Shown here: piece by piece, positions 1-64,000 of the stretch
Layout of the letters: every line of letters starts with the position of its first letter
Position numbering within the stretch: position 1 is the first letter of the stretch
Assembly: GCF_019008365.1 (NCBI RefSeq)
Contig: NZ_JAHHUL010000003.1
Coordinates: 124,001-188,000, forward strand
DNA length: 64,000 bases
Source of the DNA: Phosphitispora fastidiosa
GTDB taxonomy: Bacteria > Bacillota > Thermincolia > Thermincolales > UBA2595
Direction: 5' to 3'
The notes under the pieces: model-generated
Seen by the model: the letters and a program-made list of their open reading frames with translations, nothing else
Told to the model about the DNA's origin: nothing
The model's database searches: none
Position numbers and translations under genes: made by a program

Positions 1-2
1 TT

Positions 3-2684
3 GCTGTTACTGCAACAGAAGGAAACGTAAAAATATGTTTAAACGGCTTGGAAATAACCGGAGGAATGAGTTTATCCTCCAGCGAAAATAGAAATGTAGA
101 AATATTACTAGCTGATGACTCTGCCAATATTATTAGAAATTCCTTGTCCAATGCCTCTCCTGCTACTGGAGGAGGTCTTGTGATCACCTGTGAACACGCT
201 GATGAACCTGGCCACATCTGTGATGAACACTGCGGTTCCCTAAATGTTTATGGTCCCAGCGGAAATGGCGCTGGAATCAGTGGTCACAACTTAACCATCA
301 ACGGCGGTAATATTTATGCCAAGGGAGGCAACAGTTCGCCAGGTATAGGAAAATACGGCGGAACTGCAACCAATCTCCGGTTTAATGGAGGGAACATAAC
401 TGCTTCCGGTAACGGTTCTTATGGTACAGCCGGTATCGGCGGCGGAGACATATCAAATGCTGATGGCATATACATTTATGGTGGCATAATAAATGCTTCC
501 GGAGTTAAGCAAGGTGCCGGTATCGGCGGCGGAGACATTTTTTACGGCAGCGGTGGTCAGGCGCATAATATCATCATTCATTCTGGAACAGTTATGGCAT
601 CCAGCGGTTACGATACTGCATATGATATAGGTGGTGTAGGCGACTGTTCAAATATACAGATTAACGGCGGCTCTGTAAATGCCAGTTCTATAAAGATCCA
701 GCCGGTCAATGCATCGGCAGAGGAAGTTTACCAAACCATCATCACTCTGGAAGGGATTAACACTGTAACTCGTGTCACCGATATTCAAATGACTGGTGCT
801 GATTATTACAATATCAGTGAAATTTTTACGGATGCTTCAGGGAAAATCTATCTCTATCTTCCTCAGGATTCCACGGTCACTAGCATTACGGCAGCAGGCA
901 ATACTTATACCGGCAATATCGTTACCACTCTTGACGGGCTGGCAAATGCTGTTTTTGAATTAGTTGATATCGTCCCGCCAATCATAACAGCAGGAGACGT
1001 TAATCGGATCAGCGATACTGAAGCAACCGTAAGCTTTTCATCCAATGAATCCGGTGAGTATTATTATCAGGTAGTGGAAGATGATGCACCTGAACCCTCG
1101 ATTGACACCAGTGCTAACGGAATCATTTGTGATACTTCCGAGCAGACAATTAGTCTGGATTCACTTGCTGCAGGTGCTAAAGATATTCATATTGCAGTTA
1201 AGGATGAAGCCGGAAATGTCAGTGAACAGGTCAAGATGGATATTGCTGAGTATATACCCCCGTCCCCCGGCACGCTGCAATTCGAAGCCAGCAGTCACGG
1301 CACCTACGAGGGCTATAACGGCTGGATGATCGGTGTGACGCGGACCGGCGGCTCGGACGGCGAGGTTTCCGTATCCTATGCCATGGCCGATGGAACCGCT
1401 ATAGCGGGAACCCATTACCAAGCTTACAGCGGAACACTGACTTGGGCGGACGGAGATTCATCCAGAAAGGTAATCATGTTTACCTCTTATGATGACAGCG
1501 TCTTTAACGGATACCTGAACTTGACATGTGTTTTGTCCGACCCGACAGGAGGCGCCGTTCTTGGGATACAAAATCCACTAAATATTAAAATCAGTGATAA
1601 TGATACGCCTCCGGTGCCCACCGGGCTGACTGCAACAGCCGGAGACAAAGAGGTTACACTGAGCTGGGACAGCGTTAAGGATGCCTATTACAAGGTATAT
1701 TGTTCCGAGAGCTCGGGAAGCTTTACTGAGGAGGAGGACTATGTTGCCAGCGTCTATGACGGAACCAACTATACGGTGGAGAACCTGAAAAACGGTACGC
1801 TATACTACTTTGCAGTTAAAGCGGGACACAATATTTATTATAGCGATTATTCGGACGAGGATTTGGCGACTCCTAAAGCACCGACAGGCGGAGGAACGGT
1901 TATTACATACTACTCAATCACCGCAAGTGCTGGTAGGGGCGGCTCGCTCTTGCCATCTGGAAATATCAGTGTAAAGAAAAACCAGTCACAAACATTTACC
2001 ATTACACCAGAGTCCGGTTATGTTATCACTGATGTCCTCGTGGACGGTGTAAGCATCGGAGCGGTTGCGGAGTATACATTCTCTGAGATTACAAAGGATC
2101 ACACGATTGAAGCCTCCTTTGAGCACCCAAGTAAACGCTTTTCCGATGTGGATAGTAGTCAATGGTATCGTGAAGGCGTTGACTTCGTTCTCAGAGCCGG
2201 TTTATTTGATGGAACGTCTGAAACAACCTTCGAACCGAACACGAATATGACAAGGGCCATGCTGGTAACCGTGCTCTGGAGACTGGAAGATGAGCCTGAT
2301 ACAACAATCGCCGACCTGTTTGTAGATATCATCCCGGGAACCTGGTATACGGAGGCAGTTGCCTGGGCAGCTGAAAATAACATCGTAGAAGGCTACGATG
2401 CAGATTCATTCGGCCCCAACGATGCTATCAGACGGGAGCAGATGGCCGCTATTCTTTACAGGTACGCACGCTACAAAGGCTATGATCTGACTGCTGCGAA
2501 TGACCTGACTGCATTTGCCGATGCCAGTGATGTTTCATCGTGGGCGCTGACAGCAATGAAATGGGCTGTTGCTGAAGAGTTGATCACCGGCATCAGCGAA
2601 ACAAGCCTTGCTCTCTCAGGAAACGCCAGCCGTGCACAGGTCGCTACTATCCTCATGAGATTTATCGAGAATGTTGTAAAGTAG
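3..2684 (+). CDS. SLH-domain surface protein, 5' end cut by window
   Basis: The frame is open from the window edge, so the N-terminus and signal peptide are missing; 893 residues are visible. In order: a Gly/Asn-rich region with repeated GIGGGDI-like strands (about 1-250), a module of about 95 residues starting PPIITAGDV (322-415), a Calx-beta-like domain (423-535), a fibronectin type III domain (536-626), an InlB-type bacterial repeat (637-709), then three SLH repeats (712-893) that should anchor it to secondary cell-wall polymer. It is a non-catalytic-looking cell-surface protein. The 322-415 module recurs in the SLH protein at 9648-12353. It ends in TAG, a codon that this Pyl-encoding organism can read; readthrough would add only six codons before TAA. 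Confidence 0.88.
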   Translation, partial: AVTATEGNVKICLNGLEITGGMSLSSSENRNVEILLADDSANIIRNSLSNASPATGGGLVITCEHADEPGHICDEHCGSLNVYGPSGNGAGISGHNLTINGGNIYAKGGNSSPGIGKYGGTATNLRFNGGNITASGNGSYGTAGIGGGDISNADGIYIYGGIINASGVKQGAGIGGGDIFYGSGGQAHNIIIHSGTVMASSGYDTAYDIGGVGDCSNIQINGGSVNASSIKIQPVNASAEEVYQTIITLEGINTVTRVTDIQMTGADYYNISEIFTDASGKIYLYLPQDSTVTSITAAGNTYTGNIVTTLDGLANAVFELVDIVPPIITAGDVNRISDTEATVSFSSNESGEYYYQVVEDDAPEPSIDTSANGIICDTSEQTISLDSLAAGAKDIHIAVKDEAGNVSEQVKMDIAEYIPPSPGTLQFEASSHGTYEGYNGWMIGVTRTGGSDGEVSVSYAMADGTAIAGTHYQAYSGTLTWADGDSSRKVIMFTSYDDSVFNGYLNLTCVLSDPTGGAVLGIQNPLNIKISDNDTPPVPTGLTATAGDKEVTLSWDSVKDAYYKVYCSESSGSFTEEEDYVASVYDGTNYTVENLKNGTLYYFAVKAGHNIYYSDYSDEDLATPKAPTGGGTVITYYSITASAGRGGSLLPSGNISVKKNQSQTFTITPESGYVITDVLVDGVSIGAVAEYTFSEITKDHTIEASFEHPSKRFSDVDSSQWYREGVDFVLRAGLFDGTSETTFEPNTNMTRAMLVTVLWRLEDEPDTTIADLFVDIIPGTWYTEAVAWAAENNIVEGYDADSFGPNDAIRREQMAAILYRYARYKGYDLTAANDLTAFADASDVSSWALTAMKWAVAEELITGISETSLALSGNASRAQVATILMRFIENVVK

Positions 2685-2694
2685 GCCCGTACCA

Positions 2695-2945
2695 TGCAGC
2701 ATTAAATCCGGAAGGACTGGGTAATCAGGTAAGTGATAATGTAAACTTTATCCCGTTTATAGGTATGAGCAGTAATGCCACCTTAAGTGACCTCACTTTG
2801 GCGGTGGTCATGCAACAGTCAGGGGTCACTTTAATGCGGCAGCCGGAGCGGTGTTGTCAGCGGCAGTGACAACATGCTCAGCCCGGCAGAAACCACCACC
2901 AGGGCCCAGATGGCCCAGGTGCTGTATAACCTGCTGGCAGAATAA
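2695..2945 (+). pseudogene. relic of another SLH surface protein
   Basis: Conceptual translation gives pieces of a gene like its neighbours: a beta-helix-like end (NPEGLGNQVSDNVNFIPF), the start of a cadherin-like module (ATLSDLT), an FGGGHATV-like stretch, a GHFNAAAGAV-like stretch, and the last SLH residues (GSDNMLSPAETTTRAQMAQ) ending at TAA 2943-2945. The fragments keep the order they have in the protein at 3813-7598, but the DNA between them is missing and they are not in one frame. It is best read as a paralogue collapsed by internal deletions. Confidence 0.75.
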
Positions 2946-3000
2946 TATCTGCCAACATAAGTATTAAACAAGCGCAGTAATAAACAAAGCCCATAACATA

Positions 3001-3040
3001 TCACCCCTCTGCAGAACCCGGCAGAGGGGTGATGTGTTTT
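3001..3040 (+). terminator. rho-independent terminator
   Basis: A 12-bp perfect stem (TCACCCCTCTGC / GCAGAGGGGTGA) with an 8-nt loop is followed by TGTGTTTT. It closes the surface-protein relic and faces the end of the convergent toxin gene. Confidence 0.8.
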
Positions 3041-3058
3041 AATAATGTTAATTTATGA

Positions 3059-3385
3059 TCATTCTTCTATAGAAAACAATTCGCGAATATAATCACGGCG
3101 GCTGTGCAGAATTCGGTGGATGATAACAGTATTTTTGATTATCCGGTAAAAGACAAGATATGGGTGTATCACAATAAAGCGATACCCCCGGTTTACCAGG
3201 GTGAATTCATCTTCTGACAATACCGAACCCATATTGGGGAATTCCGCGAGATTGCCAATATCGTCATTGAGCTTGTCTAACAAAGATTCAGCCGCGGCTG
3301 CATTATCCTTCGATATATATGAGAAGATTTCATCCATATCATCAACTGCCGCCGGGGCATATTTGACCCTACTTCTTCGCGGCAT
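3059..3385 (-). CDS. ParE/RelE-type toxin
   Basis: The protein has 108 residues, the usual size for the ParE/RelE fold. An N-terminal YAPAAVDDMDEIFSYI helix is followed by the typical GYRFIVIHPYLVFYRI beta strands and a C-terminal ILHSRRDYIREL helix. ParE toxins poison gyrase while RelE toxins cleave mRNA on the ribosome; the sequence favours the ParE branch but does not settle it. It overlaps the upstream antitoxin gene by 17 bp, so the two are translationally coupled. It stops with TGA. Confidence 0.88.
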   Translation of the reverse strand: MPRRSRVKYAPAAVDDMDEIFSYISKDNAAAAESLLDKLNDDIGNLAEFPNMGSVLSEDEFTLVNRGYRFIVIHPYLVFYRIIKNTVIIHRILHSRRDYIRELFSIEE

Positions 3386-3641
3386 CGATCTTCCTCCGCA
3401 TTCTTGCCATCACTTCGTCATGGTCTGTTAATTGCTCGCCCTCAGCAATCTGCTTTTCTGCCGCCAACAACCTGGATTGCAGTTTAATCCGGGCTTCCAT
3501 GCGGCGAAACGCTTCATGACTCATGACAACCAGGTCTGCTTCTCCGTTGCGCGTAAGTACAACCGGTTCGTCAAGCTCATGGCAGTATTTGGAGAAACCG
3601 TTATAGTCCTGCCGGATAGTTGTTGAAGGTTTAATATTCAT
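3369..3641 (-). CDS. Phd/YefM-type antitoxin
   Basis: The 90-residue protein begins MNIKPSTTIRQDYNGF and contains the Phd/YefM core with EPVVLTRNGEADLVVMSHEAF at about 25-45. The charged C-terminal half would wrap and neutralise the toxin. It is the first gene of the pair, with a GAAAGG ribosome site upstream, and antitoxins of this family usually repress their own promoter together with the toxin. It ends in TAG (minus strand, 3371-3369); UAG readthrough would add eight codons and run into the start of the toxin gene. Confidence 0.88.
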   Translation of the reverse strand: MNIKPSTTIRQDYNGFSKYCHELDEPVVLTRNGEADLVVMSHEAFRRMEARIKLQSRLLAAEKQIAEGEQLTDHDEVMARMRRKIDAAKK

Positions 3642-3812
3642 TAATGTAAACCGCCTTTCATATATCTTTATTCTGATTATATTCTATCAAAATTATAATA
3701 GAAAAACAATCATCCGGAATCTAAATTAGTCATTTCTGTTTAGTGGTGGTTTAGTAAAGCTTTGTATAATTAAAACGGACAGTTAAGAAAAGAACGGATG
3801 GGAGGAAAGGGA

Positions 3813-6800
3813 ATGAATAAAAAAATCTTTCCAAGGCGGCTGTTAATAGCTGCAATAATACTGCTGCTGCTGGCGGCAATGCCGGCAGGGGTGTTTGCCG
3901 TAGAGGACTCCGTATGTCAGATTGGTGAGACAACATACGGTACCTTTGATGCGGCTCTGGCAGCAGTCAATGACGGGGAGACCATTACACTGCTGGATAA
4001 TATTGAACACTCCAGCCAAATAACTGTGACCGGCAAGGGGATTACTTTTGACCTGAACGGTTTCACCCTAAATGTTACCAATGCTGCCGGTACAGCCGTT
4101 GAGGTGGGCAGCGGCGGGGAGGTAGCCCTGACCGGTGAAGGGGATTTCAATGTCAGCGGGAACGGAAATTACGTTCACGGTATATATGCTCATGACGGAG
4201 GCAAAGCGACTGTTACAAACGCTACAGTATCAAGTTATCGGGGACACAGTGCATATGCAGCCGGTGGAGGAATCATAGAGGTTACCGGCAACGCTTCGGC
4301 AAGCGGCACTCACTGCCGCGCTGCACAGGCTGATGGTGCAGGTTCGGCTGTCACGGTCCGGGGCAGCGCCACATCTGTGAACAGCCAGGGTGTTTTTGCT
4401 ACTGACGGTGGAAGTATCACAGTTACAGGCGATGTCACCGGACATTACAGCGGTGCATATGCCGATGGCGCTGCAATAACCATCGGCGGCAATGCTACCT
4501 CAGACGCAGAAGGCGCTTATGCGCTCGGCGGCGGGACCATAACTATCGGCGGTGATGCTGTATGCAATGGAGACAGCGGCTATGGTGCATATGCTGCGCA
4601 AACGGGCTCAACAGTTGTGGTCACTGGTAATGCTATATCCAAGGGCAATTATGGCAGAGGGGCATTTGCCGGAGCCGGTGCGGCTGTCACAATTCACGGT
4701 GATGCCATCTCCGAAGGTGATGAGGGTTATGGCGCTTATGCCAGCGGCACAGATGCAACAATCGATATTGAGGGCAATGTATCTTCTGAATATGGCTTGG
4801 GAGCAGGGGTAATGGACAGCGGCAGCATTACCATAGATGGCACGATTACCGCTGAAACATATATTAAGCTTCAGGATACTGTGAAGGTCGAAGCTGATGG
4901 AGAAATTTCCGGTGGATACCTGGTTTACACAGATGATACCAGCACAGTCCGGACCAGCCTTTTTGCAGGCAATGGAACTGAGGAGGATCCTTACCTGATT
5001 TCCACAGAAGGTGAACTCTTTAAATTTGCGCAGGCAGCGAATACCGGGGAGGCTTTTACCGGGCAGTATTTCAAACAAACCGCAGATATTACACTAACCG
5101 AAAACTGGGTTCCCATAGCCAGCTTTGACGGTAACTATGACGGACAAAACTATGCCATTGACAACTTGATTATAAATGCTCCCGGCTCGCATTATATAGG
5201 TTTTATTCACACTGCAGGGGCCAATGCCCTGCTGGAAAATATACAACTGAAGAATGTTGACATAACAGGGGCCGCTTATGTTGGAGCATTGGTGGCATAT
5301 AATTACGGAACAATCAGTGGCTGCAGCGTTGATGGAGAAATAACAGGTACCTGGGCAACCGGGGGCTTGGTTGGTCAGAATTATTTCGATGCCGTTTTGG
5401 AAGATTGCGAGACCTCGGTAAATGTAACAGGGAGCGATTATGCCGGTGGGCTGGTTGGTTATTCCGCCAAAGCTGATATCAGTGAATGCAGTACATCAGG
5501 TAACATAACAGGTGTCTCTTATGTAGGAGGGCTTATTGGCTGCTTGCAGGGGGGCAGTCTTAACGGAAGCTTTTCCTTATGCACTGTTTCCGGTACGGGA
5601 AATTATACCGGCGGTTTGATAGGGCAGGTGGATGCCGCCAATGGTTTTGACACCTCAATAGAGAATTGTTATGCCATTTCTGATGTATCAGGTGAAGCTG
5701 ACAAGGCTGTCGGGGGGTTGATAGGCGCTAATTACTGGGGTAGTTTAACCAACAGCTACTCTGTGGGAACAGTAAACGGGTCAGGCGACAGTGTAGGTGG
5801 TCTGACCGGTGCGATTTATGCGGGAACCCAAACAATAAGCAGCTATTATGATTCTGATGTCACGGGACTGTCTGATACGGGGAAAGGGATACCTAAAACC
5901 ACCCTGGAAATGAAAGAGGCAGATACATATGAAGGCTGGGATTTCCCCGGTATATGGACAATTAACAGTACAGATAATGATGGCTATCCGGCCCTGGCAT
6001 GGCAGGGGTTCGAACATCAAGCGCCGGAACCGGATGCGACTCTTGCGGGACTTGCGGCATCAGGAATCACGCTGACTCCGGAGTTCGACAGTGCTGCAAC
6101 AGATTATTCTGCAAATGTCAGTAATAGTACAGCCGGTACAACCATTACCGCTGAAACCGGCGACCCTCTGGCAACAATTTCGATTGATGATACGGAGGGA
6201 ACAAGCAAAGAAGTGACCCTGGCAGTTGGAGAGAATACAGTTACAATATTAGTAATCGCTGCAGACGGAATAACAACGAAAACCTATACGATTACTATCA
6301 ACAGGGCTGCCGGCACCTCGTCAGGCAGCAGCAGCTATACCCCGCCTGCCATTGTAGTTACAACCGAAAAAACGGATGGCACAACAACAACCTCAACTGA
6401 AGTTTCAGTTACAAGCTCCTCAGGTGAGGCGGAGGCAAGCATTTCCACCGCGATGGTTGATGCCTTGCTTAATAAGGCTGCTGCAGAAAACGGGACATCC
6501 AAAGGAGATATCATCGGGGTTTCTGTGAAGACTCCAACTGATACCACAAACCTTGAAGTGACTATCCCACAGTCCGGGTTTGATAAAATTGCCAACGAAT
6601 CAGATGCGGGCCTTGGAATTACTTCCTCCATTATCTCCATCACCTTTGACGGCAAGGCCATTGAGACCATTTCGGGTGCGGCAGCAGGAGGAAATATAAC
6701 TGTCTCCGCCGGTATCATTGACGGAACAACCCTCTCGGAAAAAGACCGGGCCAAGGTCTCCGGAAGGCCTGTCTATGACCTGAGTGTCAAGAACGGAGAT

Positions 6801-7598
6801 GTGCAGGTCTCCCACTTTGGCGGCGGTCATGCCACAGTCAGGATTCCATACACCTTGAAGCAGGGCGAAAACCCCAATGCAGTTGTCATCTATTATCTCA
6901 GTGATGACGGAAACCTGAAGGTTGTCAGAGGGCACTTTGATGCGTCTGCCGGGGCAGTGGTATTAAAGACACCTCATTTCTCCAACTTTGTTATCGGCCA
7001 TAATCCGGTTTCCTTCTCAGATGTCAATGGTGATGCCTGGTACAAAGATGCGGTGGACTTTATTGCTGCGCGCGGGATTACCTCAGGCACCGGGGACGGC
7101 ATCTACAGTCCGGATATGCGGCTTACCAGAGGCCAGTTTATGGTACTGCTGATGAACGCCTATCAGATTGAACCTGCCGGAGGTTCGGCTGACTCCGCTG
7201 AGAACGATGACAACACCGGCAACAACGAAGATACCGGTAACTTTGCAGATGCAGGTAATACCTACTATACCAACTATCTGGCTGCAGCTAAAAGCCTGGG
7301 GATTGCCAACGGTGTGGGTAACAACATGTTCGCCCCTAATAAAGAAATCACCAGGCAGGAAATGTTTGTCTTACTCTACAATGCGCTGCAGTTGATTGAT
7401 GAACTCCCGGCAGCTACAAGCGACAAGCAGCTTGCCACCTTCAATGATGCTGACCTGGTGGCTGCATGGGCAACTGAAGCCATGTCTGCCCTTGTCAAGG
7501 GCGGTATCATCAGCGGCAGTGACAACATGCTCAGCCCGGCAGAAACCACTACCAGGGCCCAGATGGCCCAGGCGCTGTATAATCTGCTGGCTAAATAA
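3813..7598 (+). CDS. SLH surface protein with beta-helix and GLUG-like repeats
   Basis: Start is ATG 3813, preceded by GGAGGAAAGG; the ATG at 3798 lies before that site. The protein has 1,261 residues. A signal peptide ends near residue 29 (MPAGVFA). A right-handed beta-helix region (about 80-370) has short GNA/GDA strand repeats. GLUG-like repeats of the GGLVGYSAKADISECS type run from about 460 to 725. A cadherin-like module starts DATLAGL (740-830), followed by a conserved region of about 230 residues and three SLH repeats (1065-1261). It is a secreted, wall-anchored protein whose ligand cannot be told. The C-terminal half is clearly paralogous to that of the protein at 9648-12353. Confidence 0.92.
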   Translation: MNKKIFPRRLLIAAIILLLLAAMPAGVFAVEDSVCQIGETTYGTFDAALAAVNDGETITLLDNIEHSSQITVTGKGITFDLNGFTLNVTNAAGTAVEVGSGGEVALTGEGDFNVSGNGNYVHGIYAHDGGKATVTNATVSSYRGHSAYAAGGGIIEVTGNASASGTHCRAAQADGAGSAVTVRGSATSVNSQGVFATDGGSITVTGDVTGHYSGAYADGAAITIGGNATSDAEGAYALGGGTITIGGDAVCNGDSGYGAYAAQTGSTVVVTGNAISKGNYGRGAFAGAGAAVTIHGDAISEGDEGYGAYASGTDATIDIEGNVSSEYGLGAGVMDSGSITIDGTITAETYIKLQDTVKVEADGEISGGYLVYTDDTSTVRTSLFAGNGTEEDPYLISTEGELFKFAQAANTGEAFTGQYFKQTADITLTENWVPIASFDGNYDGQNYAIDNLIINAPGSHYIGFIHTAGANALLENIQLKNVDITGAAYVGALVAYNYGTISGCSVDGEITGTWATGGLVGQNYFDAVLEDCETSVNVTGSDYAGGLVGYSAKADISECSTSGNITGVSYVGGLIGCLQGGSLNGSFSLCTVSGTGNYTGGLIGQVDAANGFDTSIENCYAISDVSGEADKAVGGLIGANYWGSLTNSYSVGTVNGSGDSVGGLTGAIYAGTQTISSYYDSDVTGLSDTGKGIPKTTLEMKEADTYEGWDFPGIWTINSTDNDGYPALAWQGFEHQAPEPDATLAGLAASGITLTPEFDSAATDYSANVSNSTAGTTITAETGDPLATISIDDTEGTSKEVTLAVGENTVTILVIAADGITTKTYTITINRAAGTSSGSSSYTPPAIVVTTEKTDGTTTTSTEVSVTSSSGEAEASISTAMVDALLNKAAAENGTSKGDIIGVSVKTPTDTTNLEVTIPQSGFDKIANESDAGLGITSSIISITFDGKAIETISGAAAGGNITVSAGIIDGTTLSEKDRAKVSGRPVYDLSVKNGDVQVSHFGGGHATVRIPYTLKQGENPNAVVIYYLSDDGNLKVVRGHFDASAGAVVLKTPHFSNFVIGHNPVSFSDVNGDAWYKDAVDFIAARGITSGTGDGIYSPDMRLTRGQFMVLLMNAYQIEPAGGSADSAENDDNTGNNEDTGNFADAGNTYYTNYLAAAKSLGIANGVGNNMFAPNKEITRQEMFVLLYNALQLIDELPAATSDKQLATFNDADLVAAWATEAMSALVKGGIISGSDNMLSPAETTTRAQMAQALYNLLAK

Positions 7599-7647
7599 TC
7601 TGAACAAATTGCGAAAAGGGAAACACTCCATAAGCAGCAATTAATTT

Positions 7648-7689
7648 AAAACCTCCTGTTGCTAACCAGAGCCTCAGGAGGTTTTGTTC
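7648..7689 (+). terminator. rho-independent terminator
   Basis: AAAACCTCCTG and CAGGAGGTTTT form an 11-bp stem around a 16-nt loop, followed by GTTCC. It closes the SLH gene that ends at 7598. Confidence 0.75.
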
Positions 7690-7765
7690 CCCCTTCTTCC
7701 AGAAAGTCATATGACTTTTTATTTAAAAGTAACTTTTATCTTTCGAAATAAAGAATAAAATTAAA

Positions 7766-7788
7766 GCATCAACAGTTATTGTTGATGC
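7766..7788 (+). promoter_or_regulatory. 9-bp inverted repeat before the sensor kinase gene
   Basis: GCATCAACA and TGTTGATGC are separated by GTTAT. The repeat ends 18 nt before the kinase ATG, just upstream of its GGAG ribosome site. There is no T-tract, so an operator or a leader hairpin is more likely than a terminator. Confidence 0.45.
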
Positions 7789-7806
7789 CCAATCAGTGGA
7801 GTTATT

Positions 7807-8955
7807 ATGGATATTGCAACACACAGATTTTTCTCCCGTATCTTGTTAATCAGCCTGTTGGCCGGTGCGGTTCTACTATGGTTTAATGACCATTATCATG
7901 CCCTCACCCTAGTTCTCTATGCCCTTTTTACAGCACTCATCCTCTATCATCACCATCAGTACTACACAGCAGAGCAAAAAGATCCTAAAGGCAAATACTT
8001 TCTGGTTTTAGAACTATTTCTGGCTCTATGTATTCAATACCTGGACAATACCGGATTTGTTGAAGTTTACTTTTTTATTGTATTAGGTGATGTGCTGTTG
8101 GCTTATGATTCAAGGTTCAGCGCCCCTTTTGCGGCCATTTCCGTGATTTGCTATACAGGGATGCTGTTTTTAAAATCAGGTTCTGTGACTGCCATCGAAT
8201 TGTGGCGTGAAATTGATGCCACCCTGATGTTAACCCTGATTTACATAGCTGTGATTGTTAACGCGCGTTACAATATCACGATAAGCCGGAAAAACCGGCA
8301 ATTAGCCATTATGCTTGAAGAAACCGCCGACCTGAGGGCACGGCAAAAACTCCTGCATGAACTCCATGACAACCTTGGACACCTGCTGACCACGGCGGCA
8401 ATAGGCACACAGGCAGCACGCATGCTGATTGACAAGGATCCGGGGGCGGCAAAGTCACGCCTTACTATGATTACCGGGCAAATTCAGACGGCCATGCAGT
8501 CACTCCGCAATGTTGTCCGAAGCCCTGCAACCTCATCGGAAGACAGTGAAAAGACCCTGCTTCAAAGCATGTTAATTCTTGTCACTGAAACCACCAAACT
8601 AACCGGCATCTGTATAAACCACAATCTTACCAAAATATCTGAAGATGATTTATCTGTACTCAACAGCGCCCAAAAGGCTTACCTGTATAATGCTCTGATG
8701 GAAGGGCTGACCAATGGTATCCGTCATGGCGATGCCAGCCAGTTTCAGTTTACACTGAGTCTGAGTGAGAATACTGTTCATTTCTGTTTACAGGATAATG
8801 GCAGAGGTTTTGAACAGTGTGTTCTCGGTTTCGGGCTTCATAAAATGCAGCAGGATGCAGAACGTTTCGGAGCAGACCTGAAGTTATCCTCATGCAATGG
8901 TTGTACCTTGAAAATCCGTGTTCCGGTAACCGAAAGAGGTCGGGCGGCAAATTAA
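7807..8955 (+). CDS. NarL/DesK-type sensor histidine kinase
   Basis: The protein has 382 residues. The N-terminal half is a membrane region of about five or six helices (residues 10-160) with no extracellular sensor domain. A HisKA_3 dimerisation motif (LLHELHDNLGHLLTT, about 192-206) carries the phospho-accepting His, and the C-terminal HATPase shows DNGRGFE. The order and short size are typical of kinases that pair with LuxR/NarL regulators, and such a regulator follows 15 bp downstream. The stimulus is unknown. The position between two SLH genes suggests, but does not show, control of surface proteins. Confidence 0.9.
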   Translation: MDIATHRFFSRILLISLLAGAVLLWFNDHYHALTLVLYALFTALILYHHHQYYTAEQKDPKGKYFLVLELFLALCIQYLDNTGFVEVYFFIVLGDVLLAYDSRFSAPFAAISVICYTGMLFLKSGSVTAIELWREIDATLMLTLIYIAVIVNARYNITISRKNRQLAIMLEETADLRARQKLLHELHDNLGHLLTTAAIGTQAARMLIDKDPGAAKSRLTMITGQIQTAMQSLRNVVRSPATSSEDSEKTLLQSMLILVTETTKLTGICINHNLTKISEDDLSVLNSAQKAYLYNALMEGLTNGIRHGDASQFQFTLSLSENTVHFCLQDNGRGFEQCVLGFGLHKMQQDAERFGADLKLSSCNGCTLKIRVPVTERGRAAN

Positions 8956-8970
8956 ACCTGACAAGAGGAG

Positions 8971-9624
8971 GTGTTTACCATAGGGAATATTAAAGTCCTG
9001 ATAGCAGATGACCAGCCTTTAATCAGGGAGGGGATCAGTATTATACTTGGTTCTCAGTCTGACATTGAGATTGTTGCTGTTGCTGAAACAGGCCTGGAAG
9101 CAGTAAATCTGTGCGATATCTGCAATCCGGACCTGGTGCTCATGGATATTCAAATGCCGACCTTATCAGGAATTGATGCGCTCAAAGAAATAAAGAAGAA
9201 AAGACCTGAAACAGTTGTCCTTATGCTTACCACTTTTGACCCTGATGAATACATCTACAGCGCTTTTCAGAACGGTGCCGACGGCTACCTTCTCAAAGAC
9301 ATGTCCGGGGATCGTCTTATAGACATGGTGCGGGACGCTGCTGCCGGAGATGTTCTGATTCCTGCTTCCATCGCTGCCCGCTTAATCGCTCAAATTCCCC
9401 GCGAACGGCGCAGGAACAGGCTGACTGATTACGGACTTACCGCCCGTGAACAGGAGATTGCCGATTATCTGCAGCGTGGTTATCGTAACGATAAAATTGC
9501 TAAAATCATGGGCATCAGCCTGGGCACTGCAAAAAACTATATCAGTACCCTGTATTCAAAGCTTGAAGTAAAAAACCGGCAGGAGGCCATCTGTCTGATT
9601 AAGAGTTTTCAAAAAACGACCTGA
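8971..9624 (+). CDS. NarL/LuxR-family response regulator
   Basis: The receiver domain has the acidic pair D13-D14, phospho-acceptor D59 (LVLMDIQMP) and the conserved Lys in YLLKD. A C-terminal LuxR-type helix-turn-helix follows (LTAREQEIADYLQRGY to the end). It pairs with the kinase just upstream. The start is uncertain: the GTG at 8971 lies inside the ribosome site (AAGAGGAGGTG), too close to be used normally. The in-frame ATA at 8980 sits at the right distance and would give 214 residues beginning IGNIKVLI. The coordinates given use GTG. Confidence 0.9.
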   Translation: MFTIGNIKVLIADDQPLIREGISIILGSQSDIEIVAVAETGLEAVNLCDICNPDLVLMDIQMPTLSGIDALKEIKKKRPETVVLMLTTFDPDEYIYSAFQNGADGYLLKDMSGDRLIDMVRDAAAGDVLIPASIAARLIAQIPRERRRNRLTDYGLTAREQEIADYLQRGYRNDKIAKIMGISLGTAKNYISTLYSKLEVKNRQEAICLIKSFQKTT

Positions 9625-9647
9625 AATAATTTGTGAGGGGGATAAAA

Positions 9648-12353
9648 ATGTGCAAAAAAACCTTAACATGGTTTTTGACAGTCACCATGATATTGACCAT
9701 GTTTGCCGCAGCGCCGCTGCCGGCATCTGCAGGAGTGGACGGCGACTGGCTCTACTCGCTGTATGATGATGGCACGACGGCAGCAATTACCGGTTATATT
9801 GGTACAGATACGGAGCTTACCATACCTTCTGAATTAGCCGGGAAACCTGTCATCAGAATAGCCAGCAATGCTTTTATTGATAATGTCAGTATTACTTCTG
9901 TTACTATTCCGGACAGTGTTTTACGGATAGAATCAGGCGCCTTCCAAAACAGCGCTCTGGCTGAGGTTGATCTGGGTCAGGGGGTCACTTACATTGGACA
10001 GCACGCTTTTTATGGCACTAATCTGACAATCCTGTCTGTCCCCAACAGCGTGGAGACAATTGATTTTGCCGCCTTTGCCGACTGTAGTGCCCTGGCCGAT
10101 ATTACTATCGTTGGCAATAATCTGGATACTCTTGGCCAGGGGGCTTTTTCCGGTACGGCAATCACAGAAATAAGTATCCCGACGTCCCTGTCCATCATCG
10201 ATGATATAACCTTCCAATACTGCACCGCTCTGACAAGTGTAACTATTCCTGCCAATATCATGAATATTGGCTACAGCGCCTTTAATGGCTGTACCGCTTT
10301 AACTTCTGCTGTTTTTGAGGGTGACGCCCCCGTGATGGAAAATTTCGTGTTTTCCAGTGTTCATGAAGACTTCACGGTATATTTTTATACCGGAGCTGCC
10401 GGGTTTACTACTCCTATATGGTCTATCGGTCTAATGGACTATCCTTGTGTGGAGGCAGGTGCATCGGATACCACTGCTCCCGTCCTGACTGCAGGTGAAG
10501 CTAACCGTATATCTGACACGGAAGCTATTGTAGATTTTACGTCAAATGAGCCTGGATATTACTACTACTCAGTAGTGGAAGACGGCGCCGGAGAACCAAT
10601 TATGGATACCGGTACGGTGGGGACCGATTGTGATACCACTGAACAGACAATCATGCTGAATACGCTCACTGCCGGAGCCAAAGATATCTATATCGTTGCC
10701 AAGGATGCCGCCGGAAATGTCAGTGAAAAGCTGAAGATGGATATTGAGGTCTATCAGGACCCGAGCCCACCTTCTTCCGGAAGCACCGGGACTGAAACTG
10801 ATGCCACACTCACGGGACTCTCGGTTTCAGGTATCACCCTGACTCCGGAGTTCGACAGTAACACAACAAATTATTCGGCAGGTGTCGGCAACAGTACGGC
10901 CACCACAACCATAACCGCTGAAATCACCGATCCTCTGGCAGTTGTATTGATAAATGATACAGAAAGAACCAGCAAAGAAGTTACCCTGGCAGTTGGAGAG
11001 AACACAGTTACAATAGTAGTAACCGCCGCAGACGGAATAACAACGCAAACATATACAATTGTTATCAACAGGGCTGCCAGCTCCTCAACATCCAGCAGCC
11101 CGTCAGGAGGCAGCACCTACGCTCCACCTGCCATTATTGTGGCAGCAGAAGAGGCAGACAGTTTGACTATTGTTAAAACAGCAGTTTCTGCACAAAATTT
11201 ATCAGGAACAGCTTCAGTCAACATTTCCTCTGCAATCATTGATGCCCTGCTGGACAAGGCAGCCGCCGAGGCAGGGACATCAAAAGGAGATATCATCGAG
11301 GTTGCTGTTAATACTCAGGGTGATATTGAAAAGCTCGAAGTAAGTGTTCCTCAAAGCGGTCTGTTGAGAATTGCGAATGAAACTGATGCTGGTTTTGTCA
11401 TTTCTTCCCCATTTGTTTCTATCAGCCTTGACAACAGAGTCATTGATGCAATATCTGCCGTTGCAGGCGGGGACGATATAATTATCTCTGCCAGCATTAT
11501 CGATAAAAATACTCTTTCTGAAGCAGACAACGTAAAAGTAGATGGAAGACCGGTCTATGACTTTACCATAATTAATGAAGATACCCTGGTTTCGGATTTT
11601 AGCAGCGGCTATGCATCTGTCACCATACCTTATACACTTCAAATAGGAGAAAATCCAAACTCCGTTGTAGTTTATTTTCTGTCTGATGATGGCAGCCTTC
11701 AAAGCGTAAGAGGTTATTTCGACAGTACGAAGGAAGCTGTTATATTTAAAACTAATCACTTTTCAAGATTTGCGATTGGATATAATGCGGTTTCCTTCAG
11801 TGATGTTCCCGCCGGTGTCTGGTACAAAGAAGCGGTGGAATTTATTGCTGCCCGCGGGATTACTTCAGGCACCGGAGATGGCAGCTACAGTCCGGATATG
11901 CGTCTTACCAGAGGCCAGTTTATTGTGCTTCTGATGAATGCGTATCAGATTGCCCCTGCGAACGGTGCAGATGACAACACCGGCAACACCAGCAGCTTTG
12001 CTGATGCAGGCAATACCTACTATACCAGCTATCTGGCTGCAGCCAAAAGCCTAGGTATCGCTAAAGGTGTAGGTAATAATATGTTTGCCCCTGACAAAGA
12101 AATCACCAGACAGGAAATGTTCGTCTTACTGTATAATGCGCTGCAGTTAATTGATGAACTCCCGGCAGCCGCAGTTGACAAAGAAATCGGTACCTTCGAT
12201 GATGCTGGCCTGGTGGCTCCGTGGGCCAATGAAGCTATGTCTGCCCTGGTACAGAGCGACATAGTCAGCGGCAGTGACAACATGCTCAGCCCGGCAGAAA
12301 CCACTACCCGGGCCCAAATGGCCCAGGTGCTGTATAACCTGCTGGCGATATAA
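9648..12353 (+). CDS. SLH surface protein with BspA-like leucine-rich repeats
   Basis: Start is ATG 9648 with GAGGGG upstream; the GTG at 9633 lies before it. The protein has 901 residues with a signal peptide ending near residue 28 (PLPASA). BspA-type leucine-rich repeats of about 23 residues (SITSVTIPDSVLRIESGAF style) fill about 38-265. A module starting APVLTAGEANR (276-372) is shared with the first SLH protein of the window. A cadherin-like domain (384-476), a conserved region and three SLH repeats (712-901) are shared with the protein at 3813-7598. BspA-like repeats often mediate adhesion; that role is inference here. The gene follows the NarL-type regulator by 23 bp. Confidence 0.92.
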   Translation: MCKKTLTWFLTVTMILTMFAAAPLPASAGVDGDWLYSLYDDGTTAAITGYIGTDTELTIPSELAGKPVIRIASNAFIDNVSITSVTIPDSVLRIESGAFQNSALAEVDLGQGVTYIGQHAFYGTNLTILSVPNSVETIDFAAFADCSALADITIVGNNLDTLGQGAFSGTAITEISIPTSLSIIDDITFQYCTALTSVTIPANIMNIGYSAFNGCTALTSAVFEGDAPVMENFVFSSVHEDFTVYFYTGAAGFTTPIWSIGLMDYPCVEAGASDTTAPVLTAGEANRISDTEAIVDFTSNEPGYYYYSVVEDGAGEPIMDTGTVGTDCDTTEQTIMLNTLTAGAKDIYIVAKDAAGNVSEKLKMDIEVYQDPSPPSSGSTGTETDATLTGLSVSGITLTPEFDSNTTNYSAGVGNSTATTTITAEITDPLAVVLINDTERTSKEVTLAVGENTVTIVVTAADGITTQTYTIVINRAASSSTSSSPSGGSTYAPPAIIVAAEEADSLTIVKTAVSAQNLSGTASVNISSAIIDALLDKAAAEAGTSKGDIIEVAVNTQGDIEKLEVSVPQSGLLRIANETDAGFVISSPFVSISLDNRVIDAISAVAGGDDIIISASIIDKNTLSEADNVKVDGRPVYDFTIINEDTLVSDFSSGYASVTIPYTLQIGENPNSVVVYFLSDDGSLQSVRGYFDSTKEAVIFKTNHFSRFAIGYNAVSFSDVPAGVWYKEAVEFIAARGITSGTGDGSYSPDMRLTRGQFIVLLMNAYQIAPANGADDNTGNTSSFADAGNTYYTSYLAAAKSLGIAKGVGNNMFAPDKEITRQEMFVLLYNALQLIDELPAAAVDKEIGTFDDAGLVAPWANEAMSALVQSDIVSGSDNMLSPAETTTRAQMAQVLYNLLAI

Positions 12354-12375
12354 ATAAACAGTTTCCGAAATATGG

Positions 12376-12405
12376 TTGACAACCATCTGTTTGTGATAAT
12401 ATACT
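12376..12405 (+). promoter_or_regulatory. sigma-70-type promoter for the riboswitch/AICAR transformylase transcript
   Basis: TTGACA (12376-12381) and TATACT (12400-12405) are separated by 18 bp and sit about 30 nt before the riboswitch aptamer. Confidence 0.65.
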
Positions 12406-12429
12406 TGTCTTAAAAATAGTATTAAACAA

Positions 12430-12507
12430 GCAGATCACGTAACTGGCGGATAGTGGGGGCACCCACAGGGAGCGTGATTGGAGAAAGATTATCGACCGCC
12501 TGGGTAG
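12430..12507 (+). promoter_or_regulatory. ZTP (pfl) riboswitch
   Basis: The helix ATCACG/CGTGAT (12434-12439 with 12473-12478) encloses the family signatures ACTGGCGGA, GTGGG and CACAGGGAGC. A linker then leads to the second conserved element ACCGCCTGGGTA (12495-12506). ZTP riboswitches sense ZMP/ZTP, the AICAR nucleotide that builds up when 10-formyl-THF runs short, and switch on folate and purine genes. The gene downstream encodes AICAR transformylase, the enzyme that consumes ZMP, which strongly supports the call. Confidence 0.9.
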
Positions 12508-12530
12508 ACTAGAGCCCAGGCGGTATTTTA
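12496..12530 (+). terminator. riboswitch expression platform terminator
   Basis: CCGCCTGGG and CCCAGGCGG form a 9-bp stem with a 10-nt loop, followed by TATTTTATT. The left arm is the conserved 3' element of the ZTP aptamer, so ligand binding should prevent the stem and allow transcription to continue. Confidence 0.88.
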
Positions 12531-12640
12531 TTCGGACCGTTGAAAAGCGTCGTCTAACTGCGTCAGAAATCGTCGTCCACAGGCGAGCCATGCGCATGAA
12601 TTTAAAGTTGGTCAAAACGTAAGAGGAGGGGTTTGTTTTA

Positions 12641-13810
12641 ATGAAGTCAATTGAACTTAAGTATGGAGTCAACCCAAATCAGAAGCCGGCCCAGATCCGT
12701 TCTGCCGGAGATGAGCTTCCCATTAAGGTGCTTAACGGTAATCCCGGGTATATCAATTTCATGGATGCCCTGAACTCCTGGCAGCTGGTAAAGGAACTGC
12801 GGACTGCCCTCAACATGCCTGCAGCCGCTTCCTTTAAGCATGTCAGCCCTGCCGGGGCCGCTCTGGGAGTGCCAATGTCTGATGAACAAAAAAAGGCCTG
12901 CCATGTCAGTGAAATTGATTTGTCACCTCTTGCGGCAGCATATGCCCGTGCCAGAGGAGCTGACAGGCTGTCTTCCTTTGGCGACTGGGCAGCGCTCAGT
13001 GATATTTGTGACAAGGCAACGGCGGAAATTCTCAGGAATGAGGTATCTGACGGTGTCATTGCCCCCGGATACACCCCTGAGGCCCTTGAACTGCTCAAGC
13101 AGAAGAGGGGCGGGAAATATAATGTTATCGAAGTTGACCCATCTTATGAACCCCCGGAAATCGAAACAAGGTTCATCTATGGTATTGAATTTCTCCAGAA
13201 GAGAAACAGCGTAATTCCGAGTTTTGCTGATCTTGACAATATTGTCACTGACAATAAAGAACTGCCTGAGACGGCAAAAAGGGATATGATCCTGGCCATG
13301 CTGACACTCAAGTATACCCAGTCCAATTCCGTGTGCTATGTGTATGATGGCCAGGTTATCGGATGCGGTGCGGGCCAGCAGTCAAGGATACACTGTACCC
13401 GGCTGGCAGGGGATAAGGCCGATATCTGGTATCTGAAGCAGCATCCCAAAGTACAGGGTTTTAAATTCAAATCAGGAGTGGGGATTGCCGATCAGGATAA
13501 TGCCATGGACCTTTTTGTCAGAAATGATGTCACCGAATATGAATTTAGTATGTTAAAGGATATCCTGGAAACAGTTCCGGAGAGGTTTACTGATGAAGAA
13601 AGACGGGAATGGCTTAAAGGACTGAAGAATGTGACCCTGGGCTCTGATGCCTTCTTCCCCTTCAGGGATAATATTGACCGCGCTGCCCAGAGCGGGGTTA
13701 AATATATCGTTCAGGCAGGCGGTTCATTAAGGGATGATATAGTAATAAATGCCTGCAATGAATACGGTATGGTCATGGCTGCAACGGGCCTCAGGCTGTT
13801 CCATCACTGA
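12641..13810 (+). CDS. stand-alone AICAR transformylase (PurH C-terminal domain type)
   Basis: It transfers a formyl group from 10-formyl-THF to AICAR (ZMP), giving FAICAR in purine synthesis. The 389 residues correspond to the transformylase part of PurH alone; the N-terminal IMP cyclohydrolase (MGS-like) domain is absent. The KH motif is in SFKHVSPAGAALG (about 66-78). Other typical segments are SNSVCYVYDGQVIGCGAGQQSR and ALSDAFFPF-like GSDAFFPFRDN. A GAGGAGGGG ribosome site precedes ATG 12641. A ZTP riboswitch lies upstream. A separate IMP cyclohydrolase should exist elsewhere in the genome. Confidence 0.92.
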   Translation: MKSIELKYGVNPNQKPAQIRSAGDELPIKVLNGNPGYINFMDALNSWQLVKELRTALNMPAAASFKHVSPAGAALGVPMSDEQKKACHVSEIDLSPLAAAYARARGADRLSSFGDWAALSDICDKATAEILRNEVSDGVIAPGYTPEALELLKQKRGGKYNVIEVDPSYEPPEIETRFIYGIEFLQKRNSVIPSFADLDNIVTDNKELPETAKRDMILAMLTLKYTQSNSVCYVYDGQVIGCGAGQQSRIHCTRLAGDKADIWYLKQHPKVQGFKFKSGVGIADQDNAMDLFVRNDVTEYEFSMLKDILETVPERFTDEERREWLKGLKNVTLGSDAFFPFRDNIDRAAQSGVKYIVQAGGSLRDDIVINACNEYGMVMAATGLRLFHH

Positions 13811-13843
13811 TATGTTCCGCCACTGACATTTGAAAATATTAAT

Positions 13844-13887
13844 GAAGCCATTGCGCAGGTAATACCGGTGCAATGGCTTCTGTTTTT
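13844..13887 (+). terminator. rho-independent terminator
   Basis: GAAGCCATTGC and GCAATGGCTTC form an 11-bp stem, followed by TGTTTTT. It closes the AICAR transformylase transcript. Confidence 0.85.
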
Positions 13888-13973
13888 GCGCTGATGACAA
13901 GGAAAATGTGAATACAGCAGCGAAATCTTCATAAGGATTTTTCTCAGTTTTACAGAGGTAAATGGAGGCACAA

Positions 13974-14657
13974 ATGAAAAAAATACTGTTGGTTGAAGAT
14001 GATTTAAGCCTGATTGAAGGATTGGAATTTTCCCTGTCCAAGCATAACTTTGAGGTAACTGTGGCCAGAACGGTACAGGAGGCAAGAGGGCGTTTCCATG
14101 ACGGTATCTATGACCTGGTTATCCTGGACCTGATGCTTCCTGATGGCAGCGGGTTTGACATCTGCAAAATGATTAGGCAAACTTCCGATATTCCGGTAAT
14201 CTTCCTGACCGCCGCCGATGAAGAAGTAAACATTGTCATGGGCCTTGACATTGGCGGGGATGATTATATCACCAAGCCCTTCAAAATAAATGAACTGGTA
14301 TCCAGAATCAATGCTGCCCTAAGGCGTTCCGCTGCCATAAAGGAACAGATCACCGAACTGAGCTCAAATGGGATTACAGTCAAACTCCTGGAAGGCAGGG
14401 TAATAAAAAACGGAACAGATATAGACCTTACTTCTGCTGAGTATCGATTGCTGTGCCTGTTTATGCAGAACCCGAGAATTATTCTGTCCAGGGAACAGAT
14501 CATGCAAAAATTGTGGGATTCCCGGGAAAGCTTCATTGATGATAATACTCTCGCTGTTTACATCAGCAGGCTGCGCGACAAAATTGAAGATGACCCCAGA
14601 CATCCATCCTTTCTGACCACAATCAGGGGCATGGGGTACAAATGGCATGTTATGTGA
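13974..14657 (+). CDS. OmpR/PhoB-family response regulator
   Basis: Start is ATG 13974 with GGAGG upstream; the ATG at 13962 lies before the ribosome site. The 227 residues hold a receiver domain with D9-D10, phospho-acceptor D52 (LVILDLMLP) and the conserved Lys in DDYITKPF, then a winged-helix DNA-binding domain ending in TTIRGMGYKW. It forms one unit with the kinase and the ABC transporter that follow, so the transporter genes are its likely targets. Confidence 0.93.
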   Translation: MKKILLVEDDLSLIEGLEFSLSKHNFEVTVARTVQEARGRFHDGIYDLVILDLMLPDGSGFDICKMIRQTSDIPVIFLTAADEEVNIVMGLDIGGDDYITKPFKINELVSRINAALRRSAAIKEQITELSSNGITVKLLEGRVIKNGTDIDLTSAEYRLLCLFMQNPRIILSREQIMQKLWDSRESFIDDNTLAVYISRLRDKIEDDPRHPSFLTTIRGMGYKWHVM

Positions 14658-14667
14658 GGAGTTTGCT

Positions 14668-15915
14668 ATGAATTTATTGGTAAATCGCAGTGCCAAAAGG
14701 CTTTTAATCCTGTTAGTGTCGGTTCTGTTTGCAGGGGCTGTTTTTACACAGATTACTGCATACAACAATGCCGGCCGCTTTAAAAATGAAATGATCACAC
14801 ATGACTATGCTCTGGCCGGATACCTGAGCGCCAAGCATCCGGAGCTGGCTTCCGATATCCGGGCTGCTTTCACGGCAGATAAAACAGAGAGCGGGATTGA
14901 AGCGGGCAAAGCCCTGCTGGAACAGGCAGGATATATAAAAAGCATCAATTCAAACCTGCTCCCCGGGGTGAAGGAATTTTACAGGTCCAATGTGACTATC
15001 AATCTGATATATTCCCTTGTCATGGGTGCTGCAGTCTTCTTAACAGTCTGGTTGTTTCTGAGAGCCCTCTACAATAAATTAGATGAGTACAATCATAATG
15101 TCATCAAAATTATCGAAGGAGAAATTTCAACCAGGCTTGATGACAGTGAAGAGGGAACCCTGGCGAAACTGGCAGCATCTGTAAATACATTGACTGCTTC
15201 ACTGAATACCCATATTGAACGGGAAAAGCACAGCAGGATTTTCCTGAAGGATGTTTTGACAAATGTATCCCACCAGTTGAAGACACCCTTATCGGCCCTT
15301 ACCATGTATACCGAGATTATGAGGAATGAAAATCCTGATAATGAAGTAATCGCAGATTTTCTGGATAAGAGTGAAAACGAGCTTGACCGCATGCAGGCAT
15401 TGATTGCCAATCTCCTGAAGCTGGCCAGACTTGATGCCGGAATTATTGAGCTCAGTTTAAAGGATTATGTTCTCAATGACATCATCAGACAGGCGGCGGC
15501 AAGCTTTGAAACCAGGCTGCTGCAAGAGGAAAAGACCCTGGCAGTAAAAGCTGACAGTGAGGTTCACTATGCCTGTGACAGGGAATGGCTGCTGGAGGCC
15601 TTGAGTAACCTGATAAAAAATGCTGCGGAACACACTACCCGGGGAAACCGCATCGGGGTTTCGCTTGAAGAAACACCGGTGCTGGTGAAAATTACTGTCC
15701 GGGACAATGGAGAGGGTATTCACCCTGACGATATCAACCATATTTTTAAACGGTTTTACCGCAGCAGGTTTTCTCAAAACAAGCAGGGGACAGGCATCGG
15801 GCTGACCCTGGCAGAATCAGTAATTGAAATGCATGGCGGGTTTATTTCTGTTGAAAGTTCGGGTAAAACAGGTACGGAGTTTACCGTCCATCTGCCCAGG
15901 CTTACAAAATTGTAA
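14668..15915 (+). CDS. HisKA-type sensor histidine kinase
   Basis: Start is ATG 14668 with GAGGAG upstream. In the 415 residues, one N-terminal membrane helix (about 10-30) and one near 115-140 flank an extracytoplasmic segment of about 85 residues. A HAMP-like linker, a HisKA motif (NVSHQLKTPLSALTMYTEI, about 200-218) and an HATPase domain (NLIKNAAEH, DNGEGI, GTGIGL) follow. The size and the neighbouring MacB-like ABC transporter recall systems that sense envelope-active compounds; the ligand is not shown by the sequence. Confidence 0.92.
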   Translation: MNLLVNRSAKRLLILLVSVLFAGAVFTQITAYNNAGRFKNEMITHDYALAGYLSAKHPELASDIRAAFTADKTESGIEAGKALLEQAGYIKSINSNLLPGVKEFYRSNVTINLIYSLVMGAAVFLTVWLFLRALYNKLDEYNHNVIKIIEGEISTRLDDSEEGTLAKLAASVNTLTASLNTHIEREKHSRIFLKDVLTNVSHQLKTPLSALTMYTEIMRNENPDNEVIADFLDKSENELDRMQALIANLLKLARLDAGIIELSLKDYVLNDIIRQAAASFETRLLQEEKTLAVKADSEVHYACDREWLLEALSNLIKNAAEHTTRGNRIGVSLEETPVLVKITVRDNGEGIHPDDINHIFKRFYRSRFSQNKQGTGIGLTLAESVIEMHGGFISVESSGKTGTEFTVHLPRLTKL

Positions 15916-16000
15916 GCCTGAATTCATTTTAGAGTAAGGTTGGAGTGTTATTCTATGGTTGTTCTAAATGAACCATAGACTTAGTCACAGAGGTGAGGAA

Positions 16001-16684
16001 ATGGAAATACTGAAGACAGAAAACCTGTCAAAAATATACGGAGCAGGCGAAACAAAGGTGGAAGCCCTGAAAGGTGTATCCTTCTCGGTTGACAAGGGGG
16101 AATTTGTTTCCATTGTCGGGCCTTCGGGTTCGGGGAAGAGCACCCTGCTTAACCTGCTGGGGGCATTGGACCTCCCGACATCAGGGAAGGTGTATTTGGA
16201 CGGCAGGGATATATTTTTGATGAAGGAAACGGAGCTGGCGGTTTTCCGCAGGCGCAGCATAGGATTTATATTTCAGGCCTATAACCTGGTCCCCGAATTG
16301 AATGTTGAAGAAAACATCACTCTGCCGCTGCTGCTCGATTATAAAAGGCCTGATGAACAATACATTGATGAGCTTCTTCATATACTTGGCCTGACAGAGA
16401 GAAGGCATCACCTGCCCAATCAGCTGTCAGGAGGCCAGCAGCAGCGTGTTGCCATCGGGCGGGCCCTTGCTGCCAGACCGGCCATCATCCTGGCAGATGA
16501 GCCCACCGGGAACCTGGACACCAAAAACAGCAGAGATGTGATCAACCTGATGAAGCTGTCGGTGGAAAGGTATAACCAGACACTGGTAATGATTACTCAC
16601 AACCAGAACTATGCGTCATATGCGGACAGGGTGTTTAATGTTGAGGACGGGGTTTTGGCCGAGCTTGGAGGTGCCGGGCAATGA
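16001..16684 (+). CDS. LolD/MacB-type ABC transporter ATPase
   Basis: Start is ATG 16001, preceded by GAGGTGAGG; the upstream in-frame ATG at 15968 has no such site. The 227 residues hold Walker A (GPSGSGKST), the signature (LSGGQQQR), Walker B (AIILADEP) and the switch His (MITHNQ). It powers the FtsX-like permease that follows, with which it overlaps by 4 bp (ATGA). The family drives mechanotransmission-type export, or removal of peptides and antibiotics from the membrane. Confidence 0.93.
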
Positions 16685-19095
16685 AAAGCTATCTGTCCAT
16701 TGTCCCCCGGTATTTATCGGCTCACAAGAAGAGAACCAGGCTGACCATGATCAGTGTGGCCGTTTCCGTGGCTCTGATCACCGGGGTTTTCTCCATGCTG
16801 GATGTCTTTATGCGGTTTGAAAAAATACAGGTAATCCATGATTTCGGCAATTACCATCTCCTTGTTAAAGATGCAGATAATGAGGAGGCAGCTGCAATCC
16901 GCAGCCGCATTGATGTGGAGAATGCCGGAAATTGGGCGGCTCTGGGAAAAGGCAGCATAGATGATGTTACCTGCAGCCTTGGGGCATTGGATAAAAACTT
17001 CGCGGAAAACATGAATATAAGGGTTGTTGAGGGTGATTTTCCGACGGGGCCGAATGAGATTATGCTGGAACAGTGGGCCATGGAAGGCCTCAACCGGGAC
17101 CTGAAGATTAATGGTACTGTAGAAATATCTTTGGCGGACAATGTTAAAAGAGAGTTTATCATAAGTGGAATTTATCAGGACCTGGGCAGCACCAAGGCAA
17201 GGGGGGTGCCGGGTATTTTCCTGTCAGTAGCTGCTGCTGGTGAGATGTTCCCTGAAGTACAGAGATTTTTTCTGATTCAGTTTAAGGATGGAGTAAATAT
17301 AATTGAAGCTGAAAAGGAAATAAAAGAAACCCTGAACATCGCTGAAGGAAGAATTGACCGCAATGACCGGCTGCTGGCAGTGATCGGACAGAGCAAACAC
17401 AAGGCTGCCATAGGGTTATATACAATAGGGGCCATCCTGTTCGGAATTGTCCTGGCTGCAGGTGTTGTGATGATGTACAATACCTTTAACATTTCTGTGA
17501 TGGAGCGGGTCCGGCAGTTCGGGCTTTTAAGGTGTATCGGGGCATCACAGGCACAGATAAAAAGGCTGGTCAGGAGAGAGAGCCTTTATATTACCCTGAA
17601 GGCAGTCCCAATTGGGGTATTGGGCGGTATGCTGATTACCTTTGTTTGTTCCGCCATATTAAAATTCTACAACAGCAGTCTTTTTGGGGAAATGCCGCTT
17701 TTTAGTGTCAGTATAACCGGCATAAGTGCCGGAATCGTAATCGGGTTTCTTACGGTTTTTATCGCATCCCTGCTGCCTGCCCGAAAAGCGGCCAGGGTTT
17801 CTCCTATCAATGCAGTAACCGGAAGCAATGACATGAAAATTTCCAAAAGCAGAAAAAGGGGCCTGCTAACCAGGTGGTTTCGCGCTGAAATTGGAATAGG
17901 TATAAACAATGCCATCATTAAAAAGAAAACCCTTTTCCTGATGTCATGTTCAATAGCCATAAGTATTGTCATGTTTTTGGGCTTCCAGGTCTTTGTTGAT
18001 TTTTTGCACTCGTCCCTTAAGACCACCAAGCCCTACACACCTGATGTTTCTCTGCGGGCAGAACAGGGCATCGGGAGTGATGTGTATGACAGGCTTTCAG
18101 GGCTAGCGGGGATTAAAAAGGTTTATGGGAGAATGTTCGGATATGTTGATGCCACTTTTGATGCCTCCAGGCTTTCTGACACCTATAGGGAAACACTGCC
18201 TAGAGTACAGGTCGCAGATAACGGTTTACTGGAAGCTCCCGAAAAATCCTGGCTCATCTCATATGATAAAAGTCAGCTAAACTGGGCCAAAGAGGATTTG
18301 ATTGCCGGAGAGGTTTCAGAGGATAAAATCAATGCCAAAAACGGCATCATCGCAGTTGCCTTTAACACAAGAAACGGTGTTCAGTCCGGAAGCGTCAATT
18401 TTAAGCCCGGAGACAAGGTTTATATTAAAACTCCTGCCGGCAAGAGAGTATTTATTGTACAGGGGATACTGCGTTCAGTGCCATTCAGTGACGCGGAGCT
18501 CAACCTGGCCACTTTTATTACTACTGAAAAGCTGTTTAAAGAACTAACCGGGGAATCGTCCTATGAGGTAATAGACATTCAGCTGAACGAACGGGGTCAG
18601 GAACAGACTATCAGTGAAATTAAAGGCATAGCCGGCAGCGCCGCTGCTTTTCTGGATGCGCGGCAAAAGAATGCCGAAATGGACCAGACCTTTTTCACCA
18701 TGGCTGTTTTTGTATATGGTTTCGTTGCTGTAATTGGATTTATCAGTGTCCTCAATATCGTCAATACAATGAATACAAGTGTTGCCGCAAAAACCAGGTA
18801 TCTGGGGGTTATGCGGGCAGTGGGCATGTCAGGTGCCCAACTGGACAAAATGGTTCTGACAGAAGCGGTAACCTACAGTCTGACAGGCTGTATTGCCGGA
18901 TGCATCCTGGGAGTCATCCTCCAGAAGGTATTAATCGAAAACTGGCTGACCCGTTTCCAGGTCACCTGGGAATTTCCCCTGGTCCAGATAATCCTGATAC
19001 TTATTATTACCTTTGTAGTGACCGCATTCTCAGTCATCGGCCCATTGAAGCGGATTAAAGCCAGGGGCATAGCAGAGGTAGTTAATTCACTGTAA
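16681..19095 (+). CDS. FtsX-like ABC transporter permease
   Basis: The protein has 804 residues. An N-terminal membrane helix (about 20-42) is followed by a large extracytoplasmic domain and three helices near 245-375. A second half repeats the arrangement, with a helix near 415, an external domain and three helices near 670-795. This is the duplicated FtsX topology used with LolD/MacB-type ATPases. It is coupled to the ATPase by a 4-bp overlap. A decayed copy of its last 56 codons lies at 38216-38389. Confidence 0.92.
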   Translation: MKSYLSIVPRYLSAHKKRTRLTMISVAVSVALITGVFSMLDVFMRFEKIQVIHDFGNYHLLVKDADNEEAAAIRSRIDVENAGNWAALGKGSIDDVTCSLGALDKNFAENMNIRVVEGDFPTGPNEIMLEQWAMEGLNRDLKINGTVEISLADNVKREFIISGIYQDLGSTKARGVPGIFLSVAAAGEMFPEVQRFFLIQFKDGVNIIEAEKEIKETLNIAEGRIDRNDRLLAVIGQSKHKAAIGLYTIGAILFGIVLAAGVVMMYNTFNISVMERVRQFGLLRCIGASQAQIKRLVRRESLYITLKAVPIGVLGGMLITFVCSAILKFYNSSLFGEMPLFSVSITGISAGIVIGFLTVFIASLLPARKAARVSPINAVTGSNDMKISKSRKRGLLTRWFRAEIGIGINNAIIKKKTLFLMSCSIAISIVMFLGFQVFVDFLHSSLKTTKPYTPDVSLRAEQGIGSDVYDRLSGLAGIKKVYGRMFGYVDATFDASRLSDTYRETLPRVQVADNGLLEAPEKSWLISYDKSQLNWAKEDLIAGEVSEDKINAKNGIIAVAFNTRNGVQSGSVNFKPGDKVYIKTPAGKRVFIVQGILRSVPFSDAELNLATFITTEKLFKELTGESSYEVIDIQLNERGQEQTISEIKGIAGSAAAFLDARQKNAEMDQTFFTMAVFVYGFVAVIGFISVLNIVNTMNTSVAAKTRYLGVMRAVGMSGAQLDKMVLTEAVTYSLTGCIAGCILGVILQKVLIENWLTRFQVTWEFPLVQIILILIITFVVTAFSVIGPLKRIKARGIAEVVNSL

Positions 19096-19198
19096 CCGGA
19101 ACTGCAGAGAAAAAGATTATAAAGATAGACAAAGTACTACACATTAACTTATAATATTCTTAGCTGGGAAATTTAAACATTGTATGGGGAATTTGGGG

Positions 19199-19233
19199 GG
19201 GACAACCGCAAACTTTTAAGGTTGCCCTTTTTT
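19199..19233 (+). terminator. probable terminator
   Basis: GGG-A-CAACC pairs with GGTTG-CCC (8 bp with one bulged A) around a 12-nt loop, followed by six Ts. It lies 104 bp after the ABC permease and probably closes that operon. The rest of 19096-19392 shows nothing else clear. Confidence 0.65.
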
Positions 19234-19392
19234 GGTTAAATGTGTGCAGCGATTGTCTATTTGGGGAAGTTGAAATTAAGATATTAGGCTGTATTGACCA
19301 TAATTTATAGATTGTCAGGGGCAACTCCGCTGGGATTTTGCTATACCCAGAACTACCACACTACTAACGTTTATGAAAGGGGCAAGCATTAC

Positions 19393-20424
19393 GTGTTTAA
19401 GATTCTTATTGATACTTGTGTCTGGCTTGATCTCGCAAAGGATTACCACCAACAGGCGATTCTAGCTGCGCTTGAAGAATTAATTCAACAGGGAGATATA
19501 GAGCTAGTTCTGCCGCGAACAGTGGTTGATGAATTTGCTCGTAACAAGGCGCGCGTTATCGAGGACAGTAGCCGCAGCTTGTCTAGCACCTTGAAGCGAG
19601 TCAAGGAGGTAGTTGAGAAATTTGGCGACCCAGGGCAAAAAAACATTGTGTTATCACAGCTTAACGACGTTGATCATCGCCTTCCGACTTTGGGTGAGTC
19701 AGCCGTGGACACAGTCAGCCGGATTGAGAAGTTATTCGCGAGCACGCCCATAATAGAGATTTCAGACGCTGTGAAGCTCCGTGCAGCGCAACGCGCTATC
19801 GACAAGCTTGCTCCCTTTCACAGACAACGGAATGGGATTGACGATGCCATTCTGATTGAGGTTTACACAGATGTGATCGGAGCGAAAGCAACGGCTAGAA
19901 ATCGGTTTGCCTTTATCACGCATAACACTAAGGACTTTAGCAATCCGACCGCAAGTAACAAGCTGCCGCACCCGGATATTCAAGTTTGTTTTTCACCGGT
20001 GAGATCCCTTTATTTTATAACCTTGGGTGAGGCGCTACGACGCATTCAGCCAAATCAATTTAAAGACCTTATGATTGAGCTAAAATGGGTTGAAGAACCG
20101 AGGCGACTGGCTGAAATCGTCGAAGCTATAGACGAGTTTGTTACGAAAGTTTGGTATAATCGTCATCAGATTCGACGAGAAAAAATAGAGGATGGAATTA
20201 TTAAAATAGTCGAGAAGGAGACCTTTCCCATCAAAGACCATGAGACTCGCCCTATTCAGCGAGATATTTGGGAAGGAGCACTTAGATCAGCGGATAAGGT
20301 CGAAAAAAGATTTGGTTTAGACAACCTAGGTCCTTGGGATGATTTCGAGTGGGGAATGATTAACGGCAAGCTCTCCGCATTACGGTGGGTTCTAGGCGAT
20401 GAATGGGACATGCTAGATACTTAA
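19393..20424 (+). CDS. PIN-domain protein (DUF4935-like)
   Basis: Start GTG 19393 is chosen because AAAGGGG lies about 10 nt upstream; the frame is open further up to 19294. The 343 residues open with the PIN-type strand FKILIDTCVWLDLAKD. Further acidic positions follow in TVVDEFARNK and GIDDAILIEVY, and the FAFITHNTKDF strand is typical of DUF4935/PIN_4-like RNases. Metal-dependent RNA cleavage is the family activity. The C-terminal 130 residues are charged and of unknown role. No antitoxin gene is adjacent. It sits at the edge of the defence island, so a defence or toxin role is possible but not shown. Confidence 0.75.
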   Translation: MFKILIDTCVWLDLAKDYHQQAILAALEELIQQGDIELVLPRTVVDEFARNKARVIEDSSRSLSSTLKRVKEVVEKFGDPGQKNIVLSQLNDVDHRLPTLGESAVDTVSRIEKLFASTPIIEISDAVKLRAAQRAIDKLAPFHRQRNGIDDAILIEVYTDVIGAKATARNRFAFITHNTKDFSNPTASNKLPHPDIQVCFSPVRSLYFITLGEALRRIQPNQFKDLMIELKWVEEPRRLAEIVEAIDEFVTKVWYNRHQIRREKIEDGIIKIVEKETFPIKDHETRPIQRDIWEGALRSADKVEKRFGLDNLGPWDDFEWGMINGKLSALRWVLGDEWDMLDT

Positions 20425-20512
20425 CCAGTTATGACAGGGGGATAATTCTCTGGTGATCTCAACTAACTCATCCATACATTGCCTTAAAAGCTGCTAATAT
20501 GCTCTGTAAAAG

Positions 20513-21448
20513 TTAATTAAACATCATAGCTAACGGGTTTGAATTTACTGCCGCTTGTAATTGAGATTCATCAATGTCAGTATAAATTTCTGTAGTTGCT
20601 ACGCTTTCGTGGCCTAATATTTGCTGTAAAAATCGGATATCTACACGACCATACTTATATATCAGTTTTGCAGAGGTATGTCGTAACTTATGGGCAGATA
20701 TAGTATTTGAATCAAGTCCGGCAAGTTTGACATATTTTTTTACCACATCCTGAAGGGCTCGTGTAGTGATGCGTTGTTTGTTTCTCGAAATAAAAAGTGC
20801 TTTTGTAGGCACGGTAAAAGTATTTCTGATTTGCAAACATGTGATAATTGATTTTTTTGCTGCCGGAGTTAAGAAGATTTTCCTTTCTTTGTTTCCCTTA
20901 CCGATTACAGATAAAATGTCATTATTGACTTGATCAATATTTAGACTAGCAAGCTCAGATAATCGTAAGGCACAGTTAAGAAATATAGTAATTATACAGT
21001 GGTCTCTTGGGGAGGGCTCACACTCGATTAGTAGACGAACAGATTCTTCAAGAGTTAAATACTTAGGAATTCTCTTAGGCATCTTCGGCGTTTCAAGTTC
21101 TTCTGTAATATTGTTATCGATAAGATGAGCTTTGGTTTTTAAGTATTTCCAAAACTGACGTATAGACACAATCTTTCGTGCTCTTGTGCCGGCTGAAGAT
21201 TTAAGAGTGCTTTGGCAGTAAGCAATGTAAGCATACATATCATTAAGATTAATGGATTTGATAAATTCAATATCTATATCTTGGAAATTTTTATCAACAA
21301 ATGGAATGTTTCTAGCTTGAAGGATAAATTTGAAAAATGACAATATATCAGTTCGGTATTCTAGAATTGTGTTGTCACTGCGTCCTTTAATTACAGTAAG
21401 ATACCCAAGGTATTGTTCTAACAATGGACAAGTCGTATTAGATTGCAT
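20513..21448 (-). CDS. XerC/D-type tyrosine recombinase
   Basis: The 311 residues are full length for the family. An N-terminal SAM-like core-binding domain (about 8-110) and a catalytic domain carry all the expected residues: Arg in CALRLSELA, the HKLRHT box, His in LGHES and Tyr in TTEIYTDID. It is probably the integrase that moved this accessory island, or a resident recombinase. No attachment site was recognised. It is divergent from hamA, and its ribosome site lies in a small hairpin. Confidence 0.9.
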   Translation of the reverse strand: MQSNTTCPLLEQYLGYLTVIKGRSDNTILEYRTDILSFFKFILQARNIPFVDKNFQDIDIEFIKSINLNDMYAYIAYCQSTLKSSAGTRARKIVSIRQFWKYLKTKAHLIDNNITEELETPKMPKRIPKYLTLEESVRLLIECEPSPRDHCIITIFLNCALRLSELASLNIDQVNNDILSVIGKGNKERKIFLTPAAKKSIITCLQIRNTFTVPTKALFISRNKQRITTRALQDVVKKYVKLAGLDSNTISAHKLRHTSAKLIYKYGRVDIRFLQQILGHESVATTEIYTDIDESQLQAAVNSNPLAMMFN

Positions 21449-21453
21449 AATAT

Positions 21454-21470
21454 CACTCCTTAACAGGAGT
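21454..21470 (-). promoter_or_regulatory. hairpin covering the recombinase ribosome binding site
   Basis: On the minus strand, ACTCCT-GTTA-AGGAGT forms a 6-bp hairpin, and its right arm is the Shine-Dalgarno sequence placed 6 nt before the ATG. Folding would hide the ribosome site and keep recombinase expression low. Confidence 0.55.
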
Positions 21471-21616
21471 ATCTACAATACATGTAATATTTTACCAATT
21501 TTTGTGTAATTGGCATTTCATAACTATAAGGCTAATAATTGAAATTTCGCGATTACGGAAGTAAAAGCAATTACTGCCTTAAACCGCACTGTAATAATCA
21601 AAGGAGGGGAAAAGCA

Positions 21617-22411
21617 TTGGATAATATCATAAATGATCATCCCACAGGAACGCACCCTTTTGCTGTTTCCCTGCTTTCCACAAATGTGACTACTGCGTGC
21701 GGTGTTGCACACAGAAAGTTAGAGGAAAACGGTCACAATGACGTTTTCCTTGATTTCATTGTGCCTGCGTTACAAACCCATCATATTAATCTTGATGCTT
21801 TAGAGCGACGAAAGGACTTGATTCAATCTCTTAGGATTGCGAATGCTCCGATTCCTCCGTCGCCTTATCCACAAAACACCACAACCCGGAAAGGAAACTT
21901 TGCAGAGGTTTTTCTTGCCGAATACCTGCGGTCAACCACCGAAGCTCAAATCCCTGTATATAGATTAAGATATAATCCAAATGTTGAGCAATCCATGAAG
22001 GGTGACGATGTACTGCTTTTCGATATGGATTCTGAACCTGTGCGGATTATTGTTGGAGAAGCAAAGTTCAGGGGAACCCCAACCAAGCAGGCCGTAGTTG
22101 ATACGATTGATGGATTGGTACGTTCAAACAAGGCCGGTCTGCCTGTTTCATTGATGTTCGTCGCAGAACGGCTCTTTGAAGAAGGCAAGAATGATATGGC
22201 AAAAAAAGTTCAGAGCTGCGCCATATTATTTGCAACAAATAGACTGCAAATAGATTACGTAGGGTTGCTTATGAGCAATCGCAATGCAAGCAATCACGTT
22301 AATAACGACACTACAAACGAGCTACATAATTTGCTTATGATTTCTTTAGGGATTCAGTCGCCAGAAACGATCGTACAGCAAGCCTTTGCACGATTGGAGG
22401 ATGCGGTATGA
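21617..22411 (+). CDS. hamA: HamA, nuclease component of a Hachiman defence system (DUF1837)
   Basis: Start TTG 21617 is chosen because AAGGAGGGG lies 8 nt upstream; the frame is open to 21539. In the 264 residues a PD-(D/E)xK-like nuclease core is visible: KGNFAEVFLAEYL carries the first Glu, MKGDDVLLFD the Asp, and RIIVGEAKFRG the ExK pair. DUF1837 proteins are the HamA effectors of Hachiman anti-phage systems, held in check by the helicase HamB. The 4-bp overlap with the helicase gene supports the pairing. Family assignment is from sequence motifs; activity is inferred. Confidence 0.85.
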   Translation: MDNIINDHPTGTHPFAVSLLSTNVTTACGVAHRKLEENGHNDVFLDFIVPALQTHHINLDALERRKDLIQSLRIANAPIPPSPYPQNTTTRKGNFAEVFLAEYLRSTTEAQIPVYRLRYNPNVEQSMKGDDVLLFDMDSEPVRIIVGEAKFRGTPTKQAVVDTIDGLVRSNKAGLPVSLMFVAERLFEEGKNDMAKKVQSCAILFATNRLQIDYVGLLMSNRNASNHVNNDTTNELHNLLMISLGIQSPETIVQQAFARLEDAV

Positions 22412-25400
22412 GTATCCCTACAGATTACGCTACAGATTTGCTTAATAACTTATCTCAGGGGCGAATTAAAAACCTCATAGCTCAAGCAGATGCACGAAGG
22501 ATACTGCAAGAAGTCAAGGAAACTACTGAGAATTATCCTAATTTCGACCCTTCGCTCACAGAAAAAGCAACACACATAGCGTATGTTCTGCTTTCGTGTG
22601 GTTGCTCAATGGTTGAAAATGAAGATGCCGAAACTAACGAGGGATTACTTGCTTTAGAAAAAGCCGGGAAAATACTATCAGATACCTTTAGCTTTAATCC
22701 CAATGAGGATAAAGATAAAAACTATAATCTCTTGATTGCGGGGATGACTTTATATGCAGCAAAGCAGTATTCCCGCGCTTTTACAGTGCTAAAAGACATC
22801 GACTCCGATTTTACTGTTGGACAAATAATAATCAGTTTTATAAAAAAAGATTTTGCCTCCCTGATGAAAGCTACGAGCAACGTGTTTTTCTCTTCTGCGC
22901 CAGCACAGTCAGATCTTCGCTGCTTTGATGAGTGGGTAATCTCACACGAGGTCGCACGATGCTTTTTTATCATAATTGATTTTATTCATACCGGAAACGA
23001 AGAAAACTTTATTCATGCAAATGATATTCTGGAAAAACTCCTGTACCTCTCTTCCGAGGACAACTTAACGCTGTACTGGCTTATCATTCGGCTACTGAGG
23101 ATAATTTTATCTACGTTTCAGAATTCATCTCTTTGGTCGGTTTTGCCGCCATTATTTCCGGCAAGGCACATAACCGAGAAATACATACGGTTACTCAGTA
23201 ATTTCAAATCTCCCGTTACTGAAATGTGGCCGTCGCAGACGGCTTCGCTGCCGCTTGCTGTTGGCGACAATAACGGCGCAGTTATCAATTTGCGTACAAG
23301 TGGAGGGAAAACAAGAGTAGCTGAGATAGCCATACTAAAAACGTTATCGACACACATTATGTCAAAAGTGCTGTATCTTGCCCCTTTTCGCTCATTAGCC
23401 TTTGAAATTGAACAGAGCCTGAATAAGACTTTCTTCCCTCTTGGTATTACTGTTTCGCAGCTATATGGTGGTTCGACCGCAAATGTAACGGATTTGGAAC
23501 TTATTAGTCAATCACAGATTATCATTGCTACTCCAGAAAAAGCAAAAGCCCTTATTCGCTGTGGCTCAGGGATTGAAGCAGAAATCAAACTGATCGTAAT
23601 CGATGAGGGACACCTACTTGGAGCAGAAGAAAGACATATCCGAAATGAAATGTTCCTGACTCATATAAAAGAATTTGCTTCACGAAATGAAGTAAGAATT
23701 TTACTTTTATCGGCTGTATTGCCTAATGCTGATGATTTAGCTCAATGGGTTGCTGACGATTCAGCTTTGGTAGCAAAATCAGAATGGAAGCCCTCTCTTG
23801 AACGACTGGGGTTGTTACTCTGGGATGGAACTCGCGTGAGACTGGAATGGAAAAGTGACGGGGAGCCATTTAATCCAAACTTTATTCAAAAGGCACCTTT
23901 AGGGTTTGGGCTTAGGCGCAACCTTTTTCCAAACAATAAAAAAGAGGCAATTGCTGCTACGGCAGTGCGGCTGGCTCAAAACGGGACTGTTATGATCTAT
24001 TCCGCAAGAGCAAACTCTATTAATGGACTGGCTGGAAGTGTTTTGCTGGCTTTAGGAGAACATCCAGAAGATTATCCTTGGGATAATTCATTGTGGGCTG
24101 TTTTTCAAAGCATTTGCAGTGAGGAACTCAACGGTGATGATATTGTTTTGAAGGCTGCAAGAAAGGGAATTATTTGCCACAGTAATAGATTACCTACGCT
24201 TGTGCGTATTGCAATAGAACGGCTCATGCGCTCTAAACCACCATTAGTCATTATAGCTTCTTCAACTCTTGGACAAGGTATTAATGTTGGAATTTCAACA
24301 GTGATTGTTGCGACTCCATATTATAGCAGTGACTCGATAAGCAATCGGGATTTTTGGAATATTTGCGGGCGCGCAGGCCGCGCTTTTGCTGATACGGAGG
24401 GGAAAATACTTTACGCAATTGATACCGAAAGGAAACACTGGCAAGTTAATAACGATAAAAGGCTCGCACAGGTCTATTTTGATAACCAGCGGATGGAGGA
24501 AGTTCAAAGTGGCTTGTTTGTTGCGTTAAAAGCTATTCTTTGGGTCGCGAGAAAAACAAATACTGATTTTAACCTACTTGTTGAAGCAATTGGTAATGAT
24601 TTCACCGAACTTGATATTTCAGACAAGTTTTCCAATTGGTTAAACGGGTTATTTGATTATCTGGATGACGAACTTCTCGCGATGCATGAGGATTTCAGTG
24701 CAGACGATAAAAATATAGACTGGGTTGACGATGTTTTTAGAAAATCATTGGCTCTCATTCAAGCTGAAGCCGAAAATGAAGAACTATACCTGCGGTTATT
24801 ACGAGCGCGAACAGTTGCCTTGCTAAACCGGGTAAAAAACAAGACGGATAGAAAAAAACTTGTGGCCTCGGGTGTTCCTTTATCCGTGTCAAAATCTATA
24901 CTTGAAAATATTGATTTTTTCCGAAACCTTGCCATATCATTTGCTCAGGAGCTTGCTGAAGGACATAATCGCATTGAGTTGATGAACAATACTATTCGTG
25001 AAATGGAAATCTGGAGTAACGAAAATGCCAGCGGACTGATGGAATCAGTGCCTGCTCAATTATCTCTTGATAACATACGACGAGATTGGATAAGTGGAAT
25101 CTCGCTTTCAACAATCTTAAATTCTGAACAAAACGCCGATACAATCTCAAAAGACTATTATGGTTTTACATTACCTTGGGTTATACATGCAATTTCTCAA
25201 ATGTTTGACCCCGAAGTTGAAAAAGGCATTGTCCAGACGTATTCCACTCTTGCAATGTTCGTTGAGTTGGGGCTACCCGATGAAACTGCCGCAAGTATCT
25301 ATCTGGCTGGTGTGCGTTCGCGCAGTGCAGCGTTAGAACTTTCTGCACTTGATGCCTTTCAAAACAAGACTGTTGCCGAAATCAAACAAATCTTGTTAGA

Positions 25401-25725
25401 CCTCTCTTCGCAAGAAACTAACTTTTCGGATAAATCACGAGTCTGGATTAACTTGCTTTCTGAGTTTTATAAAGCTCAAAAGCCTAAGACAATCTCATTT
25501 CCAGCTTTTACATGGAAAAAGGATGGACTTCCACAAAAATTATATCCTCGTGAAAAGAATGGAGAGTATTTCTTGACTTCGAGTGATGGGTATTTTCAAG
25601 AGAAGGTTAACTCCAATGATGATCTACCTTTTGCTAAAGCAGCCAATATTAGTGGGCTTTTTTTCGAATTGAACCATGGTGTGTGGCAATTAAAATCCTA
25701 TAACCCGCTCATTTTAGTTGAATGA
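22408..25725 (+). CDS. hamB: HamB, helicase component of a Hachiman defence system
   Basis: The protein has 1,105 residues. A helical N-terminal region of about 280 residues precedes a superfamily 2 helicase core. Motif I is NLRTSGGKTRVAE, motif II VIDEGH, motif III LLSAVLP, motif V SSTLGQGINVG and motif VI NICGRAGRAF. The C-terminal 350 residues are helical and of unknown role. HamB is thought to scan DNA and release the HamA nuclease on sensing damage or phage DNA. It overlaps hamA by 4 bp (ATGAG). The lower GC and codon use differ from the metabolic genes nearby, which fits acquisition by transfer. Confidence 0.87.
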   Translation: MSIPTDYATDLLNNLSQGRIKNLIAQADARRILQEVKETTENYPNFDPSLTEKATHIAYVLLSCGCSMVENEDAETNEGLLALEKAGKILSDTFSFNPNEDKDKNYNLLIAGMTLYAAKQYSRAFTVLKDIDSDFTVGQIIISFIKKDFASLMKATSNVFFSSAPAQSDLRCFDEWVISHEVARCFFIIIDFIHTGNEENFIHANDILEKLLYLSSEDNLTLYWLIIRLLRIILSTFQNSSLWSVLPPLFPARHITEKYIRLLSNFKSPVTEMWPSQTASLPLAVGDNNGAVINLRTSGGKTRVAEIAILKTLSTHIMSKVLYLAPFRSLAFEIEQSLNKTFFPLGITVSQLYGGSTANVTDLELISQSQIIIATPEKAKALIRCGSGIEAEIKLIVIDEGHLLGAEERHIRNEMFLTHIKEFASRNEVRILLLSAVLPNADDLAQWVADDSALVAKSEWKPSLERLGLLLWDGTRVRLEWKSDGEPFNPNFIQKAPLGFGLRRNLFPNNKKEAIAATAVRLAQNGTVMIYSARANSINGLAGSVLLALGEHPEDYPWDNSLWAVFQSICSEELNGDDIVLKAARKGIICHSNRLPTLVRIAIERLMRSKPPLVIIASSTLGQGINVGISTVIVATPYYSSDSISNRDFWNICGRAGRAFADTEGKILYAIDTERKHWQVNNDKRLAQVYFDNQRMEEVQSGLFVALKAILWVARKTNTDFNLLVEAIGNDFTELDISDKFSNWLNGLFDYLDDELLAMHEDFSADDKNIDWVDDVFRKSLALIQAEAENEELYLRLLRARTVALLNRVKNKTDRKKLVASGVPLSVSKSILENIDFFRNLAISFAQELAEGHNRIELMNNTIREMEIWSNENASGLMESVPAQLSLDNIRRDWISGISLSTILNSEQNADTISKDYYGFTLPWVIHAISQMFDPEVEKGIVQTYSTLAMFVELGLPDETAASIYLAGVRSRSAALELSALDAFQNKTVAEIKQILLDLSSQETNFSDKSRVWINLLSEFYKAQKPKTISFPAFTWKKDGLPQKLYPREKNGEYFLTSSDGYFQEKVNSNDDLPFAKAANISGLFFELNHGVWQLKSYNPLILVE

Positions 25726-25880
25726 GAAAAGCTTACTATTTGATTCATAAATACAGACAACTTATGATTAATAAGAACTATTATAAATGAAATGCCTATT
25801 AGGCTAATAACAAGAAGTTGCTCAGAATAAATTCAGGTTCTAAGTATTTATATAATCCACATTGGTTACGAGGTTAAAAT

Positions 25881-25929
25881 AATTTACCTTGTCAAATATA
25901 TAGACAAGGTAAATTTTGTGTGGTAATAT
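25881..25929 (+). promoter_or_regulatory. operator palindrome and promoter of the XRE operon
   Basis: AATTTACCTTGTC (25881-25893) and GACAAGGTAAATT (25903-25915) form a 13-bp perfect inverted repeat with a 9-nt spacer. TAGACA (25901-25906) and TAATAT (25924-25929), 17 bp apart, make a promoter whose -35 box lies inside the repeat. Repression of its own promoter by the XRE protein is the natural reading. Confidence 0.68.
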
Positions 25930-25951
25930 AGTTTCAAAGAGGTGTTTCTAT

Positions 25952-26464
25952 ATGAATGATAAAGAAAAGAAACAAAAGCAAATACAGCTACTTCAACAAA
26001 ATCTATGTAGTATTAGAAAAATTGCTGGTTGGACAGCGGAACAACTTGGAGAAAAAATTGGTGTTACAAAGCAAACTATCAGCAACTTAGAAAATTCGAA
26101 AAGTCCAATGAACTTGACACAATATATTGCAATTCGTTCGATTCTTGATTATGAAATTGAGTCAAACCCAGATAACACTGTCCTCCCACAGGTTATCAAT
26201 ATTTTAGTGGATAGAGGCGCGGAACTTGAAGAAGAGAATTATTCTGAAATAAAAGAAACGGTAGATACAGTGGCGGCATCAGCATCAGATGGTAAAACAG
26301 GAGCATCACTTGCAAAAATATTTACAAGTCTGTTGACAACACCTAAGGGCATTAGTGCGCTCGCAACATTAGGCATTATGCTTGGTCAGTCCGAGATGCT
26401 GGCAAAAATTGCAGGTGCCACAGCTACAGGAACAGCAAATTGGCTGAAAAAAATAATTAAGTAG
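25952..26464 (+). CDS. XRE-family regulator with hydrophobic C-terminal helix
   Basis: Start is ATG 25952 with AGAGGTG upstream; the ATG at 25916 lies in the promoter. The 170 residues carry a Cro/CI helix-turn-helix near 20-75 (IRKIAGWTAEQLGEKIGVTKQTISNLE), an acidic middle and a C-terminal segment (ALATLGIMLGQSEMLAKIAGATATG) that could be a membrane or packing helix. It leads a three-gene operon just after the Hachiman genes. It ends in TAG; UAG readthrough would add 14 codons. The regulated process is unknown. Confidence 0.85.
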   Translation: MNDKEKKQKQIQLLQQNLCSIRKIAGWTAEQLGEKIGVTKQTISNLENSKSPMNLTQYIAIRSILDYEIESNPDNTVLPQVINILVDRGAELEEENYSEIKETVDTVAASASDGKTGASLAKIFTSLLTTPKGISALATLGIMLGQSEMLAKIAGATATGTANWLKKIIK

Positions 26465-26480
26465 GAGGAGGTAATAGCAA

Positions 26481-26837
26481 ATGAGAAATCCAATCGAGAA
26501 CCTTGGTGATTATAATAAAGTTAGAGAAGCCTTACAAGCGGCAGGAGGTTGCAAGGAAACTCTTTACAAGAGTATTGGAGATACTGCTGTTTCCAAAGCA
26601 ACTCCGAAACTACTATTAGTAGGTGGTTTGATAGCGACAGGCTTAATTAGTATTGTTCACTTTGGGAATAAAGGGATTAATTTTATCAAAGATAGAAAGC
26701 GTAAAATAGAAAATGAACCAGCTTTAAAGAAAGAGTTTTTTGAAACAATTCAAGTAGCGCCATCGAAAACGAATAATGAGGAACTCACAGATTGTGACGA
26801 AATAAATAAAACAGGAGATGATTTGGATGTTCGATAA
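26481..26837 (+). CDS. small single-helix membrane protein of unknown function
   Basis: The 118 residues show one likely membrane helix (KLLLVGGLIATGLISIVHFG, about 43-62), followed by a basic stretch (KDRKRKIE) and an acidic tail. The gene has a GGAGGAGG site and lies 16 bp after the XRE gene. The family is not recognised. It is part of a trio with the XRE regulator and the zinc-ribbon protein, placed between the Hachiman genes and an IS element. Confidence 0.7.
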   Translation: MRNPIENLGDYNKVREALQAAGGCKETLYKSIGDTAVSKATPKLLLVGGLIATGLISIVHFGNKGINFIKDRKRKIENEPALKKEFFETIQVAPSKTNNEELTDCDEINKTGDDLDVR

Positions 26838-27078
26838 ATACTGTAATCTATGCGATACACTTATGAAGCACCATACTATCGGTGAATACTGGGAGTGTCC
26901 TAATTGCAATAATAGTATCACCGATGAGGAGATAAAAGTATATGGTGGCTTTTTTGATAATGAGGATGTGACCTATGATATTGATGAAACCTACACCCCA
27001 TCAAACCCCATGTGTGTTGCGTGTGGCGATCCTAACTATCCAAAATGTACGACAAGCTGCTCACGAATTGATGACTGA
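26827..27078 (+). CDS. small zinc-ribbon protein of unknown function
   Basis: The 83 residues are counted from ATG 26827; ATG 26818 is an alternative three codons earlier. Two paired-cysteine knuckles (CNLCDTLMKH and CPNCNN) form a zinc ribbon, and a second Cys cluster (CVACGDPNYPKCTTSC) lies at the C-terminus. It overlaps the preceding gene by 11 bp, so it is co-translated. No catalytic motif is seen. A nucleic-acid or protein-binding role is plausible only by analogy with other ribbons. Confidence 0.7.
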   Translation: MFDKYCNLCDTLMKHHTIGEYWECPNCNNSITDEEIKVYGGFFDNEDVTYDIDETYTPSNPMCVACGDPNYPKCTTSCSRIDD

Positions 27079-27715
27079 AATCTGATAAAAAATGAGAATT
27101 GGCTTATGAAAAAACTTAGTACCTTTGGACTTGTAATTGACTTTATACTGGTTTATGTACCGGAGGTTTATGGCTGATTTGGATACTCATAAGATATTTA
27201 AGAAACCATTAATTTTTAAGAAAGAAAAAATGGCCAAAAACAAATGGGGCACATGTTTTTCACACCTGTGTTCTGTTCATTAAGAGTACATAAAATTTTC
27301 AAATTGCCAATGAGCGAAAGTATGGAGTTTTAGCATGATTCTAAACCGACAAATTCCAATTTTTCGGTGAGATTATAAGCTTAACGGGAATATTGATTAT
27401 AATATGACAGCTTCCCCTAATCCTTAGTGAATTATACGAAGTTAGGCATCAAAAAACTCAAGCCATTTTGAGAGCTTGAGTAACATATATTTGCGTTAGC
27501 TTGTTGGTAGAACATCCCTAACTTTGGATAATTCGGATTGCACGAAACTGCGAATGGTATTACCTATGGGGTTTGAATTTTTTTTCTTCCTTTAGAAAAT
27601 TTTAAAATGCGACTGTCAAATATGGTATATTGAAAATCTCTTGCGGGGAAACAGCTTAAACTGCCGCAAAAAGGGCACAAGTACCCCCTCCCCAAGAACA
27701 GGCACTTTTTTTGAA
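27079..27715. other. gene-free AT-rich stretch beside the IS element
   Basis: No convincing gene is seen in these 637 bp. Two hairpins are present: CTCAAGC/GCTTGAG (27457-27480), with six Ts on the minus-strand side, is a minus-strand terminator; TTGCGG...CCGCAA (27641-27669), with an inner CAG/CTG pair, lies just after the transposase stop and may be its terminator or the replication-origin end of the element. Confidence 0.55.
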
Positions 27716-28864
27716 CTATGCAATTTGAGAAATTGCAGGTGGAGATTTGCCAAAGTAAGAATATCGACTGAGCTTATCCGAACCGCAGCACCGGCACTTT
27801 GAAATATCTTTACCAGTAATCCTTTGAATTAGCTGGATAGTGGATATTATTGCCTCAGGGATAGTCGGTGTATGGGTAAGTTCTTTACAAACTTTAAGTT
27901 TGGTGGCTTTATTACGATTTCCCAAGAATCCGTAATGCCGGATTTTCATAAATCTAGGTGGTAAAATGTGAATAAGAAACCTGCGGATAAATTCCTCTGC
28001 CGAAATGGTCATGACTTTCCATTTTGAATTATCCCTATAATCACGCCACTTAAAACGAATCTGGCCATTCTCTAAGCTTAAAATACGTCTGTTTGAGATT
28101 GCGACTCTATGTGTATACCTACCGAGATATTCAACTATACCGGCAGCATCTTTAAAGGGCGACTTACAGTAGACAACCCATTCTTTTTGATATAGCGGGG
28201 TGAGGAAAGCATTGAAATCTAAAGGATCAGATAAATACCTTTGCTGTCCATGGAATTCAAGATTGGCCTTTTTAAAATAGTATAAGAACTTACCTCTAAA
28301 TTTACGGGATAGGACTTTGACTGGCATAAAAAATTTTTTCCGGGAATGAACCCATTTACCTAGATTATTTAAACCGCCACCTGGAATTATGCAATGAATA
28401 TGTGGATGGTGCATCAGGTTTTGTCCCCAGGTATGCAAGATAGAAGTGAAGCCTAAGGTGGCTCCAAGATACTTCTTGTCCAAAGCTAATTCGGTAAGTG
28501 TTTCAGCGGCAGCCTTAAACAGAATATCGTAAACTATTTTTTGGTTTTGAAAAGCAATAGAGTTCAGCGCATCAGGAATAGTAAAGACTACATGAAAATA
28601 TTTTACGTTTAGAAGATTACTTTTCTGCTGGTGAATCCAGCGCTCTTTAGTAAGTGTTTGGCATTTGGGGCAATGACGGTTCCGGCAAGAGTTGTAAGAA
28701 ATGTCTGTGGTACCACACTCCTCACAAACTTCCACATGACCTCCCAAAGCGGAGGTTCTGCAATCCTGTATGGATGACATTGCCTTTGATATATGTAATG
28801 GGAGCTTATGGTTTTTGCGATAGGATGTGCCGTACTTTACAAAGATATCTTGAACTTCAGGCAT
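27716..28864 (-). CDS. IS91-family HUH transposase
   Basis: The protein has 382 residues. An N-terminal zinc-binding domain (CEECG and CRNRHCPKCQ, about 47-70) precedes the rolling-circle nuclease core with the HUH motif in HHPHIHCIIPGGG. The catalytic Tyr is in EYLGRYTHR. The C-terminus has another CxC/CxxC-like cluster (CRCCGSDK). It nicks one strand at the element's origin end and moves it by replication. It follows the recombinase gene by one base and is surely co-expressed. It ends in TAG, unlike most genes of the window, which fits an origin in another host. Confidence 0.92.
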   Translation of the reverse strand: MPEVQDIFVKYGTSYRKNHKLPLHISKAMSSIQDCRTSALGGHVEVCEECGTTDISYNSCRNRHCPKCQTLTKERWIHQQKSNLLNVKYFHVVFTIPDALNSIAFQNQKIVYDILFKAAAETLTELALDKKYLGATLGFTSILHTWGQNLMHHPHIHCIIPGGGLNNLGKWVHSRKKFFMPVKVLSRKFRGKFLYYFKKANLEFHGQQRYLSDPLDFNAFLTPLYQKEWVVYCKSPFKDAAGIVEYLGRYTHRVAISNRRILSLENGQIRFKWRDYRDNSKWKVMTISAEEFIRRFLIHILPPRFMKIRHYGFLGNRNKATKLKVCKELTHTPTIPEAIISTIQLIQRITGKDISKCRCCGSDKLSRYSYFGKSPPAISQIA

Positions 28865-28865
28865 C

Positions 28866-29720
28866 TTAGCAGGCTCCCGGCGCAGGAGTGTCTAGGGGGC
28901 TGGCCACATTTAATTCACTGATTTTTACCAGGTGCAGGTAGAAACAAGTGGTGCTGATATCGGAATGCCCAAGGAGCTGCTTGATGTGAAATATGCTGAC
29001 ACCGTTTTCAAGTAGATGGGTAGCAAAAGAATGGCGCAAAGTATGGCTTGTAACATTTTTAGTAATGCCAGCTAGGTCTTTGTATTTATGAAAAACATTT
29101 TGAATTGCTCTTCGGGTAATATGTGTGCCTGTTCGGTTGCGGCTGTAAAATAGCCATTCGGTAGGTCGATATTGTTTCCAGTATTCCCGAAGCACATCAA
29201 GGCAAGCCTGTGAAAGTATGGCAAATCGATCTTTACCACCTTTGCCATCCCGGATAAGTAGTTGCATTTTTTGGCTGTCAATATCTGAAACTTTTAAATT
29301 TGCAACTTCGCTTATACGCAATCCAGCACTATACATTGTCATAAGCATGCATTTATCTCTTAAATTGTCACAAGCATCAAAAAGGGCACTGACTTCTTTG
29401 CGAGTTAAAATATCAGGGAACTTACGCTGCTTGCGGTGGCATGGTAATTTATTAAGGTTGATTGGCACATCCAAGGTAGCAGTATAGAGGAATCTAAGTC
29501 CACTGTTATATGTATTTACGGTAGCGGGAGAGAGCCCCTTTTCAGCTAAAAGAAAGTATAAAAAATTCTGGATGTCCTCCAAAGTAAGTTCCGTTGCAGG
29601 CTTATCATAATGATCTTGGAACTGCTTAACCTTCGAGAAGTATTCATTCTGGGTGTTTCTACTAAGCCCTCTAAGCCTTGTTTGAAACAGCAGTTTTTGA
29701 AGTATTTCTTCTTTTGTCAT
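28866..29720 (-). CDS. tyrosine recombinase of the IS91-type element
   Basis: The 284 residues hold an N-terminal SAM-like domain (about 10-90) and a catalytic domain with Arg in YSAGLRISEVA, the HTLRHSFATH box, His in LLGHSD and Tyr in TTCFYLHL. It differs clearly from the recombinase at 20513-21448. Partner genes of this kind are known in some IS91 relatives; their role may be resolving or helping integration of transposition products. A long hairpin lies just upstream of its start. Confidence 0.88.
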   Translation of the reverse strand: MTKEEILQKLLFQTRLRGLSRNTQNEYFSKVKQFQDHYDKPATELTLEDIQNFLYFLLAEKGLSPATVNTYNSGLRFLYTATLDVPINLNKLPCHRKQRKFPDILTRKEVSALFDACDNLRDKCMLMTMYSAGLRISEVANLKVSDIDSQKMQLLIRDGKGGKDRFAILSQACLDVLREYWKQYRPTEWLFYSRNRTGTHITRRAIQNVFHKYKDLAGITKNVTSHTLRHSFATHLLENGVSIFHIKQLLGHSDISTTCFYLHLVKISELNVASPLDTPAPGAC

Positions 29721-29735
29721 TTGTAAATACCAACT

Positions 29736-29784
29736 CCTATAAAATATTTGTGCCGCTGAAGAAGCACTATGAATATTTTATAGG
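29736..29784. repeat. 13-bp inverted repeat at the IS element's upstream end
   Basis: CCTATAAAATATT (29736-29748) and AATATTTTATAGG (29772-29784) match perfectly around a 23-nt core that itself holds GTGC/GCAC. It lies 16 bp before the recombinase start. It could be a shield against outside transcription, an operator or part of the element's terminus. Confidence 0.65.
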
Positions 29785-29959
29785 GTTGATTTTAATGAGG
29801 AAACTGTTATTGAAAAATACCATGGTCGAACAAAAGGCAAATTACTAAACCACTGCGAAGCAGTTTAGTGCAATCCACAAAATCAAGCAAAAAAGCTTAA
29901 TGCATAAATATAATATATAAAAAGAAGTATCAAGTAATTATTTGAGTGAGGTGGATTCC

Positions 29960-30280
29960 ATGAAAATCACCTTTCTGCCCAAAACCCATTTAGGTAAATG
30001 GTCTGTCGCCATGATGATTGCCAGCTGGGTTTTGTTTGTAGTCGGCTCCGTGCTTCCATCGAAAACCGGTTACTCTGGTTTGGAGATTATTATTCAGAAT
30101 CCCCTGCAATCGATTATAACCATTTTGTTATTGATTCTAGGCATCGTTGCTTTTATTATGGCGGTGATCTCGGTTATCAGGAAACAGGAACGCTCGATTC
30201 TGGTTTTTTTGGCTATTTTCTTAGGATTGCAGAGTATTCTTGGTTTTTTTGGCATGGTTGTGAACTTGTTTTTCGGTTAA
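29960..30280 (+). CDS. small membrane protein of unknown function
   Basis: Start is ATG 29960 with GAGGTGG upstream. The 106 residues hold three probable membrane helices (WSVAMMIASWVLFVVGSVL, IITILLLILGIVAFIMAVI and ILVFLAIFLGLQSILGFFG). No family is recognised. It is the first gene after the IS element and may head the short operon that follows. Confidence 0.65.
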   Translation: MKITFLPKTHLGKWSVAMMIASWVLFVVGSVLPSKTGYSGLEIIIQNPLQSIITILLLILGIVAFIMAVISVIRKQERSILVFLAIFLGLQSILGFFGMVVNLFFG

Positions 30281-30296
30281 ATCTGATTCAGGGTAA

Positions 30297-30419
30297 ATGA
30301 GCAATCAAAATGATTATGAAGAAGGATATGACGATGTTCTGAGAAAATTTCATTGTGTTAAAGCGGAGGGGCATTTCTATATCATTAATTTGGGCAAAAT
30401 AAGGCGTAAAAAAGTCTAA
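30297..30419 (+). CDS. 40-residue hypothetical protein
   Basis: A short frame (MSNQNDYEEGYDDVLRKFHC... ending KIRRKKV) has an acidic N-terminus and a basic C-terminus and lies between two same-strand genes. The preceding sequence (CAGGGTAA) is a weak ribosome site. It may be real or a relic; nothing in it points to a function. Confidence 0.35.
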   Translation: MSNQNDYEEGYDDVLRKFHCVKAEGHFYIINLGKIRRKKV

Positions 30420-30443
30420 AACTAAGTACAAGGAGATGTTAAA

Positions 30444-30623
30444 ATGAGTGTTAAAGAAAAGGTATTGGAAGTAATGAAGTCAGCAGGTAAACCTGTAAGT
30501 GCCGGAGAGGTAGAAAAATTATCAGGTCTGGAACGCAAAGATATTGATAATGCATTTAAAGAATTGAAGAAAGAAAATGCTATTGTTTCTCCGGTTCGTT
30601 GTAAATGGGAACCGGCAAAATGA
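30444..30623 (+). CDS. 59-residue winged-helix-like protein
   Basis: An AAGGAGATG ribosome site precedes ATG 30444. The 59 residues ([20 protein letters not shown] then [20 protein letters not shown]) read as a small winged helix like those of MarR or replication-protein-A-type domains, with a [15 protein letters not shown] wing. Its stop overlaps the ATG of the DUF169 gene by 4 bp, so the two proteins are made together. It may regulate the DUF169 function or be its partner. Confidence 0.72.
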
Positions 30624-31339
30624 AAAGTAAAATTGCGGATTCCATAAAGTTAAAAAGTCAGCCGGTTGCTGTGTTCCGGTCAAATGTCAAACCAGAGAAT
30701 GAAGTAGTGCAGTTTCAGGAAGGAAAATGGGGTTGTGTTATTTCGTTGTTAAATGCTGCAGCCAAAGGCAGTGTGGCGGTATTTGAAGATAAGACCACAA
30801 CGTGTCAGGGAGGTAAAGTTGGACTAGGGTTCAACCGCTTTCAATTGGGTTTTATTGAACACTTCTTGTCTACAGGTGTTCCCGGTGGCAGAGAAGGTGA
30901 ATTTTACAAAAAGAATCCGGAGTTAGCAGCGAAGTTTGCCTCTGAGTTACCGGAAATTGTCCCTCAAAAGTATATTATTTTCAAACCTTTATCGGAAATG
31001 ACTGAGGATGAAACACCGGAGATTATTATCTTTTTGGCCAATGCAGACCAACTTTCCGCCCTGATGTGGTTCGCCAATTATGATAAACCAACTCAAGACA
31101 ACGTTAAGGTAGACTTTGGTTCAGGCTGTCAGCAGTCCGTTTTATATGCTTTGGCACAGGCTGAGGAGAAGAATCCAAAGTGCATAATTGGACTAACTGA
31201 CCCCTCGGCAAGAAAATTTATCGACAAAGATATCCTTTCATTCAGTATTCCTTATAAACGCTATTTAGAGTTGGAAGGGCAAGTGGAAGAGAGCTTTTTA
31301 ACCAAAGAAACATGGTTACAGATTGCTGCAAGAATATGA
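30620..31339 (+). CDS. DUF169-family protein
   Basis: Start is ATG 30620, in a 4-bp overlap with the small winged-helix gene; the GTG-type start at 30605 lies inside that gene. The 239 residues have typical DUF169 segments: KLKSQPVAV near the N-terminus, a conserved [10 protein letters not shown] with Cys (about 61-70) and YGSGCQQS-like [14 protein letters not shown] (about 171-184). The family has no proven reaction; members are common in anaerobes and methanogens. The conserved cysteines suggest metal or cofactor binding, which is inference. Confidence 0.85.
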
Positions 31340-31380
31340 CCATGACGCATAAGATGCAGATTAGTAGACTTGGCAGGTGG

Positions 31381-31418
31381 GTTCCCTTGGGCGTTTTTCC
31401 AAGGGAGCTTTTTATTTT
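31381..31418 (+). terminator. rho-independent terminator
   Basis: GTTCCCTTGG and CCAAGGGAGC pair (9-10 bp) around GCGTTTTT, followed by TTTTTATTTT. It closes the DUF169 operon. Confidence 0.87.
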
Positions 31419-31507
31419 ACAAAGTACCCTGCAGGTTCATGAAGTTAAATCCAGGAAACGAGATAATGGTATGACGACAGTAAAAATATAGCGACCATAA
31501 AAGTACC

Positions 31508-31536
31508 TTGACAGTCGTGGTAATATGATGTATATT
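31508..31536 (+). promoter_or_regulatory. promoter of the PadR gene
   Basis: TTGACA (31508-31513) and TATATT (31531-31536) are exactly 17 bp apart and lie 20 bp before the GTG start. PadR proteins commonly bind such a promoter to control themselves. Confidence 0.72.
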
Positions 31537-31556
31537 GTAGCTATGGAGGTGATAAG

Positions 31557-31886
31557 GTGGTCAATAATAAAATCTCCTCGGATCTGCTCAGAGGACATGC
31601 GGATACGATTATCCTAAAGTTGTTGATAAGTGGAGATAAATATGGGTATCAAATAACTAAATTGATACATGCAAACTCCAGAGGAGAGTATGAGCTTAAG
31701 GAGTCTACCATGTTTTCGAGCCTGAAGAGACTGGAGCATGACGGTTGCGTAACTTCATACTGGGGTGACGAGAGCCTGGGAGGAAGACGCAAGTACTATA
31801 GAATAACGGAAAGAGGAAAAAGTATTTATTCCGAAAACAAGAAAAACTGGGAAGACGCTAAGCGTATCCTGGACCTGCTGCTATAA
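31557..31886 (+). CDS. PadR-family transcriptional regulator
   Basis: Start is GTG 31557 after GGAGG. The 109 residues hold the PadR winged helix: LRGHADTIILKLLISGDKYGYQ, then ESTMFSSLKRLEHDGCVTSYW and GGRRKYYRITERGK. It belongs to the short PadR-s1 class with one C-terminal helix. The downstream gene, 18 bp away, begins with a domain that is often coupled to PadR regulators, so they form one unit. These regulators usually sense small aromatic or membrane-active compounds. Confidence 0.92.
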   Translation: MVNNKISSDLLRGHADTIILKLLISGDKYGYQITKLIHANSRGEYELKESTMFSSLKRLEHDGCVTSYWGDESLGGRRKYYRITERGKSIYSENKKNWEDAKRILDLLL

Positions 31887-31904
31887 AGAAAGGTGGTAAT
31901 AACA

Positions 31905-32624
31905 ATGAATGAGAAATTAATGAGATATTTAGACGGGATGTTTTTACCGTATAAGGACCTGCATTCGGTTGAGGAATTAAAAGAAGAACTCCATGTTGAT
32001 TTACAGGAGAAATTCAGCGATTATAAAGAAGCGGGTCATGATGATGAAACTGCCTATCGCATGACTATTGAGTCTATTGGCGATATTGAGGAGATGGTTG
32101 ACAGCATTACTCATAGGATAAAAGACCTGCGGCAATCGGCGAAAAGGGATATATCCATGAGTAACCTTCAGGAATCAGATTTTAAAGGGATAATCCAACA
32201 TAATGCCAAATTTGATTACAGCTCTTTGCTGGGCTCAGACTTTAGCGGTGCGGACCTCACCAATTGTTCCTTCAAATGCAGTGGTATGGTAAATGTCAGA
32301 TTCGATGGCGCTAATCTTACGGGAGCCAAATTTGTCATGACCGCCCTTAGAGGTGCGAGTTTCAAGGACTGCATATTGGATAATACGGACTTCAATACTT
32401 CTGATTTATCCGGTGTATGTTTTGACAATCTTACGTTTAACGGTACGATTTTTAATAAAGCCGGGTTAAAGGGTACTTCTTTTAAAAGTGCCGTTTTCAG
32501 AAACGTGTCGTTTAAAAATACCGACGCCAGGAAGGCCGTTTTTGACGGTGCTGCCATGGATAAGTTAACTTATGCTGTATTAAAAGGCAGCAAAGCAAAT
32601 TTGACCAATGTCACTGTGATTTAA
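31905..32624 (+). CDS. DUF1700-like and pentapeptide-repeat protein
   Basis: Start is ATG 31905 with AAAGGTGG upstream. In the 239 residues the first 75 resemble the permease-prefix/DUF1700 helix bundle found after PadR genes (MNEKLMRYLDGMFLPY ... DDETAYRMTIESIGDIEEMV). The rest is a run of A(D/N)LXX-type pentapeptides (SGADLTNCSFKCSGM, GANLTGAKF) that fold as a quadrilateral beta-helix. Such repeats can mimic DNA or bind protein partners. The target is unknown. Confidence 0.83.
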   Translation: MNEKLMRYLDGMFLPYKDLHSVEELKEELHVDLQEKFSDYKEAGHDDETAYRMTIESIGDIEEMVDSITHRIKDLRQSAKRDISMSNLQESDFKGIIQHNAKFDYSSLLGSDFSGADLTNCSFKCSGMVNVRFDGANLTGAKFVMTALRGASFKDCILDNTDFNTSDLSGVCFDNLTFNGTIFNKAGLKGTSFKSAVFRNVSFKNTDARKAVFDGAAMDKLTYAVLKGSKANLTNVTVI

Positions 32625-32636
32625 GGAATTAGGTTT

Positions 32637-32741
32637 GAGGAAAAAGGAAATCTTGCGTATGATATTGCTTTTAAAGAAGTTGCCAGGCTGGCATTATGCT
32701 CGGAATATCATTTTCAAAGGATGTTCTCTCTCGAGTGTTAA
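32637..32741 (+). pseudogene. fragment of an AraC-family regulator
   Basis: The frame reads [20 protein letters not shown] followed by MFSLEC and TAA. This is the start of an AraC-type helix-turn-helix ([17 protein letters not shown]), with neither the upstream sensor part nor the second helix-turn-helix. It is a gene remnant between two regulated cassettes. Confidence 0.7.
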
Positions 32742-32775
32742 GCCATTAGGCCTGCTTAGTATTTTAATATAAAGC

Positions 32776-32829
32776 TTGACATTTTCTTTTGGCAGGTTTA
32801 TTATGGAACTACCGACCGACGGTCGGTAG
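32776..32829 (+). promoter_or_regulatory. tetR promoter with palindromic operator
   Basis: TTGACA (32776-32781) and TATTAT (32799-32804) are 17 bp apart. CTACCGACCG and CGGTCGGTAG around a central A (32809-32829) form a perfect palindrome just downstream of the -10 box, the usual position for a TetR operator. The same ACCGACC/GGTCGGT core recurs at 33508-33528. Confidence 0.85.
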
Positions 32830-32842
32830 GGAGGAGCATGGT

Positions 32843-33475
32843 ATGAAAACAGTCAAGGAAGGTGAACTGCGAAGACGTGAGATTCTGGTTGTAGCGCGGG
32901 AATTGTTCGTCAGGAAAGGTTATGACAAGACCTCTGTTAACGATATCCTGAAGATTGTGGATATAGCCAAAGGCACCTTCTACTATTATTTTGCTTCCAA
33001 GGAAGAAGTACTGGAGGCAATCATTCTTGATATCGTTGAAGAAGGAGCAAGGAGGGCAGAAAGGATTCTAAAGGATAAATCAATTCCTGTGGTAAATCGT
33101 ATTATGATGGCCATAATGGCACAGGCTCCGGAATTCGAAGGATCAGATGAAATAAAGGAACAAATCCATAAGGTTGAGAATGCAAAGCTGGAACAGTTAT
33201 ATTTAAGGGCAATGCTGAAGCGGATGACCCCTGCTTTGCAGGAAGCTGTTTTGGAAGGCATTGACGGGGGTGTTTTCCATACGGAGTATCCGGTGGAATG
33301 CATAGAATCCATGTTACTGTTGGGACATATGATGTTTGATTGCGATGTTTTCCAATGGAAAATGGAGGATTATCCAAGGAAAATACAGGCATTCTTGAGT
33401 AATGCAGAGAGAATGCTGGATACCGAAGAAGGGGAACTTAAAGTCTTTTTAGAGATGTTTGGACAGATGTCCTAA
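32843..33475 (+). CDS. TetR-family transcriptional repressor
   Basis: Start is ATG 32843 with GGGAGGAG upstream; the upstream frame crosses the operator. The 210 residues hold an N-terminal helix-turn-helix (ILVVARELFVRKGYDKTSVNDILKIVDIAKGTFYYYFASKEE-like) at about 12-58 and a divergent helical ligand domain. Two matching palindromes, one at its own promoter and one between it and the MFS gene, indicate that it represses both itself and the MFS/ABC efflux operon until a ligand binds. Confidence 0.92.
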   Translation: MKTVKEGELRRREILVVARELFVRKGYDKTSVNDILKIVDIAKGTFYYYFASKEEVLEAIILDIVEEGARRAERILKDKSIPVVNRIMMAIMAQAPEFEGSDEIKEQIHKVENAKLEQLYLRAMLKRMTPALQEAVLEGIDGGVFHTEYPVECIESMLLLGHMMFDCDVFQWKMEDYPRKIQAFLSNAERMLDTEEGELKVFLEMFGQMS

Positions 33476-33507
33476 ATGAAAGGACAGTTGCAATTTTTTT
33501 TGCCTGC

Positions 33508-33528
33508 TTACCGACCGATGGTCGGTAA
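33508..33528 (+). promoter_or_regulatory. second TetR operator
   Basis: TTACCGACC and GGTCGGTAA flank GAT. It shares the ACCGACC core with the operator before tetR and lies 79 bp upstream of the MFS gene. No convincing -35/-10 pair is seen around it. Confidence 0.8.
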
Positions 33529-33606
33529 AAGAATAAAGTGACGAACAATTTACAGCTAAATGTATGAATATTATATAGGGCTTATCAAGGTTTACGGAGG
33601 GTAACA

Positions 33607-34980
33607 ATGAATCAATATGACGAAATACAAAACAGGGAAACACAAAACAGGGTAACAAAAAGCAGGAATAAGGCAATGAAGAAGTTTACGATACTGGTGG
33701 CCGGCCAGATGATATCTAGTATCGGCAGTGGATTAACGGACTTTGGTCTGGCAATCTATGTATTGGCGCTAACAGGATCTGTTACGGCCACTGCCATTGT
33801 CAGCATTTGTGCATTCCTGCCATCCATTCTTCTGGCTCCTGTGGGAGGCGTCTTGGCGGATCATTATGACAGAAGAGTGATGATGATTCTCGGGGAATTG
33901 TTTTCCGGCCTTGGGCTGGTTATCTGCCTTGTCTCCATTATGAGCGCAAATCCTTCACTTGCGGTAATCTGCGTTGGTGTTGGTGTCAGTTCGTTATTTA
34001 AGGCTTTGATGGAACCGGCATTTAAGGCGACCATTACGGATTTATTATCAGAAGAAGATTATGCCAGGGCGGGCGGAATGGTTCAAATCGCAAATAATGC
34101 CAAACTTTTAATTTCCCCGGCTATTGCGGGATTATTGTTACAGATTACGACTGTCAGTACCCTGATAATTATCGATATTCTTACTTTCTTTACAACGGTA
34201 ATTACTATTGCGGCTGTGAAGAAAGGCATGGTTAAGAAACACAGGGAAGCTGTCGGTTTGAGCTTTCTTAGGGAAATGAAGGAAGGTATTGCTGCAATAC
34301 GTGGGAAAAGCGGCATTGTGGCCATGATTGTGATTATGACAATCACAGTATTCTGCCTTGGTTTTGTGCAGATTTTAAGTAAGCCGCTCATACTTGCCTT
34401 CGCCGGTGAAACAGAGCTCGGTATTCTTACGACAGTAAGTGCATTTGGCATGATGGCCGGAAGTATGGTAATCAGCTGCAGGCAGAAGGCCAAATCTTAT
34501 GTGAGGATGCTTTCTCTCGGATTATTCGGCTGTGGAATCTTTTTTGCCCTGATGGGAGTTAAGGAAAATTTGTTTTTGATTGCGGCATTCGGATTCATGA
34601 TGTTTGCATTTATGCCGGCTGTTCAGATTGGAGCAGAAGTCCTGATACGTAAGAATCTTGCCAATGAGGTACAGGGACGCGCTTTTGGACTGATAAGTTT
34701 TATTACTCAGATGGGTTACATTTTTGCATATGTATTGTCCGGAACCCTTGCTGATTATGTTTTTGAGCCGTTTATGCGCGGTAACAGCCTGTTGGCGATA
34801 AATATCGGGAAAGTAATCGGTGCCGGTGCGGGAAGAGGAATTGCGCTGCTGATATTGATGGCAGGCATGGTCCTGGCAATTGTCGGAATCATTGTTTCCG
34901 GACTTAAAAGTGTAAAAACGTTGGATAGGAGAATAAGCACAAATGAAACTATTGCTGAATCTTGTCCGGAAGGACTTTAA
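33607..34980 (+). CDS. MFS transporter (efflux type)
   Basis: The protein has 457 residues with about 12 membrane helices and a cytoplasmic N-terminal tail of 24 residues rich in N, R and K. The GGVLADHYDRRVMM loop between helices 2 and 3 matches the MFS signature. It resembles the macrolide/MefA-like MFS_3 branch, so drug or peptide efflux is the likely role. GGAGG lies 6 nt before ATG. Its end overlaps the following ABC permease gene by 38 bp. The TetR operator lies upstream. Confidence 0.88.
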   Translation: MNQYDEIQNRETQNRVTKSRNKAMKKFTILVAGQMISSIGSGLTDFGLAIYVLALTGSVTATAIVSICAFLPSILLAPVGGVLADHYDRRVMMILGELFSGLGLVICLVSIMSANPSLAVICVGVGVSSLFKALMEPAFKATITDLLSEEDYARAGGMVQIANNAKLLISPAIAGLLLQITTVSTLIIIDILTFFTTVITIAAVKKGMVKKHREAVGLSFLREMKEGIAAIRGKSGIVAMIVIMTITVFCLGFVQILSKPLILAFAGETELGILTTVSAFGMMAGSMVISCRQKAKSYVRMLSLGLFGCGIFFALMGVKENLFLIAAFGFMMFAFMPAVQIGAEVLIRKNLANEVQGRAFGLISFITQMGYIFAYVLSGTLADYVFEPFMRGNSLLAINIGKVIGAGAGRGIALLILMAGMVLAIVGIIVSGLKSVKTLDRRISTNETIAESCPEGL

Positions 34981-37291
34981 GAAAAACAGGGTTATCACAA
35001 CTGCCTTGGCGGTATTCCTGATTCTTTCGGCCCTCTTGATGGCAGGCGGCTTAAGGGTAGCCGGTACAATAATATCTTCAATCAATGGGTTAAATGAACT
35101 GGCTGTGCCGCCCCAATACCTGCAGATGCATAAGGGAACGTATGATTATAAGGGAACGTATGATGAGGAAGTGTTTCAGAGCTTTGTGGAAACCCATGAT
35201 TATATTAAGGATTCGCTGATAGTCAGGATGCTTGATATCAGCAATGCAAATATCATTTATCAGGGTGAAACACTGGAAAAGTGTCTGATGGATAACGGAT
35301 TCGTCATTCAGAATGAAGGATTTGATTTCCTCCTTGATATGGATAATGAAATTGCTGTTGTTCAGGAGGGGGAAATCGGGGTTCCTGTTTATTATGCGGA
35401 GGAGCTTGGTATTCAGGCCGGAGATGTCATTACATTGCATGAAGGTAATTACCGTAAGGAGCTGGCTGTATCCACAATCATTCGGGATGCAGCGATGAAC
35501 GCAGCACTCACATCTTCAAAGCGTTTCTTAATCAGTAAGACAGATCTTGATGAAATAAGTCTGCACATGGGAGAATGGGAATACTGTTTTGAATTCCTGT
35601 TAGAGGAGGGTACATCCACGGCGGTTTTGGAGAAGGATTATATGGATGCGGGCATGCCTTCAAATGGTGTGGCGGTAACAGGCAGCCTTCTGACTATGCT
35701 GAATAATCTTTCTTTTGGCCTGGCAGCATTCATAATCATCGCCATCAGTATTTTTTTAATAGTGATAGCAGTCCTGTGTTTATCTTATATTATTCGGGCA
35801 ACCCTGGCGGAAGAGAATTATGCCATCGGGGAGATGAAAGCAATTGGATTTCCGGGAAAAGCAATTGAGAAGTTATATCAGATGAAATATATAATACTTG
35901 TGCTGGCAGCGGGAGTGATAGGTTATCTGGGAGCCATCCCGTTCGGAGATATTTTTTCATCCCCGGTTATTTTGTACTGCGGATATGGTACCGGCGAGTG
36001 GATGAAATGGGTATTTCCTTTCATCGGGCTAATCCTGCTCAGCCTGATTGTAATGCTCGGATGCCGCAGAATCATTCGCAGCAATCTGAAAAGTACTGTT
36101 GTGGAACTGATGCGCGGGGATGAGAAGACAAAGAAGGAAGGTCACTATTCTTTACCTTCCGCAGGATTGAAGCATCACAATCTTACGATAGCACTTGGTG
36201 AATTGAAATGTAAATGGAAGGAATATGTTGTTATCTTTTTAGTATTTGTATTTTCGTCATTTCTGATTCTGCTTCCGATGAATATGAAGAATACCATTGA
36301 AAATCCATCTTTCATGACTTATATGGGTGTAGGGGAAAGCGATATTCGCATTGATATTCCGTACAGCGGGAAACTGGCGGAACAAAAAGATGCCGTCCAA
36401 TCCTATCTGGAGAATGATTCAGAAATTGAGAAATATGCAATTTACCGGAATGGTTACGTACAGTTTCAGAATGCGGATGGGGAACGGGAATACATCCGGG
36501 TGGAGAATGGTGATGAATCTGTTTTCCCATTGGAGTATCTTGAGGGCAGCGCACCGGATGACAGCAAAGAAATGGCGCTCTCCTATCTCAGCGCTTTGGA
36601 GTCAGGAAAAGAAGTCGGCGATTCCATGACGGTAATCTACCAGGGGGAAGAACTTTTGTTTACCGTCTGCGGTATTTATCAGGATATTACTTACGGTGGC
36701 AAGACAGCCAAAGCAGCCATTGATTTTGATGGAGATGATGTGGAAGTCTATATTATTTATTTGGATGTCTCCGATGGTGTTACTGTTCAGGAAAAGACGG
36801 ATGAACTGAGAAGTATGCTGACTGACAGTAAAATAACTCCGGTCAGTGAGTTTGTTTCCCAGACGCTTGGCGGTATTACGGATACCATGAGCCTGGTGGA
36901 AGGTGCAGCCATCATGATTTCATTGCTGTTAAACATATTGATTACCGTGATGATTTTGCAGCTTATCACAGCGAGGGAACATAGTGCAATTGCAATTAAG
37001 AAAGCGATTGGCTTTTCAAACCGGGACATCAGGATACAGTTCGGAATACGGATTCTTATGATACAACTCGTGGCAATCGTTGCCGGAACGGTCATCGCGA
37101 ACTTTTTGGGAGAAGCTGTTTTCGGATTGATGCTTTCTTTTATGGGTGCATCAAAAATAACGATGTTAATTGAACCGGTTACGGCCTATCTGCTTTACCC
37201 GGCAGTGCAGTTACTTATAGTCTTCATCACAGTGCTTGCGGGAACCAAAGTGGTCAGAAACTATCATATCAGAGATCAAATAATGGAATAA
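34943..37291 (+). CDS. FtsX-like ABC transporter permease
   Basis: The protein has 782 residues. One N-terminal helix (about 17-38) and three helices near 255-385 flank an extracytoplasmic domain; a second half repeats this with a helix at about 425-445 and three helices at 640-775. This is the ten-helix FtsX-type topology. It forms a transporter with the ATPase 11 bp downstream. Overlap with the MFS gene places both under the TetR repressor. Self-protection against an antimicrobial is likely but inferred. Confidence 0.88.
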   Translation: MKLLLNLVRKDFKKNRVITTALAVFLILSALLMAGGLRVAGTIISSINGLNELAVPPQYLQMHKGTYDYKGTYDEEVFQSFVETHDYIKDSLIVRMLDISNANIIYQGETLEKCLMDNGFVIQNEGFDFLLDMDNEIAVVQEGEIGVPVYYAEELGIQAGDVITLHEGNYRKELAVSTIIRDAAMNAALTSSKRFLISKTDLDEISLHMGEWEYCFEFLLEEGTSTAVLEKDYMDAGMPSNGVAVTGSLLTMLNNLSFGLAAFIIIAISIFLIVIAVLCLSYIIRATLAEENYAIGEMKAIGFPGKAIEKLYQMKYIILVLAAGVIGYLGAIPFGDIFSSPVILYCGYGTGEWMKWVFPFIGLILLSLIVMLGCRRIIRSNLKSTVVELMRGDEKTKKEGHYSLPSAGLKHHNLTIALGELKCKWKEYVVIFLVFVFSSFLILLPMNMKNTIENPSFMTYMGVGESDIRIDIPYSGKLAEQKDAVQSYLENDSEIEKYAIYRNGYVQFQNADGEREYIRVENGDESVFPLEYLEGSAPDDSKEMALSYLSALESGKEVGDSMTVIYQGEELLFTVCGIYQDITYGGKTAKAAIDFDGDDVEVYIIYLDVSDGVTVQEKTDELRSMLTDSKITPVSEFVSQTLGGITDTMSLVEGAAIMISLLLNILITVMILQLITAREHSAIAIKKAIGFSNRDIRIQFGIRILMIQLVAIVAGTVIANFLGEAVFGLMLSFMGASKITMLIEPVTAYLLYPAVQLLIVFITVLAGTKVVRNYHIRDQIME

Positions 37292-37302
37292 GGAGTCGGG
37301 CG

Positions 37303-38019
37303 ATGATTAAAGTTGAACAGATCAGTAAGTCATTTAAAGATACTAAAGTTTTGCATGACATATCTTTTGAAATCAAAAAGGGAGATTTCGTTGCGGTTAT
37401 GGGACCTTCCGGTTCCGGCAAGTCAACGCTTCTTTACGGCATCAGCGGAATGGATAGCCTGAGCTGCGGCAGGGTATTGTTTGCAGGAGTAAACATATCC
37501 GAAATGAAGGAGGATGAATTATCCGGATTCCGGCTCACCAAAATGGGATTTGTATTTCAGAACGCACAGATGTTAAAGAATCTTTCTGTCTTTGATAATA
37601 TTATACTGCCCGGTCTTGTAGCTAAAAAAGAATCTGCGGATGAAATAAGGAAACGTGCCTCGGAATTAATGAAGCGGATGGAAATTGAAGGAATCGAAGA
37701 GCGTGATAATCGGGAGGTTTCCGGCGGACAGTTACAACGAGCTTCCATTTGCCGGGCCATGATCAATAATCCTGAAATTCTGTTTTTGGATGAACCGACA
37801 GGAGCTCTGAATTCCGGCGCCACGGAGCAGGTATTGGCAATCCTGGAAGACTTGAATCGTGATGGAATGACCATAATGACTGTAACCCATGATCAGCGTG
37901 TCGCTGCCAAAGCAAGGAAAGTGCTCTATATCAGGGATGGACAGATTGCTGCCTGTAAGGAATTCCCGGTGGGTTCAGACCGCGAACGGGAACTGGATGA
38001 ATGGTTAAAAACTATGTAA
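37303..38019 (+). CDS. ABC transporter ATPase
   Basis: The 238 residues hold Walker A (GPSGSGKST, about 34-42), the signature VSGGQLQR, Walker B EILFLDEP and the switch His in TVTHDQ. This is the MacB/LolD/BceA-like group that works with FtsX permeases. An AGGAG site precedes ATG. The last two codons and the stop (ATGTAA) fall inside a 73-bp repeat shared with 39742-39814, so the original 3' end of the gene may have been altered. Confidence 0.92.
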   Translation: MIKVEQISKSFKDTKVLHDISFEIKKGDFVAVMGPSGSGKSTLLYGISGMDSLSCGRVLFAGVNISEMKEDELSGFRLTKMGFVFQNAQMLKNLSVFDNIILPGLVAKKESADEIRKRASELMKRMEIEGIEERDNREVSGGQLQRASICRAMINNPEILFLDEPTGALNSGATEQVLAILEDLNRDGMTIMTVTHDQRVAAKARKVLYIRDGQIAACKEFPVGSDRERELDEWLKTM

Positions 38020-38085
38020 AAGAGTGACAAAGCTAGAAGGTATTTGGTTAACCCGGATAGAATTATCTTCGCAATACAACTGCTT
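38013..38085 (+). repeat. 73-bp repeat, copy A
   Basis: About 88% identical to 39742-39814 in the same orientation. It begins TATGTAAAAGAGTGACAAAG. In one frame both copies read CKRVTKLEG-x-WLT-x-IEL and then SQYNCF, with more silent than amino-acid changes. It starts inside the ABC ATPase gene's last codons. Confidence 0.75.
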
Positions 38086-38215
38086 TGACACCATACAGAC
38101 TCCTATCTCTTAGAGTGTGAGATATAAAGTTATATTATTTTTACCAGCAGATTGCTTTTATGTCTTATAACAACTATGAAACCTTCAGGGGGAAAGCAGT
38201 GAGAAAACATGGGTC

Positions 38216-38389
38216 CAGAAAATGCTGATTGAAAACTGGCTGACACGTTTCCAGGTCATTTGGGAATTTCCCCTGATCCAGATAGTCCTGATATTGATCA
38301 TTACCCTGGCGGTAACCGCCTTTTCTGTCAGAGAACCGTTGAAACGGATTAAAGCCAATGAGATAGCAGATGTGGTCAATTCGCTGTAA
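38216..38389 (+). pseudogene. 3' fragment of an FtsX-like ABC permease
   Basis: The frame reads QKMLIENWLTRFQVIWEFPL and on to IADVVNSL, ending in TAA (38387-38389). It matches the last 56 residues or so of the permease at 16681-19095 (VLIENWLTRFQVTWEFPL ... IAEVVNSL). Nothing of the first 740 codons remains. The flanks (38086-38215 and 38390-38513) show no gene. Confidence 0.85.
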
Positions 38390-38513
38390 AGCCTGGAACT
38401 GCCGAAAAAAGGATTTACAGTGAGTTTTCAGCATTTCCGCAAGTTTCCAGGGATAGAATGGATGAGAAAGTGAGAAAATTATTTTTGAATAAAAGTATGA
38501 AGGGGGATAATCA

Positions 38514-38771
38514 ATGCCAAATCAGGTTCAACAGCACATTCATTGTAGTGTAAGCAACTGTCATTACTGGGCACAGGGAAATATGTGCCATGCAAATGAG
38601 ATTTTGGTTACCTCTGATAGTTTATCTGATACTTTGCCGGATCGGATCGACGCCCCGGCGGCCGCTCAAATCCAGCAAACCCCGGTAAGCACATGTATGG
38701 ACAGCTGCTGCAAGACATTTGTACCAAAAGGGTCAGGCAAAACCAATGCAGATGGCGTGATGAATAAATAG
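38514..38771 (+). CDS. DUF1540 small cysteine-rich protein
   Basis: The 85 residues carry the DUF1540 pattern near the N-terminus (HCSVSNCHYWAQGNMCHANEI) and a second CMDSCC group near 60. It probably binds a metal ion; the role is unknown, and the family is common in spore-forming Firmicutes. A GAAGGGGG site precedes ATG. It stops with TAG, and the frame stays open for 37 more codons across the following terminator, up to TAA 38885. Confidence 0.82.
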   Translation: MPNQVQQHIHCSVSNCHYWAQGNMCHANEILVTSDSLSDTLPDRIDAPAAAQIQQTPVSTCMDSCCKTFVPKGSGKTNADGVMNK

Positions 38772-38857
38772 CTCTTAAATTTTTTCTCTCTTGGAGGAGC
38801 AAATTATGAAGCAGACCATTTTGGGGTCTGCTCAGTCAAACAGAGCTTTCTAAAGAA

Positions 38858-38884
38858 AAAGACCTGCGAAATTGCAGGTCTTTA
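38858..38884 (+). terminator. rho-independent terminator
   Basis: AAAGACCTGC and GCAGGTCTTT form a 10-bp stem around GAAATT, with Ts as part of the right arm. It follows the DUF1540 gene. A second hairpin, AGCAGACC/GGTCTGCT, lies just before it at about 38810-38832. Confidence 0.72.
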
Positions 38885-38946
38885 ATGTTGTTAAATTGAA
38901 CTCCTTAAAAACGGCGTATTTTATCCTTAAAGGGGGGGTTCTTTAT

Positions 38947-39669
38947 ATGTTTAAAACCCATAAATGGTTCTTAACAATAATTATATTAATGTTGTCGGTG
39001 TTTGTATATACACCCACATGCTATGGGAATTCAGCGGAGCCGCCATCAATATTGATCATAGTAAGTAATGCGCCTGATGATCTTGAAATAAGCATTAAGT
39101 CCGGAAATGAATATATAAAAGCCAATAAAACAGACAAGGTTATTGAAACGTATTATACTTTTTATTCACATGAGATAAGAACAGCAAGTAATTATACTTT
39201 AAAAGTAAGTACGGAAAATAGCTCTTTTGATGTATTGTTGGACCAGCCTACAAAACTATATAACAACATATTTACATTTGATTTAAAAAATAAAACACTT
39301 GCACCTGGAAAATTGTTTTCAAGATCAGCTTTTTTAGTATCCCTGCGTACAACCTTGACACTTTTAATTGAAGCCATGGTATTTTGGTTATTTGGCTTTA
39401 GAGAGAAAAAATCATGGATTGTTTTTCTAATAATTAATTTAATTACCCAGGGGGCTTTGAACGTTTGGCTAAATGGATCGACGCCTTTGGAAAGCTATGT
39501 CATTCTGACGCTATTATTTGGGGAAATACTGGTATTCTTTATTGAAACTATGGCATTATTAACCTTAATAACAGAACATAACCGTATAAGAACTTTCTCG
39601 TATGTGATTTTAGCAAACTTATTAAGCTTATTTGCCGGAGGATATATAATTACTATCCTGCCAGTATAA
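38947..39669 (+). CDS. membrane protein with extracytoplasmic domain, unknown function
   Basis: Start is ATG 38947 after AAAGGGGGGG. The 240 residues have a signal-type helix (WFLTIIILMLSVFVYTPTCYG), an external beta-rich segment of about 100 residues, then four membrane helices (from about 128). No family is recognised. It stands alone between a terminator and the second 73-bp repeat. Confidence 0.7.
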   Translation: MFKTHKWFLTIIILMLSVFVYTPTCYGNSAEPPSILIIVSNAPDDLEISIKSGNEYIKANKTDKVIETYYTFYSHEIRTASNYTLKVSTENSSFDVLLDQPTKLYNNIFTFDLKNKTLAPGKLFSRSAFLVSLRTTLTLLIEAMVFWLFGFREKKSWIVFLIINLITQGALNVWLNGSTPLESYVILTLLFGEILVFFIETMALLTLITEHNRIRTFSYVILANLLSLFAGGYIITILPV

Positions 39670-39741
39670 GCTGAGATCAAAAATGGACAGTTCTGTTGTG
39701 TAAAGCAAGAAGCTATATTTGGTTAGTAAACGAGAGAAAAA

Positions 39742-39814
39742 TATGTAAAAGAGTGACAAAGTTAGAAGGTGATTGGTTAACCCAGATAGAATTGTTTTCG
39801 CAATATAATTGCTT
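39742..39814 (+). repeat. 73-bp repeat, copy B
   Basis: About 88% identical to 38013-38085. It lies in the leader of the DUF3160 lipoprotein gene and is open in that gene's frame, so an upstream start would put its peptide (VTKLEGDWLTQIELFSQYNC) in front of the lipoprotein signal. Both ends of the match are sharp. Confidence 0.75.
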
Positions 39815-39833
39815 CCAGGAAAGGGGCGTTAGT

Positions 39834-41963
39834 ATGAAAACAAGAAAACCTGCTTTCATTTATCTGTGCGCTGTAATGATGATAATACTTCTGGCAAGCC
39901 TGGCCGGTTGTCAGTCTTCTGCCAAGGATACATCCCAATTTGCGTCATATCAAGAGGTTCCGGTTACTTTTAAGCCGTCAGTTAAGGCCTACCGGGTAGC
40001 TGATGATCTAAGTAACGTTACTAACAGGGACCAATTTCAATTCTCTCCCCAGGCAGAAAGCCTTTTGAGTAAGAACGGCTTTGTGGTGGTCCCTTCATCA
40101 TCTCGCGAGTTTTTCAGCATCTACGAGGCAAACCGGTATGATTCTGTTCCCAATTTTGTCACCACAGATGCCATGCTGCACAACTACCATTTATATTTTA
40201 ATCACCTGCTGCGGACGTTGGAAAAAGATAAGCTGCGTGGTGAGCTAAAGAGCTTGACAGGGTTAATGCTGACTGAAAGTCAAAAACAGCACCAGATACT
40301 TAAAGGAACGGATTGGGAAAACGCGTCGCAACGCAACGTGGCTTTCTTTGCCGTGGCTGCCCGGCTTCTTGATCCGAAGGCTGATGTTCCTGCTTACGTT
40401 CACAGGGAGGTGGATGATGAACTGCAGCTTGTTATGGATCACCGGGAAATCTTTGTTCCTTCGCCGGTGATGAATATCGGAAATCCGGGAGCTGATTTGG
40501 CCGAAGCTTTAAAAGAAGACTACACCCAATATATTCCCCGGGGACATTATGCCAAGTCGGATGAGCTGAAAACTTATTTCCGGGCCATGATGTGGTATGG
40601 GCGCATGACGTTCCGTGCTGCCGGTGAGGATGAAACGAAGTCGGCGGCATTGATCACACTGATGCTCAGCCGGCAACAGGCATATGACCACTGGAACCCC
40701 ATTTACGAGCCGACCAATTTTTTCGTCGGCAAGAGTGACGATTTGGGCTTTAGCCAGTACTGCGAGCTATTAAAGGAAGTCTATGGGAAGCTTCCTGCCC
40801 TGGAGCAACTGACCGGTGAAGCTGACAAGTGGAGTGTTTTTCGCGATGGTATTAAAAAAATGGAGCCCCCGCAAATAAACTCCATTCCTATCTTTGACGA
40901 GACCATCCAGCCCGACCGCGCCAAAGAAATTAAAGGCTTCCGTTTTATGGGTCAGCGGTTTACCCTTGATGCATCGGTCTTCCAGCGCCTGGTGTACCGG
41001 GAAGTAAAAGAAAACAACATGGGGCAGCGCCGGATGCTGCCGAAAGGGCTTGATATCCCTGCCGCTATGGGTTCAGAAGAAGCCTATGCTATCCTTGCTG
41101 AGATGGGTGAGACCGGGTATGAGAAGTACCCGGAGAATATGCGTAAGCTGCAGACCTCCATCGCTTCCATGGATACCAAGAACTGGACACAAGACCTTTA
41201 CTGGTCCTGGCTTTACACGTTGGAACCACTGACAGAACCAAAAGGGGAGGGGTATCCTTCGTTCATGTGCAGCCAGGCCTGGACTCGTAAGCAGTTGGAG
41301 ACCTATCTGGGAAGCTGGACCGAGCTTAAGCATGATACCATACTCTACGCCAAGCAGGTTTACGCCGAAGCGGGCGGGGGGATGGAACTTCTTGACGACC
41401 GGGGTTACGTTGAACCCAATCCTGTCGTTTATGCGCGCCTCGCCGCACTGACGAGGATGACCATTGAAGGGCTGAATAGCAGAGGGTTGTTGAACGAACG
41501 CGACCGTACTTCTCTCGAACGGATGGAAGAACTGGCCCTCAAGTTTAAGGAAATCGCTGAAAAGGAACTGACCAGCCAACCCCTGAGCGATCAGGATTAC
41601 GAGCTGATCCGTGGTTTTGGCGGGCAGCTGGAGCATTTTTGGCTGGAAGCAATGCGTGATGAGGGTGTTGATCACCCTTCGGCCATCTACGAGAATCCGG
41701 CTGCACTGGTCGCAGATGTTGCCACAAACCCCTCAGGTGGTCAGGTGCTTGAGGAAGGCACCGGGTTCGTGAGCCATATTTATGCGGTTGTTCCTGTGGA
41801 AGGCAAGCTGCGCATCAGCAAGGGTGCAACCTACTCCTATTATGAGTTTCCCTGGCCGGCGGAATACCGGCTCACTGACCAGAAGTGGCAGGAGATGCTG
41901 GAGAACAGCAAAACACCTGCTCCCCCCTCTTGGACACAAATCTTTAGGGCACCGGCATGGTAA
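39834..41963 (+). CDS. DUF3160 lipoprotein
   Basis: Start is ATG 39834 after GGAAAGGGG; the frame is open upstream but lacks a signal there. The 709 residues begin with a lipoprotein signal (MMIILLASLAGC, lipid-bearing Cys near residue 27) and continue as the long helical DUF3160 domain, with VTTDAMLHNYHLYFNHLLR near 110-130. It is exported and held at the membrane surface. The family has no known reaction. The next gene overlaps its stop by 7 bp, so the two products probably act together. Confidence 0.87.
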   Translation: MKTRKPAFIYLCAVMMIILLASLAGCQSSAKDTSQFASYQEVPVTFKPSVKAYRVADDLSNVTNRDQFQFSPQAESLLSKNGFVVVPSSSREFFSIYEANRYDSVPNFVTTDAMLHNYHLYFNHLLRTLEKDKLRGELKSLTGLMLTESQKQHQILKGTDWENASQRNVAFFAVAARLLDPKADVPAYVHREVDDELQLVMDHREIFVPSPVMNIGNPGADLAEALKEDYTQYIPRGHYAKSDELKTYFRAMMWYGRMTFRAAGEDETKSAALITLMLSRQQAYDHWNPIYEPTNFFVGKSDDLGFSQYCELLKEVYGKLPALEQLTGEADKWSVFRDGIKKMEPPQINSIPIFDETIQPDRAKEIKGFRFMGQRFTLDASVFQRLVYREVKENNMGQRRMLPKGLDIPAAMGSEEAYAILAEMGETGYEKYPENMRKLQTSIASMDTKNWTQDLYWSWLYTLEPLTEPKGEGYPSFMCSQAWTRKQLETYLGSWTELKHDTILYAKQVYAEAGGGMELLDDRGYVEPNPVVYARLAALTRMTIEGLNSRGLLNERDRTSLERMEELALKFKEIAEKELTSQPLSDQDYELIRGFGGQLEHFWLEAMRDEGVDHPSAIYENPAALVADVATNPSGGQVLEEGTGFVSHIYAVVPVEGKLRISKGATYSYYEFPWPAEYRLTDQKWQEMLENSKTPAPPSWTQIFRAPAW

Positions 41964-42562
41964 AGCCGCCGGTGAGATTCTCCCGGGTGGTTCCCTTAGC
42001 AGTCATATTGGCCGTCCTTTTAACCGTCTCTGTAACGTTAAAGGACACAGGAGGTATCGGCTCCCGTACCCGGGCTGTGAGTGATCTTGACGGTGACGGG
42101 ATGACAGAGGAATATACCCTGGTTGATCACCATCTTACTGTAAGGGAAGGAGAGAAGTATCTCTGGCGGTCACCGAGTGATTGGCGCATTGACAATTTTG
42201 CCCTGGGTGACGTCGACAACGACGGGACGGTCAACCTGGTCCTGACTCTATGGAAAACGGGCAGTTTTGGCTCTATCAAACCTTTCTGGCAAACCGCAGA
42301 GGATACCAGCTATAAGAATCACCTTTTTGTATACCGGCTGCAGAACAAGGCCATGAAGCAGGTCTGGTGTTCGTCTGACCTTGATCGTCCAATTGTCTCT
42401 TTCACCATCCGGGATGTCGATGGTGACGGCCCGAGTTTGGTTGTCGAGGAAGGAAAGTACCGCAAGATGTCCGGAGAAAGCTATGCTCTCGACACAAAAG
42501 CCCCAGTCAGGACTACTGTCTGGCGGTGGGATGAATGGGGCTTTCGTCTTGTCACATATTAA
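41957..42562 (+). CDS. exported FG-GAP/VCBS-like repeat protein
   Basis: The protein has 201 residues. An N-terminal membrane helix or signal (VVPLAVILAVLLTVSVTL, about 10-28) is followed by Asp-rich calcium-type loops: DLDGDGMTEE, DVDNDGTVN and DVDGDGPS. These match FG-GAP/VCBS-type beta-propeller blades, although only about three blades are present. It overlaps the DUF3160 gene by 7 bp and may bind or stabilise that protein outside the cell. Confidence 0.77.
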   Translation: MVKPPVRFSRVVPLAVILAVLLTVSVTLKDTGGIGSRTRAVSDLDGDGMTEEYTLVDHHLTVREGEKYLWRSPSDWRIDNFALGDVDNDGTVNLVLTLWKTGSFGSIKPFWQTAEDTSYKNHLFVYRLQNKAMKQVWCSSDLDRPIVSFTIRDVDGDGPSLVVEEGKYRKMSGESYALDTKAPVRTTVWRWDEWGFRLVTY

Positions 42563-42598
42563 GTTTGATAGGCTATATTAAATAAGGGAGGAATACCT

Positions 42599-43357
42599 TT
42601 GAAAAACGCGTTGATTATGCCATGCCTTGATATTAAGGATGGACGAGTGGTTAAAGGAGTACATTTTGTTGGTCTTCAGGATGCCGGTGACCCTGTGGAA
42701 TGTGCTAGAGCCTATTGTGAGGCAGGAGCCAATGAGTTGGCTTTTCTTGATATTACTGCGACCATCGAAGGGCGGAAAACCATGTTGGAAACGGTGAAAA
42801 GGGTTGCCGCTGTAACTACCGTTCCTTTCACTGTTGGGGGTGGGATTCGCAGTGTCAGTGAAGCGGAAAATGTTTTAGCTGCCGGTGCTGACCGTGTTTC
42901 CATAAGCAGTGCAGCGTTCCGGACACCAGAACTTATTACTGAATCGGCAAAAGCATTTGGCAGCGAAAAAATTGTTGTGGCCATTGATGTAGACAAAAAT
43001 CCTAACCTGCCATCTGGTTATGAAGTGTATATCGATGGCGGAAATACAGCCACAGATAAAGATGCGATAGAATGGGCTAAGGAAGCCGAGGACCGGGGCG
43101 CCTCAATTATCCTTCCTACCAGCAAAGCGTGTGACGGTGCCAAAACTGGCTTTGACCTGCCATTAATCAGTGGCATCAGGAAAGCTGTTAAGGTACCAAT
43201 TATCGCTTCAGGAGGAGCAGGAAGTTTAGAGCATTTTGCCTTAGCTGCAAAAGCAGGAGCCGATATTCTACTGGCTGCCTCTGTTTTTCATTTTGGGGAA
43301 ATAACTATTTCAGAACTTAAAAAATATTTATTGCAGCAGGGCATTCCTGTAGAATAA
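42599..43357 (+). CDS. HisF-like TIM-barrel synthase, solitary and divergent
   Basis: Start is TTG 42599 after GGGAGG. The 252 residues fold as a HisF-type barrel: CLDIKDGRVVKGVHF with Asp11, FTVGGGIRS, and AIDVDK with Asp130, the two catalytic acids of imidazole-glycerol-phosphate synthase. The phosphate loop GGAGS is present. The loop after strand 6 reads LPTSKACDGAKTG, where classical HisF has LTSxDxDGTxxG. No hisH or other his gene is nearby. It may be the cell's HisF or a paralogue with a changed substrate; the sequence cannot decide. Confidence 0.82.
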   Translation: MKNALIMPCLDIKDGRVVKGVHFVGLQDAGDPVECARAYCEAGANELAFLDITATIEGRKTMLETVKRVAAVTTVPFTVGGGIRSVSEAENVLAAGADRVSISSAAFRTPELITESAKAFGSEKIVVAIDVDKNPNLPSGYEVYIDGGNTATDKDAIEWAKEAEDRGASIILPTSKACDGAKTGFDLPLISGIRKAVKVPIIASGGAGSLEHFALAAKAGADILLAASVFHFGEITISELKKYLLQQGIPVE

Positions 43358-43411
43358 AGCAGTTGTCAGTGATAATAATCACGAAAATGTCTTTGCCAGC
43401 TCCCAAAAATA

Positions 43412-43831
43412 TTATTTTCCACCCCTGATAACTTTTATTTCAATGTCATGACTCTGGACAATATCAGTTAAATGGTCAACCTTGTTGTCAACCAGTTCGA
43501 GTTTTTCATATACTAGACTGTATCCATCAAGGGCGGCTTCAATTTTAGGTTTAAGGTCATTTTCTAACGCAATAACCTGGGAGCTCAGGGTGTCAACTTT
43601 ATTTTCCAGCTTAACTTGGTTGTTTTCCAGCTTAATCAGATTATTTTCCAGCTTAATCAAATTATTTTCCAGCTTAACCTGATTATTCGCCAGCGTAACC
43701 TGATTATTTTCCAGGTTACGCTGGTTTTCCTTTAATCCATGGAAGTCACTTCGGAGTTCACTAAAACCAGTTTGCATTTCAATGTACATCTTTTCTATTA
43801 ACTCGAAAACCTTTTCTTCCAAGGGAAACAC
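43412..43831 (-). CDS. coiled-coil protein with heptad repeats
   Basis: The protein has 139 residues, almost all helical. Near residues 45-85 it carries repeats of NNQVKLE/NNLIKLE, a seven-residue unit encoded by 21-bp DNA repeats (43609-43715). The rest keeps a heptad pattern (LSSQVIALENDL, LELVDNKVDHL). A long parallel coiled coil is predicted. No catalytic part is visible. Similar small proteins are common in clostridia and have no known role. The repeat number may vary between strains. Confidence 0.75.
   Translation of the reverse strand: MFPLEEKVFELIEKMYIEMQTGFSELRSDFHGLKENQRNLENNQVTLANNQVKLENNLIKLENNLIKLENNQVKLENKVDTLSSQVIALENDLKPKIEAALDGYSLVYEKLELVDNKVDHLTDIVQSHDIEIKVIRGGK
43609..43715 (-). 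repeat. 21-bp tandem repeats in the coiled-coil gene
   Basis: About five imperfect copies of a 21-bp unit (CCAGCTTAATCAGATTATTT and variants on the plus strand) encode the heptads of the coiled-coil protein. Confidence 0.75.
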
Positions 43832-44069
43832 CCTTTCGACATGTAAATATCTTACATTTACATTATACCGTTGGTTGATATGAATTACAATTTAATTTTA
43901 CAGAACACAGGTGAAAATTTCTGGATGGTATTTTATTTATGTGGTGAAAACGAGAGCATTGGCTAACGCTGAATCTTATTTTGTTATCAAATATTCATAC
44001 GATATCTCGGACCAATTACAGGAGGGTAAGTGAAAACAGGTGAGTGTGAAGGGTCGTTTAGTTATTACA

Positions 44070-44120
44070 TTGATATAATCATTGTAAAGGTGATATAATC
44101 ATTGTAAAGGTGATATAATC
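44070..44120 (+). promoter_or_regulatory. promoter in 20-bp tandem repeats before the rsgA leader
   Basis: The unit ATTGTAAAGGTGATATAATC is present twice, after a partial copy TGATATAATC, which gives three TATAAT boxes at 20-bp intervals. TTGATA (44070-44075) and TATAAT (44094-44099), 18 bp apart, form a good promoter. The stretch 43832-44069 upstream shows nothing else clear. Confidence 0.65.
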
Positions 44121-44159
44121 AACATATTACACCAATTTTTTTCGAAGGAGCTGATTTTC

Positions 44160-44216
44160 ATGTTTAAAACATTTAATGCGGAGATAGCAGTGAAAGGGGA
44201 GGTGGCAGCAGAATAA
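44160..44216 (+). CDS. possible 18-residue leader peptide upstream of rsgA
   Basis: GAAGGAGC lies 10 nt before ATG. The frame reads MFKTFNAEIAVKGEVAAE and then TAA. It ends within the left arm of the hairpin at 44196-44234, so ribosome movement over it would decide whether that hairpin forms. It may regulate rsgA. Confidence 0.45.
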   Translation: MFKTFNAEIAVKGEVAAE

Positions 44217-44234
44217 ACTAACTCTGCCCTCCCC
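44196..44234 (+). promoter_or_regulatory. leader hairpin upstream of rsgA
   Basis: GGGGAG (44196-44201) pairs with CTCCCC (44229-44234), and GGCAG (44204-44208) with CTGCC (44224-44228), with two unpaired bases on the left and a 15-nt loop. No T-run follows, so it is not a standard terminator. It overlaps the leader peptide's stop. Confidence 0.6.
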
Positions 44235-44273
44235 TTGCCGTGCTATTAAAAATACGGGAGGACAATTCAAATA

Positions 44274-45371
44274 ATGACTGGAAATAATTTAAATGATATA
44301 GGGCTTTCGGAACGATTTATCCGGGAAGCTGCCATGTATGACAACAATCTGCATCTTGCCAGGGTTTCAGCCCAGCATAAGGACATGTACCGGGTGATTA
44401 CCGAGAGCGGAGAGATGTGGGCGGAAATTTCGGGCAAACTCGCTTACTCGGCATCTGTCAATGATGATTATCCTGTTGTTGGTGACTGGGTATTGGTTGA
44501 CCGGACGGAGGATACCGCCGGTCATGCGGTGATTCGTCACATTCTGACCCGAAAAAGCTGTTTTTCGAGGAAGGCAGCCGGTACCGGCCAGGAACTGCAG
44601 AAGATTGCTGCCAATATTGATACAGTATTTATCTGTATGTCACTTAATAACGATTTCAATGTGCGCCGTATCGAACGGTATCTTGCCATTGCCTGGGACA
44701 GTATGGCCGTTCCGGTAATTGTGCTCACCAAATCCGACCTGTGTGATGATTTGCCTGCCAGGCTCAGAGACCTTGAAGCTGCTGCAGCTGGAGTAGACGT
44801 GGTTGTGACCACGAGTATGAGTGGTGATGGTTACACCGGTATCAGCCAATACCTGCAAAAAGGCAGGACCATAGCCTTTATCGGTTCATCAGGTGTGGGC
44901 AAATCCACCCTGATTAACAGGATGATGGGTGAACAGATGCTGGCCACAAAGGAAATCAGAGATGACGACAAGGGCAGGCACACGACCACCCACCGGCAGC
45001 TGCTGGTACTTCCTGAAGGCGATGGCGTAGTTATTGACACGCCGGGTATGCGGGAAATTCAGCTTGCGGGAGCTGATTTGTCCAGGTCTTTTGCTGATAT
45101 TGAAGAACTTGCCGCGAAGTGCCGTTTCCGGGACTGTGAACACGAAGCTGAACCGCAGTGTGCGGTTAAGAAGGCTGTTGAGGACGGCACATTATCTGCT
45201 GAGCGATTGGAAAATTATAAAAAGCTGCAGCGGGAGATGGTATTCGAAGAACGTAAAAGCACCATGTCGGCGGCTCAGGCAGAGAAACAGAAGGTTGTTG
45301 ATATGATGGGGTCGCTAAACTATTGCAGGCAGGTCCTGAAAAGTAACCGGAAATACAAAGGGAACAAATAA
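44274..45371 (+). CDS. rsgA: ribosome small-subunit-dependent GTPase A
   Basis: RsgA is a late 30S-subunit assembly checkpoint GTPase. The 365 residues have an N-terminal OB fold (about 30-105) and a circularly permuted GTPase domain in the order G4 (LTKSD), G1 (GSSGVGKST), G3 (DTPGMRE). A C-terminal zinc site follows (CRFRDCEHEAEPQC). GGGAGG lies 11 nt before ATG. It stands alone, with an unusual leader. A GTPase of this type is often present in more than one copy in clostridia. Confidence 0.94.
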   Translation: MTGNNLNDIGLSERFIREAAMYDNNLHLARVSAQHKDMYRVITESGEMWAEISGKLAYSASVNDDYPVVGDWVLVDRTEDTAGHAVIRHILTRKSCFSRKAAGTGQELQKIAANIDTVFICMSLNNDFNVRRIERYLAIAWDSMAVPVIVLTKSDLCDDLPARLRDLEAAAAGVDVVVTTSMSGDGYTGISQYLQKGRTIAFIGSSGVGKSTLINRMMGEQMLATKEIRDDDKGRHTTTHRQLLVLPEGDGVVIDTPGMREIQLAGADLSRSFADIEELAAKCRFRDCEHEAEPQCAVKKAVEDGTLSAERLENYKKLQREMVFEERKSTMSAAQAEKQKVVDMMGSLNYCRQVLKSNRKYKGNK

Positions 45372-45407
45372 GAGGCATCAGGAAATAGTAAGGTAACACG
45401 AATTATA

Positions 45408-45439
45408 AGGCTGTACTGAGTTTTGCCTCAGTACAGCCT
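45408..45439 (+). terminator. rho-independent terminator
   Basis: AGGCTGTACTGAG and CTCAGTACAGCCT form a 13-bp perfect stem around TTTTGC, followed by CAGTTTATT. It closes rsgA. Confidence 0.82.
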
Positions 45440-45531
45440 CAGTTTATTGCAAACCCCACCGCCATCTCTAAAGCGCTAAAGCGCAAAGAGCCCGTTCGAC
45501 GTGCTCGGACGGACGACAGACTCCTGCTATT

Positions 45532-46239
45532 TTAATCAGGAATTATTGTGCCATCTGTATCAATAGTGACCACCTTGACCGGGATGTCCTGACCACTGTT
45601 GATCACAGCCTGCATGATCCTGTTAACCAGGCTGCCGCAGCAGGGGACTGTCATCCTGACTACCGTGATGCCTTTGATTTCATGAAGCCGGAACATTTCC
45701 GTCAGTTTCTCCGCATAGTCCACATTGTCCAGTTTGGGACAGCCAATGAGGGTGACACGGCCCCTTATAAAATCCTGATGGAAATTGCCATAGGCATAAG
45801 CAGAGCAGTCGGCAGCGATTAACAAGTCACTGTTGTCAAGAAAAGGAGCATTGACTGGAACCAGCTTAATCTGGCAGGGCCATTGGCCAAGCTGTGAAGG
45901 CGCCGCTGCTCCGGGTGCACATGAACAGCCGGCTGATTTTTGCAGGACCGTGACTGAACTGCCCGGGCAGCCGCAGGCTAAGGTTTCAGACTGAGAGTTC
46001 CTGGACTCCATATGCTTCTTCACGGCTTCTTCATCAAAAGCTGCGGCTTCTCTTTCAATAATATTAATAGCATCTGCAGGGCAATTGGGGAGGCAGTCTC
46101 CCAGGCCGTCACAGTAAGAGTCCGATACGAGCCGGGCCTTGCCGTTGACTAACTGCAGGGCTCCTTCGTGGCAGGCAGCGATACAGAGACCACAGCCGGT
46201 ACATTTTTCTTCGTTTATCTCTACTATTTTTCTCAGCAC
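45532..46239 (-). CDS. double [4Fe-4S] ferredoxin-like protein with extra cysteine domain
   Basis: Start GTG (46239) is chosen because GAGG lies 9 nt before it; an upstream start at 46254 adds five residues. The 235 residues hold two [4Fe-4S] motifs in the first 60 (CTGCGLCIAACHEGA; CDGLGDCLPNCPADA), a Cys-rich linker (CGCPGS, CSCAPG) and a C-terminal domain with CSAYAYG, IGCPKLD and VPCCGS. It likely moves electrons in the cytoplasm. The same architecture is common in anaerobic Firmicutes and has no settled partner. Confidence 0.8.
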   Translation of the reverse strand: MLRKIVEINEEKCTGCGLCIAACHEGALQLVNGKARLVSDSYCDGLGDCLPNCPADAINIIEREAAAFDEEAVKKHMESRNSQSETLACGCPGSSVTVLQKSAGCSCAPGAAAPSQLGQWPCQIKLVPVNAPFLDNSDLLIAADCSAYAYGNFHQDFIRGRVTLIGCPKLDNVDYAEKLTEMFRLHEIKGITVVRMTVPCCGSLVNRIMQAVINSGQDIPVKVVTIDTDGTIIPD

Positions 46240-46478
46240 TTGTATCAACCTCACTTTGAATCTTTTTAAATCTAAGGTTATTATAAAACCTAAATGATAA
46301 AAAAACAGTGAGGTTAATCACATTCGTCAGATTCTTTGCTCACTGCCCCACATGTTTTGTTAAACTAAAAATTCTACTGGAGATTTGTTCCCTATTGGGT
46401 TATGATAAAAAGAACGGTGTCCATCACCAAAAACTTCACTGGTAATGTAACCCGAAATTTCATTGGAGGTAACAATAT

Positions 46479-46904
46479 ATGTTCATGTATGTTTTCTCAA
46501 TTATACTCATAGTAGCCTCAAATGTGATCTACAATATATGTCAGAAATCAACTCCTGATAGGGTCAATCCTTTTGCGGCGCTTCTGGTTACTTACCTGAC
46601 CGCGGCAGCCTTAACCGGGGTGATATTTTTGTTTTCCAAAACCGATAAAGGAATTATGGAGTCGGTTAAGGAGCTGAACTGGACGAGTATAACCCTTGGT
46701 ATTGCAGTAGTAGGCCTTGAAATTGGGTATCTAATGGCTTACCGGGCCGGGTGGAACATAAGTGTGGGGTCACTGGTGGCAAATATCCTCCTGGCATTAA
46801 TGCTTATTCCGGTGGGGGTATTGTTTTATCATGAAGGGTTTGGAGCTAATAAAATATTTGGGGCGGTTCTTTGTATCTTTGGGCTGGTTATGATCAACAG
46901 GTAA
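46479..46904 (+). CDS. EamA/DMT-type four-helix membrane protein
   Basis: ATG 46479 has GGAGG upstream. The 141 residues have about four to five membrane helices and a final GAVLCIFGLVMINR typical of the EamA half-unit. Such short drug/metabolite transporters act as dimers. The substrate is unknown. A terminator follows. Confidence 0.78.
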   Translation: MFMYVFSIILIVASNVIYNICQKSTPDRVNPFAALLVTYLTAAALTGVIFLFSKTDKGIMESVKELNWTSITLGIAVVGLEIGYLMAYRAGWNISVGSLVANILLALMLIPVGVLFYHEGFGANKIFGAVLCIFGLVMINR

Positions 46905-46944
46905 TAAAAAAATGAGATATTATAAAAAACCCCCTGTTTTTTGA

Positions 46945-46977
46945 ACCACCTGTGAATAAGCAGGTGGTATCTTATTT
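46945..46977 (+). terminator. rho-independent terminator
   Basis: ACCACCTG and CAGGTGGT form an 8-bp stem around TGAATAAG, followed by ATCTTATTTT. It closes the EamA-type gene. Confidence 0.8.
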
Positions 46978-47084
46978 TGGGAATTTATCTGGAATGTTGT
47001 GGTAATAAAATGTGATTGCAGTTATAATCTAACTACAGCAGATTAATTTTTGACAGCCTGTTAAAAAAAAGGAGGGAAAAAATA

Positions 47085-50000
47085 ATGGTCAAGAGCAGAA
47101 TCGGGTTTATCAGCGGGGTATTGATTATCGCTGTCCTGATCAATATCACAGCAGGCTTTGGAATGAGTGGCAATGCTTCAGCACTGGTGGAAATTGACAG
47201 CAGCGCCAGCTCCTGGGCCGTACCGCATCTTCAGCAGGCATATGATTATGGACTGACATATCCCGACATTATGAAGGATTTTAAAAGACCTATTACCCGC
47301 CAGGAGTTTTGCACAATTGTAGTCAAGCTTTATGAAAAACTCAGCGGGAAGACGGCAGCAGCAGGCAGCAGTCCATTTTCAGACACTGCAGACCCAGAAA
47401 TAATCAAGGCTTATCAGCTGGGAATCGTCAAAGGCACCGGAGTCGGAAAGTTTTCACCTGGCTGGAACATCACCAGACAGGAAATCTGTGTCATGATTTT
47501 TCGGGCTCTCGATGTGGCGGTACCCGGGCTGGATAAAACTCCCGGTAATGATTTTCCCTTCAGTGATCAAAAGATGATTGCCTCATGGGCGATTGATGCC
47601 ATGAAGTTTTCTTATAAAAACAATATCATGAACGGTGTGGGCAGCAATAAAATAGACCCTTTGAGCAATACCACCAGGGAGCAGGCTATTACCCTGGTTA
47701 AAAGGACATATGAGGCTTTCCGGGTAGATGAGCTTGATGCCACTGTTCTTGTTGGGCAGGCAGATCTCAAAAAGCTGACGGAAAGAGAAAAGTTTACTAA
47801 TTTGGATTTAGGTAACCGGATAGCCTTCCCCAGATATGACTCACGAGTCGAGCTTTTTGTGGCTACCGAAGCCGGTAAACCTGCCAAACGGCCATCGGCT
47901 GCCGCGAGTGCCGATACGGACCGTTTAGTCCGTGCAGCCGCTCTGAATTTAGTGAATGATGACCTGAAACCAATTCAGTTAATCCAGCCAAATCTGGAAA
48001 TACAGCCCGGTTCATCATCTGGGATACAGCCCGTCTTATCGCCGGTGATACCGGCGGGGTGGCTGGTTCCCAGACCTAACGGCCCCGTATATACCAAAGC
48101 CCAGTGTGCTGCTTTAATAGACAGAGACGGGGACAAAAAGCGCTGGTTTGCATTTAACCTGAAAAACGCCCAGGCTGTCAAGGTAGTCTGGCAGGTATCC
48201 AAGACACCCTTCACAGGCTTCAGGGACAACTGGAAGTCTCCCCGTGGGCTGGTGGCTTCAGGTGAGGTTTCACCCTCTGCAGGAGAATTTGTAGTTGACT
48301 TTGGTTCCATTGCCTCAGGACAGCTATCAGGGAGCCTATGGCAGTTGAAGCCGGCAGGGCAGTTGGTCTGGAATATCACCTCAACCTACCGGGAAATCCC
48401 CAAAACTCAGAAAAAATATTATGTCCGGGCCATCCCTGTCGACGGGACCGGGAACTGCATCGGTGATCCCGGAGAGGGGCTTCAGGTTCTCTATGGAAAA
48501 CCGCTGACAGCTTCGACTGCTGCGCAGAAAGTGAATGCTTCCTTTGAACTCTGGGCCCCGCGCCGGGAAGGAGTTCCCCAGGGAGGCGGACCTGATAACA
48601 ATGGTTACAGTGGGGAATTCCCCAACCTGCTGGTTCATGAAAGCAGCCCCCGCTACTACAACTGCGAATATACATCTGATTACTGGTTTTTATTCCATGG
48701 TTTTGATAAGGCTGCTACCAGGGTGGTGGTTCAGGTAGCTGCCCAGCCTTTTACCGGCAGCACGGTTGATTGGAAATCCCCCAGTGGGTTGGTGTACAAC
48801 AAGTCCTATGGGAACCTCCCGGTTAAGCTTGAACCGACGTTTGACAATGCGGTTCCCATCAAGTTCAGCCAGTTTGGCCCGGCCAAAGCGGCTATGAAGC
48901 CTGATGAATACATTTCCTATTATGTACGGGCAGCTGCAGTTAAACCTTCAAATATTCCGGGGAGTGAAGAGGTTGCCTTTTCGGAGACTATTACGGTCAA
49001 ATATGGCTATCCCAACGCCGTCAAGTGGTACATTCCCCAGGATGTCAATGTAAAGTCATATATCCCGACAGTGAAAGTGCTTCATTATCAGCCGGTACAG
49101 TGGGAAAACCCCCAGTGGCTAAACAAATACACAGTCTACCGGACCCCCCGGTGGAATGAAATTAAATGTAAGTTTAAAAACGTACAGACCGGACAGATTC
49201 TGTATCCGTATTATCATTACTTATTAGGTGACCCGTCAATTACCCCGACGAAGTATGAGAATGAAATTATTCCCACCGTCCTTAAGCAGGGCACTAAAGT
49301 TACCATCGTTAATAATGAAGGAGACAAATCCTGGTGGGGAGAGCTTTGGGACAGCATTGCAGACTTCTTCAGTTCAATAATAAATGTTTTTAAAGATATT
49401 ACCAACTGGGTGAGTAATGCCTATGCCAGCCTAAAATCAGGCCTGATAAGTTTTGTCGCGGCTAATTTTCCCCTTATTCCCGATAATTGGCGGGCCGGAC
49501 TGAGGGTCGCCCTCGAAGCCCTGGTAAATACAGGGCTGGCAGCTATGGGGATCCCCCCCTCCCTGCCGAATTTTGACCAGCTTGCCAATATGAGTCTGGA
49601 CTATATGGCGCAAGTTGCCCTGACCGAAGCCGGCATTCCTGCCACTGAGATAACCACCCAAATGGTGAAAGATACAGCTGCGGGGGTGGGCAGCCAGCTT
49701 TCTGCTGCCACTAATTCGGCTAGCCCAAATCCTATTGACTCCCCATTCTTAAAGAATCATCCTGACTATCTTTACCGGCCGGCCTATATGGATATAGAGT
49801 TGAGCAACTCCTATGACGAGCCGTCCTTACCGGGCAGTTTCAATATAGATGCCGAATGGGAATGGACAGAGAATGTCACTTTGGACCATGAGGTTTTCAG
49901 CCATTGGCCGCAAGAGCAGCAGTATGCTGATGCCTTACAGTATGTGGTTCATTTTCTCTACGGACTGAGCAGGGGACATAATGGGTATCCCATTTACTAT

Positions 50001-50336
50001 CCGGTATATGAGCCGGTGAGAGGGCAGCCAATCCCCATAATACAGCCTGGTGAGAAGCTGACGGTCCGGATTTACCTGAAGGAATATATAGGGAAACCGT
50101 ATCCTTTTAGCGTAAACGGGGATTCGGTACTAATGGAAGACTTCGCCCATCTCTATTGGGGTGACCTGGGCAAGGTGAAATTCAGTGTCACCACAGACCT
50201 TTATGACCTGCCTGACCCCCGGGAGGCTGCCAAAGCCCAGGGGTTCCAGGAAGATGATGACCACATGTACACCTATAGATATGACAGATTATACAGCGGC
50301 AGTTATTTCCAACAGGTGCCGTCTCAGGCCTATTGA
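47085..50336 (+). CDS. large exported protein with N-terminal SLH domains
   Basis: AAAGGAGGG precedes ATG. The 1,083 residues begin with a signal peptide (about 1-33). Three SLH repeats (about 45-235) sit at the N-terminus, the reverse of the other SLH proteins here (FKRPITRQEFCTIVVKLYEK, GKFSPGWNITRQEICVMIFR, NKIDPLSNTTREQAITLVKR). A region with two similar segments (FTGFRDNWKSPRGLV near 370 and FTGSTVDWKSPSGLVYN near 560) suggests a duplicated domain of about 190 residues. The C-terminal 350 residues match no family I recognise. It is a wall-anchored protein of unknown ligand. Confidence 0.87.
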   Translation: MVKSRIGFISGVLIIAVLINITAGFGMSGNASALVEIDSSASSWAVPHLQQAYDYGLTYPDIMKDFKRPITRQEFCTIVVKLYEKLSGKTAAAGSSPFSDTADPEIIKAYQLGIVKGTGVGKFSPGWNITRQEICVMIFRALDVAVPGLDKTPGNDFPFSDQKMIASWAIDAMKFSYKNNIMNGVGSNKIDPLSNTTREQAITLVKRTYEAFRVDELDATVLVGQADLKKLTEREKFTNLDLGNRIAFPRYDSRVELFVATEAGKPAKRPSAAASADTDRLVRAAALNLVNDDLKPIQLIQPNLEIQPGSSSGIQPVLSPVIPAGWLVPRPNGPVYTKAQCAALIDRDGDKKRWFAFNLKNAQAVKVVWQVSKTPFTGFRDNWKSPRGLVASGEVSPSAGEFVVDFGSIASGQLSGSLWQLKPAGQLVWNITSTYREIPKTQKKYYVRAIPVDGTGNCIGDPGEGLQVLYGKPLTASTAAQKVNASFELWAPRREGVPQGGGPDNNGYSGEFPNLLVHESSPRYYNCEYTSDYWFLFHGFDKAATRVVVQVAAQPFTGSTVDWKSPSGLVYNKSYGNLPVKLEPTFDNAVPIKFSQFGPAKAAMKPDEYISYYVRAAAVKPSNIPGSEEVAFSETITVKYGYPNAVKWYIPQDVNVKSYIPTVKVLHYQPVQWENPQWLNKYTVYRTPRWNEIKCKFKNVQTGQILYPYYHYLLGDPSITPTKYENEIIPTVLKQGTKVTIVNNEGDKSWWGELWDSIADFFSSIINVFKDITNWVSNAYASLKSGLISFVAANFPLIPDNWRAGLRVALEALVNTGLAAMGIPPSLPNFDQLANMSLDYMAQVALTEAGIPATEITTQMVKDTAAGVGSQLSAATNSASPNPIDSPFLKNHPDYLYRPAYMDIELSNSYDEPSLPGSFNIDAEWEWTENVTLDHEVFSHWPQEQQYADALQYVVHFLYGLSRGHNGYPIYYPVYEPVRGQPIPIIQPGEKLTVRIYLKEYIGKPYPFSVNGDSVLMEDFAHLYWGDLGKVKFSVTTDLYDLPDPREAAKAQGFQEDDDHMYTYRYDRLYSGSYFQQVPSQAY

Positions 50337-50377
50337 TGTCAGTACTATGACATAAAAAAAGTCTGGACTTAGTTATA

Positions 50378-50410
50378 AAACCGCCATGGATTATCTGTGG
50401 TGGTTTTTTT
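50378..50410 (+). terminator. rho-independent terminator
   Basis: AAACCGCCA and TGGTGGTTT form a 9-bp stem (one G-T pair) with an 11-nt loop, followed by a run of Ts. It separates the SLH gene from the methylamine block. Confidence 0.82.
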
Positions 50411-50441
50411 ATTTTAATGAAATTCACCTGAACTGCTGGAT

Positions 50442-50458
50442 TTGGCATTAATCTTGCA
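50442..50458 (+). promoter_or_regulatory. sigma-54 promoter of ramA
   Basis: TTGGCATTAATCTTGCA matches the -24/-12 consensus with GG-N10-GC exact (GG 50444-50445, GC 50456-50457). It lies 44 bp before the GTG start. Confidence 0.88.
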
Positions 50459-50501
50459 TTAAAAATACTATGCACTAATTCACTTAAAGGGGGGCATTTT
50501 T

Positions 50502-52127
50502 GTGAGCCAGATTGGAATTGCACTGGATTTAGGCACCAGCGGCTTCAGGGGGCAGGCTGTCGACCTGGCAAAAGCTGAGATTATCGGTACTGTATTAACG
50601 GCACGGCATCCGCTGCCCGGGGCCAATGTTATGGATCACCTGAATTTTGCTGTTGATATGGGTTTGGATGTGGCCCACAGTATTATTATTGCCACAATAA
50701 ATCAAATTATTGAGACTCTTAATGTACCTTGTAATGACATCAGGCGGCTGGCAGTTTGCGGTAATCCCATTCAGCTCTCCTTGTTTGAGGAGATAGAAAT
50801 AAGGGACCTGGCTTATGCGGGTGAGCGTAAAAGAAAAAAGCTGGGGATTGTATCTCCCAATAGGGATGCCAAAAAGCTGGCAGCAAGAGATATCAGGGGT
50901 TTGGCTTTGCCGGCTGATGTGGAAATCTATATTCCGGCGGCAGTGAAACACGAAATTGGCGCTGATGCTCTGGCGATGATGGTAAAGTCGGATTTGCTGA
51001 CAAATAGTGATATTACGCTGGTAACTGATTATGGGACCAATGCCGAAATGGCCCTGAAGGTCGGTGACAAGATCATTACCGGTTCCTGTGCTGCCGGTCC
51101 GGCTTTGGAAGGGCAGCACATTCAGTATGGCATGCTGGCTGCTCCCGGCGCTGTTCATGACATTCAACCGGAAAAAAACGGTTTCAGGTGTTATGTGCTT
51201 AATGATGATATGACCAGCGTACCGGGGGATTTGGTGGATTTAACCAGACCGGGTATTCTTGAAAAAGGACTGGCAAATGCAGATGGAATTACGGGTACCG
51301 GAGTTATCGCCGTCCTTTATGAGGGCATGAAAGCACAGCTCATCGGGCTTCCCAAAATCAAGACTGCAGATAACAGGCTGCACCTGGGCCGGCATGTGTC
51401 CTTTAGTGAACATGATATAACTGAGGCCGGCAAGGCTATTGGAGCAATAAGGGCGGGATTTGTGACTCTGGCCATGGAAGCCGGAATTGAATTGGGTGAA
51501 ATTCAGACTGCCTATATGGCCGGGGCATCAGGTACTTATGTAAATGCTTTGAAAGCCCTGCAAATTGGGCTGATACCTCCGGGTGCCAGCAAGATTTACC
51601 AGATAGGCAACACTTCACTGGCGATGGCGAGGGATATTGTAATTGACCCTGAGCAGCATCTGATGCTGCAGGAACTGGCACAGCAGTTAAGGGCAAATCA
51701 CTGCATGTTCGCTGATTCTCAGGTCTTTTCCAAGTCCTATCTGCTTGAGCTCTCCCTCTGGGGTGAAGGAATGCCATGGGATATGTATCATCAGTTTAGC
51801 AAAATGTATGGGCTGACAGAACTAATTCCTCCTAATTTAAGCGCAGAAGTAATCAGGCTTTATGAACGGGATATCCCGGACCTGGGATATCGTGGGGTGT
51901 CATATATTGAGACTGTAGGTTATCCAAGTACGGTGAAATTTCCCGGCTGTACGGGGTGCGGCATCTGTATCAAAAATTGTCCCGAGAAGGCCCTTTCAAT
52001 ACCTGAAGCAGATGATTTTGTCATATCCATTCGGCCTGACCGGTGCAATGGAACGGCCTGTAAACGCTGTGAAAGTCAATGCCCGGAAAAGGTATTTAAG
52101 TTTTCCTTAATTCCATTTGCGGAGTAA
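50502..52127 (+). CDS. ramA: RamA-type corrinoid protein reductive activase
   Basis: It uses ATP to reduce inactive Co(II) corrinoid proteins to Co(I). Start is GTG 50502 after AAAGGGGGG. In the 541 residues an ASKHA-type ATPase core (IALDLGTSGFRGQAVDL; TLVTDYGTNAEMALKVGD; AYMAGASGTYVNA) makes up most of the protein. The C-terminus has two [4Fe-4S] motifs, with Cys 483, 486, 489, 493 and Cys 515, 520, 523, 527. This layout and length match methanogen RamA, which activates methylamine corrinoid proteins. The mtmC gene 360 bp downstream gives the partner. Transcription is from a sigma-54 promoter. Confidence 0.92.
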   Translation: MSQIGIALDLGTSGFRGQAVDLAKAEIIGTVLTARHPLPGANVMDHLNFAVDMGLDVAHSIIIATINQIIETLNVPCNDIRRLAVCGNPIQLSLFEEIEIRDLAYAGERKRKKLGIVSPNRDAKKLAARDIRGLALPADVEIYIPAAVKHEIGADALAMMVKSDLLTNSDITLVTDYGTNAEMALKVGDKIITGSCAAGPALEGQHIQYGMLAAPGAVHDIQPEKNGFRCYVLNDDMTSVPGDLVDLTRPGILEKGLANADGITGTGVIAVLYEGMKAQLIGLPKIKTADNRLHLGRHVSFSEHDITEAGKAIGAIRAGFVTLAMEAGIELGEIQTAYMAGASGTYVNALKALQIGLIPPGASKIYQIGNTSLAMARDIVIDPEQHLMLQELAQQLRANHCMFADSQVFSKSYLLELSLWGEGMPWDMYHQFSKMYGLTELIPPNLSAEVIRLYERDIPDLGYRGVSYIETVGYPSTVKFPGCTGCGICIKNCPEKALSIPEADDFVISIRPDRCNGTACKRCESQCPEKVFKFSLIPFAE

Positions 52128-52160
52128 TTATATTTCATTATCGGCTGCTATTTCAAAAAA

Positions 52161-52192
52161 GGCATTGATTCCAAAAAGAATCAATGCCTTTT
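52161..52192 (+). terminator. terminator after ramA, containing a GATTC-N6-GAATC dyad
   Basis: GGCATTGATTC and GAATCAATGCC form an 11-bp stem around CAAAAA, followed by TTTT. The inner 16 bp (52167-52182) fit a dyad that recurs upstream of the mtmC genes, so it might also be an activator site. Confidence 0.8.
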
Positions 52193-52215
52193 CCCTGTTT
52201 AATCGGTTATCACTT

Positions 52216-52301
52216 GATTACGTTTGGAATGGCCTGATAATAAAAGGAGTGCAGAGGCTTTGAAGCCACAATGGACAAATGGGGCAATTCCATTTGTAAT
52301 C
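52216..52301 (+). promoter_or_regulatory. candidate activator sites upstream of mtmC1
   Basis: GATTACGTTTGGAATG (52216-52231) and AATTCCATTTGTAATC (52286-52301) each differ by one base per arm from GATTC-N6-GAATC. They lie about 215 and 145 bp upstream of the sigma-54 promoter, the usual range for enhancer-binding proteins. A 7-bp inverted repeat CAAATGG/CCATTTG overlaps the second. Confidence 0.5.
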
Positions 52302-52430
52302 AAAACAGCTAAAATAGTCTGCTGCTAAAACTATTTAAATAAACCTCGCATTTGAATATAATCAAGCCCTGGCAACAAAAAAACTACAAGTGTAGTATAA
52401 AAAACGGTAACGTTTATCGTTTTTAAAAAG

Positions 52431-52447
52431 TTGGCATTGTTTTTGCA
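52431..52447 (+). promoter_or_regulatory. sigma-54 promoter of mtmC1-mtmB1
   Basis: TTGGCATTGTTTTTGCA has the exact GG-N10-GC spacing (GG 52433-52434, GC 52445-52446). It lies 40 bp before ATG. Its surroundings align with the mtmC2 promoter but have diverged. Confidence 0.88.
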
Positions 52448-52487
52448 AGTAAATATCAATATGAACGGAAGGAGGTGAATTTCAGTA

Positions 52488-53135
52488 ATGAGCAGAGAGG
52501 ATATTCTGAACAAACTGAAGGATTCAATTGAGAAGCTGGACACAGGTATGGCCGAAGCGGCAGCCAAGGAGGCAAAAGCAGCAGGGATAGAGGCCATGGA
52601 TGCCATTCAAAACGGTCTCTCCCAGGGTATGAATACCATCAGTGATCTTTTTGATGAAGGTGAACTGTATGTACCACAAATACTTGTGGCTGCAGAGGCC
52701 TTTGAAAAAGGAGTAGCTATTTTAACTGCAGATATGCTGGAAGCAGAGCGTAACAAGACCAAGGCCGGAAAGGTAATCTGCCACACTGTTGAGGGTGATA
52801 TTCACGATATCGGCAAGAACATCGTGAAGATAATGCTAATTGCCAGTGGTTTTGAGGTAATTGATTTAGGCCGGGATGTACCGGTGGATGAGGTTGTCCG
52901 CAAGGCAATCGAAGAGGGAGTGGACATTATCACAGGTTCAGCCCTGATGACCACAACTATGCCTTCACAGCGAGATATCATCAAGGTCCTTGAGGAAGAA
53001 GGCTACCGTGACAAGATCAAGTGCATGTTCGGCGGGGCTCCGGTATCCCAGGAGTGGGTAGACCAGATTGGTGCCGACGCTTATGGGGACAATGCAGCTG
53101 AAGCTATTAGCAAAGCTAAGGAACTGATGGCATAA
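52488..53135 (+). CDS. mtmC: monomethylamine corrinoid protein, copy 1
   Basis: It carries the corrinoid that accepts the methyl group from MtmB and passes it on. The 215 residues have an N-terminal four-helix cap (about 1-88) and a Rossmann B12-binding domain with the DxHxxG signature D104-I-H106-D-I-G109; His106 is the lower cobalt ligand. The later SALMTTTMPSQ and GGAPVSQEW segments line the cofactor. AAGGAGGTGA precedes ATG, and mtmB follows 19 bp downstream. It differs from copy 2 only at residues 3 and 4 (RE against KQ). Confidence 0.94.
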   Translation: MSREDILNKLKDSIEKLDTGMAEAAAKEAKAAGIEAMDAIQNGLSQGMNTISDLFDEGELYVPQILVAAEAFEKGVAILTADMLEAERNKTKAGKVICHTVEGDIHDIGKNIVKIMLIASGFEVIDLGRDVPVDEVVRKAIEEGVDIITGSALMTTTMPSQRDIIKVLEEEGYRDKIKCMFGGAPVSQEWVDQIGADAYGDNAAEAISKAKELMA

Positions 53136-54543
53136 AGGAGAAAGGAGGTAAAGTATGGCTCTCGCAAAGAAAGTAACGGTTTTTGATGTTTTCGACCGGG
53201 CTAAAACCGGGAAGAAAGTTAATGAGAACGACTGGGATTATAAGATTATTCCCCAAACAGCCAGCAGATTAAAAGAGAAGTATGGCATAAAAATGGACAA
53301 AAAAGTCATCGTGCCTACTGATAAGGCAATGATTGACAACCTGTTCAAGGCTGGTTTGGAAATGCTGGTTGAATGCGGTATTTACTGTATGGATACCGGG
53401 CGTGTCATAAAATACACCGAAGAAGAAATACTGACATCTGTAAATGCAGCGCCGAGCCGTGTTGTGCTCGGGGAAGGCAAGGATGCAGTGATAATGGAAA
53501 CCCGGAGCTACCAGGATTCCCGTCCTCCTATAATTCAGGGGGGACCAACCGGGGCGCCGGTTTCAGAGGACATGTTTATGGCACTGCACCAGTCATATGC
53601 TACAGAACCACTGGTAAACACAATAGTTGACGGAGTGCTGCAAACTATCAACGGACATGACCCCACACCGGGAAGTCCGTGGGAGATAGCAGCCGTTAAG
53701 TCTGAAGCCATGTTAATCCGGGCCGCCCAGGCAAGAGCAGGCCGCCCCGGGATGGCATTGTAGGGGAACGAGACATCATTATCCGCTGCCGGTGTAATCG
53801 CTGCTGATTTCCCGGGCGGAATGCGGGCTTCTGACAGCCATGAGGTATCCCAGCTAAATGAGCTGAAGATTGACGTAGGTGCGTTAGCCTTTACTGCTCA
53901 TTATGTACTGGCCGGAGATGTTATCATGTGTGAACAGATGCCTATTTACGGGGGTTATGCCGGAGGGCTGGAAGAGACCACGATAGTAGATGTGGCCACA
54001 ACTCTGAATGCCTTTATCATGACCCAGGCAACCTGGCACCTGGATGGTCCGATTCATGTGCGCTGGGGCATTACTACAGCCAGAGAGGCTCTGGCGGTGG
54101 CAGGCCACTGTGCCATGGCGATTGAGGCCAATACCAATTTGATGCTGGGTAACCAGTATTACACCATCGCCGGACCGTGTACGGTAATGTGCCTGCTGGA
54201 GACAGCAGCCCAAGCCATTACAGATACGGCCAGCGGGCGGGAAATACTGTCAGGCGTAGCCTCTGCCAAGGGGGTTGCTACCAACTATACCACCGGTATG
54301 GAAGCCCGGATGATGGCCGAGGCCGCCAGGGCTGTGGCTGGTATGGAGACTGATAAGATTAATGCGATCCTTGACAAATTAGTTGCCATGTATGAAAAAG
54401 ACTATAAAACGGCGCCTAAAGGCAAGCCGTTCCAGGAGTGTTACGATGTTGTCCGCCTTGTCCCGACCCAGGAATACCTGGATATCTATGATGAGGCAGT
54501 TAAAATCCTTACCGAATTAGGGCTCGATTACTGGAAGAAGTAA
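52498..54543 (+). repeat. 2,046-bp duplicated mtmCB segment, copy 1
   Basis: Appears identical to 57960-60005 (offset 5,462 bp). All protein frames, including non-coding frames, give the same translations. The match starts at codon 4 of mtmC and stops exactly at the mtmB stop codon. Confidence 0.93.
53155..54543 (+). CDS. mtmB: monomethylamine methyltransferase with in-frame UAG (pyrrolysine), copy 1
   Basis: It transfers the methyl group of monomethylamine to the corrinoid of MtmC. The gene is read through TAG 53761-53763 (codon 203), giving 462 residues with pyrrolysine between GRPGMAL and GNETSLSAAG. Length, flanking residues and UAG position agree with methanogen MtmB, where Pyl202 binds the amine. 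Conserved parts on both sides (IIQGGPTGAPVSEDM; HLDGPIHVRWGITTAREAL) show one protein, not two. AAAGGAGG precedes ATG. A strong terminator follows. An ordinary annotation would split it into 202- and 240-residue pieces. Confidence 0.96.
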
Positions 54544-54556
54544 AAACATATAGAAA

Positions 54557-54590
54557 AAGTCCCGGTCTGTTCGAGCACAGACCGGGACTT
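54557..54590 (+). terminator. rho-independent terminator after mtmB1
   Basis: AAGTCCCGGTCTGT and ACAGACCGGGACTT form a 14-bp perfect stem around TCGAGC, followed by AATTAAAC. It ends the first mtmCB transcript. The second copy has no such terminator. Confidence 0.87.
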
Positions 54591-54643
54591 AATTAAACAT
54601 TAAATTGCCCCGAACGCAATTTATGATTAAAGGAGGGAACCTG

Positions 54644-55237
54644 ATGTCAATAGACAATCCTATTGAACCGCGCCAGACACAGGAACAGATAAAAATAAGC
54701 GAAACGCGCATTGATAAGATGTTTCATGGTGACAGAAAAATGCTGGTTTTCTGGATGGTTTTTATGTGGATTATATTAGGGGCTGTTTATCTTCAGGTAA
54801 TGGCCGTTGCTGACCCAACTGTCAAGATGGTTGCCCTGGCAGCCGGTATCATGGTTGGAGCTTTTAATACTGTGGCTATGGCGGCTTTGTCAGGTCACCT
54901 GAAGAAGAAAAAGACTGAGCTCTATACAGAGGATATATATTACCAGGAAAAAATGAAGGCTGCAGGAGGCACCAAGTGGAATCTGGTAATGCTCTTTGAT
55001 GTCCTCTTTATACTGGTTCTTTGCTACATTTGTCTCCTGATACCCATCCTGCTTCGCGGAAAGGTTCTGGTAGGCGGCGGTGGCGGCGGCGGAATGGATT
55101 ATTCCTTTACCTGGGGAAGCCTTGTCCTCTGTCTTGTTGCCGGTGTGGTTTTCGGATATTTTCTCCTGACACATTCCGAAAAGGAACTTAAAACCCTGAT
55201 TGACAATGTATACGGAAAGAAGGGGGAAAACAAATGA
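54644..55237 (+). CDS. four-helix membrane protein of the amine-transport block
   Basis: Start is ATG 54644 after AAAGGAGGG; the TTG at 54605 precedes that site. The 197 residues have membrane helices at about 34-52, 58-80, 108-132 and 150-172. A soluble charged loop lies between helices 2 and 3, and a run of seven glycines precedes the last helix. No family is recognised. It overlaps the next small gene by 4 bp and is followed by the permease, so an accessory subunit of the transporter is the best guess. Confidence 0.75.
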   Translation: MSIDNPIEPRQTQEQIKISETRIDKMFHGDRKMLVFWMVFMWIILGAVYLQVMAVADPTVKMVALAAGIMVGAFNTVAMAALSGHLKKKKTELYTEDIYYQEKMKAAGGTKWNLVMLFDVLFILVLCYICLLIPILLRGKVLVGGGGGGGMDYSFTWGSLVLCLVAGVVFGYFLLTHSEKELKTLIDNVYGKKGENK

Positions 55238-55404
55238 GCATCTGGAGTTTGATGAATTATGCTGCCTGGGCTGTATCTGCTCTGATTTATTTCTGGCTTT
55301 TTAAGGATTTTCTGGCAACTAACAAGAATTACAGTGAAGATGTTCTGCTGGGAACCTATTCAGAAGAGGAACTGGACATTTCCGGGGAAGGGGGGCAGGG
55401 TTAA
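55234..55404 (+). CDS. 56-residue membrane subunit of the permease block
   Basis: ATG 55234 overlaps the preceding stop (ATGA), and its own TAA overlaps the ATG of the permease (TAATG), so three proteins are coupled. The peptide has one N-terminal membrane helix (LMNYAAWAVSALIYFWLF) and an acidic tail (YSEEELDISGEGGQG). GGGGGAAA lies just upstream. It resembles in style the tiny helper subunits of solute transporters. It is easily missed because of its size. Confidence 0.75.
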   Translation: MSIWSLMNYAAWAVSALIYFWLFKDFLATNKNYSEDVLLGTYSEEELDISGEGGQG

Positions 55405-56795
55405 TGAGCGCTGAATCCGTTAATGTCGCTGTAAGGGAAGAAAATGAAACCGGAGCCCGCCTGGTCAAGGTGCTGGGGCCGATGCATATATGGGCTCTGG
55501 GTGTCGGTATAGTTCTTGTAGGGGAGTTTATGGGATGGAACTTTACGGTTGCCAAAGGCGGTACCCTGGGTTCCATTATAGCCTGCTGGCTGATAGGACT
55601 CCTGTATGTTTCCCTGATTATGGTCAACACAGAAATAGGGTCAGTTATCCCGGAGGCCGGCGGTCAGTATGCTATGGCCAAATACCTGATGGGTCCCCTG
55701 GCTGCATTTAATGTCGGGGTAATGATTGTATTTGAATATACTATGCTGGAAGCGGCAGACTCGCTGGTGGTAGGTGCGCTGATGAACAGCCTGAACCCGG
55801 AGCTGCAGCCTCTGCCCTGGATTATATTAGGGCTGGCGATTCTGACAGCTTTGAATTACCGCGGTGTTTATGCCACCTTAACAGTTAACTTTATCATCAC
55901 GGCAATTGCTTATGTGACGATATTTATTCTGCTATTTTCCACTCAATTCTGGTCTCCTAACAGTATGATTAATTTCCCTGACTTGATGAGCGGCTTGCCT
56001 TATGGATGGCTTGGAATCCTGGGCGCCTTGCAGTTCGGGATTTGGTTCTACCTGGGTATTGAGGGAACCGCCCTCACTGCTGAGGAGTGCCGTTCCACCG
56101 GTCGGTCTCTGCCTGTCGGCGCCATGATAGGTATGGTTTCCCTGCTGGTTGGCGCTACTATTACATGGTTTGTCTGCTCGGGTCTGGTGCAATGGGAGAC
56201 CCTCGGAAGTTCAGTTTATCCCCTGTACGATGCTGCCTTGGCAACTAACTACTCGTTTGTTATCTGGGCATTGTTTGTTGGGACCATTTTATCATGTCTC
56301 GCAAGCGCCAATGGATGTATCAATGATTCTTCCCGGGGCTGGTTTTCAATGGCCAGGGATACGCTGATACCGCAATGGTTTGGCGCAGTTCATCCCAAGT
56401 ACCATACACCGTACCGTGCCATTGTCTTCCTGGCTCCTATTGCCATTAGCTTCGGTTTTACAGGGCTTCTGGACCAGGTTATTACTTTTTCCATTATTTC
56501 AGGAACAATAATATATGTACTGATGGGTTATATGGGGTTGAAGTTCAGGCAAATGTACCCACTGGGGACTATTGAAAGAGGCTATACCTCCCCCTGGCAT
56601 CCCTTCCCGTCAATTTTTCTCTTAATCCTTGCTATCCTGGTTTTGGTAGCAACCTTCCTGGGATACTGGATTAACCTTCTGGCAGCGTTTATGTTCTATA
56701 TTATTTGTTCATTATGGTTTGTTTTCCACAGATATAAATTTGTTAACCCCCATACGCTGATAAAAGCCCACTGGCCTCGCCCTAAAGGGTACTAA
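55404..56795 (+). CDS. APC-superfamily permease, probable methylamine transporter
   Basis: The 463 residues have about 12 membrane helices. The APC-type unwound first helix appears in LGVGIVLVGEFMGWNFTVAKGG, and PEAGGQYAMAKYLMGP gives the helix 2 region. It resembles ethanolamine/amino-acid permeases of the Eat type. Its place between two mtmCB copies suggests monomethylamine uptake, as for MtmP of methanogens; the substrate is inference. AAGGGGGG lies upstream, within the small preceding gene. Confidence 0.87.
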   Translation: MSAESVNVAVREENETGARLVKVLGPMHIWALGVGIVLVGEFMGWNFTVAKGGTLGSIIACWLIGLLYVSLIMVNTEIGSVIPEAGGQYAMAKYLMGPLAAFNVGVMIVFEYTMLEAADSLVVGALMNSLNPELQPLPWIILGLAILTALNYRGVYATLTVNFIITAIAYVTIFILLFSTQFWSPNSMINFPDLMSGLPYGWLGILGALQFGIWFYLGIEGTALTAEECRSTGRSLPVGAMIGMVSLLVGATITWFVCSGLVQWETLGSSVYPLYDAALATNYSFVIWALFVGTILSCLASANGCINDSSRGWFSMARDTLIPQWFGAVHPKYHTPYRAIVFLAPIAISFGFTGLLDQVITFSIISGTIIYVLMGYMGLKFRQMYPLGTIERGYTSPWHPFPSIFLLILAILVLVATFLGYWINLLAAFMFYIICSLWFVFHRYKFVNPHTLIKAHWPRPKGY

Positions 56796-57455
56796 ATGAC
56801 CTACTTATCTGGCGGGATGCTGGTTCTCTTGACATTGGGGAGTGCATATTACCTTATGCGCTCCCTGCAAGAGATCAGAAAAAAAGAGGAAGTATTTTAC
56901 CGGGAAATACTGCCACATATGAAACAGGCCAGTTTCAGTGAAAACAGGGGGTTACTGCCGTCTCTTGAAGGTTTATATCATGATTTAAGAATTAAGATAG
57001 TGCCTCTGGGGGATAATTTATGCTACCGGGGCCTGCCTCGATTATATTTAAAAATTTACCTGGCAGTTGATAATGATAAATTATGCCGGGTAGTCAGTAT
57101 CAATGAACGAGCCCACCTTTTTCCACCCGCGGAGTTTGAAAAATCCAGGACTTTTCTGGGGCAAGACAATCCAGGTTTTGAAATATGTTTACCTGAGGAA
57201 CCCAAGTTAGAACCCGAGAATTTGAATAATTTGGTGAATATTCTCTCTAAAATTGACAATTGTTCCGAAATTTTGATGCAAAAAAAATATATCAGATTGA
57301 CCTTGTTGCTGGCACATGGAGAAAAGGGTTATTACTTTGTCTTGCGAGCAATGAAATTCCCCGCTCTGGTTTTAAAAGATGAGAATTTAAGCAGAACCGT
57401 TCAGTTATTATTTGAACTGCGCAGGGAGGTTGCTAAAATTGAAAGTGCTTGTTAA
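56796..57455 (+). CDS. hypothetical protein with N-terminal membrane helix
   Basis: ATG directly follows the permease TAA. The 219 residues have an N-terminal helix (LSGGMLVLLTLGSAYYLM) and then a soluble part with mixed strands and helices, facing the cytoplasm if the basic EIRKKEE stretch stays inside. No family or motif is recognised. It overlaps the next gene by 17 bp, so it belongs to the transport block. Confidence 0.65.
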   Translation: MTYLSGGMLVLLTLGSAYYLMRSLQEIRKKEEVFYREILPHMKQASFSENRGLLPSLEGLYHDLRIKIVPLGDNLCYRGLPRLYLKIYLAVDNDKLCRVVSINERAHLFPPAEFEKSRTFLGQDNPGFEICLPEEPKLEPENLNNLVNILSKIDNCSEILMQKKYIRLTLLLAHGEKGYYFVLRAMKFPALVLKDENLSRTVQLLFELRREVAKIESAC

Positions 57456-57702
57456 TAATAGAAAAGTGCCATTCTGGTTTCCGATTTTTGCCGCTCTGGT
57501 GATTCCGGGGTCTGGTTATGTTTTATTGGGAAGACCAATGCGGGCTCTGCAAATGCTATTTTTCATGGGCTTTTTCGGGTTTGTAACCTATCGCCTGTCA
57601 GGTATGGATATCTCTCTCATAGGCAGATTTGCAGGCGCTTTTGCCATTTGGGCGCTGTCTGTAGTGGAAGTACACCGGTTGGCTAAGCTCAAAAGTGTTT
57701 GA
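57439..57702 (+). CDS. small three-helix membrane protein
   Basis: Start TTG 57439 is chosen because GGGAGG lies 9 nt upstream, inside the preceding gene. The 87 residues have a PGSGYVLLGRPMRALQ motif between helices 1 and 2, like that of small TM2-like or DUF5683-type membrane proteins (helix, GxGxxxxG, helix). It is the last gene before the second mtmCB promoter. Role unknown. Confidence 0.68.
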   Translation: MKVLVNNRKVPFWFPIFAALVIPGSGYVLLGRPMRALQMLFFMGFFGFVTYRLSGMDISLIGRFAGAFAIWALSVVEVHRLAKLKSV

Positions 57703-57711
57703 TTCTTTTAA

Positions 57712-57806
57712 GATTCCAAATGGAATCAACACCGGACTGGGATAACCCTTGCTTTAAAATATTGAGTTGGCTTATAATTTCGGCATTTTTGATTCTATAC
57801 AGAATC
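57712..57806 (+). promoter_or_regulatory. candidate activator sites upstream of mtmC2
   Basis: Two exact GATTC-N6-GAATC dyads lie at 57712-57727 (GATTCCAAATGGAATC) and 57791-57806 (GATTCTATACAGAATC), about 160 and 80 bp upstream of the sigma-54 -24 box. The second is extended to 10-bp arms (TTTTTGATTC/GAATCAAAAA). Confidence 0.6.
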
Positions 57807-57869
57807 AAAAAGGTGTTGGGAAATAGGACTGAAAACGATCAAGCCCCGGAATTAACGCGATTTTTAAAG

Positions 57870-57886
57870 TTGGCATTAATTTTGCA
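57870..57886 (+). promoter_or_regulatory. sigma-54 promoter of mtmC2-mtmB2
   Basis: TTGGCATTAATTTTGCA has the exact GG-N10-GC spacing (GG 57872-57873, GC 57884-57885), 63 bp before ATG. With no terminator after mtmB2, it may also drive pylT and the pyl genes. Confidence 0.88.
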
Positions 57887-57949
57887 TATAAATTTGGTCA
57901 GGGTTTGAATTCTTATATTAAATAAATAATGAGGAGGTGAATTGTTAGA

Positions 57950-58597
57950 ATGAGCAAACAGGATATTCTGAACAAACTGAAGGATTCAATTGAGAAGCTG
58001 GACACAGGTATGGCCGAAGCGGCAGCCAAGGAGGCAAAAGCAGCAGGGATAGAGGCCATGGATGCCATTCAAAACGGTCTCTCCCAGGGTATGAATACCA
58101 TCAGTGATCTTTTTGATGAAGGTGAACTGTATGTACCACAAATACTTGTGGCTGCAGAGGCCTTTGAAAAAGGAGTAGCTATTTTAACTGCAGATATGCT
58201 GGAAGCAGAGCGTAACAAGACCAAGGCCGGAAAGGTAATCTGCCACACTGTTGAGGGTGATATTCACGATATCGGCAAGAACATCGTGAAGATAATGCTA
58301 ATTGCCAGTGGTTTTGAGGTAATTGATTTAGGCCGGGATGTACCGGTGGATGAGGTTGTCCGCAAGGCAATCGAAGAGGGAGTGGACATTATCACAGGTT
58401 CAGCCCTGATGACCACAACTATGCCTTCACAGCGAGATATCATCAAGGTCCTTGAGGAAGAAGGCTACCGTGACAAGATCAAGTGCATGTTCGGCGGGGC
58501 TCCGGTATCCCAGGAGTGGGTAGACCAGATTGGTGCCGACGCTTATGGGGACAATGCAGCTGAAGCTATTAGCAAAGCTAAGGAACTGATGGCATAA
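57950..58597 (+). CDS. mtmC: monomethylamine corrinoid protein, copy 2
   Basis: The 215 residues are identical to copy 1 except residues 3-4 (KQ), with the same D104-x-H106-x-x-G109 corrinoid motif. GAGGAGGTGA precedes ATG. The leader differs from that of copy 1 except for the sigma-54 core and the ribosome site. mtmB2 follows 19 bp downstream. Confidence 0.94.
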   Translation: MSKQDILNKLKDSIEKLDTGMAEAAAKEAKAAGIEAMDAIQNGLSQGMNTISDLFDEGELYVPQILVAAEAFEKGVAILTADMLEAERNKTKAGKVICHTVEGDIHDIGKNIVKIMLIASGFEVIDLGRDVPVDEVVRKAIEEGVDIITGSALMTTTMPSQRDIIKVLEEEGYRDKIKCMFGGAPVSQEWVDQIGADAYGDNAAEAISKAKELMA

Positions 58598-60005
58598 AGG
58601 AGAAAGGAGGTAAAGTATGGCTCTCGCAAAGAAAGTAACGGTTTTTGATGTTTTCGACCGGGCTAAAACCGGGAAGAAAGTTAATGAGAACGACTGGGAT
58701 TATAAGATTATTCCCCAAACAGCCAGCAGATTAAAAGAGAAGTATGGCATAAAAATGGACAAAAAAGTCATCGTGCCTACTGATAAGGCAATGATTGACA
58801 ACCTGTTCAAGGCTGGTTTGGAAATGCTGGTTGAATGCGGTATTTACTGTATGGATACCGGGCGTGTCATAAAATACACCGAAGAAGAAATACTGACATC
58901 TGTAAATGCAGCGCCGAGCCGTGTTGTGCTCGGGGAAGGCAAGGATGCAGTGATAATGGAAACCCGGAGCTACCAGGATTCCCGTCCTCCTATAATTCAG
59001 GGGGGACCAACCGGGGCGCCGGTTTCAGAGGACATGTTTATGGCACTGCACCAGTCATATGCTACAGAACCACTGGTAAACACAATAGTTGACGGAGTGC
59101 TGCAAACTATCAACGGACATGACCCCACACCGGGAAGTCCGTGGGAGATAGCAGCCGTTAAGTCTGAAGCCATGTTAATCCGGGCCGCCCAGGCAAGAGC
59201 AGGCCGCCCCGGGATGGCATTGTAGGGGAACGAGACATCATTATCCGCTGCCGGTGTAATCGCTGCTGATTTCCCGGGCGGAATGCGGGCTTCTGACAGC
59301 CATGAGGTATCCCAGCTAAATGAGCTGAAGATTGACGTAGGTGCGTTAGCCTTTACTGCTCATTATGTACTGGCCGGAGATGTTATCATGTGTGAACAGA
59401 TGCCTATTTACGGGGGTTATGCCGGAGGGCTGGAAGAGACCACGATAGTAGATGTGGCCACAACTCTGAATGCCTTTATCATGACCCAGGCAACCTGGCA
59501 CCTGGATGGTCCGATTCATGTGCGCTGGGGCATTACTACAGCCAGAGAGGCTCTGGCGGTGGCAGGCCACTGTGCCATGGCGATTGAGGCCAATACCAAT
59601 TTGATGCTGGGTAACCAGTATTACACCATCGCCGGACCGTGTACGGTAATGTGCCTGCTGGAGACAGCAGCCCAAGCCATTACAGATACGGCCAGCGGGC
59701 GGGAAATACTGTCAGGCGTAGCCTCTGCCAAGGGGGTTGCTACCAACTATACCACCGGTATGGAAGCCCGGATGATGGCCGAGGCCGCCAGGGCTGTGGC
59801 TGGTATGGAGACTGATAAGATTAATGCGATCCTTGACAAATTAGTTGCCATGTATGAAAAAGACTATAAAACGGCGCCTAAAGGCAAGCCGTTCCAGGAG
59901 TGTTACGATGTTGTCCGCCTTGTCCCGACCCAGGAATACCTGGATATCTATGATGAGGCAGTTAAAATCCTTACCGAATTAGGGCTCGATTACTGGAAGA
60001 AGTAA
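57960..60005 (+). repeat. 2,046-bp duplicated mtmCB segment, copy 2
   Basis: Second copy of the segment at 52498-54543, same strand. Sequence on both sides is unrelated or clearly diverged. Confidence 0.93.
58617..60005 (+). CDS. mtmB: monomethylamine methyltransferase with in-frame UAG (pyrrolysine), copy 2
   Basis: The protein sequence is identical to copy 1, 462 residues with pyrrolysine at codon 203 (TAG 59223-59225). Unlike copy 1, no terminator follows; instead a structured RNA region and pylT lie 17 and 116 bp downstream. This copy is thus linked to the genes that make and load the amino acid it needs, and the two may be transcribed together from the sigma-54 promoter at 57870. Confidence 0.96.
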
Positions 60006-60022
60006 GGTAACATCTGACTGAT

Positions 60023-60103
60023 GGGGCAGGCAGCCTGCGGCGCAGGGATACTGTGATGTGTCCGTTCGGCTTTTGCCGGCGGAGAGGCATCGCTGCCTGC
60101 CCC
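60023..60103 (+). ncRNA. cloverleaf-like structured RNA between mtmB2 and pylT
   Basis: GGGGCAGGCAGC (60023-60034) pairs perfectly with GCTGCCTGCCCC (60092-60103), a 12-bp closing stem. Inside are three hairpins: CTGC-GGC-GCAG (60035-60045), GGATAC-TGTGAT-GTGTCC (60046-60063) and CGGC-TTTT-GCCG (60067-60078). No T-run follows, so it is not a simple terminator. It may be a processing signal that frees tRNA-Pyl, an attenuator or an inserted repeat. No known RNA family was recognised. Confidence 0.55.
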
Positions 60104-60121
60104 CCGGTCGTTTAATTACAT

Positions 60122-60193
60122 GGAGGGTTGATCGGCAAGATCATGGAGACTCTAAATCTCCACAGCCGGGTTGGACTCCCGGACTCTCCTCCA
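60122..60193 (+). tRNA. pylT: tRNA-Pyl (CUA anticodon)
   Basis: The 72-nt tRNA shows the hallmarks of tRNA-Pyl: a 7-bp acceptor stem (GGAGGGT/ACTCTCC), a single base before the D stem, a 5-nt D loop (GATC-GGCAA-GATC) and a 6-bp anticodon stem (TGGAGA/TCTCCA). The loop CTCTAAA holds CTA at 60152-60154. The variable loop has three bases, and the T loop TTGGACT lacks TTC. CCA is encoded. The discriminator base reads T, where known tRNA-Pyl have G. It decodes UAG in mtmB. Confidence 0.95.
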
Positions 60194-60236
60194 ATTAACC
60201 GGCGGGGACTCTAAAAAATGCCGAGGAGGTATGGAA

Positions 60237-60566
60237 ATGAGTTTACCCGTACAGAAAACAGAGGCTTCAAGCCCCAAAAAGGCAAAGAAACGTTATTTCC
60301 GGAAACATGAGGATTTAGCCGGTGTTATAGAAAAAATAAAGCTCTGGCCGTCCCGGTCAGGAGTGCTTCACGGTGTCAGGAAAATTACTGTCAAGGGCAG
60401 ACATATTGAGATAGTTACCCATTGCGGCAATCAGTTAGATATTAAAAATTCAAAGACAAGCCGGGTTTCCCGCTGGTTGAGAAACAAATGGTATGCCAAA
60501 GCCTGTCCAAAGTGTAAAATACCTACATGGAAGTTGGAGAAATTTTCTTCAACCTCTTTTCAGTAA
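60237..60566 (+). CDS. pylSn: pyrrolysyl-tRNA synthetase N-terminal domain protein
   Basis: Start ATG 60237 is chosen because GAGGAGG lies 7 nt upstream; ATG 60231 is too close. The 109 residues match the separate PylSn of bacteria, a small basic tRNA-Pyl-binding protein (KRYFRKHEDLAGVIEKIKLW; RHIEIVTHCGNQLDIKNSK; a final CPKC zinc-type pair). It follows pylT by 43 bp. In Desulfitobacterium, pylSn lies at the far end of the cluster; here it directly precedes pylSc, in the same frame, separated by TAA and five codons. Confidence 0.93.
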   Translation: MSLPVQKTEASSPKKAKKRYFRKHEDLAGVIEKIKLWPSRSGVLHGVRKITVKGRHIEIVTHCGNQLDIKNSKTSRVSRWLRNKWYAKACPKCKIPTWKLEKFSSTSFQ

Positions 60567-60581
60567 AGGGGGCATTCTGTT

Positions 60582-61412
60582 TTGAAACTTGCCTTTACTG
60601 TTACACAGAAACAGAGGCTTATCGAGCTTGATGCGGCGGAGGGAATTGATGGGCTTGTTTTTATTAATGCGCAGGAACGAGACCATTCATTTAAAAAGAT
60701 AAATCAGGAATTGGTCCTTAAGAATAAAGAGCGTTTGGAAAGACTGCGGTCAGAAAGACTGCGTCCATCTATCAGAGAGCTTGAACAGATTTTGGTTAAC
60801 TGCCTGAACAGGGCTGGTTTTGTTGAAGTAAATACACCTACCACGATAGCGAAGGAAATGTTGGTGAAAATGGGGATTACTGCGGAACATCCTCTATGGA
60901 ACCAGGTATACTGGACTGATAAAAACAGCTGTCTGCGTCCGATGTTAGCCCCTAACCTGTATTACCTGTTAGGACGGCTGGCAAAAATCTGGCCAAGGCC
61001 TATTCGAATCTTTGAAATAGGACAGTGTTTTCGCAAGGAGTCAAAAGGGGCTAAACACCTTTCGGAATTCACCATGCTCAATCTGGTTGAAATGGGCACT
61101 GCCGGCGATACCGGGGAACGATTGGCCGAATTGGCAGACCTGGTTATGAATGCGGCAGGTTTACCCTACAGCCTGGATGCGGAAGACTCGGAAGTTTATG
61201 GTGACACTACTGATGTTATGGCCGACAATGTTGAAATTGCCTCCGGAGCCACTGGGCCTCATCCTTTAGATGGCAGCTGGAATATTACTGAACCATGGGT
61301 TGGCCTGGGTTTTGGGCTGGAGCGCATGGTTATGGTGAAAGAAGGGTTTCAGAATATCCGCCGGGTGGGACGCGGCCTGATGTACCTGGATGGTGCCAGA
61401 TTGAATATTTAA
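60582..61412 (+). CDS. pylSc: pyrrolysyl-tRNA synthetase catalytic domain
   Basis: Class II synthetase that charges tRNA-Pyl with pyrrolysine. Start is TTG 60582 after AAAGGGGG. The 276 residues show class II motif 2 (FEIGQCFRKES) and motif 3 (GLGFGLERMVMVKEG). The Pyl pocket region LRPMLAPNLYYLLGRL is conserved. The N-terminal tRNA-binding part is supplied by PylSn. Its frame equals that of pylSn. Confidence 0.95.
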   Translation: MKLAFTVTQKQRLIELDAAEGIDGLVFINAQERDHSFKKINQELVLKNKERLERLRSERLRPSIRELEQILVNCLNRAGFVEVNTPTTIAKEMLVKMGITAEHPLWNQVYWTDKNSCLRPMLAPNLYYLLGRLAKIWPRPIRIFEIGQCFRKESKGAKHLSEFTMLNLVEMGTAGDTGERLAELADLVMNAAGLPYSLDAEDSEVYGDTTDVMADNVEIASGATGPHPLDGSWNITEPWVGLGFGLERMVMVKEGFQNIRRVGRGLMYLDGARLNI

Positions 61413-61436
61413 TTGAGGCTGAAGGAGGATGGAATA

Positions 61437-62624
61437 ATGACGCTGTTTTCTATGAATAAGCGTTATCTGGACGGAATCTTATATAAGGCGGAAAGCGGAA
61501 TTTCCCTTTCACACCGGGAAATTGTCAATCTGCTTACCTTGGAAGATACAGAGTCTATCCAAAAAGTAATGAAAAGCGCCCGGAAACTGCGTGAACAGCA
61601 TTTTGGCAACAAATTGTTTCTTTATGGGTTTATATATTTTTCCACCTACTGCAAGAACCACTGTACCTTCTGTTTTTACAGGAAGACAAATAGTTTAAGC
61701 CCCCGGTATCGCAAGAATCTCTCAGAGGTTGTGGATATTGCTGCCAGACTGGCTGATTCCGGAGTACACCTGATCGACCTGACTATGGGGGAAGACCCTG
61801 ACATATACCGGACAGGCGGTTTTGATGTGCTTTTGGAAATGATTGACCGGGTAAAGGTTACCACCGGTTTGCCGGTGATGATTTCACCTGGGGTGATACC
61901 TGACGATATCCTTGAAAAAATGAGTGATTCCGGGGTTACCTGGTATGCTCTTTATCAGGAAACCCATAATCAGCTTCTCTATAGGAAACTGAGAGTTGGC
62001 CAGGGCTTTGCGGCACGCAAAAACAAGAGGCTTAAGGCCCGTGAACTGGGAATGCTGGTGGAAGACGGAATGCTGCTGGGAGTTGGCGAAACGACCGGTG
62101 ACAGGGCTGATTCTATTTTATGCATGAAGCATGAGGGGGTTCATCAGGCCAGGGTGATGAGTCTGGTGCCCCAGCGTCAGACCCCAATGGCTGGAAGGGT
62201 TGCTATTCCCAGGATTAATGAGTATTTATGTATAGCCGTAATGAGACTTTTAATGCCTGACAGGCTGATTCCGGCTTCATTGGATGTGGATGGCATTAAG
62301 GGCCTGGAGATGCGGCTGGAGGCAGGGGCCAATGTGGTTACCTCCATTATACCGTCCAGCAGCAGTCTTGCCGGTGTTTCCCAGAGCACTCTGGACATTG
62401 AACAGGGTCTCCGCGCAGTACCGGAGGTTAAAAAAATATTGGCCGGCAAGGGATTGGAAGCAGCCGGTTTAGGTGAATACAGCGCCTGGATAGCCTCCCA
62501 AAAAGGCAAAATAAGCTCGGGGGTGGGTGAGTATGACGAGAATCCTAATAGTAGGCGGACAGCTTCAGGGGCTGGAGGCAGTATATCTTGCCCGGCAGGC
62601 TGGACTGGAAGCAGCGCTAATTGA
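61437..62624 (+). CDS. pylB: PylB, methylornithine synthase (radical SAM)
   Basis: It converts lysine to 3-methylornithine, the first step of pyrrolysine synthesis. Start is ATG 61437 after AAGGAGG. The radical SAM cluster motif CKNHCTFC has Cys72, Cys76 and Cys79. The frame gives 395 residues, but PylB is usually about 350. The last 31 or so residues (from about 364) are simply the first 98 bp of pylC read in another frame. A TGA at 62528-62530 in a neighbouring frame suggests that the gene once ended there, so a small indel or sequence error near 62515-62525 is possible. Confidence 0.93.
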   Translation: MTLFSMNKRYLDGILYKAESGISLSHREIVNLLTLEDTESIQKVMKSARKLREQHFGNKLFLYGFIYFSTYCKNHCTFCFYRKTNSLSPRYRKNLSEVVDIAARLADSGVHLIDLTMGEDPDIYRTGGFDVLLEMIDRVKVTTGLPVMISPGVIPDDILEKMSDSGVTWYALYQETHNQLLYRKLRVGQGFAARKNKRLKARELGMLVEDGMLLGVGETTGDRADSILCMKHEGVHQARVMSLVPQRQTPMAGRVAIPRINEYLCIAVMRLLMPDRLIPASLDVDGIKGLEMRLEAGANVVTSIIPSSSSLAGVSQSTLDIEQGLRAVPEVKKILAGKGLEAAGLGEYSAWIASQKGKISSGVGEYDENPNSRRTASGAGGSISCPAGWTGSSAN

Positions 62625-63726
62625 TAAAGACCCGTTCGTACCGGCAGCGGCTTTGGCAGACGAGTTTTATAATATTAATTTATTGACTGATGGCAAGAAG
62701 GCAGAGCGCCTGTTAGGTGAGTTTGATCTAATCCTGCCGGCCACTGAAAATTACGATGTCTTAACCTGGCTTTATCAAGCAGCAAATCGTTATCAGGTGC
62801 CATTAGCGTTTGATATGCAGGCATATAGTATTAGTTCCTCAAAGCTGAAAAGCAATCGTTTTTTTCATCTTAAAGGGATTCCTATCCCGGAACGGTGGCC
62901 GGAATGCGGTTTTCCGGTAATCGTGAAACCTTCCGGCCTGAGCGGCAGCAAGGGTGTCGAGAAAGCAGACAACCATGCAGAGTTAAATTCGCTGCTAAAC
63001 AGGACCGGCCGGGGAATGGTGATCCAGGAATACCTGGAAGGGCCTTCTTATTCCCTGGAAGTCATTGCTGACCATGGTAAGTGTCTGGGACTACAGGTAA
63101 CAGAATTGAACTTTGATGCTGACTATGACTGTAAAAGGGTCATAGCGGGACCCAATACAGGCAGGGAAATCGAGGCTGCTTTTCTTGAACTGGGGGATTG
63201 GATTGCTTCAGAGATAAAGCTGTCAGGAATTATGGATATTGAAGTAATTGATAACAGTGGACAGTTGAAGGTTCTGGAAATAGATGCCAGGCTTCCCAGC
63301 CAGACCCCTGCCGCAGTATACCATTCAACAGGAATTAATATGGTAAAACTTTTGGCGGATTTCTGGATTAATGGAAAACTGCCTGTCCGGCAGGAAATTT
63401 TCGGGGACAGCCGTGCTGTGGTTTATGAACACTTCAGGCTTCACCGGAGGACTCTGGAAACAGCCGGGGAGCATGTTATTGTGGGGGCTCAAAACCTAAA
63501 GATATATAAAGACAGGTTTTCAGCCGATACCCTGATAACAAATTTTGATAGTTCTGCTGAAGAATGGGTAGCTACAGCCATATTTACCGGTGATACTGAA
63601 GAGCAGGCGCGGCAAATCCGCGATATGGGAGTAAGAGGCATTATTGAGTCTTTCAATGTAAGGCGATATGTTGATTCAGATCCTTTTAGTGACAGGAGTA
63701 AAGAATATGACCAGATTATACTATGA
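62533..63726 (+). CDS. pylC: PylC, 3-methylornithine-lysine ligase
   Basis: ATP-grasp ligase joining 3-methylornithine to the epsilon amine of a second lysine. ATG 62533 is chosen (397 residues); GTG 62527 would add two codons. The N-terminus is a Rossmann-type pre-ATP-grasp domain (ILIVGGQLQGLEAVYLARQ). ATP-grasp motifs follow: VIVKPSGLSGSKGV, VIQEYLEGPSYSLEVI and the metal site LEIDARLPSQTP. It overlaps pylB by 92 bp at the start and pylD by 20 bp at the end. Confidence 0.94.
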   Translation: MTRILIVGGQLQGLEAVYLARQAGLEAALIDKDPFVPAAALADEFYNINLLTDGKKAERLLGEFDLILPATENYDVLTWLYQAANRYQVPLAFDMQAYSISSSKLKSNRFFHLKGIPIPERWPECGFPVIVKPSGLSGSKGVEKADNHAELNSLLNRTGRGMVIQEYLEGPSYSLEVIADHGKCLGLQVTELNFDADYDCKRVIAGPNTGREIEAAFLELGDWIASEIKLSGIMDIEVIDNSGQLKVLEIDARLPSQTPAAVYHSTGINMVKLLADFWINGKLPVRQEIFGDSRAVVYEHFRLHRRTLETAGEHVIVGAQNLKIYKDRFSADTLITNFDSSAEEWVATAIFTGDTEEQARQIRDMGVRGIIESFNVRRYVDSDPFSDRSKEYDQIIL

Positions 63727-64000
63727 AATTATCAGGGATATTCCCAATTCTCTGGCAATATTGGATAAAACGCTGCTGTTAAGCACCGGACTGGATTTAT
63801 TGGGGCTTGGGGCGGTATGTGCCGGAATGGACCGTGATGGGGCAGCCAAGGAAATCGGTAATTATTCTGCTGCTGTCGTCCCGGTATCTTCTGGACAGGG
63901 CATTATTCCCGGCTTTGCAGAAGGGGTCAATGCTGTTCTTGGACATATAGGTTTAAATGCAGCTATTACCGCTCAAACAGACATTGGTGGAATCGGAGAA
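63707..64000 (+). CDS. pylD: PylD, 3' end outside the window
   Basis: It oxidises 3-methylornithyl-lysine, which then closes to pyrrolysine. ATG 63707 lies inside the end of pylC, with AGGAG 7 to 11 nt upstream. The 98 codons visible begin MTRLYYEIIRDIPNSLAILD and include VVPVSSGQGIIPGFAEGVNA and the start of a Gly-rich segment (TDIGGIGE). Position after pylC and these segments support the call; the NAD-binding part is beyond the window. Confidence 0.9.
   Translation, partial: MTRLYYEIIRDIPNSLAILDKTLLLSTGLDLLGLGAVCAGMDRDGAAKEIGNYSAAVVPVSSGQGIIPGFAEGVNAVLGHIGLNAAITAQTDIGGIGE

Follow-up and report, generated by a model that had tools for sequence, protein, structure and literature searches.

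The closest described counterparts of the element reported here are the stems of the selective RNA processing and stabilisation (SRPS) type in the cip-cel cluster in Ruminiclostridium cellulolyticum (PMC4423207, PMC8219983, PMC10311766) and the leader stem of tRNA-valV in the valVW operon of Escherichia coli (PMC9433436). Ruminiclostridium stems located within operons 3' of highly expressed genes mark processing sites and accompany higher levels of the upstream transcript, and 28 out of 33 lack a U run (PMC4423207). They stabilise the processed pieces, the cuts marked by them are often found just downstream, and the stem itself may be the cut signal (PMC10311766). Stems are considered stabilisers if the 10 nt following them contain at most five U residues and no U run longer than three (PMC8219983). 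The valVW stem likewise precedes a tRNA that is transcribed together with it, as part of the 5' leader, but it is reported to inhibit RNase P (PMC9433436), unlike the role proposed below. The element between mtmB2 and pylT shares with the cip-cel stems a stable stem within a same-strand cluster, an upstream gene whose product is expected in excess, the lack of a proper U run, and a position that is kept while the sequence is free to vary. In contrast to the cip-cel stems, the next gene is a tRNA, and the cutter could therefore be RNase P. The predicted energy of the whole domain is -57.8 kcal/mol, compared to -6.6 to -31.8 kcal/mol for the SRPS stems in PMC4423207.

The window, which denotes the whole stretch of 64,000 nt analysed here, is part of a genome of 4.09 Mb (G000). 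The locus starts with mtmC1-mtmB1, which is separated by other genes from mtmC2-mtmB2; the element comes next, followed by pylT, pylSn, pylSc, and additional pyl genes. From family knowledge, we take these reading frames to be mtmC, mtmB, pylSn, and pylSc. The features of the locus are the following:

54557 to 54590, plus strand: terminator-like stem after the twin gene mtmB1, used for comparison
57871 to 57886, plus strand: putative sigma-54-type -24/-12 site TGGCATTAATTTTGCA before mtmC2, an exact pattern match
57950 to 58597, plus strand: mtmC2, reading frame for a corrinoid protein
58617 to 60005, plus strand: mtmB2, monomethylamine methyltransferase, identical to mtmB1, with an in-frame TAG at 59223-59225 (PYLIS_1 at 59223)
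60006 to 60121, plus strand: mtmB2-pylT intergenic region carrying the structured element, as defined by folding and comparison
60122 to 60193, plus strand: pylT, tRNA-Pyl (CUA) with encoded CCA, called by ARAGORN
60237 to 60566, plus strand: pylSn, reading frame with the start chosen by its ribosome-binding site
60582 to 61412, plus strand: pylSc, reading frame

Both mtmB copies contain an in-frame TAG and a match to PYLIS_1. The two mtmCB copies (52498-54543 and 57960-60005) show no difference over 2046 bp but part ways at the first base 3' of the stop codon, and their identity suggests either a recent duplication or gene conversion. Despite this homogenisation of the genes, the two 3' ends differ. 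Both carry a stem in the 3'-UTR of the same gene, but the one behind mtmB1 is a compact hairpin, whereas the one behind mtmB2 is a large branched domain of 96 nt that is followed by the pyl genes. Some further features were recorded in the window. A ZMP/ZTP riboswitch (Rfam RF01750) is located at 12429-12512. In tRNA-Pyl, a U at 60190 precedes the encoded CCA (CTCTCC-T-CCA), as is the case in L010, L021, L058, L054, L078, and L079; most other copies compared have a G. The leader of pylSn contains GGGGACTC at 60204-60214 (GAGGACTC in L058), which resembles the 5' half of the anticodon arm of tRNA-Pyl, and this stretch is kept in five loci of the Thermincola group.

A first-pass annotation of this DNA had described a perfect 12-bp stem ending 18 nt before pylT and enclosing three short hairpins in a four-way, cloverleaf-like shape. 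The stem and its distance of 18 nt to the tRNA-Pyl start at 60122 were confirmed, but only two inner hairpins, and thus a three-way junction, were present in both the MFE and the centroid structure. The parts of the fold are:

60015 to 60020, plus strand: 5' strand of the basal helix, pairing with 60105-60110 in the MFE structure; four orthologues retain its GAC/GTC pairs
60023 to 60034, plus strand: 5' arm of the perfect 12-bp stem, GGGGCAGGCAGC
60092 to 60103, plus strand: 3' arm of the perfect 12-bp stem, GCTGCCTGCCCC
60110 to 60121, plus strand: broken U tail GTTTAATTACAT, which is also the 5' leader of the tRNA and ends in A(-2)U(-1)
60112 to 60116, plus strand: leader strand (UUAAU) of a weak helix formed by the leader and trailer of tRNA-Pyl, with AUUAA at 60194-60198 as its partner

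For the interval 60006-60121 an MFE of -59.1 kcal/mol was calculated (z = -4.7), a value not reached by any of 200 shuffled sequences. Among folds of 110 nt in the window, the element ranks first in stability, since none of 3196 tiles from both strands matched it, also after correction for G+C content, in a ranking of energies without shuffles. The fold is predicted to persist when the temperature is raised to 55 or 65 °C. Inverted repeats with perfect 12-bp arms and spacers of 3 to 60 nt were detected 18 times at eight distinct places in the window, compared to zero to two matches in each of 20 mononucleotide-shuffled controls.

Orthologues of the element at the same place were identified in G002 (96%) and G001 (76%), both assigned to the same genus as G000, in UBA2595, and, in a shortened form, in G003. 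A covariance check in relatives, as proposed in the first-pass annotation, revealed three double changes, two wobbles, and no broken pair among 15 outer pairs in four orthologues. In addition, inspection by eye shows that one G-C pair of the basal helix is exchanged for A-U in G003. Because the arms were placed by eye and UBA2595 is the single lineage contributing double changes, the evidence from covariation is good but not overwhelming. The loops measure 57, 57, 53, and 29 nt across the four orthologues and also differ in sequence. While the interior of G001 refolds, that of UBA2595 (L021, with the same sequence as L036) and of G003 (L011) forms one long hairpin. Therefore, it is the outer helix and not the cloverleaf that is conserved. 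A tRNA-like cloverleaf was rejected on these grounds, as its shape is not maintained among relatives and ARAGORN called no tRNA in the element. RNAalifold was also applied to two other sets of junctions. In the Desulfosporosinus-type set (n = 5), 38 pairs were predicted. Ten of these show a double change, 13 include one or more broken or gapped cells, and the divergent L126 seems to be the source of most of both. In the Sporomusa-type set (n = 4), two of 21 pairs showed a double change and six a broken or gapped cell. Alignment A4 was left out due to misalignment of UBA2595.

According to both BLAST and a covariance model, the element occurs once in the genome, and a search of plasmids yielded nothing. 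The covariance model matched a hairpin after a CTP-synthase-like gene in G005 (E = 0.0055), which was taken as a chance hit, and gave a further match in G002 (E = 0.25). Being a strong inverted repeat between two genes, the element could be a mobile or passive repeat without any role as RNA, as had been considered in the first-pass annotation. However, the scattered copies expected for a simple repeat were not detected, the element holds the same position in orthologues, and its helix has accumulated compensatory changes, which leaves this explanation with a next to negligible probability. No Rfam family matched the element; a single sub-threshold match to Collinsella-1 was obtained on the opposite strand (E = 2). 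A riboswitch or T-box of the Rfam type was rejected because of the missing family match and the lack of a conserved unpaired core, the interior being variable in length and sequence.

To place the element among other pyl loci, a tRNA-Pyl pattern that excludes Methanosarcina-type genes by design was used, and 114 stretches were obtained from the genome collection. Of 118 distinct pylT loci analysed, 21 have mtmB directly upstream as judged by blastp; in addition, pylT is located behind a truncated mtmB in L009 and L080. Values of z below -3 were found in 17 of the 21 mtmB-pylT junctions but in only nine of 61 other same-strand gaps of 60 to 200 nt from L028-L141 (p = 3e-7), with the reservation that the junctions are not independent of each other (about ten sequence clusters by eye, five near-identical; L131 and L035, identical in their intergenic sequence, are both counted) and that the control gaps all stem from a mechanical ORF rule (at least 120 aa) applied to L028-L141 and were shuffled 40 times each instead of 200 times. 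The junctions not reaching this value are those of L106, L042, L126, and L045, the last with a z of -0.19. In the 110 nt directly preceding pylT, z averaged -3.45 in 20 mtmB loci compared to -0.72 in 94 others, considering loci with at least 110 nt upstream after removal of duplicates; L009 and L080 were assigned to the others despite their truncated mtmB, which works against the claim. The stem sequences themselves fall by eye into about ten unrelated clusters. Several junctions contain long helices of 15 to 22 pairs, as would be suitable for a double-strand cleavage site of the RNase III type parting the mtmCB mRNA from the pyl mRNA. In the window, however, the perfect part comprises just 12 bp, and helix lengths vary among junctions; such a cleavage site is considered very improbable.

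Stems were also detected where mtmB is not followed by pylT. All nine mtmB ends without pylT within 700 nt form stems, with energies from -24 to -49 kcal/mol, and z values for the 100 nt past the stop codon were below -3 in eight of them, L023 (-2.3) being the exception. In G003, contig C19 (L011) has kept the mtmB end together with its stem, although no match to pylT was obtained and no tRNA was called. From these cases we conclude that the stem goes with the 3' end of mtmB and, since it occurs without pylT, that RNase P is not necessary for its role. Positions 1-1596 of L011 represent a decayed pyl cluster, in which pylSn and pylSc are reduced to pieces, while the next gene, pylB-like, is kept with 80% identity. 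A second pylT of G003 is located on contig C15.

Applying the stabiliser rule as written in PMC8219983, 20 of the 21 junction tails were classified as stabilisers, one as mixed, and none as terminator, with stem boundaries that reach or come near the tRNA in L010, L041, and L045. With the other boundary, 19 of 21 tails were stabilisers, and L051 and L072 fell outside. The same rule fits seven of the nine mtmB ends without pylT, irrespective of the boundary chosen, and therefore does not discriminate; for this reason, U tracts did not serve to tell mtmB ends followed by pylT from those lacking it. The 10 nt past the stem in the window, TTTAATTACA, contain five U with a longest run of three and are thus at the limit of the rule. 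Since a Ruminiclostridium stem with equal numbers, a worked example in PMC8219983, is called mixed, that is, stabiliser plus terminator, some termination is possible. The absence of a T-run asserted in the first-pass annotation holds for U runs of at least four, though a broken U run, GUUUAAUUAC, is present. The stem followed by GUUUAAUUAC might therefore act as a leaky intrinsic terminator, stopping part of the polymerases and letting less transcript enter pylT and the pyl genes. The tail of L021 also shows five U in 10 nt and a run of three, L074 has TTATATTAT after the last C run, and L051 has a run of four. On the other hand, a U tail is absent in many junctions, for example in L041, L042, L087, and L126. 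Intrinsic terminators are expected to combine a compact G+C stem with a U run behind it, but the element is a large branched domain with a U run of three. A terminator scan covering loops of 3 to 8 nt gave no match in 60006-60121; a large loop would escape it. Altogether, weak termination at the element is possible, whereas a leaky terminator as its explanation appears unlikely.

The position of the stem in front of a tRNA raises the question of an influence on maturation. The stem could slow or regulate the processing of tRNA-Pyl by RNase P, either directly or by competing with a leader-trailer helix; the leader stem-loop of valVW is reported to inhibit this enzyme (PMC9433436). A leader-trailer helix was predicted in five loci of the Thermincola group, with one pair being U-G, U-A, or C-G by eye across species. 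This helix and the basal one can be in competition, which makes a brake on the maturation of the tRNA conceivable. However, leader-trailer pairing is weak (p = 0.065 for UBA2595 as well as for G001), and the best 30 of 112 do not include the window; within the Thermincola group, the helix was strong by shuffling only in contig C15 of G003 (0 of 200). Furthermore, no sequence is conserved in the interior of the element, contig C19 of G003 has retained the stem without pylT, and in L087, L051, L042, and L127 the stem is 26 to 94 nt away from pylT. The first two points, together with the lack of an Rfam family, also speak against the switch tying tRNA supply to demand that had been suggested in the first-pass annotation, and a brake or switch is regarded as rather improbable. 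The operon valVW consists of tRNA genes and is not known to include a large mRNA upstream of them. In L127 and L104, the leader-trailer helix encloses tRNA-Pyl and its 3' side enters a U-rich stretch, resembling a tRNA in a terminator loop.

The transcription of pylT was addressed by searching for sigma-54 boxes in loci whose upstream sequence comprises 120 nt or more. None of 23 mtmB loci but 18 of 92 other loci contained such a box at a distance of up to 200 nt from pylT (shuffle control, 1 of 2300). In these 18 loci, for example L029, L031, and L053, pylT has a sigma-54-type box of its own, with a start 44 to 123 nt upstream. Since boxes near pylT are missing in mtmB loci, pylT behind mtmB probably relies on read-through from mtmB for its expression, which fits the read-through into pylT anticipated in the first-pass annotation. 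As in the window, A(-2)U(-1) forms the end of the leader in 57 of 118 pylT loci and in 14 of the 23 with mtmB. This dinucleotide is optimal for RNase P of E. coli (PMC9433436).

The element is best read as a real, conserved, single-copy RNA stem that acts as a 3' stabiliser or processing stem in a known style. It is a stable intergenic stem at the 3' end of a gene within a same-strand cluster that presumably forms one operon, as is characteristic of SRPS stabilisers. With modest confidence, we lean towards a 3'-UTR stabiliser stem of the clostridial SRPS kind, which would cap the mtmCB mRNA after a cut downstream, plausibly by RNase P; among the three ideas of the first-pass annotation, RNase processing is the best supported one. 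Judging from gene order and the missing promoter, we infer co-transcription, in which a transcript from the sigma-54 promoter would run through mtmB2 into pylT and pylSn. This long transcript would be cut 3' of the stem, the obvious candidate being RNase P, whose site at 60122 follows from the tRNA, and an mtmCB mRNA ending 18 nt past the 12-bp stem would be left, while the tRNA and the pyl mRNA would be released separately. The very stable terminal stem should block 3'-to-5' exonucleases, so that the methyltransferase mRNA would stay abundant. Partial termination at the broken U tail may contribute.

A stem between mtmB and pylT is not mentioned in the titles or the beginnings of abstracts among the literature matches listed, which include PMC2933860 and PMC11467909. 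Two routes to pylT expression become apparent from the comparison, an own sigma-54 promoter, as in the 18 of 92 loci, or read-through past the mtmB stem. For the latter, we tentatively put forward, as a possibility that is open to considerable doubt, that wherever pylT adjoins mtmB the excision of tRNA-Pyl by RNase P itself creates the stable, stem-capped end of the mtmB mRNA, and that this arrangement was reached in several lineages with unrelated stems. Excision of a tRNA as the cutting step would be a candidate twist on the known SRPS style. To our knowledge, it has been little studied how bacteria balance an abundant methylamine methyltransferase against scarce pyrrolysine machinery. The balance proposed here would be achieved with one transcript, from which the tRNA is cut out and in which the stem protects the enzyme part only. 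If this is true, each long-lived mtmB message would correspond to one released tRNA-Pyl, the very tRNA that its UAG codon needs.

Follow-up and report, generated by a model that had tools for sequence, protein, structure and literature searches.

Split pyrrolysyl-tRNA synthetase genes of Phosphitispora fastidiosa very probably share a reading frame by chance, in a gene order also found in archaea

Results

The pyl locus

The 64,000-nucleotide stretch of Phosphitispora fastidiosa DNA analyzed here, which we call the window, ends within an operon with the order mtmC-mtmB-pylT-pylSn-pylSc-pylB-pylC-pylD, in a genome that belongs to a relative of Thermincola. The identities and order of the genes are direct observations, apart from the naming of mtmB, and all features of the operon lie on the plus strand. 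The first gene (57950..58597) encodes an mtmC-like methylamine corrinoid protein (TIGR02370, 252 bits). Two abutting frames follow (58617..60005), which we infer to be a single mtmB-like monomethylamine methyltransferase gene with an in-frame TAG, a pyrrolysine codon, at 59223-59225; when TAG was translated as K, the product had no NCBIfam match. The Rfam model PYLIS_1 matches within this gene at 59223-59322. A second PYLIS_1 match with an equal score is found upstream, at 53761-53860, in another mtmB-like gene, and elsewhere the window contains a ZMP/ZTP riboswitch (12429-12512; Rfam RF01750, 59 bits). In the interval between mtmB and pylT, folding of 60003-60121 revealed a strong inverted repeat with approximate limits of 60022..60107 (-59.1 kcal/mol and z -4.6 for the folded interval). 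It lacks a T run and is possibly a terminator or a hairpin for tRNA-Pyl processing.

ARAGORN identified pylT, encoding tRNA-Pyl with the anticodon CTA, at 60122..60193. Downstream are pylSn (60237..60566), with a product of 109 aa that matches TIGR03912 at 123.3 bits (cut-off 51.15), and pylSc (60582..61412), with a TTG start and a product of 276 aa that matches TIGR02367 at 325.5 bits (cut-off 178.15). The best PDB matches of the pylSc product are 2zni and 3dsq, which represent PylSc of the split, sN-class PylRS of Desulfitobacterium hafniense; the alignment spans residues 5-276, and the class II core residues are kept. The operon continues with pylB (61437..62624, in an ORF of 61413-62624; TIGR03910, 461 bits), pylC (62533..63726; TIGR03909, 388 bits) and pylD (63707..64000), which is cut by the end of the window and scores 132 bits against its HMM on the visible part. 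The pylB gene is about 33 codons longer than its conserved domain, for which the HMM match ends at 62519, and shares an overlap of about 90 nt with pylC; in the relatives G004-G006, unlike in the window, pylB stops just ahead of pylC. A promoter scan yielded sites no more numerous than in shuffled sequences, and plasmid and phage searches matched nothing.

Pyrrolysyl-tRNA synthetase charges its tRNA with the 22nd amino acid, and in the known families PylSn binds tRNA-Pyl and PylSc carries out the aminoacylation. The locus has the features of a split PylRS, namely PylSn as a separate ORF that ends in TAA, PylSc as an ORF of its own with a separate start signal, and a cognate tRNA-Pyl (CUA) together with pylBCD. 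The presence of two PylSn genes in the genome sets it apart from the delta-PylSn class, and the TAA between the domains, with about three codons where the linker would be, sets it apart from fused PylS (+N class). We are highly confident that the locus encodes a split pyrrolysyl-tRNA synthetase of the usual kind, belonging to the pylT-Sn-Sc-B-C-D type.

The pylSn-pylSc junction

Reading of pylSn begins at ATG 60237 and continues for 109 codons to a TAA at 60564-60566; pylSc begins at TTG 60582 and continues for 276 codons to a TAA at 61410-61412. The interval between stop and start (60567-60581) consists of five codons, AGG GGG CAT TCT GTT. The first-pass annotation of this DNA had placed both genes in one frame with a single TAA between them, and had estimated that a change of this stop would give a chain of about 391 residues. 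Both statements were confirmed on the sequence, in which a sense codon in place of the stop gives 391 residues.

The interval opens with a Shine-Dalgarno-like AGGGGG (60567..60572, plus strand) that touches the pylSn stop and leaves 9 nt to the pylSc start. Relatives in the same family have GGAGG or GGGGG at this site, and a GGAGG-type sequence is present immediately 3' of the pylSn stop in 5/5 family members. The pylSc start is likely to be TTG 60582, since ATG occupies the aligned position in four relatives from the family. The junction is probably an ordinary, coupled two-cistron arrangement. PylSn and PylSc would be made as two proteins from one message: ribosomes would terminate at TAA 60564, and the Shine-Dalgarno sequence abutting the stop would let the same or a new ribosome begin PylSc at TTG 60582. 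The layout of the junction suggests such coupling of termination and reinitiation, in which the hairpins described below may also have a role. The two proteins would then share tRNA-Pyl, with PylSn binding it and PylSc predicted to aminoacylate it.

Frames and spacers in other tight clusters

We collected PylSc from the family of the window, its order, sampled members of its phylum, 80 loci of named genomes, two archaeal phyla and one actinobacterial class, and used profile searches to find PylSn and the remaining pyl genes in the surroundings of each PylSc. The tight Sn-Sc(-B) arrangement was present in 16 distinct genomes, across Bacillota, Actinomycetota and two archaeal lineages. The two genes are in frame in five of the 16 (the window, G004, G005, G006 and Hydrothermarchaeum), compared to 5.3 expected by chance; frame +1 is found in G008, G131, two Natroniella and JdFR-19, and frame +2 in G320, G194 and four Actinomycetota. 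Within the family, the spacer between stop and start was directly observed to drift, from 12 nt (G004 and G005) to 13 (G008, the out-of-frame case among the five members) and 15 (the window and G006), and the insertions and deletions fall between the pylSn stop and the pylSc start.

Adjacency and gene order are thus kept across phyla, whereas the shared frame is not. The earlier suggestion that the shared frame is meaningful did not withstand this comparison, in which relatives with the same order differ in frame and spacing. The common frame is, with little doubt, a product of chance that arises from a spacer drifting by insertions and deletions, and the two genes would yield two proteins from one message. 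A frame preference at the level of the family is possible, given that four of the five members are in frame, two of these four being close relatives.

The first-pass annotation had also raised low-level readthrough of the stop, which would yield some fused PylS. The frame is open apart from this one stop, but the stop is a TAA followed by A rather than a Pyl-decoded TAG, the frame is lost in G008 and in other tight lineages, the spacer indels lie between stop and start, and there is almost no linker. Between the same HMM coordinates, the linker is 47-208 residues long in 36 fused rows compared to about three codons here. Readthrough is, in our judgment, very improbable. A fusion controlled by amber (Pyl/UAG) readthrough was rejected on the basis of the TAA at the junction, the in-frame count of 5/16 and the lack of TAG at tight junctions (0/23 rows, with repeats included among the rows).

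A further suggestion, that a fused pylS was recently split by a nonsense mutation, accounts for two parts that share a frame and are divided by a single stop. However, the whole family has a stop, a ribosome-binding site and a start, with Shine-Dalgarno and ATG in every family relative; no remnant of a linker is present, frames vary among the relatives, and PylSc is 71-74% identical to PylSc of the family and distant from fused PylS. We consider the chance of such a fission close to nil. Apparent fusions elsewhere in the sample were likewise dismissed. One locus (L220) was considered as a fused bacterial PylS, and its pylSn is divided between two frames at a stretch of seven consecutive G; a sequencing error is the most likely cause of the broken pylSn of L220 and L230 (G857). 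In Thermoleophilia, the very long open frames that surround PylSc contain no PylSn in frame and reflect only high G+C.

Hairpins at the junction

The family junction contains two hairpins, both on the plus strand. Hairpin 1 (60533..60553, 21 nt) is formed by the last pylSn codons (GTTGGAGAA/TTCTTCAAC), with a stem that is invariant in the five family members and a loop that varies. In hairpin 2 (60561..60600), pylSc codons 3-6 pair with the stop of pylSn and with the Shine-Dalgarno sequence of pylSc, and the pylSc start is in the loop region. One interpretation is that these hairpins form a conserved element of the Thermincolaceae junction, overlapping both coding regions, that tunes PylSc translation, either by coupling it or by setting the PylSc:PylSn ratio. 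Synonymous-codon conservation over pylSn, pylSc and pylB peaks at the junction, where 10 of 16 conserved codons are identical compared to 17-20% overall; this peak was reached in 26 of 5000 permutations with five sequences and in 147 of 5000 with four. The stems are invariant at synonymous sites and the loops vary in sequence and length. In all five members the native energy falls at the low end of the distribution for synonymous-randomised versions (lowest 0-4.4%), and z ranges from -2.2 to -5.3 in the family compared to values close to 0 in four tight lineages outside it. On the other hand, compensatory change was found in 1 of 28 pairs, the sequences are only five and are related, the stretch from the Shine-Dalgarno sequence to the start is no more strongly paired than in randomised versions, and the inner stem has changed in the window itself. 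We regard a role of the two hairpins in tuning PylSc translation as evenly balanced between true and false.

A second, decayed pyl cluster

The same genome carries a second pyl cluster on the minus strand of contig 22 (L033, G000:C22; 3823-10105), with the order mtmC2-mtmB2-pylSn2-(pylSc remnant)-pylB2-pylC2 and a separate tRNA-Pyl, which differs from that of the first cluster at about nine positions. The last codon of pylSn2 is a TAG, and the final 48 codons of a pylSc follow it in frame and with zero gap; the rest of this pylSc is deleted. Of pylD2, only about the first 17 codons remain, and pylB2 and pylC2 are open. In a PylB+PylC tree the second cluster groups with tight clusters, apart from the main copy of the family. 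Contamination is an unlikely origin, as the amtB flank is 91% identical to that of G005, a member of the same genus. Charging of tRNA-Pyl in this genome must rest on pylSc1. The second cluster provides a case in which one pylSc is being lost while a second pylSn is kept in the same genome. In another genome, an orphan pylSn (L232, G041:C10, 6927-7211) has TAG in place of a conserved Trp codon; the search of its genome gave no PylSc match, no tRNA-Pyl was found in its vicinity, and this orphan is probably a decaying remnant.

Discussion

Bacterial clusters are generally of the pylTScBCDSn or pylSnScBCD type, according to the account of cluster organization in Borrel et al. 2014 (PMC3941956). 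The gene order in the window is therefore not new, because both cluster types are described there; the same account, as searched, contains no mention of the frame, the junction RNA or Thermincola. New here are the two family-conserved junction hairpins and the second, decayed pyl cluster. The first-pass annotation had contrasted the window with Desulfitobacterium, in which Sc comes first and Sn last, and we saw such an order in Desulfosporosinus and relatives. The order T-Sn-Sc-B-C-D corresponds to the archaeal pylTSBCD and is present in both bacteria and archaea. The informative trait is this gene order, not the frame.

One possible account is that the tight order represents the state from which fused archaeal PylS arose, by loss of the stop and gain of a linker, with the frame being irrelevant. 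The order is identical to that of fused clusters, and split genes occur in the tight order in two archaeal lineages (L100 and L139). The C-terminal tail QxYGSxL (or QxWGSxL) is found in 34 of 42 relocated PylSn by a strict pattern, and in several more by near variants, and is absent alike from tight split PylSn, including that of the window, and from the N-domains of all 36 fused rows. When the PylB+PylC tree is rooted on fused clusters, its tight clusters adjoin the root and are thus placed nearest the fused ones; the tail-bearing split clusters, nearly all of them relocated, form a clade (starred in the tree), with an actinobacterial locus (L122) as the exception. For PylSc, a topology with tight and fused forms on one side was not rejected by an AU test (p 0.53).

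Against this account, the careful PylSc tree, when left unconstrained, places the tight clade among split forms, with weak deep branches. All tight clusters except L096, which differs in order (B-C-Sn-Sc), form one group in the careful tree, with support of 99/93, and this group also contains two archaeal copies without PylSn. In addition, the root was put on the long fused branch by assumption, and Methanosarcinaceae may have fused the genes from any adjacent order. We hold a pre-fusion origin of the tight order to be plausible, at somewhat less than an even chance. The idea of an ancestor-like state is thus upheld for the gene order and not for the frame, and the proposed phylogenetic check gave a divided answer, with PylB+PylC setting tight clusters near fused ones and the free PylSc tree setting them among split forms. 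The tight order may be old.

Compared to the bacterial pylSnScBCD type (Borrel et al. 2014, PMC3941956), the window has the same order, Sn-Sc-B-C-D. As in the split PylRS of Desulfitobacterium hafniense (sN), the synthetase consists of two separate chains; the genes of the window differ from that type in being adjacent, and its PylSn lacks the QxYGSxL tail that is usual in relocated clusters. The fused PylS (+N) of Methanosarcinaceae resembles the window in gene order, domain order and the absence of this tail, but it is a single chain whose linker measures 47-208 residues in our sample, and a long branch separates the two. The split archaeal genes of Hydrothermarchaeum (L100) and JdFR-19 (L139) also have a tight Sn-Sc arrangement without the tail, and those of Hydrothermarchaeum are in frame, as in the window; these organisms belong to the other domain of life, and their junctions are without the hairpins of the family (z -0.6 for L100). 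The shared frame carries no evolutionary message, and the useful signal is the gene order together with the C-terminal tail of PylSn. Split clusters from both bacteria and archaea have the tight T-Sn-Sc-B-C-D order in common with the fused clusters of archaea, which provides a testable account of the relationship between split and fused PylRS.
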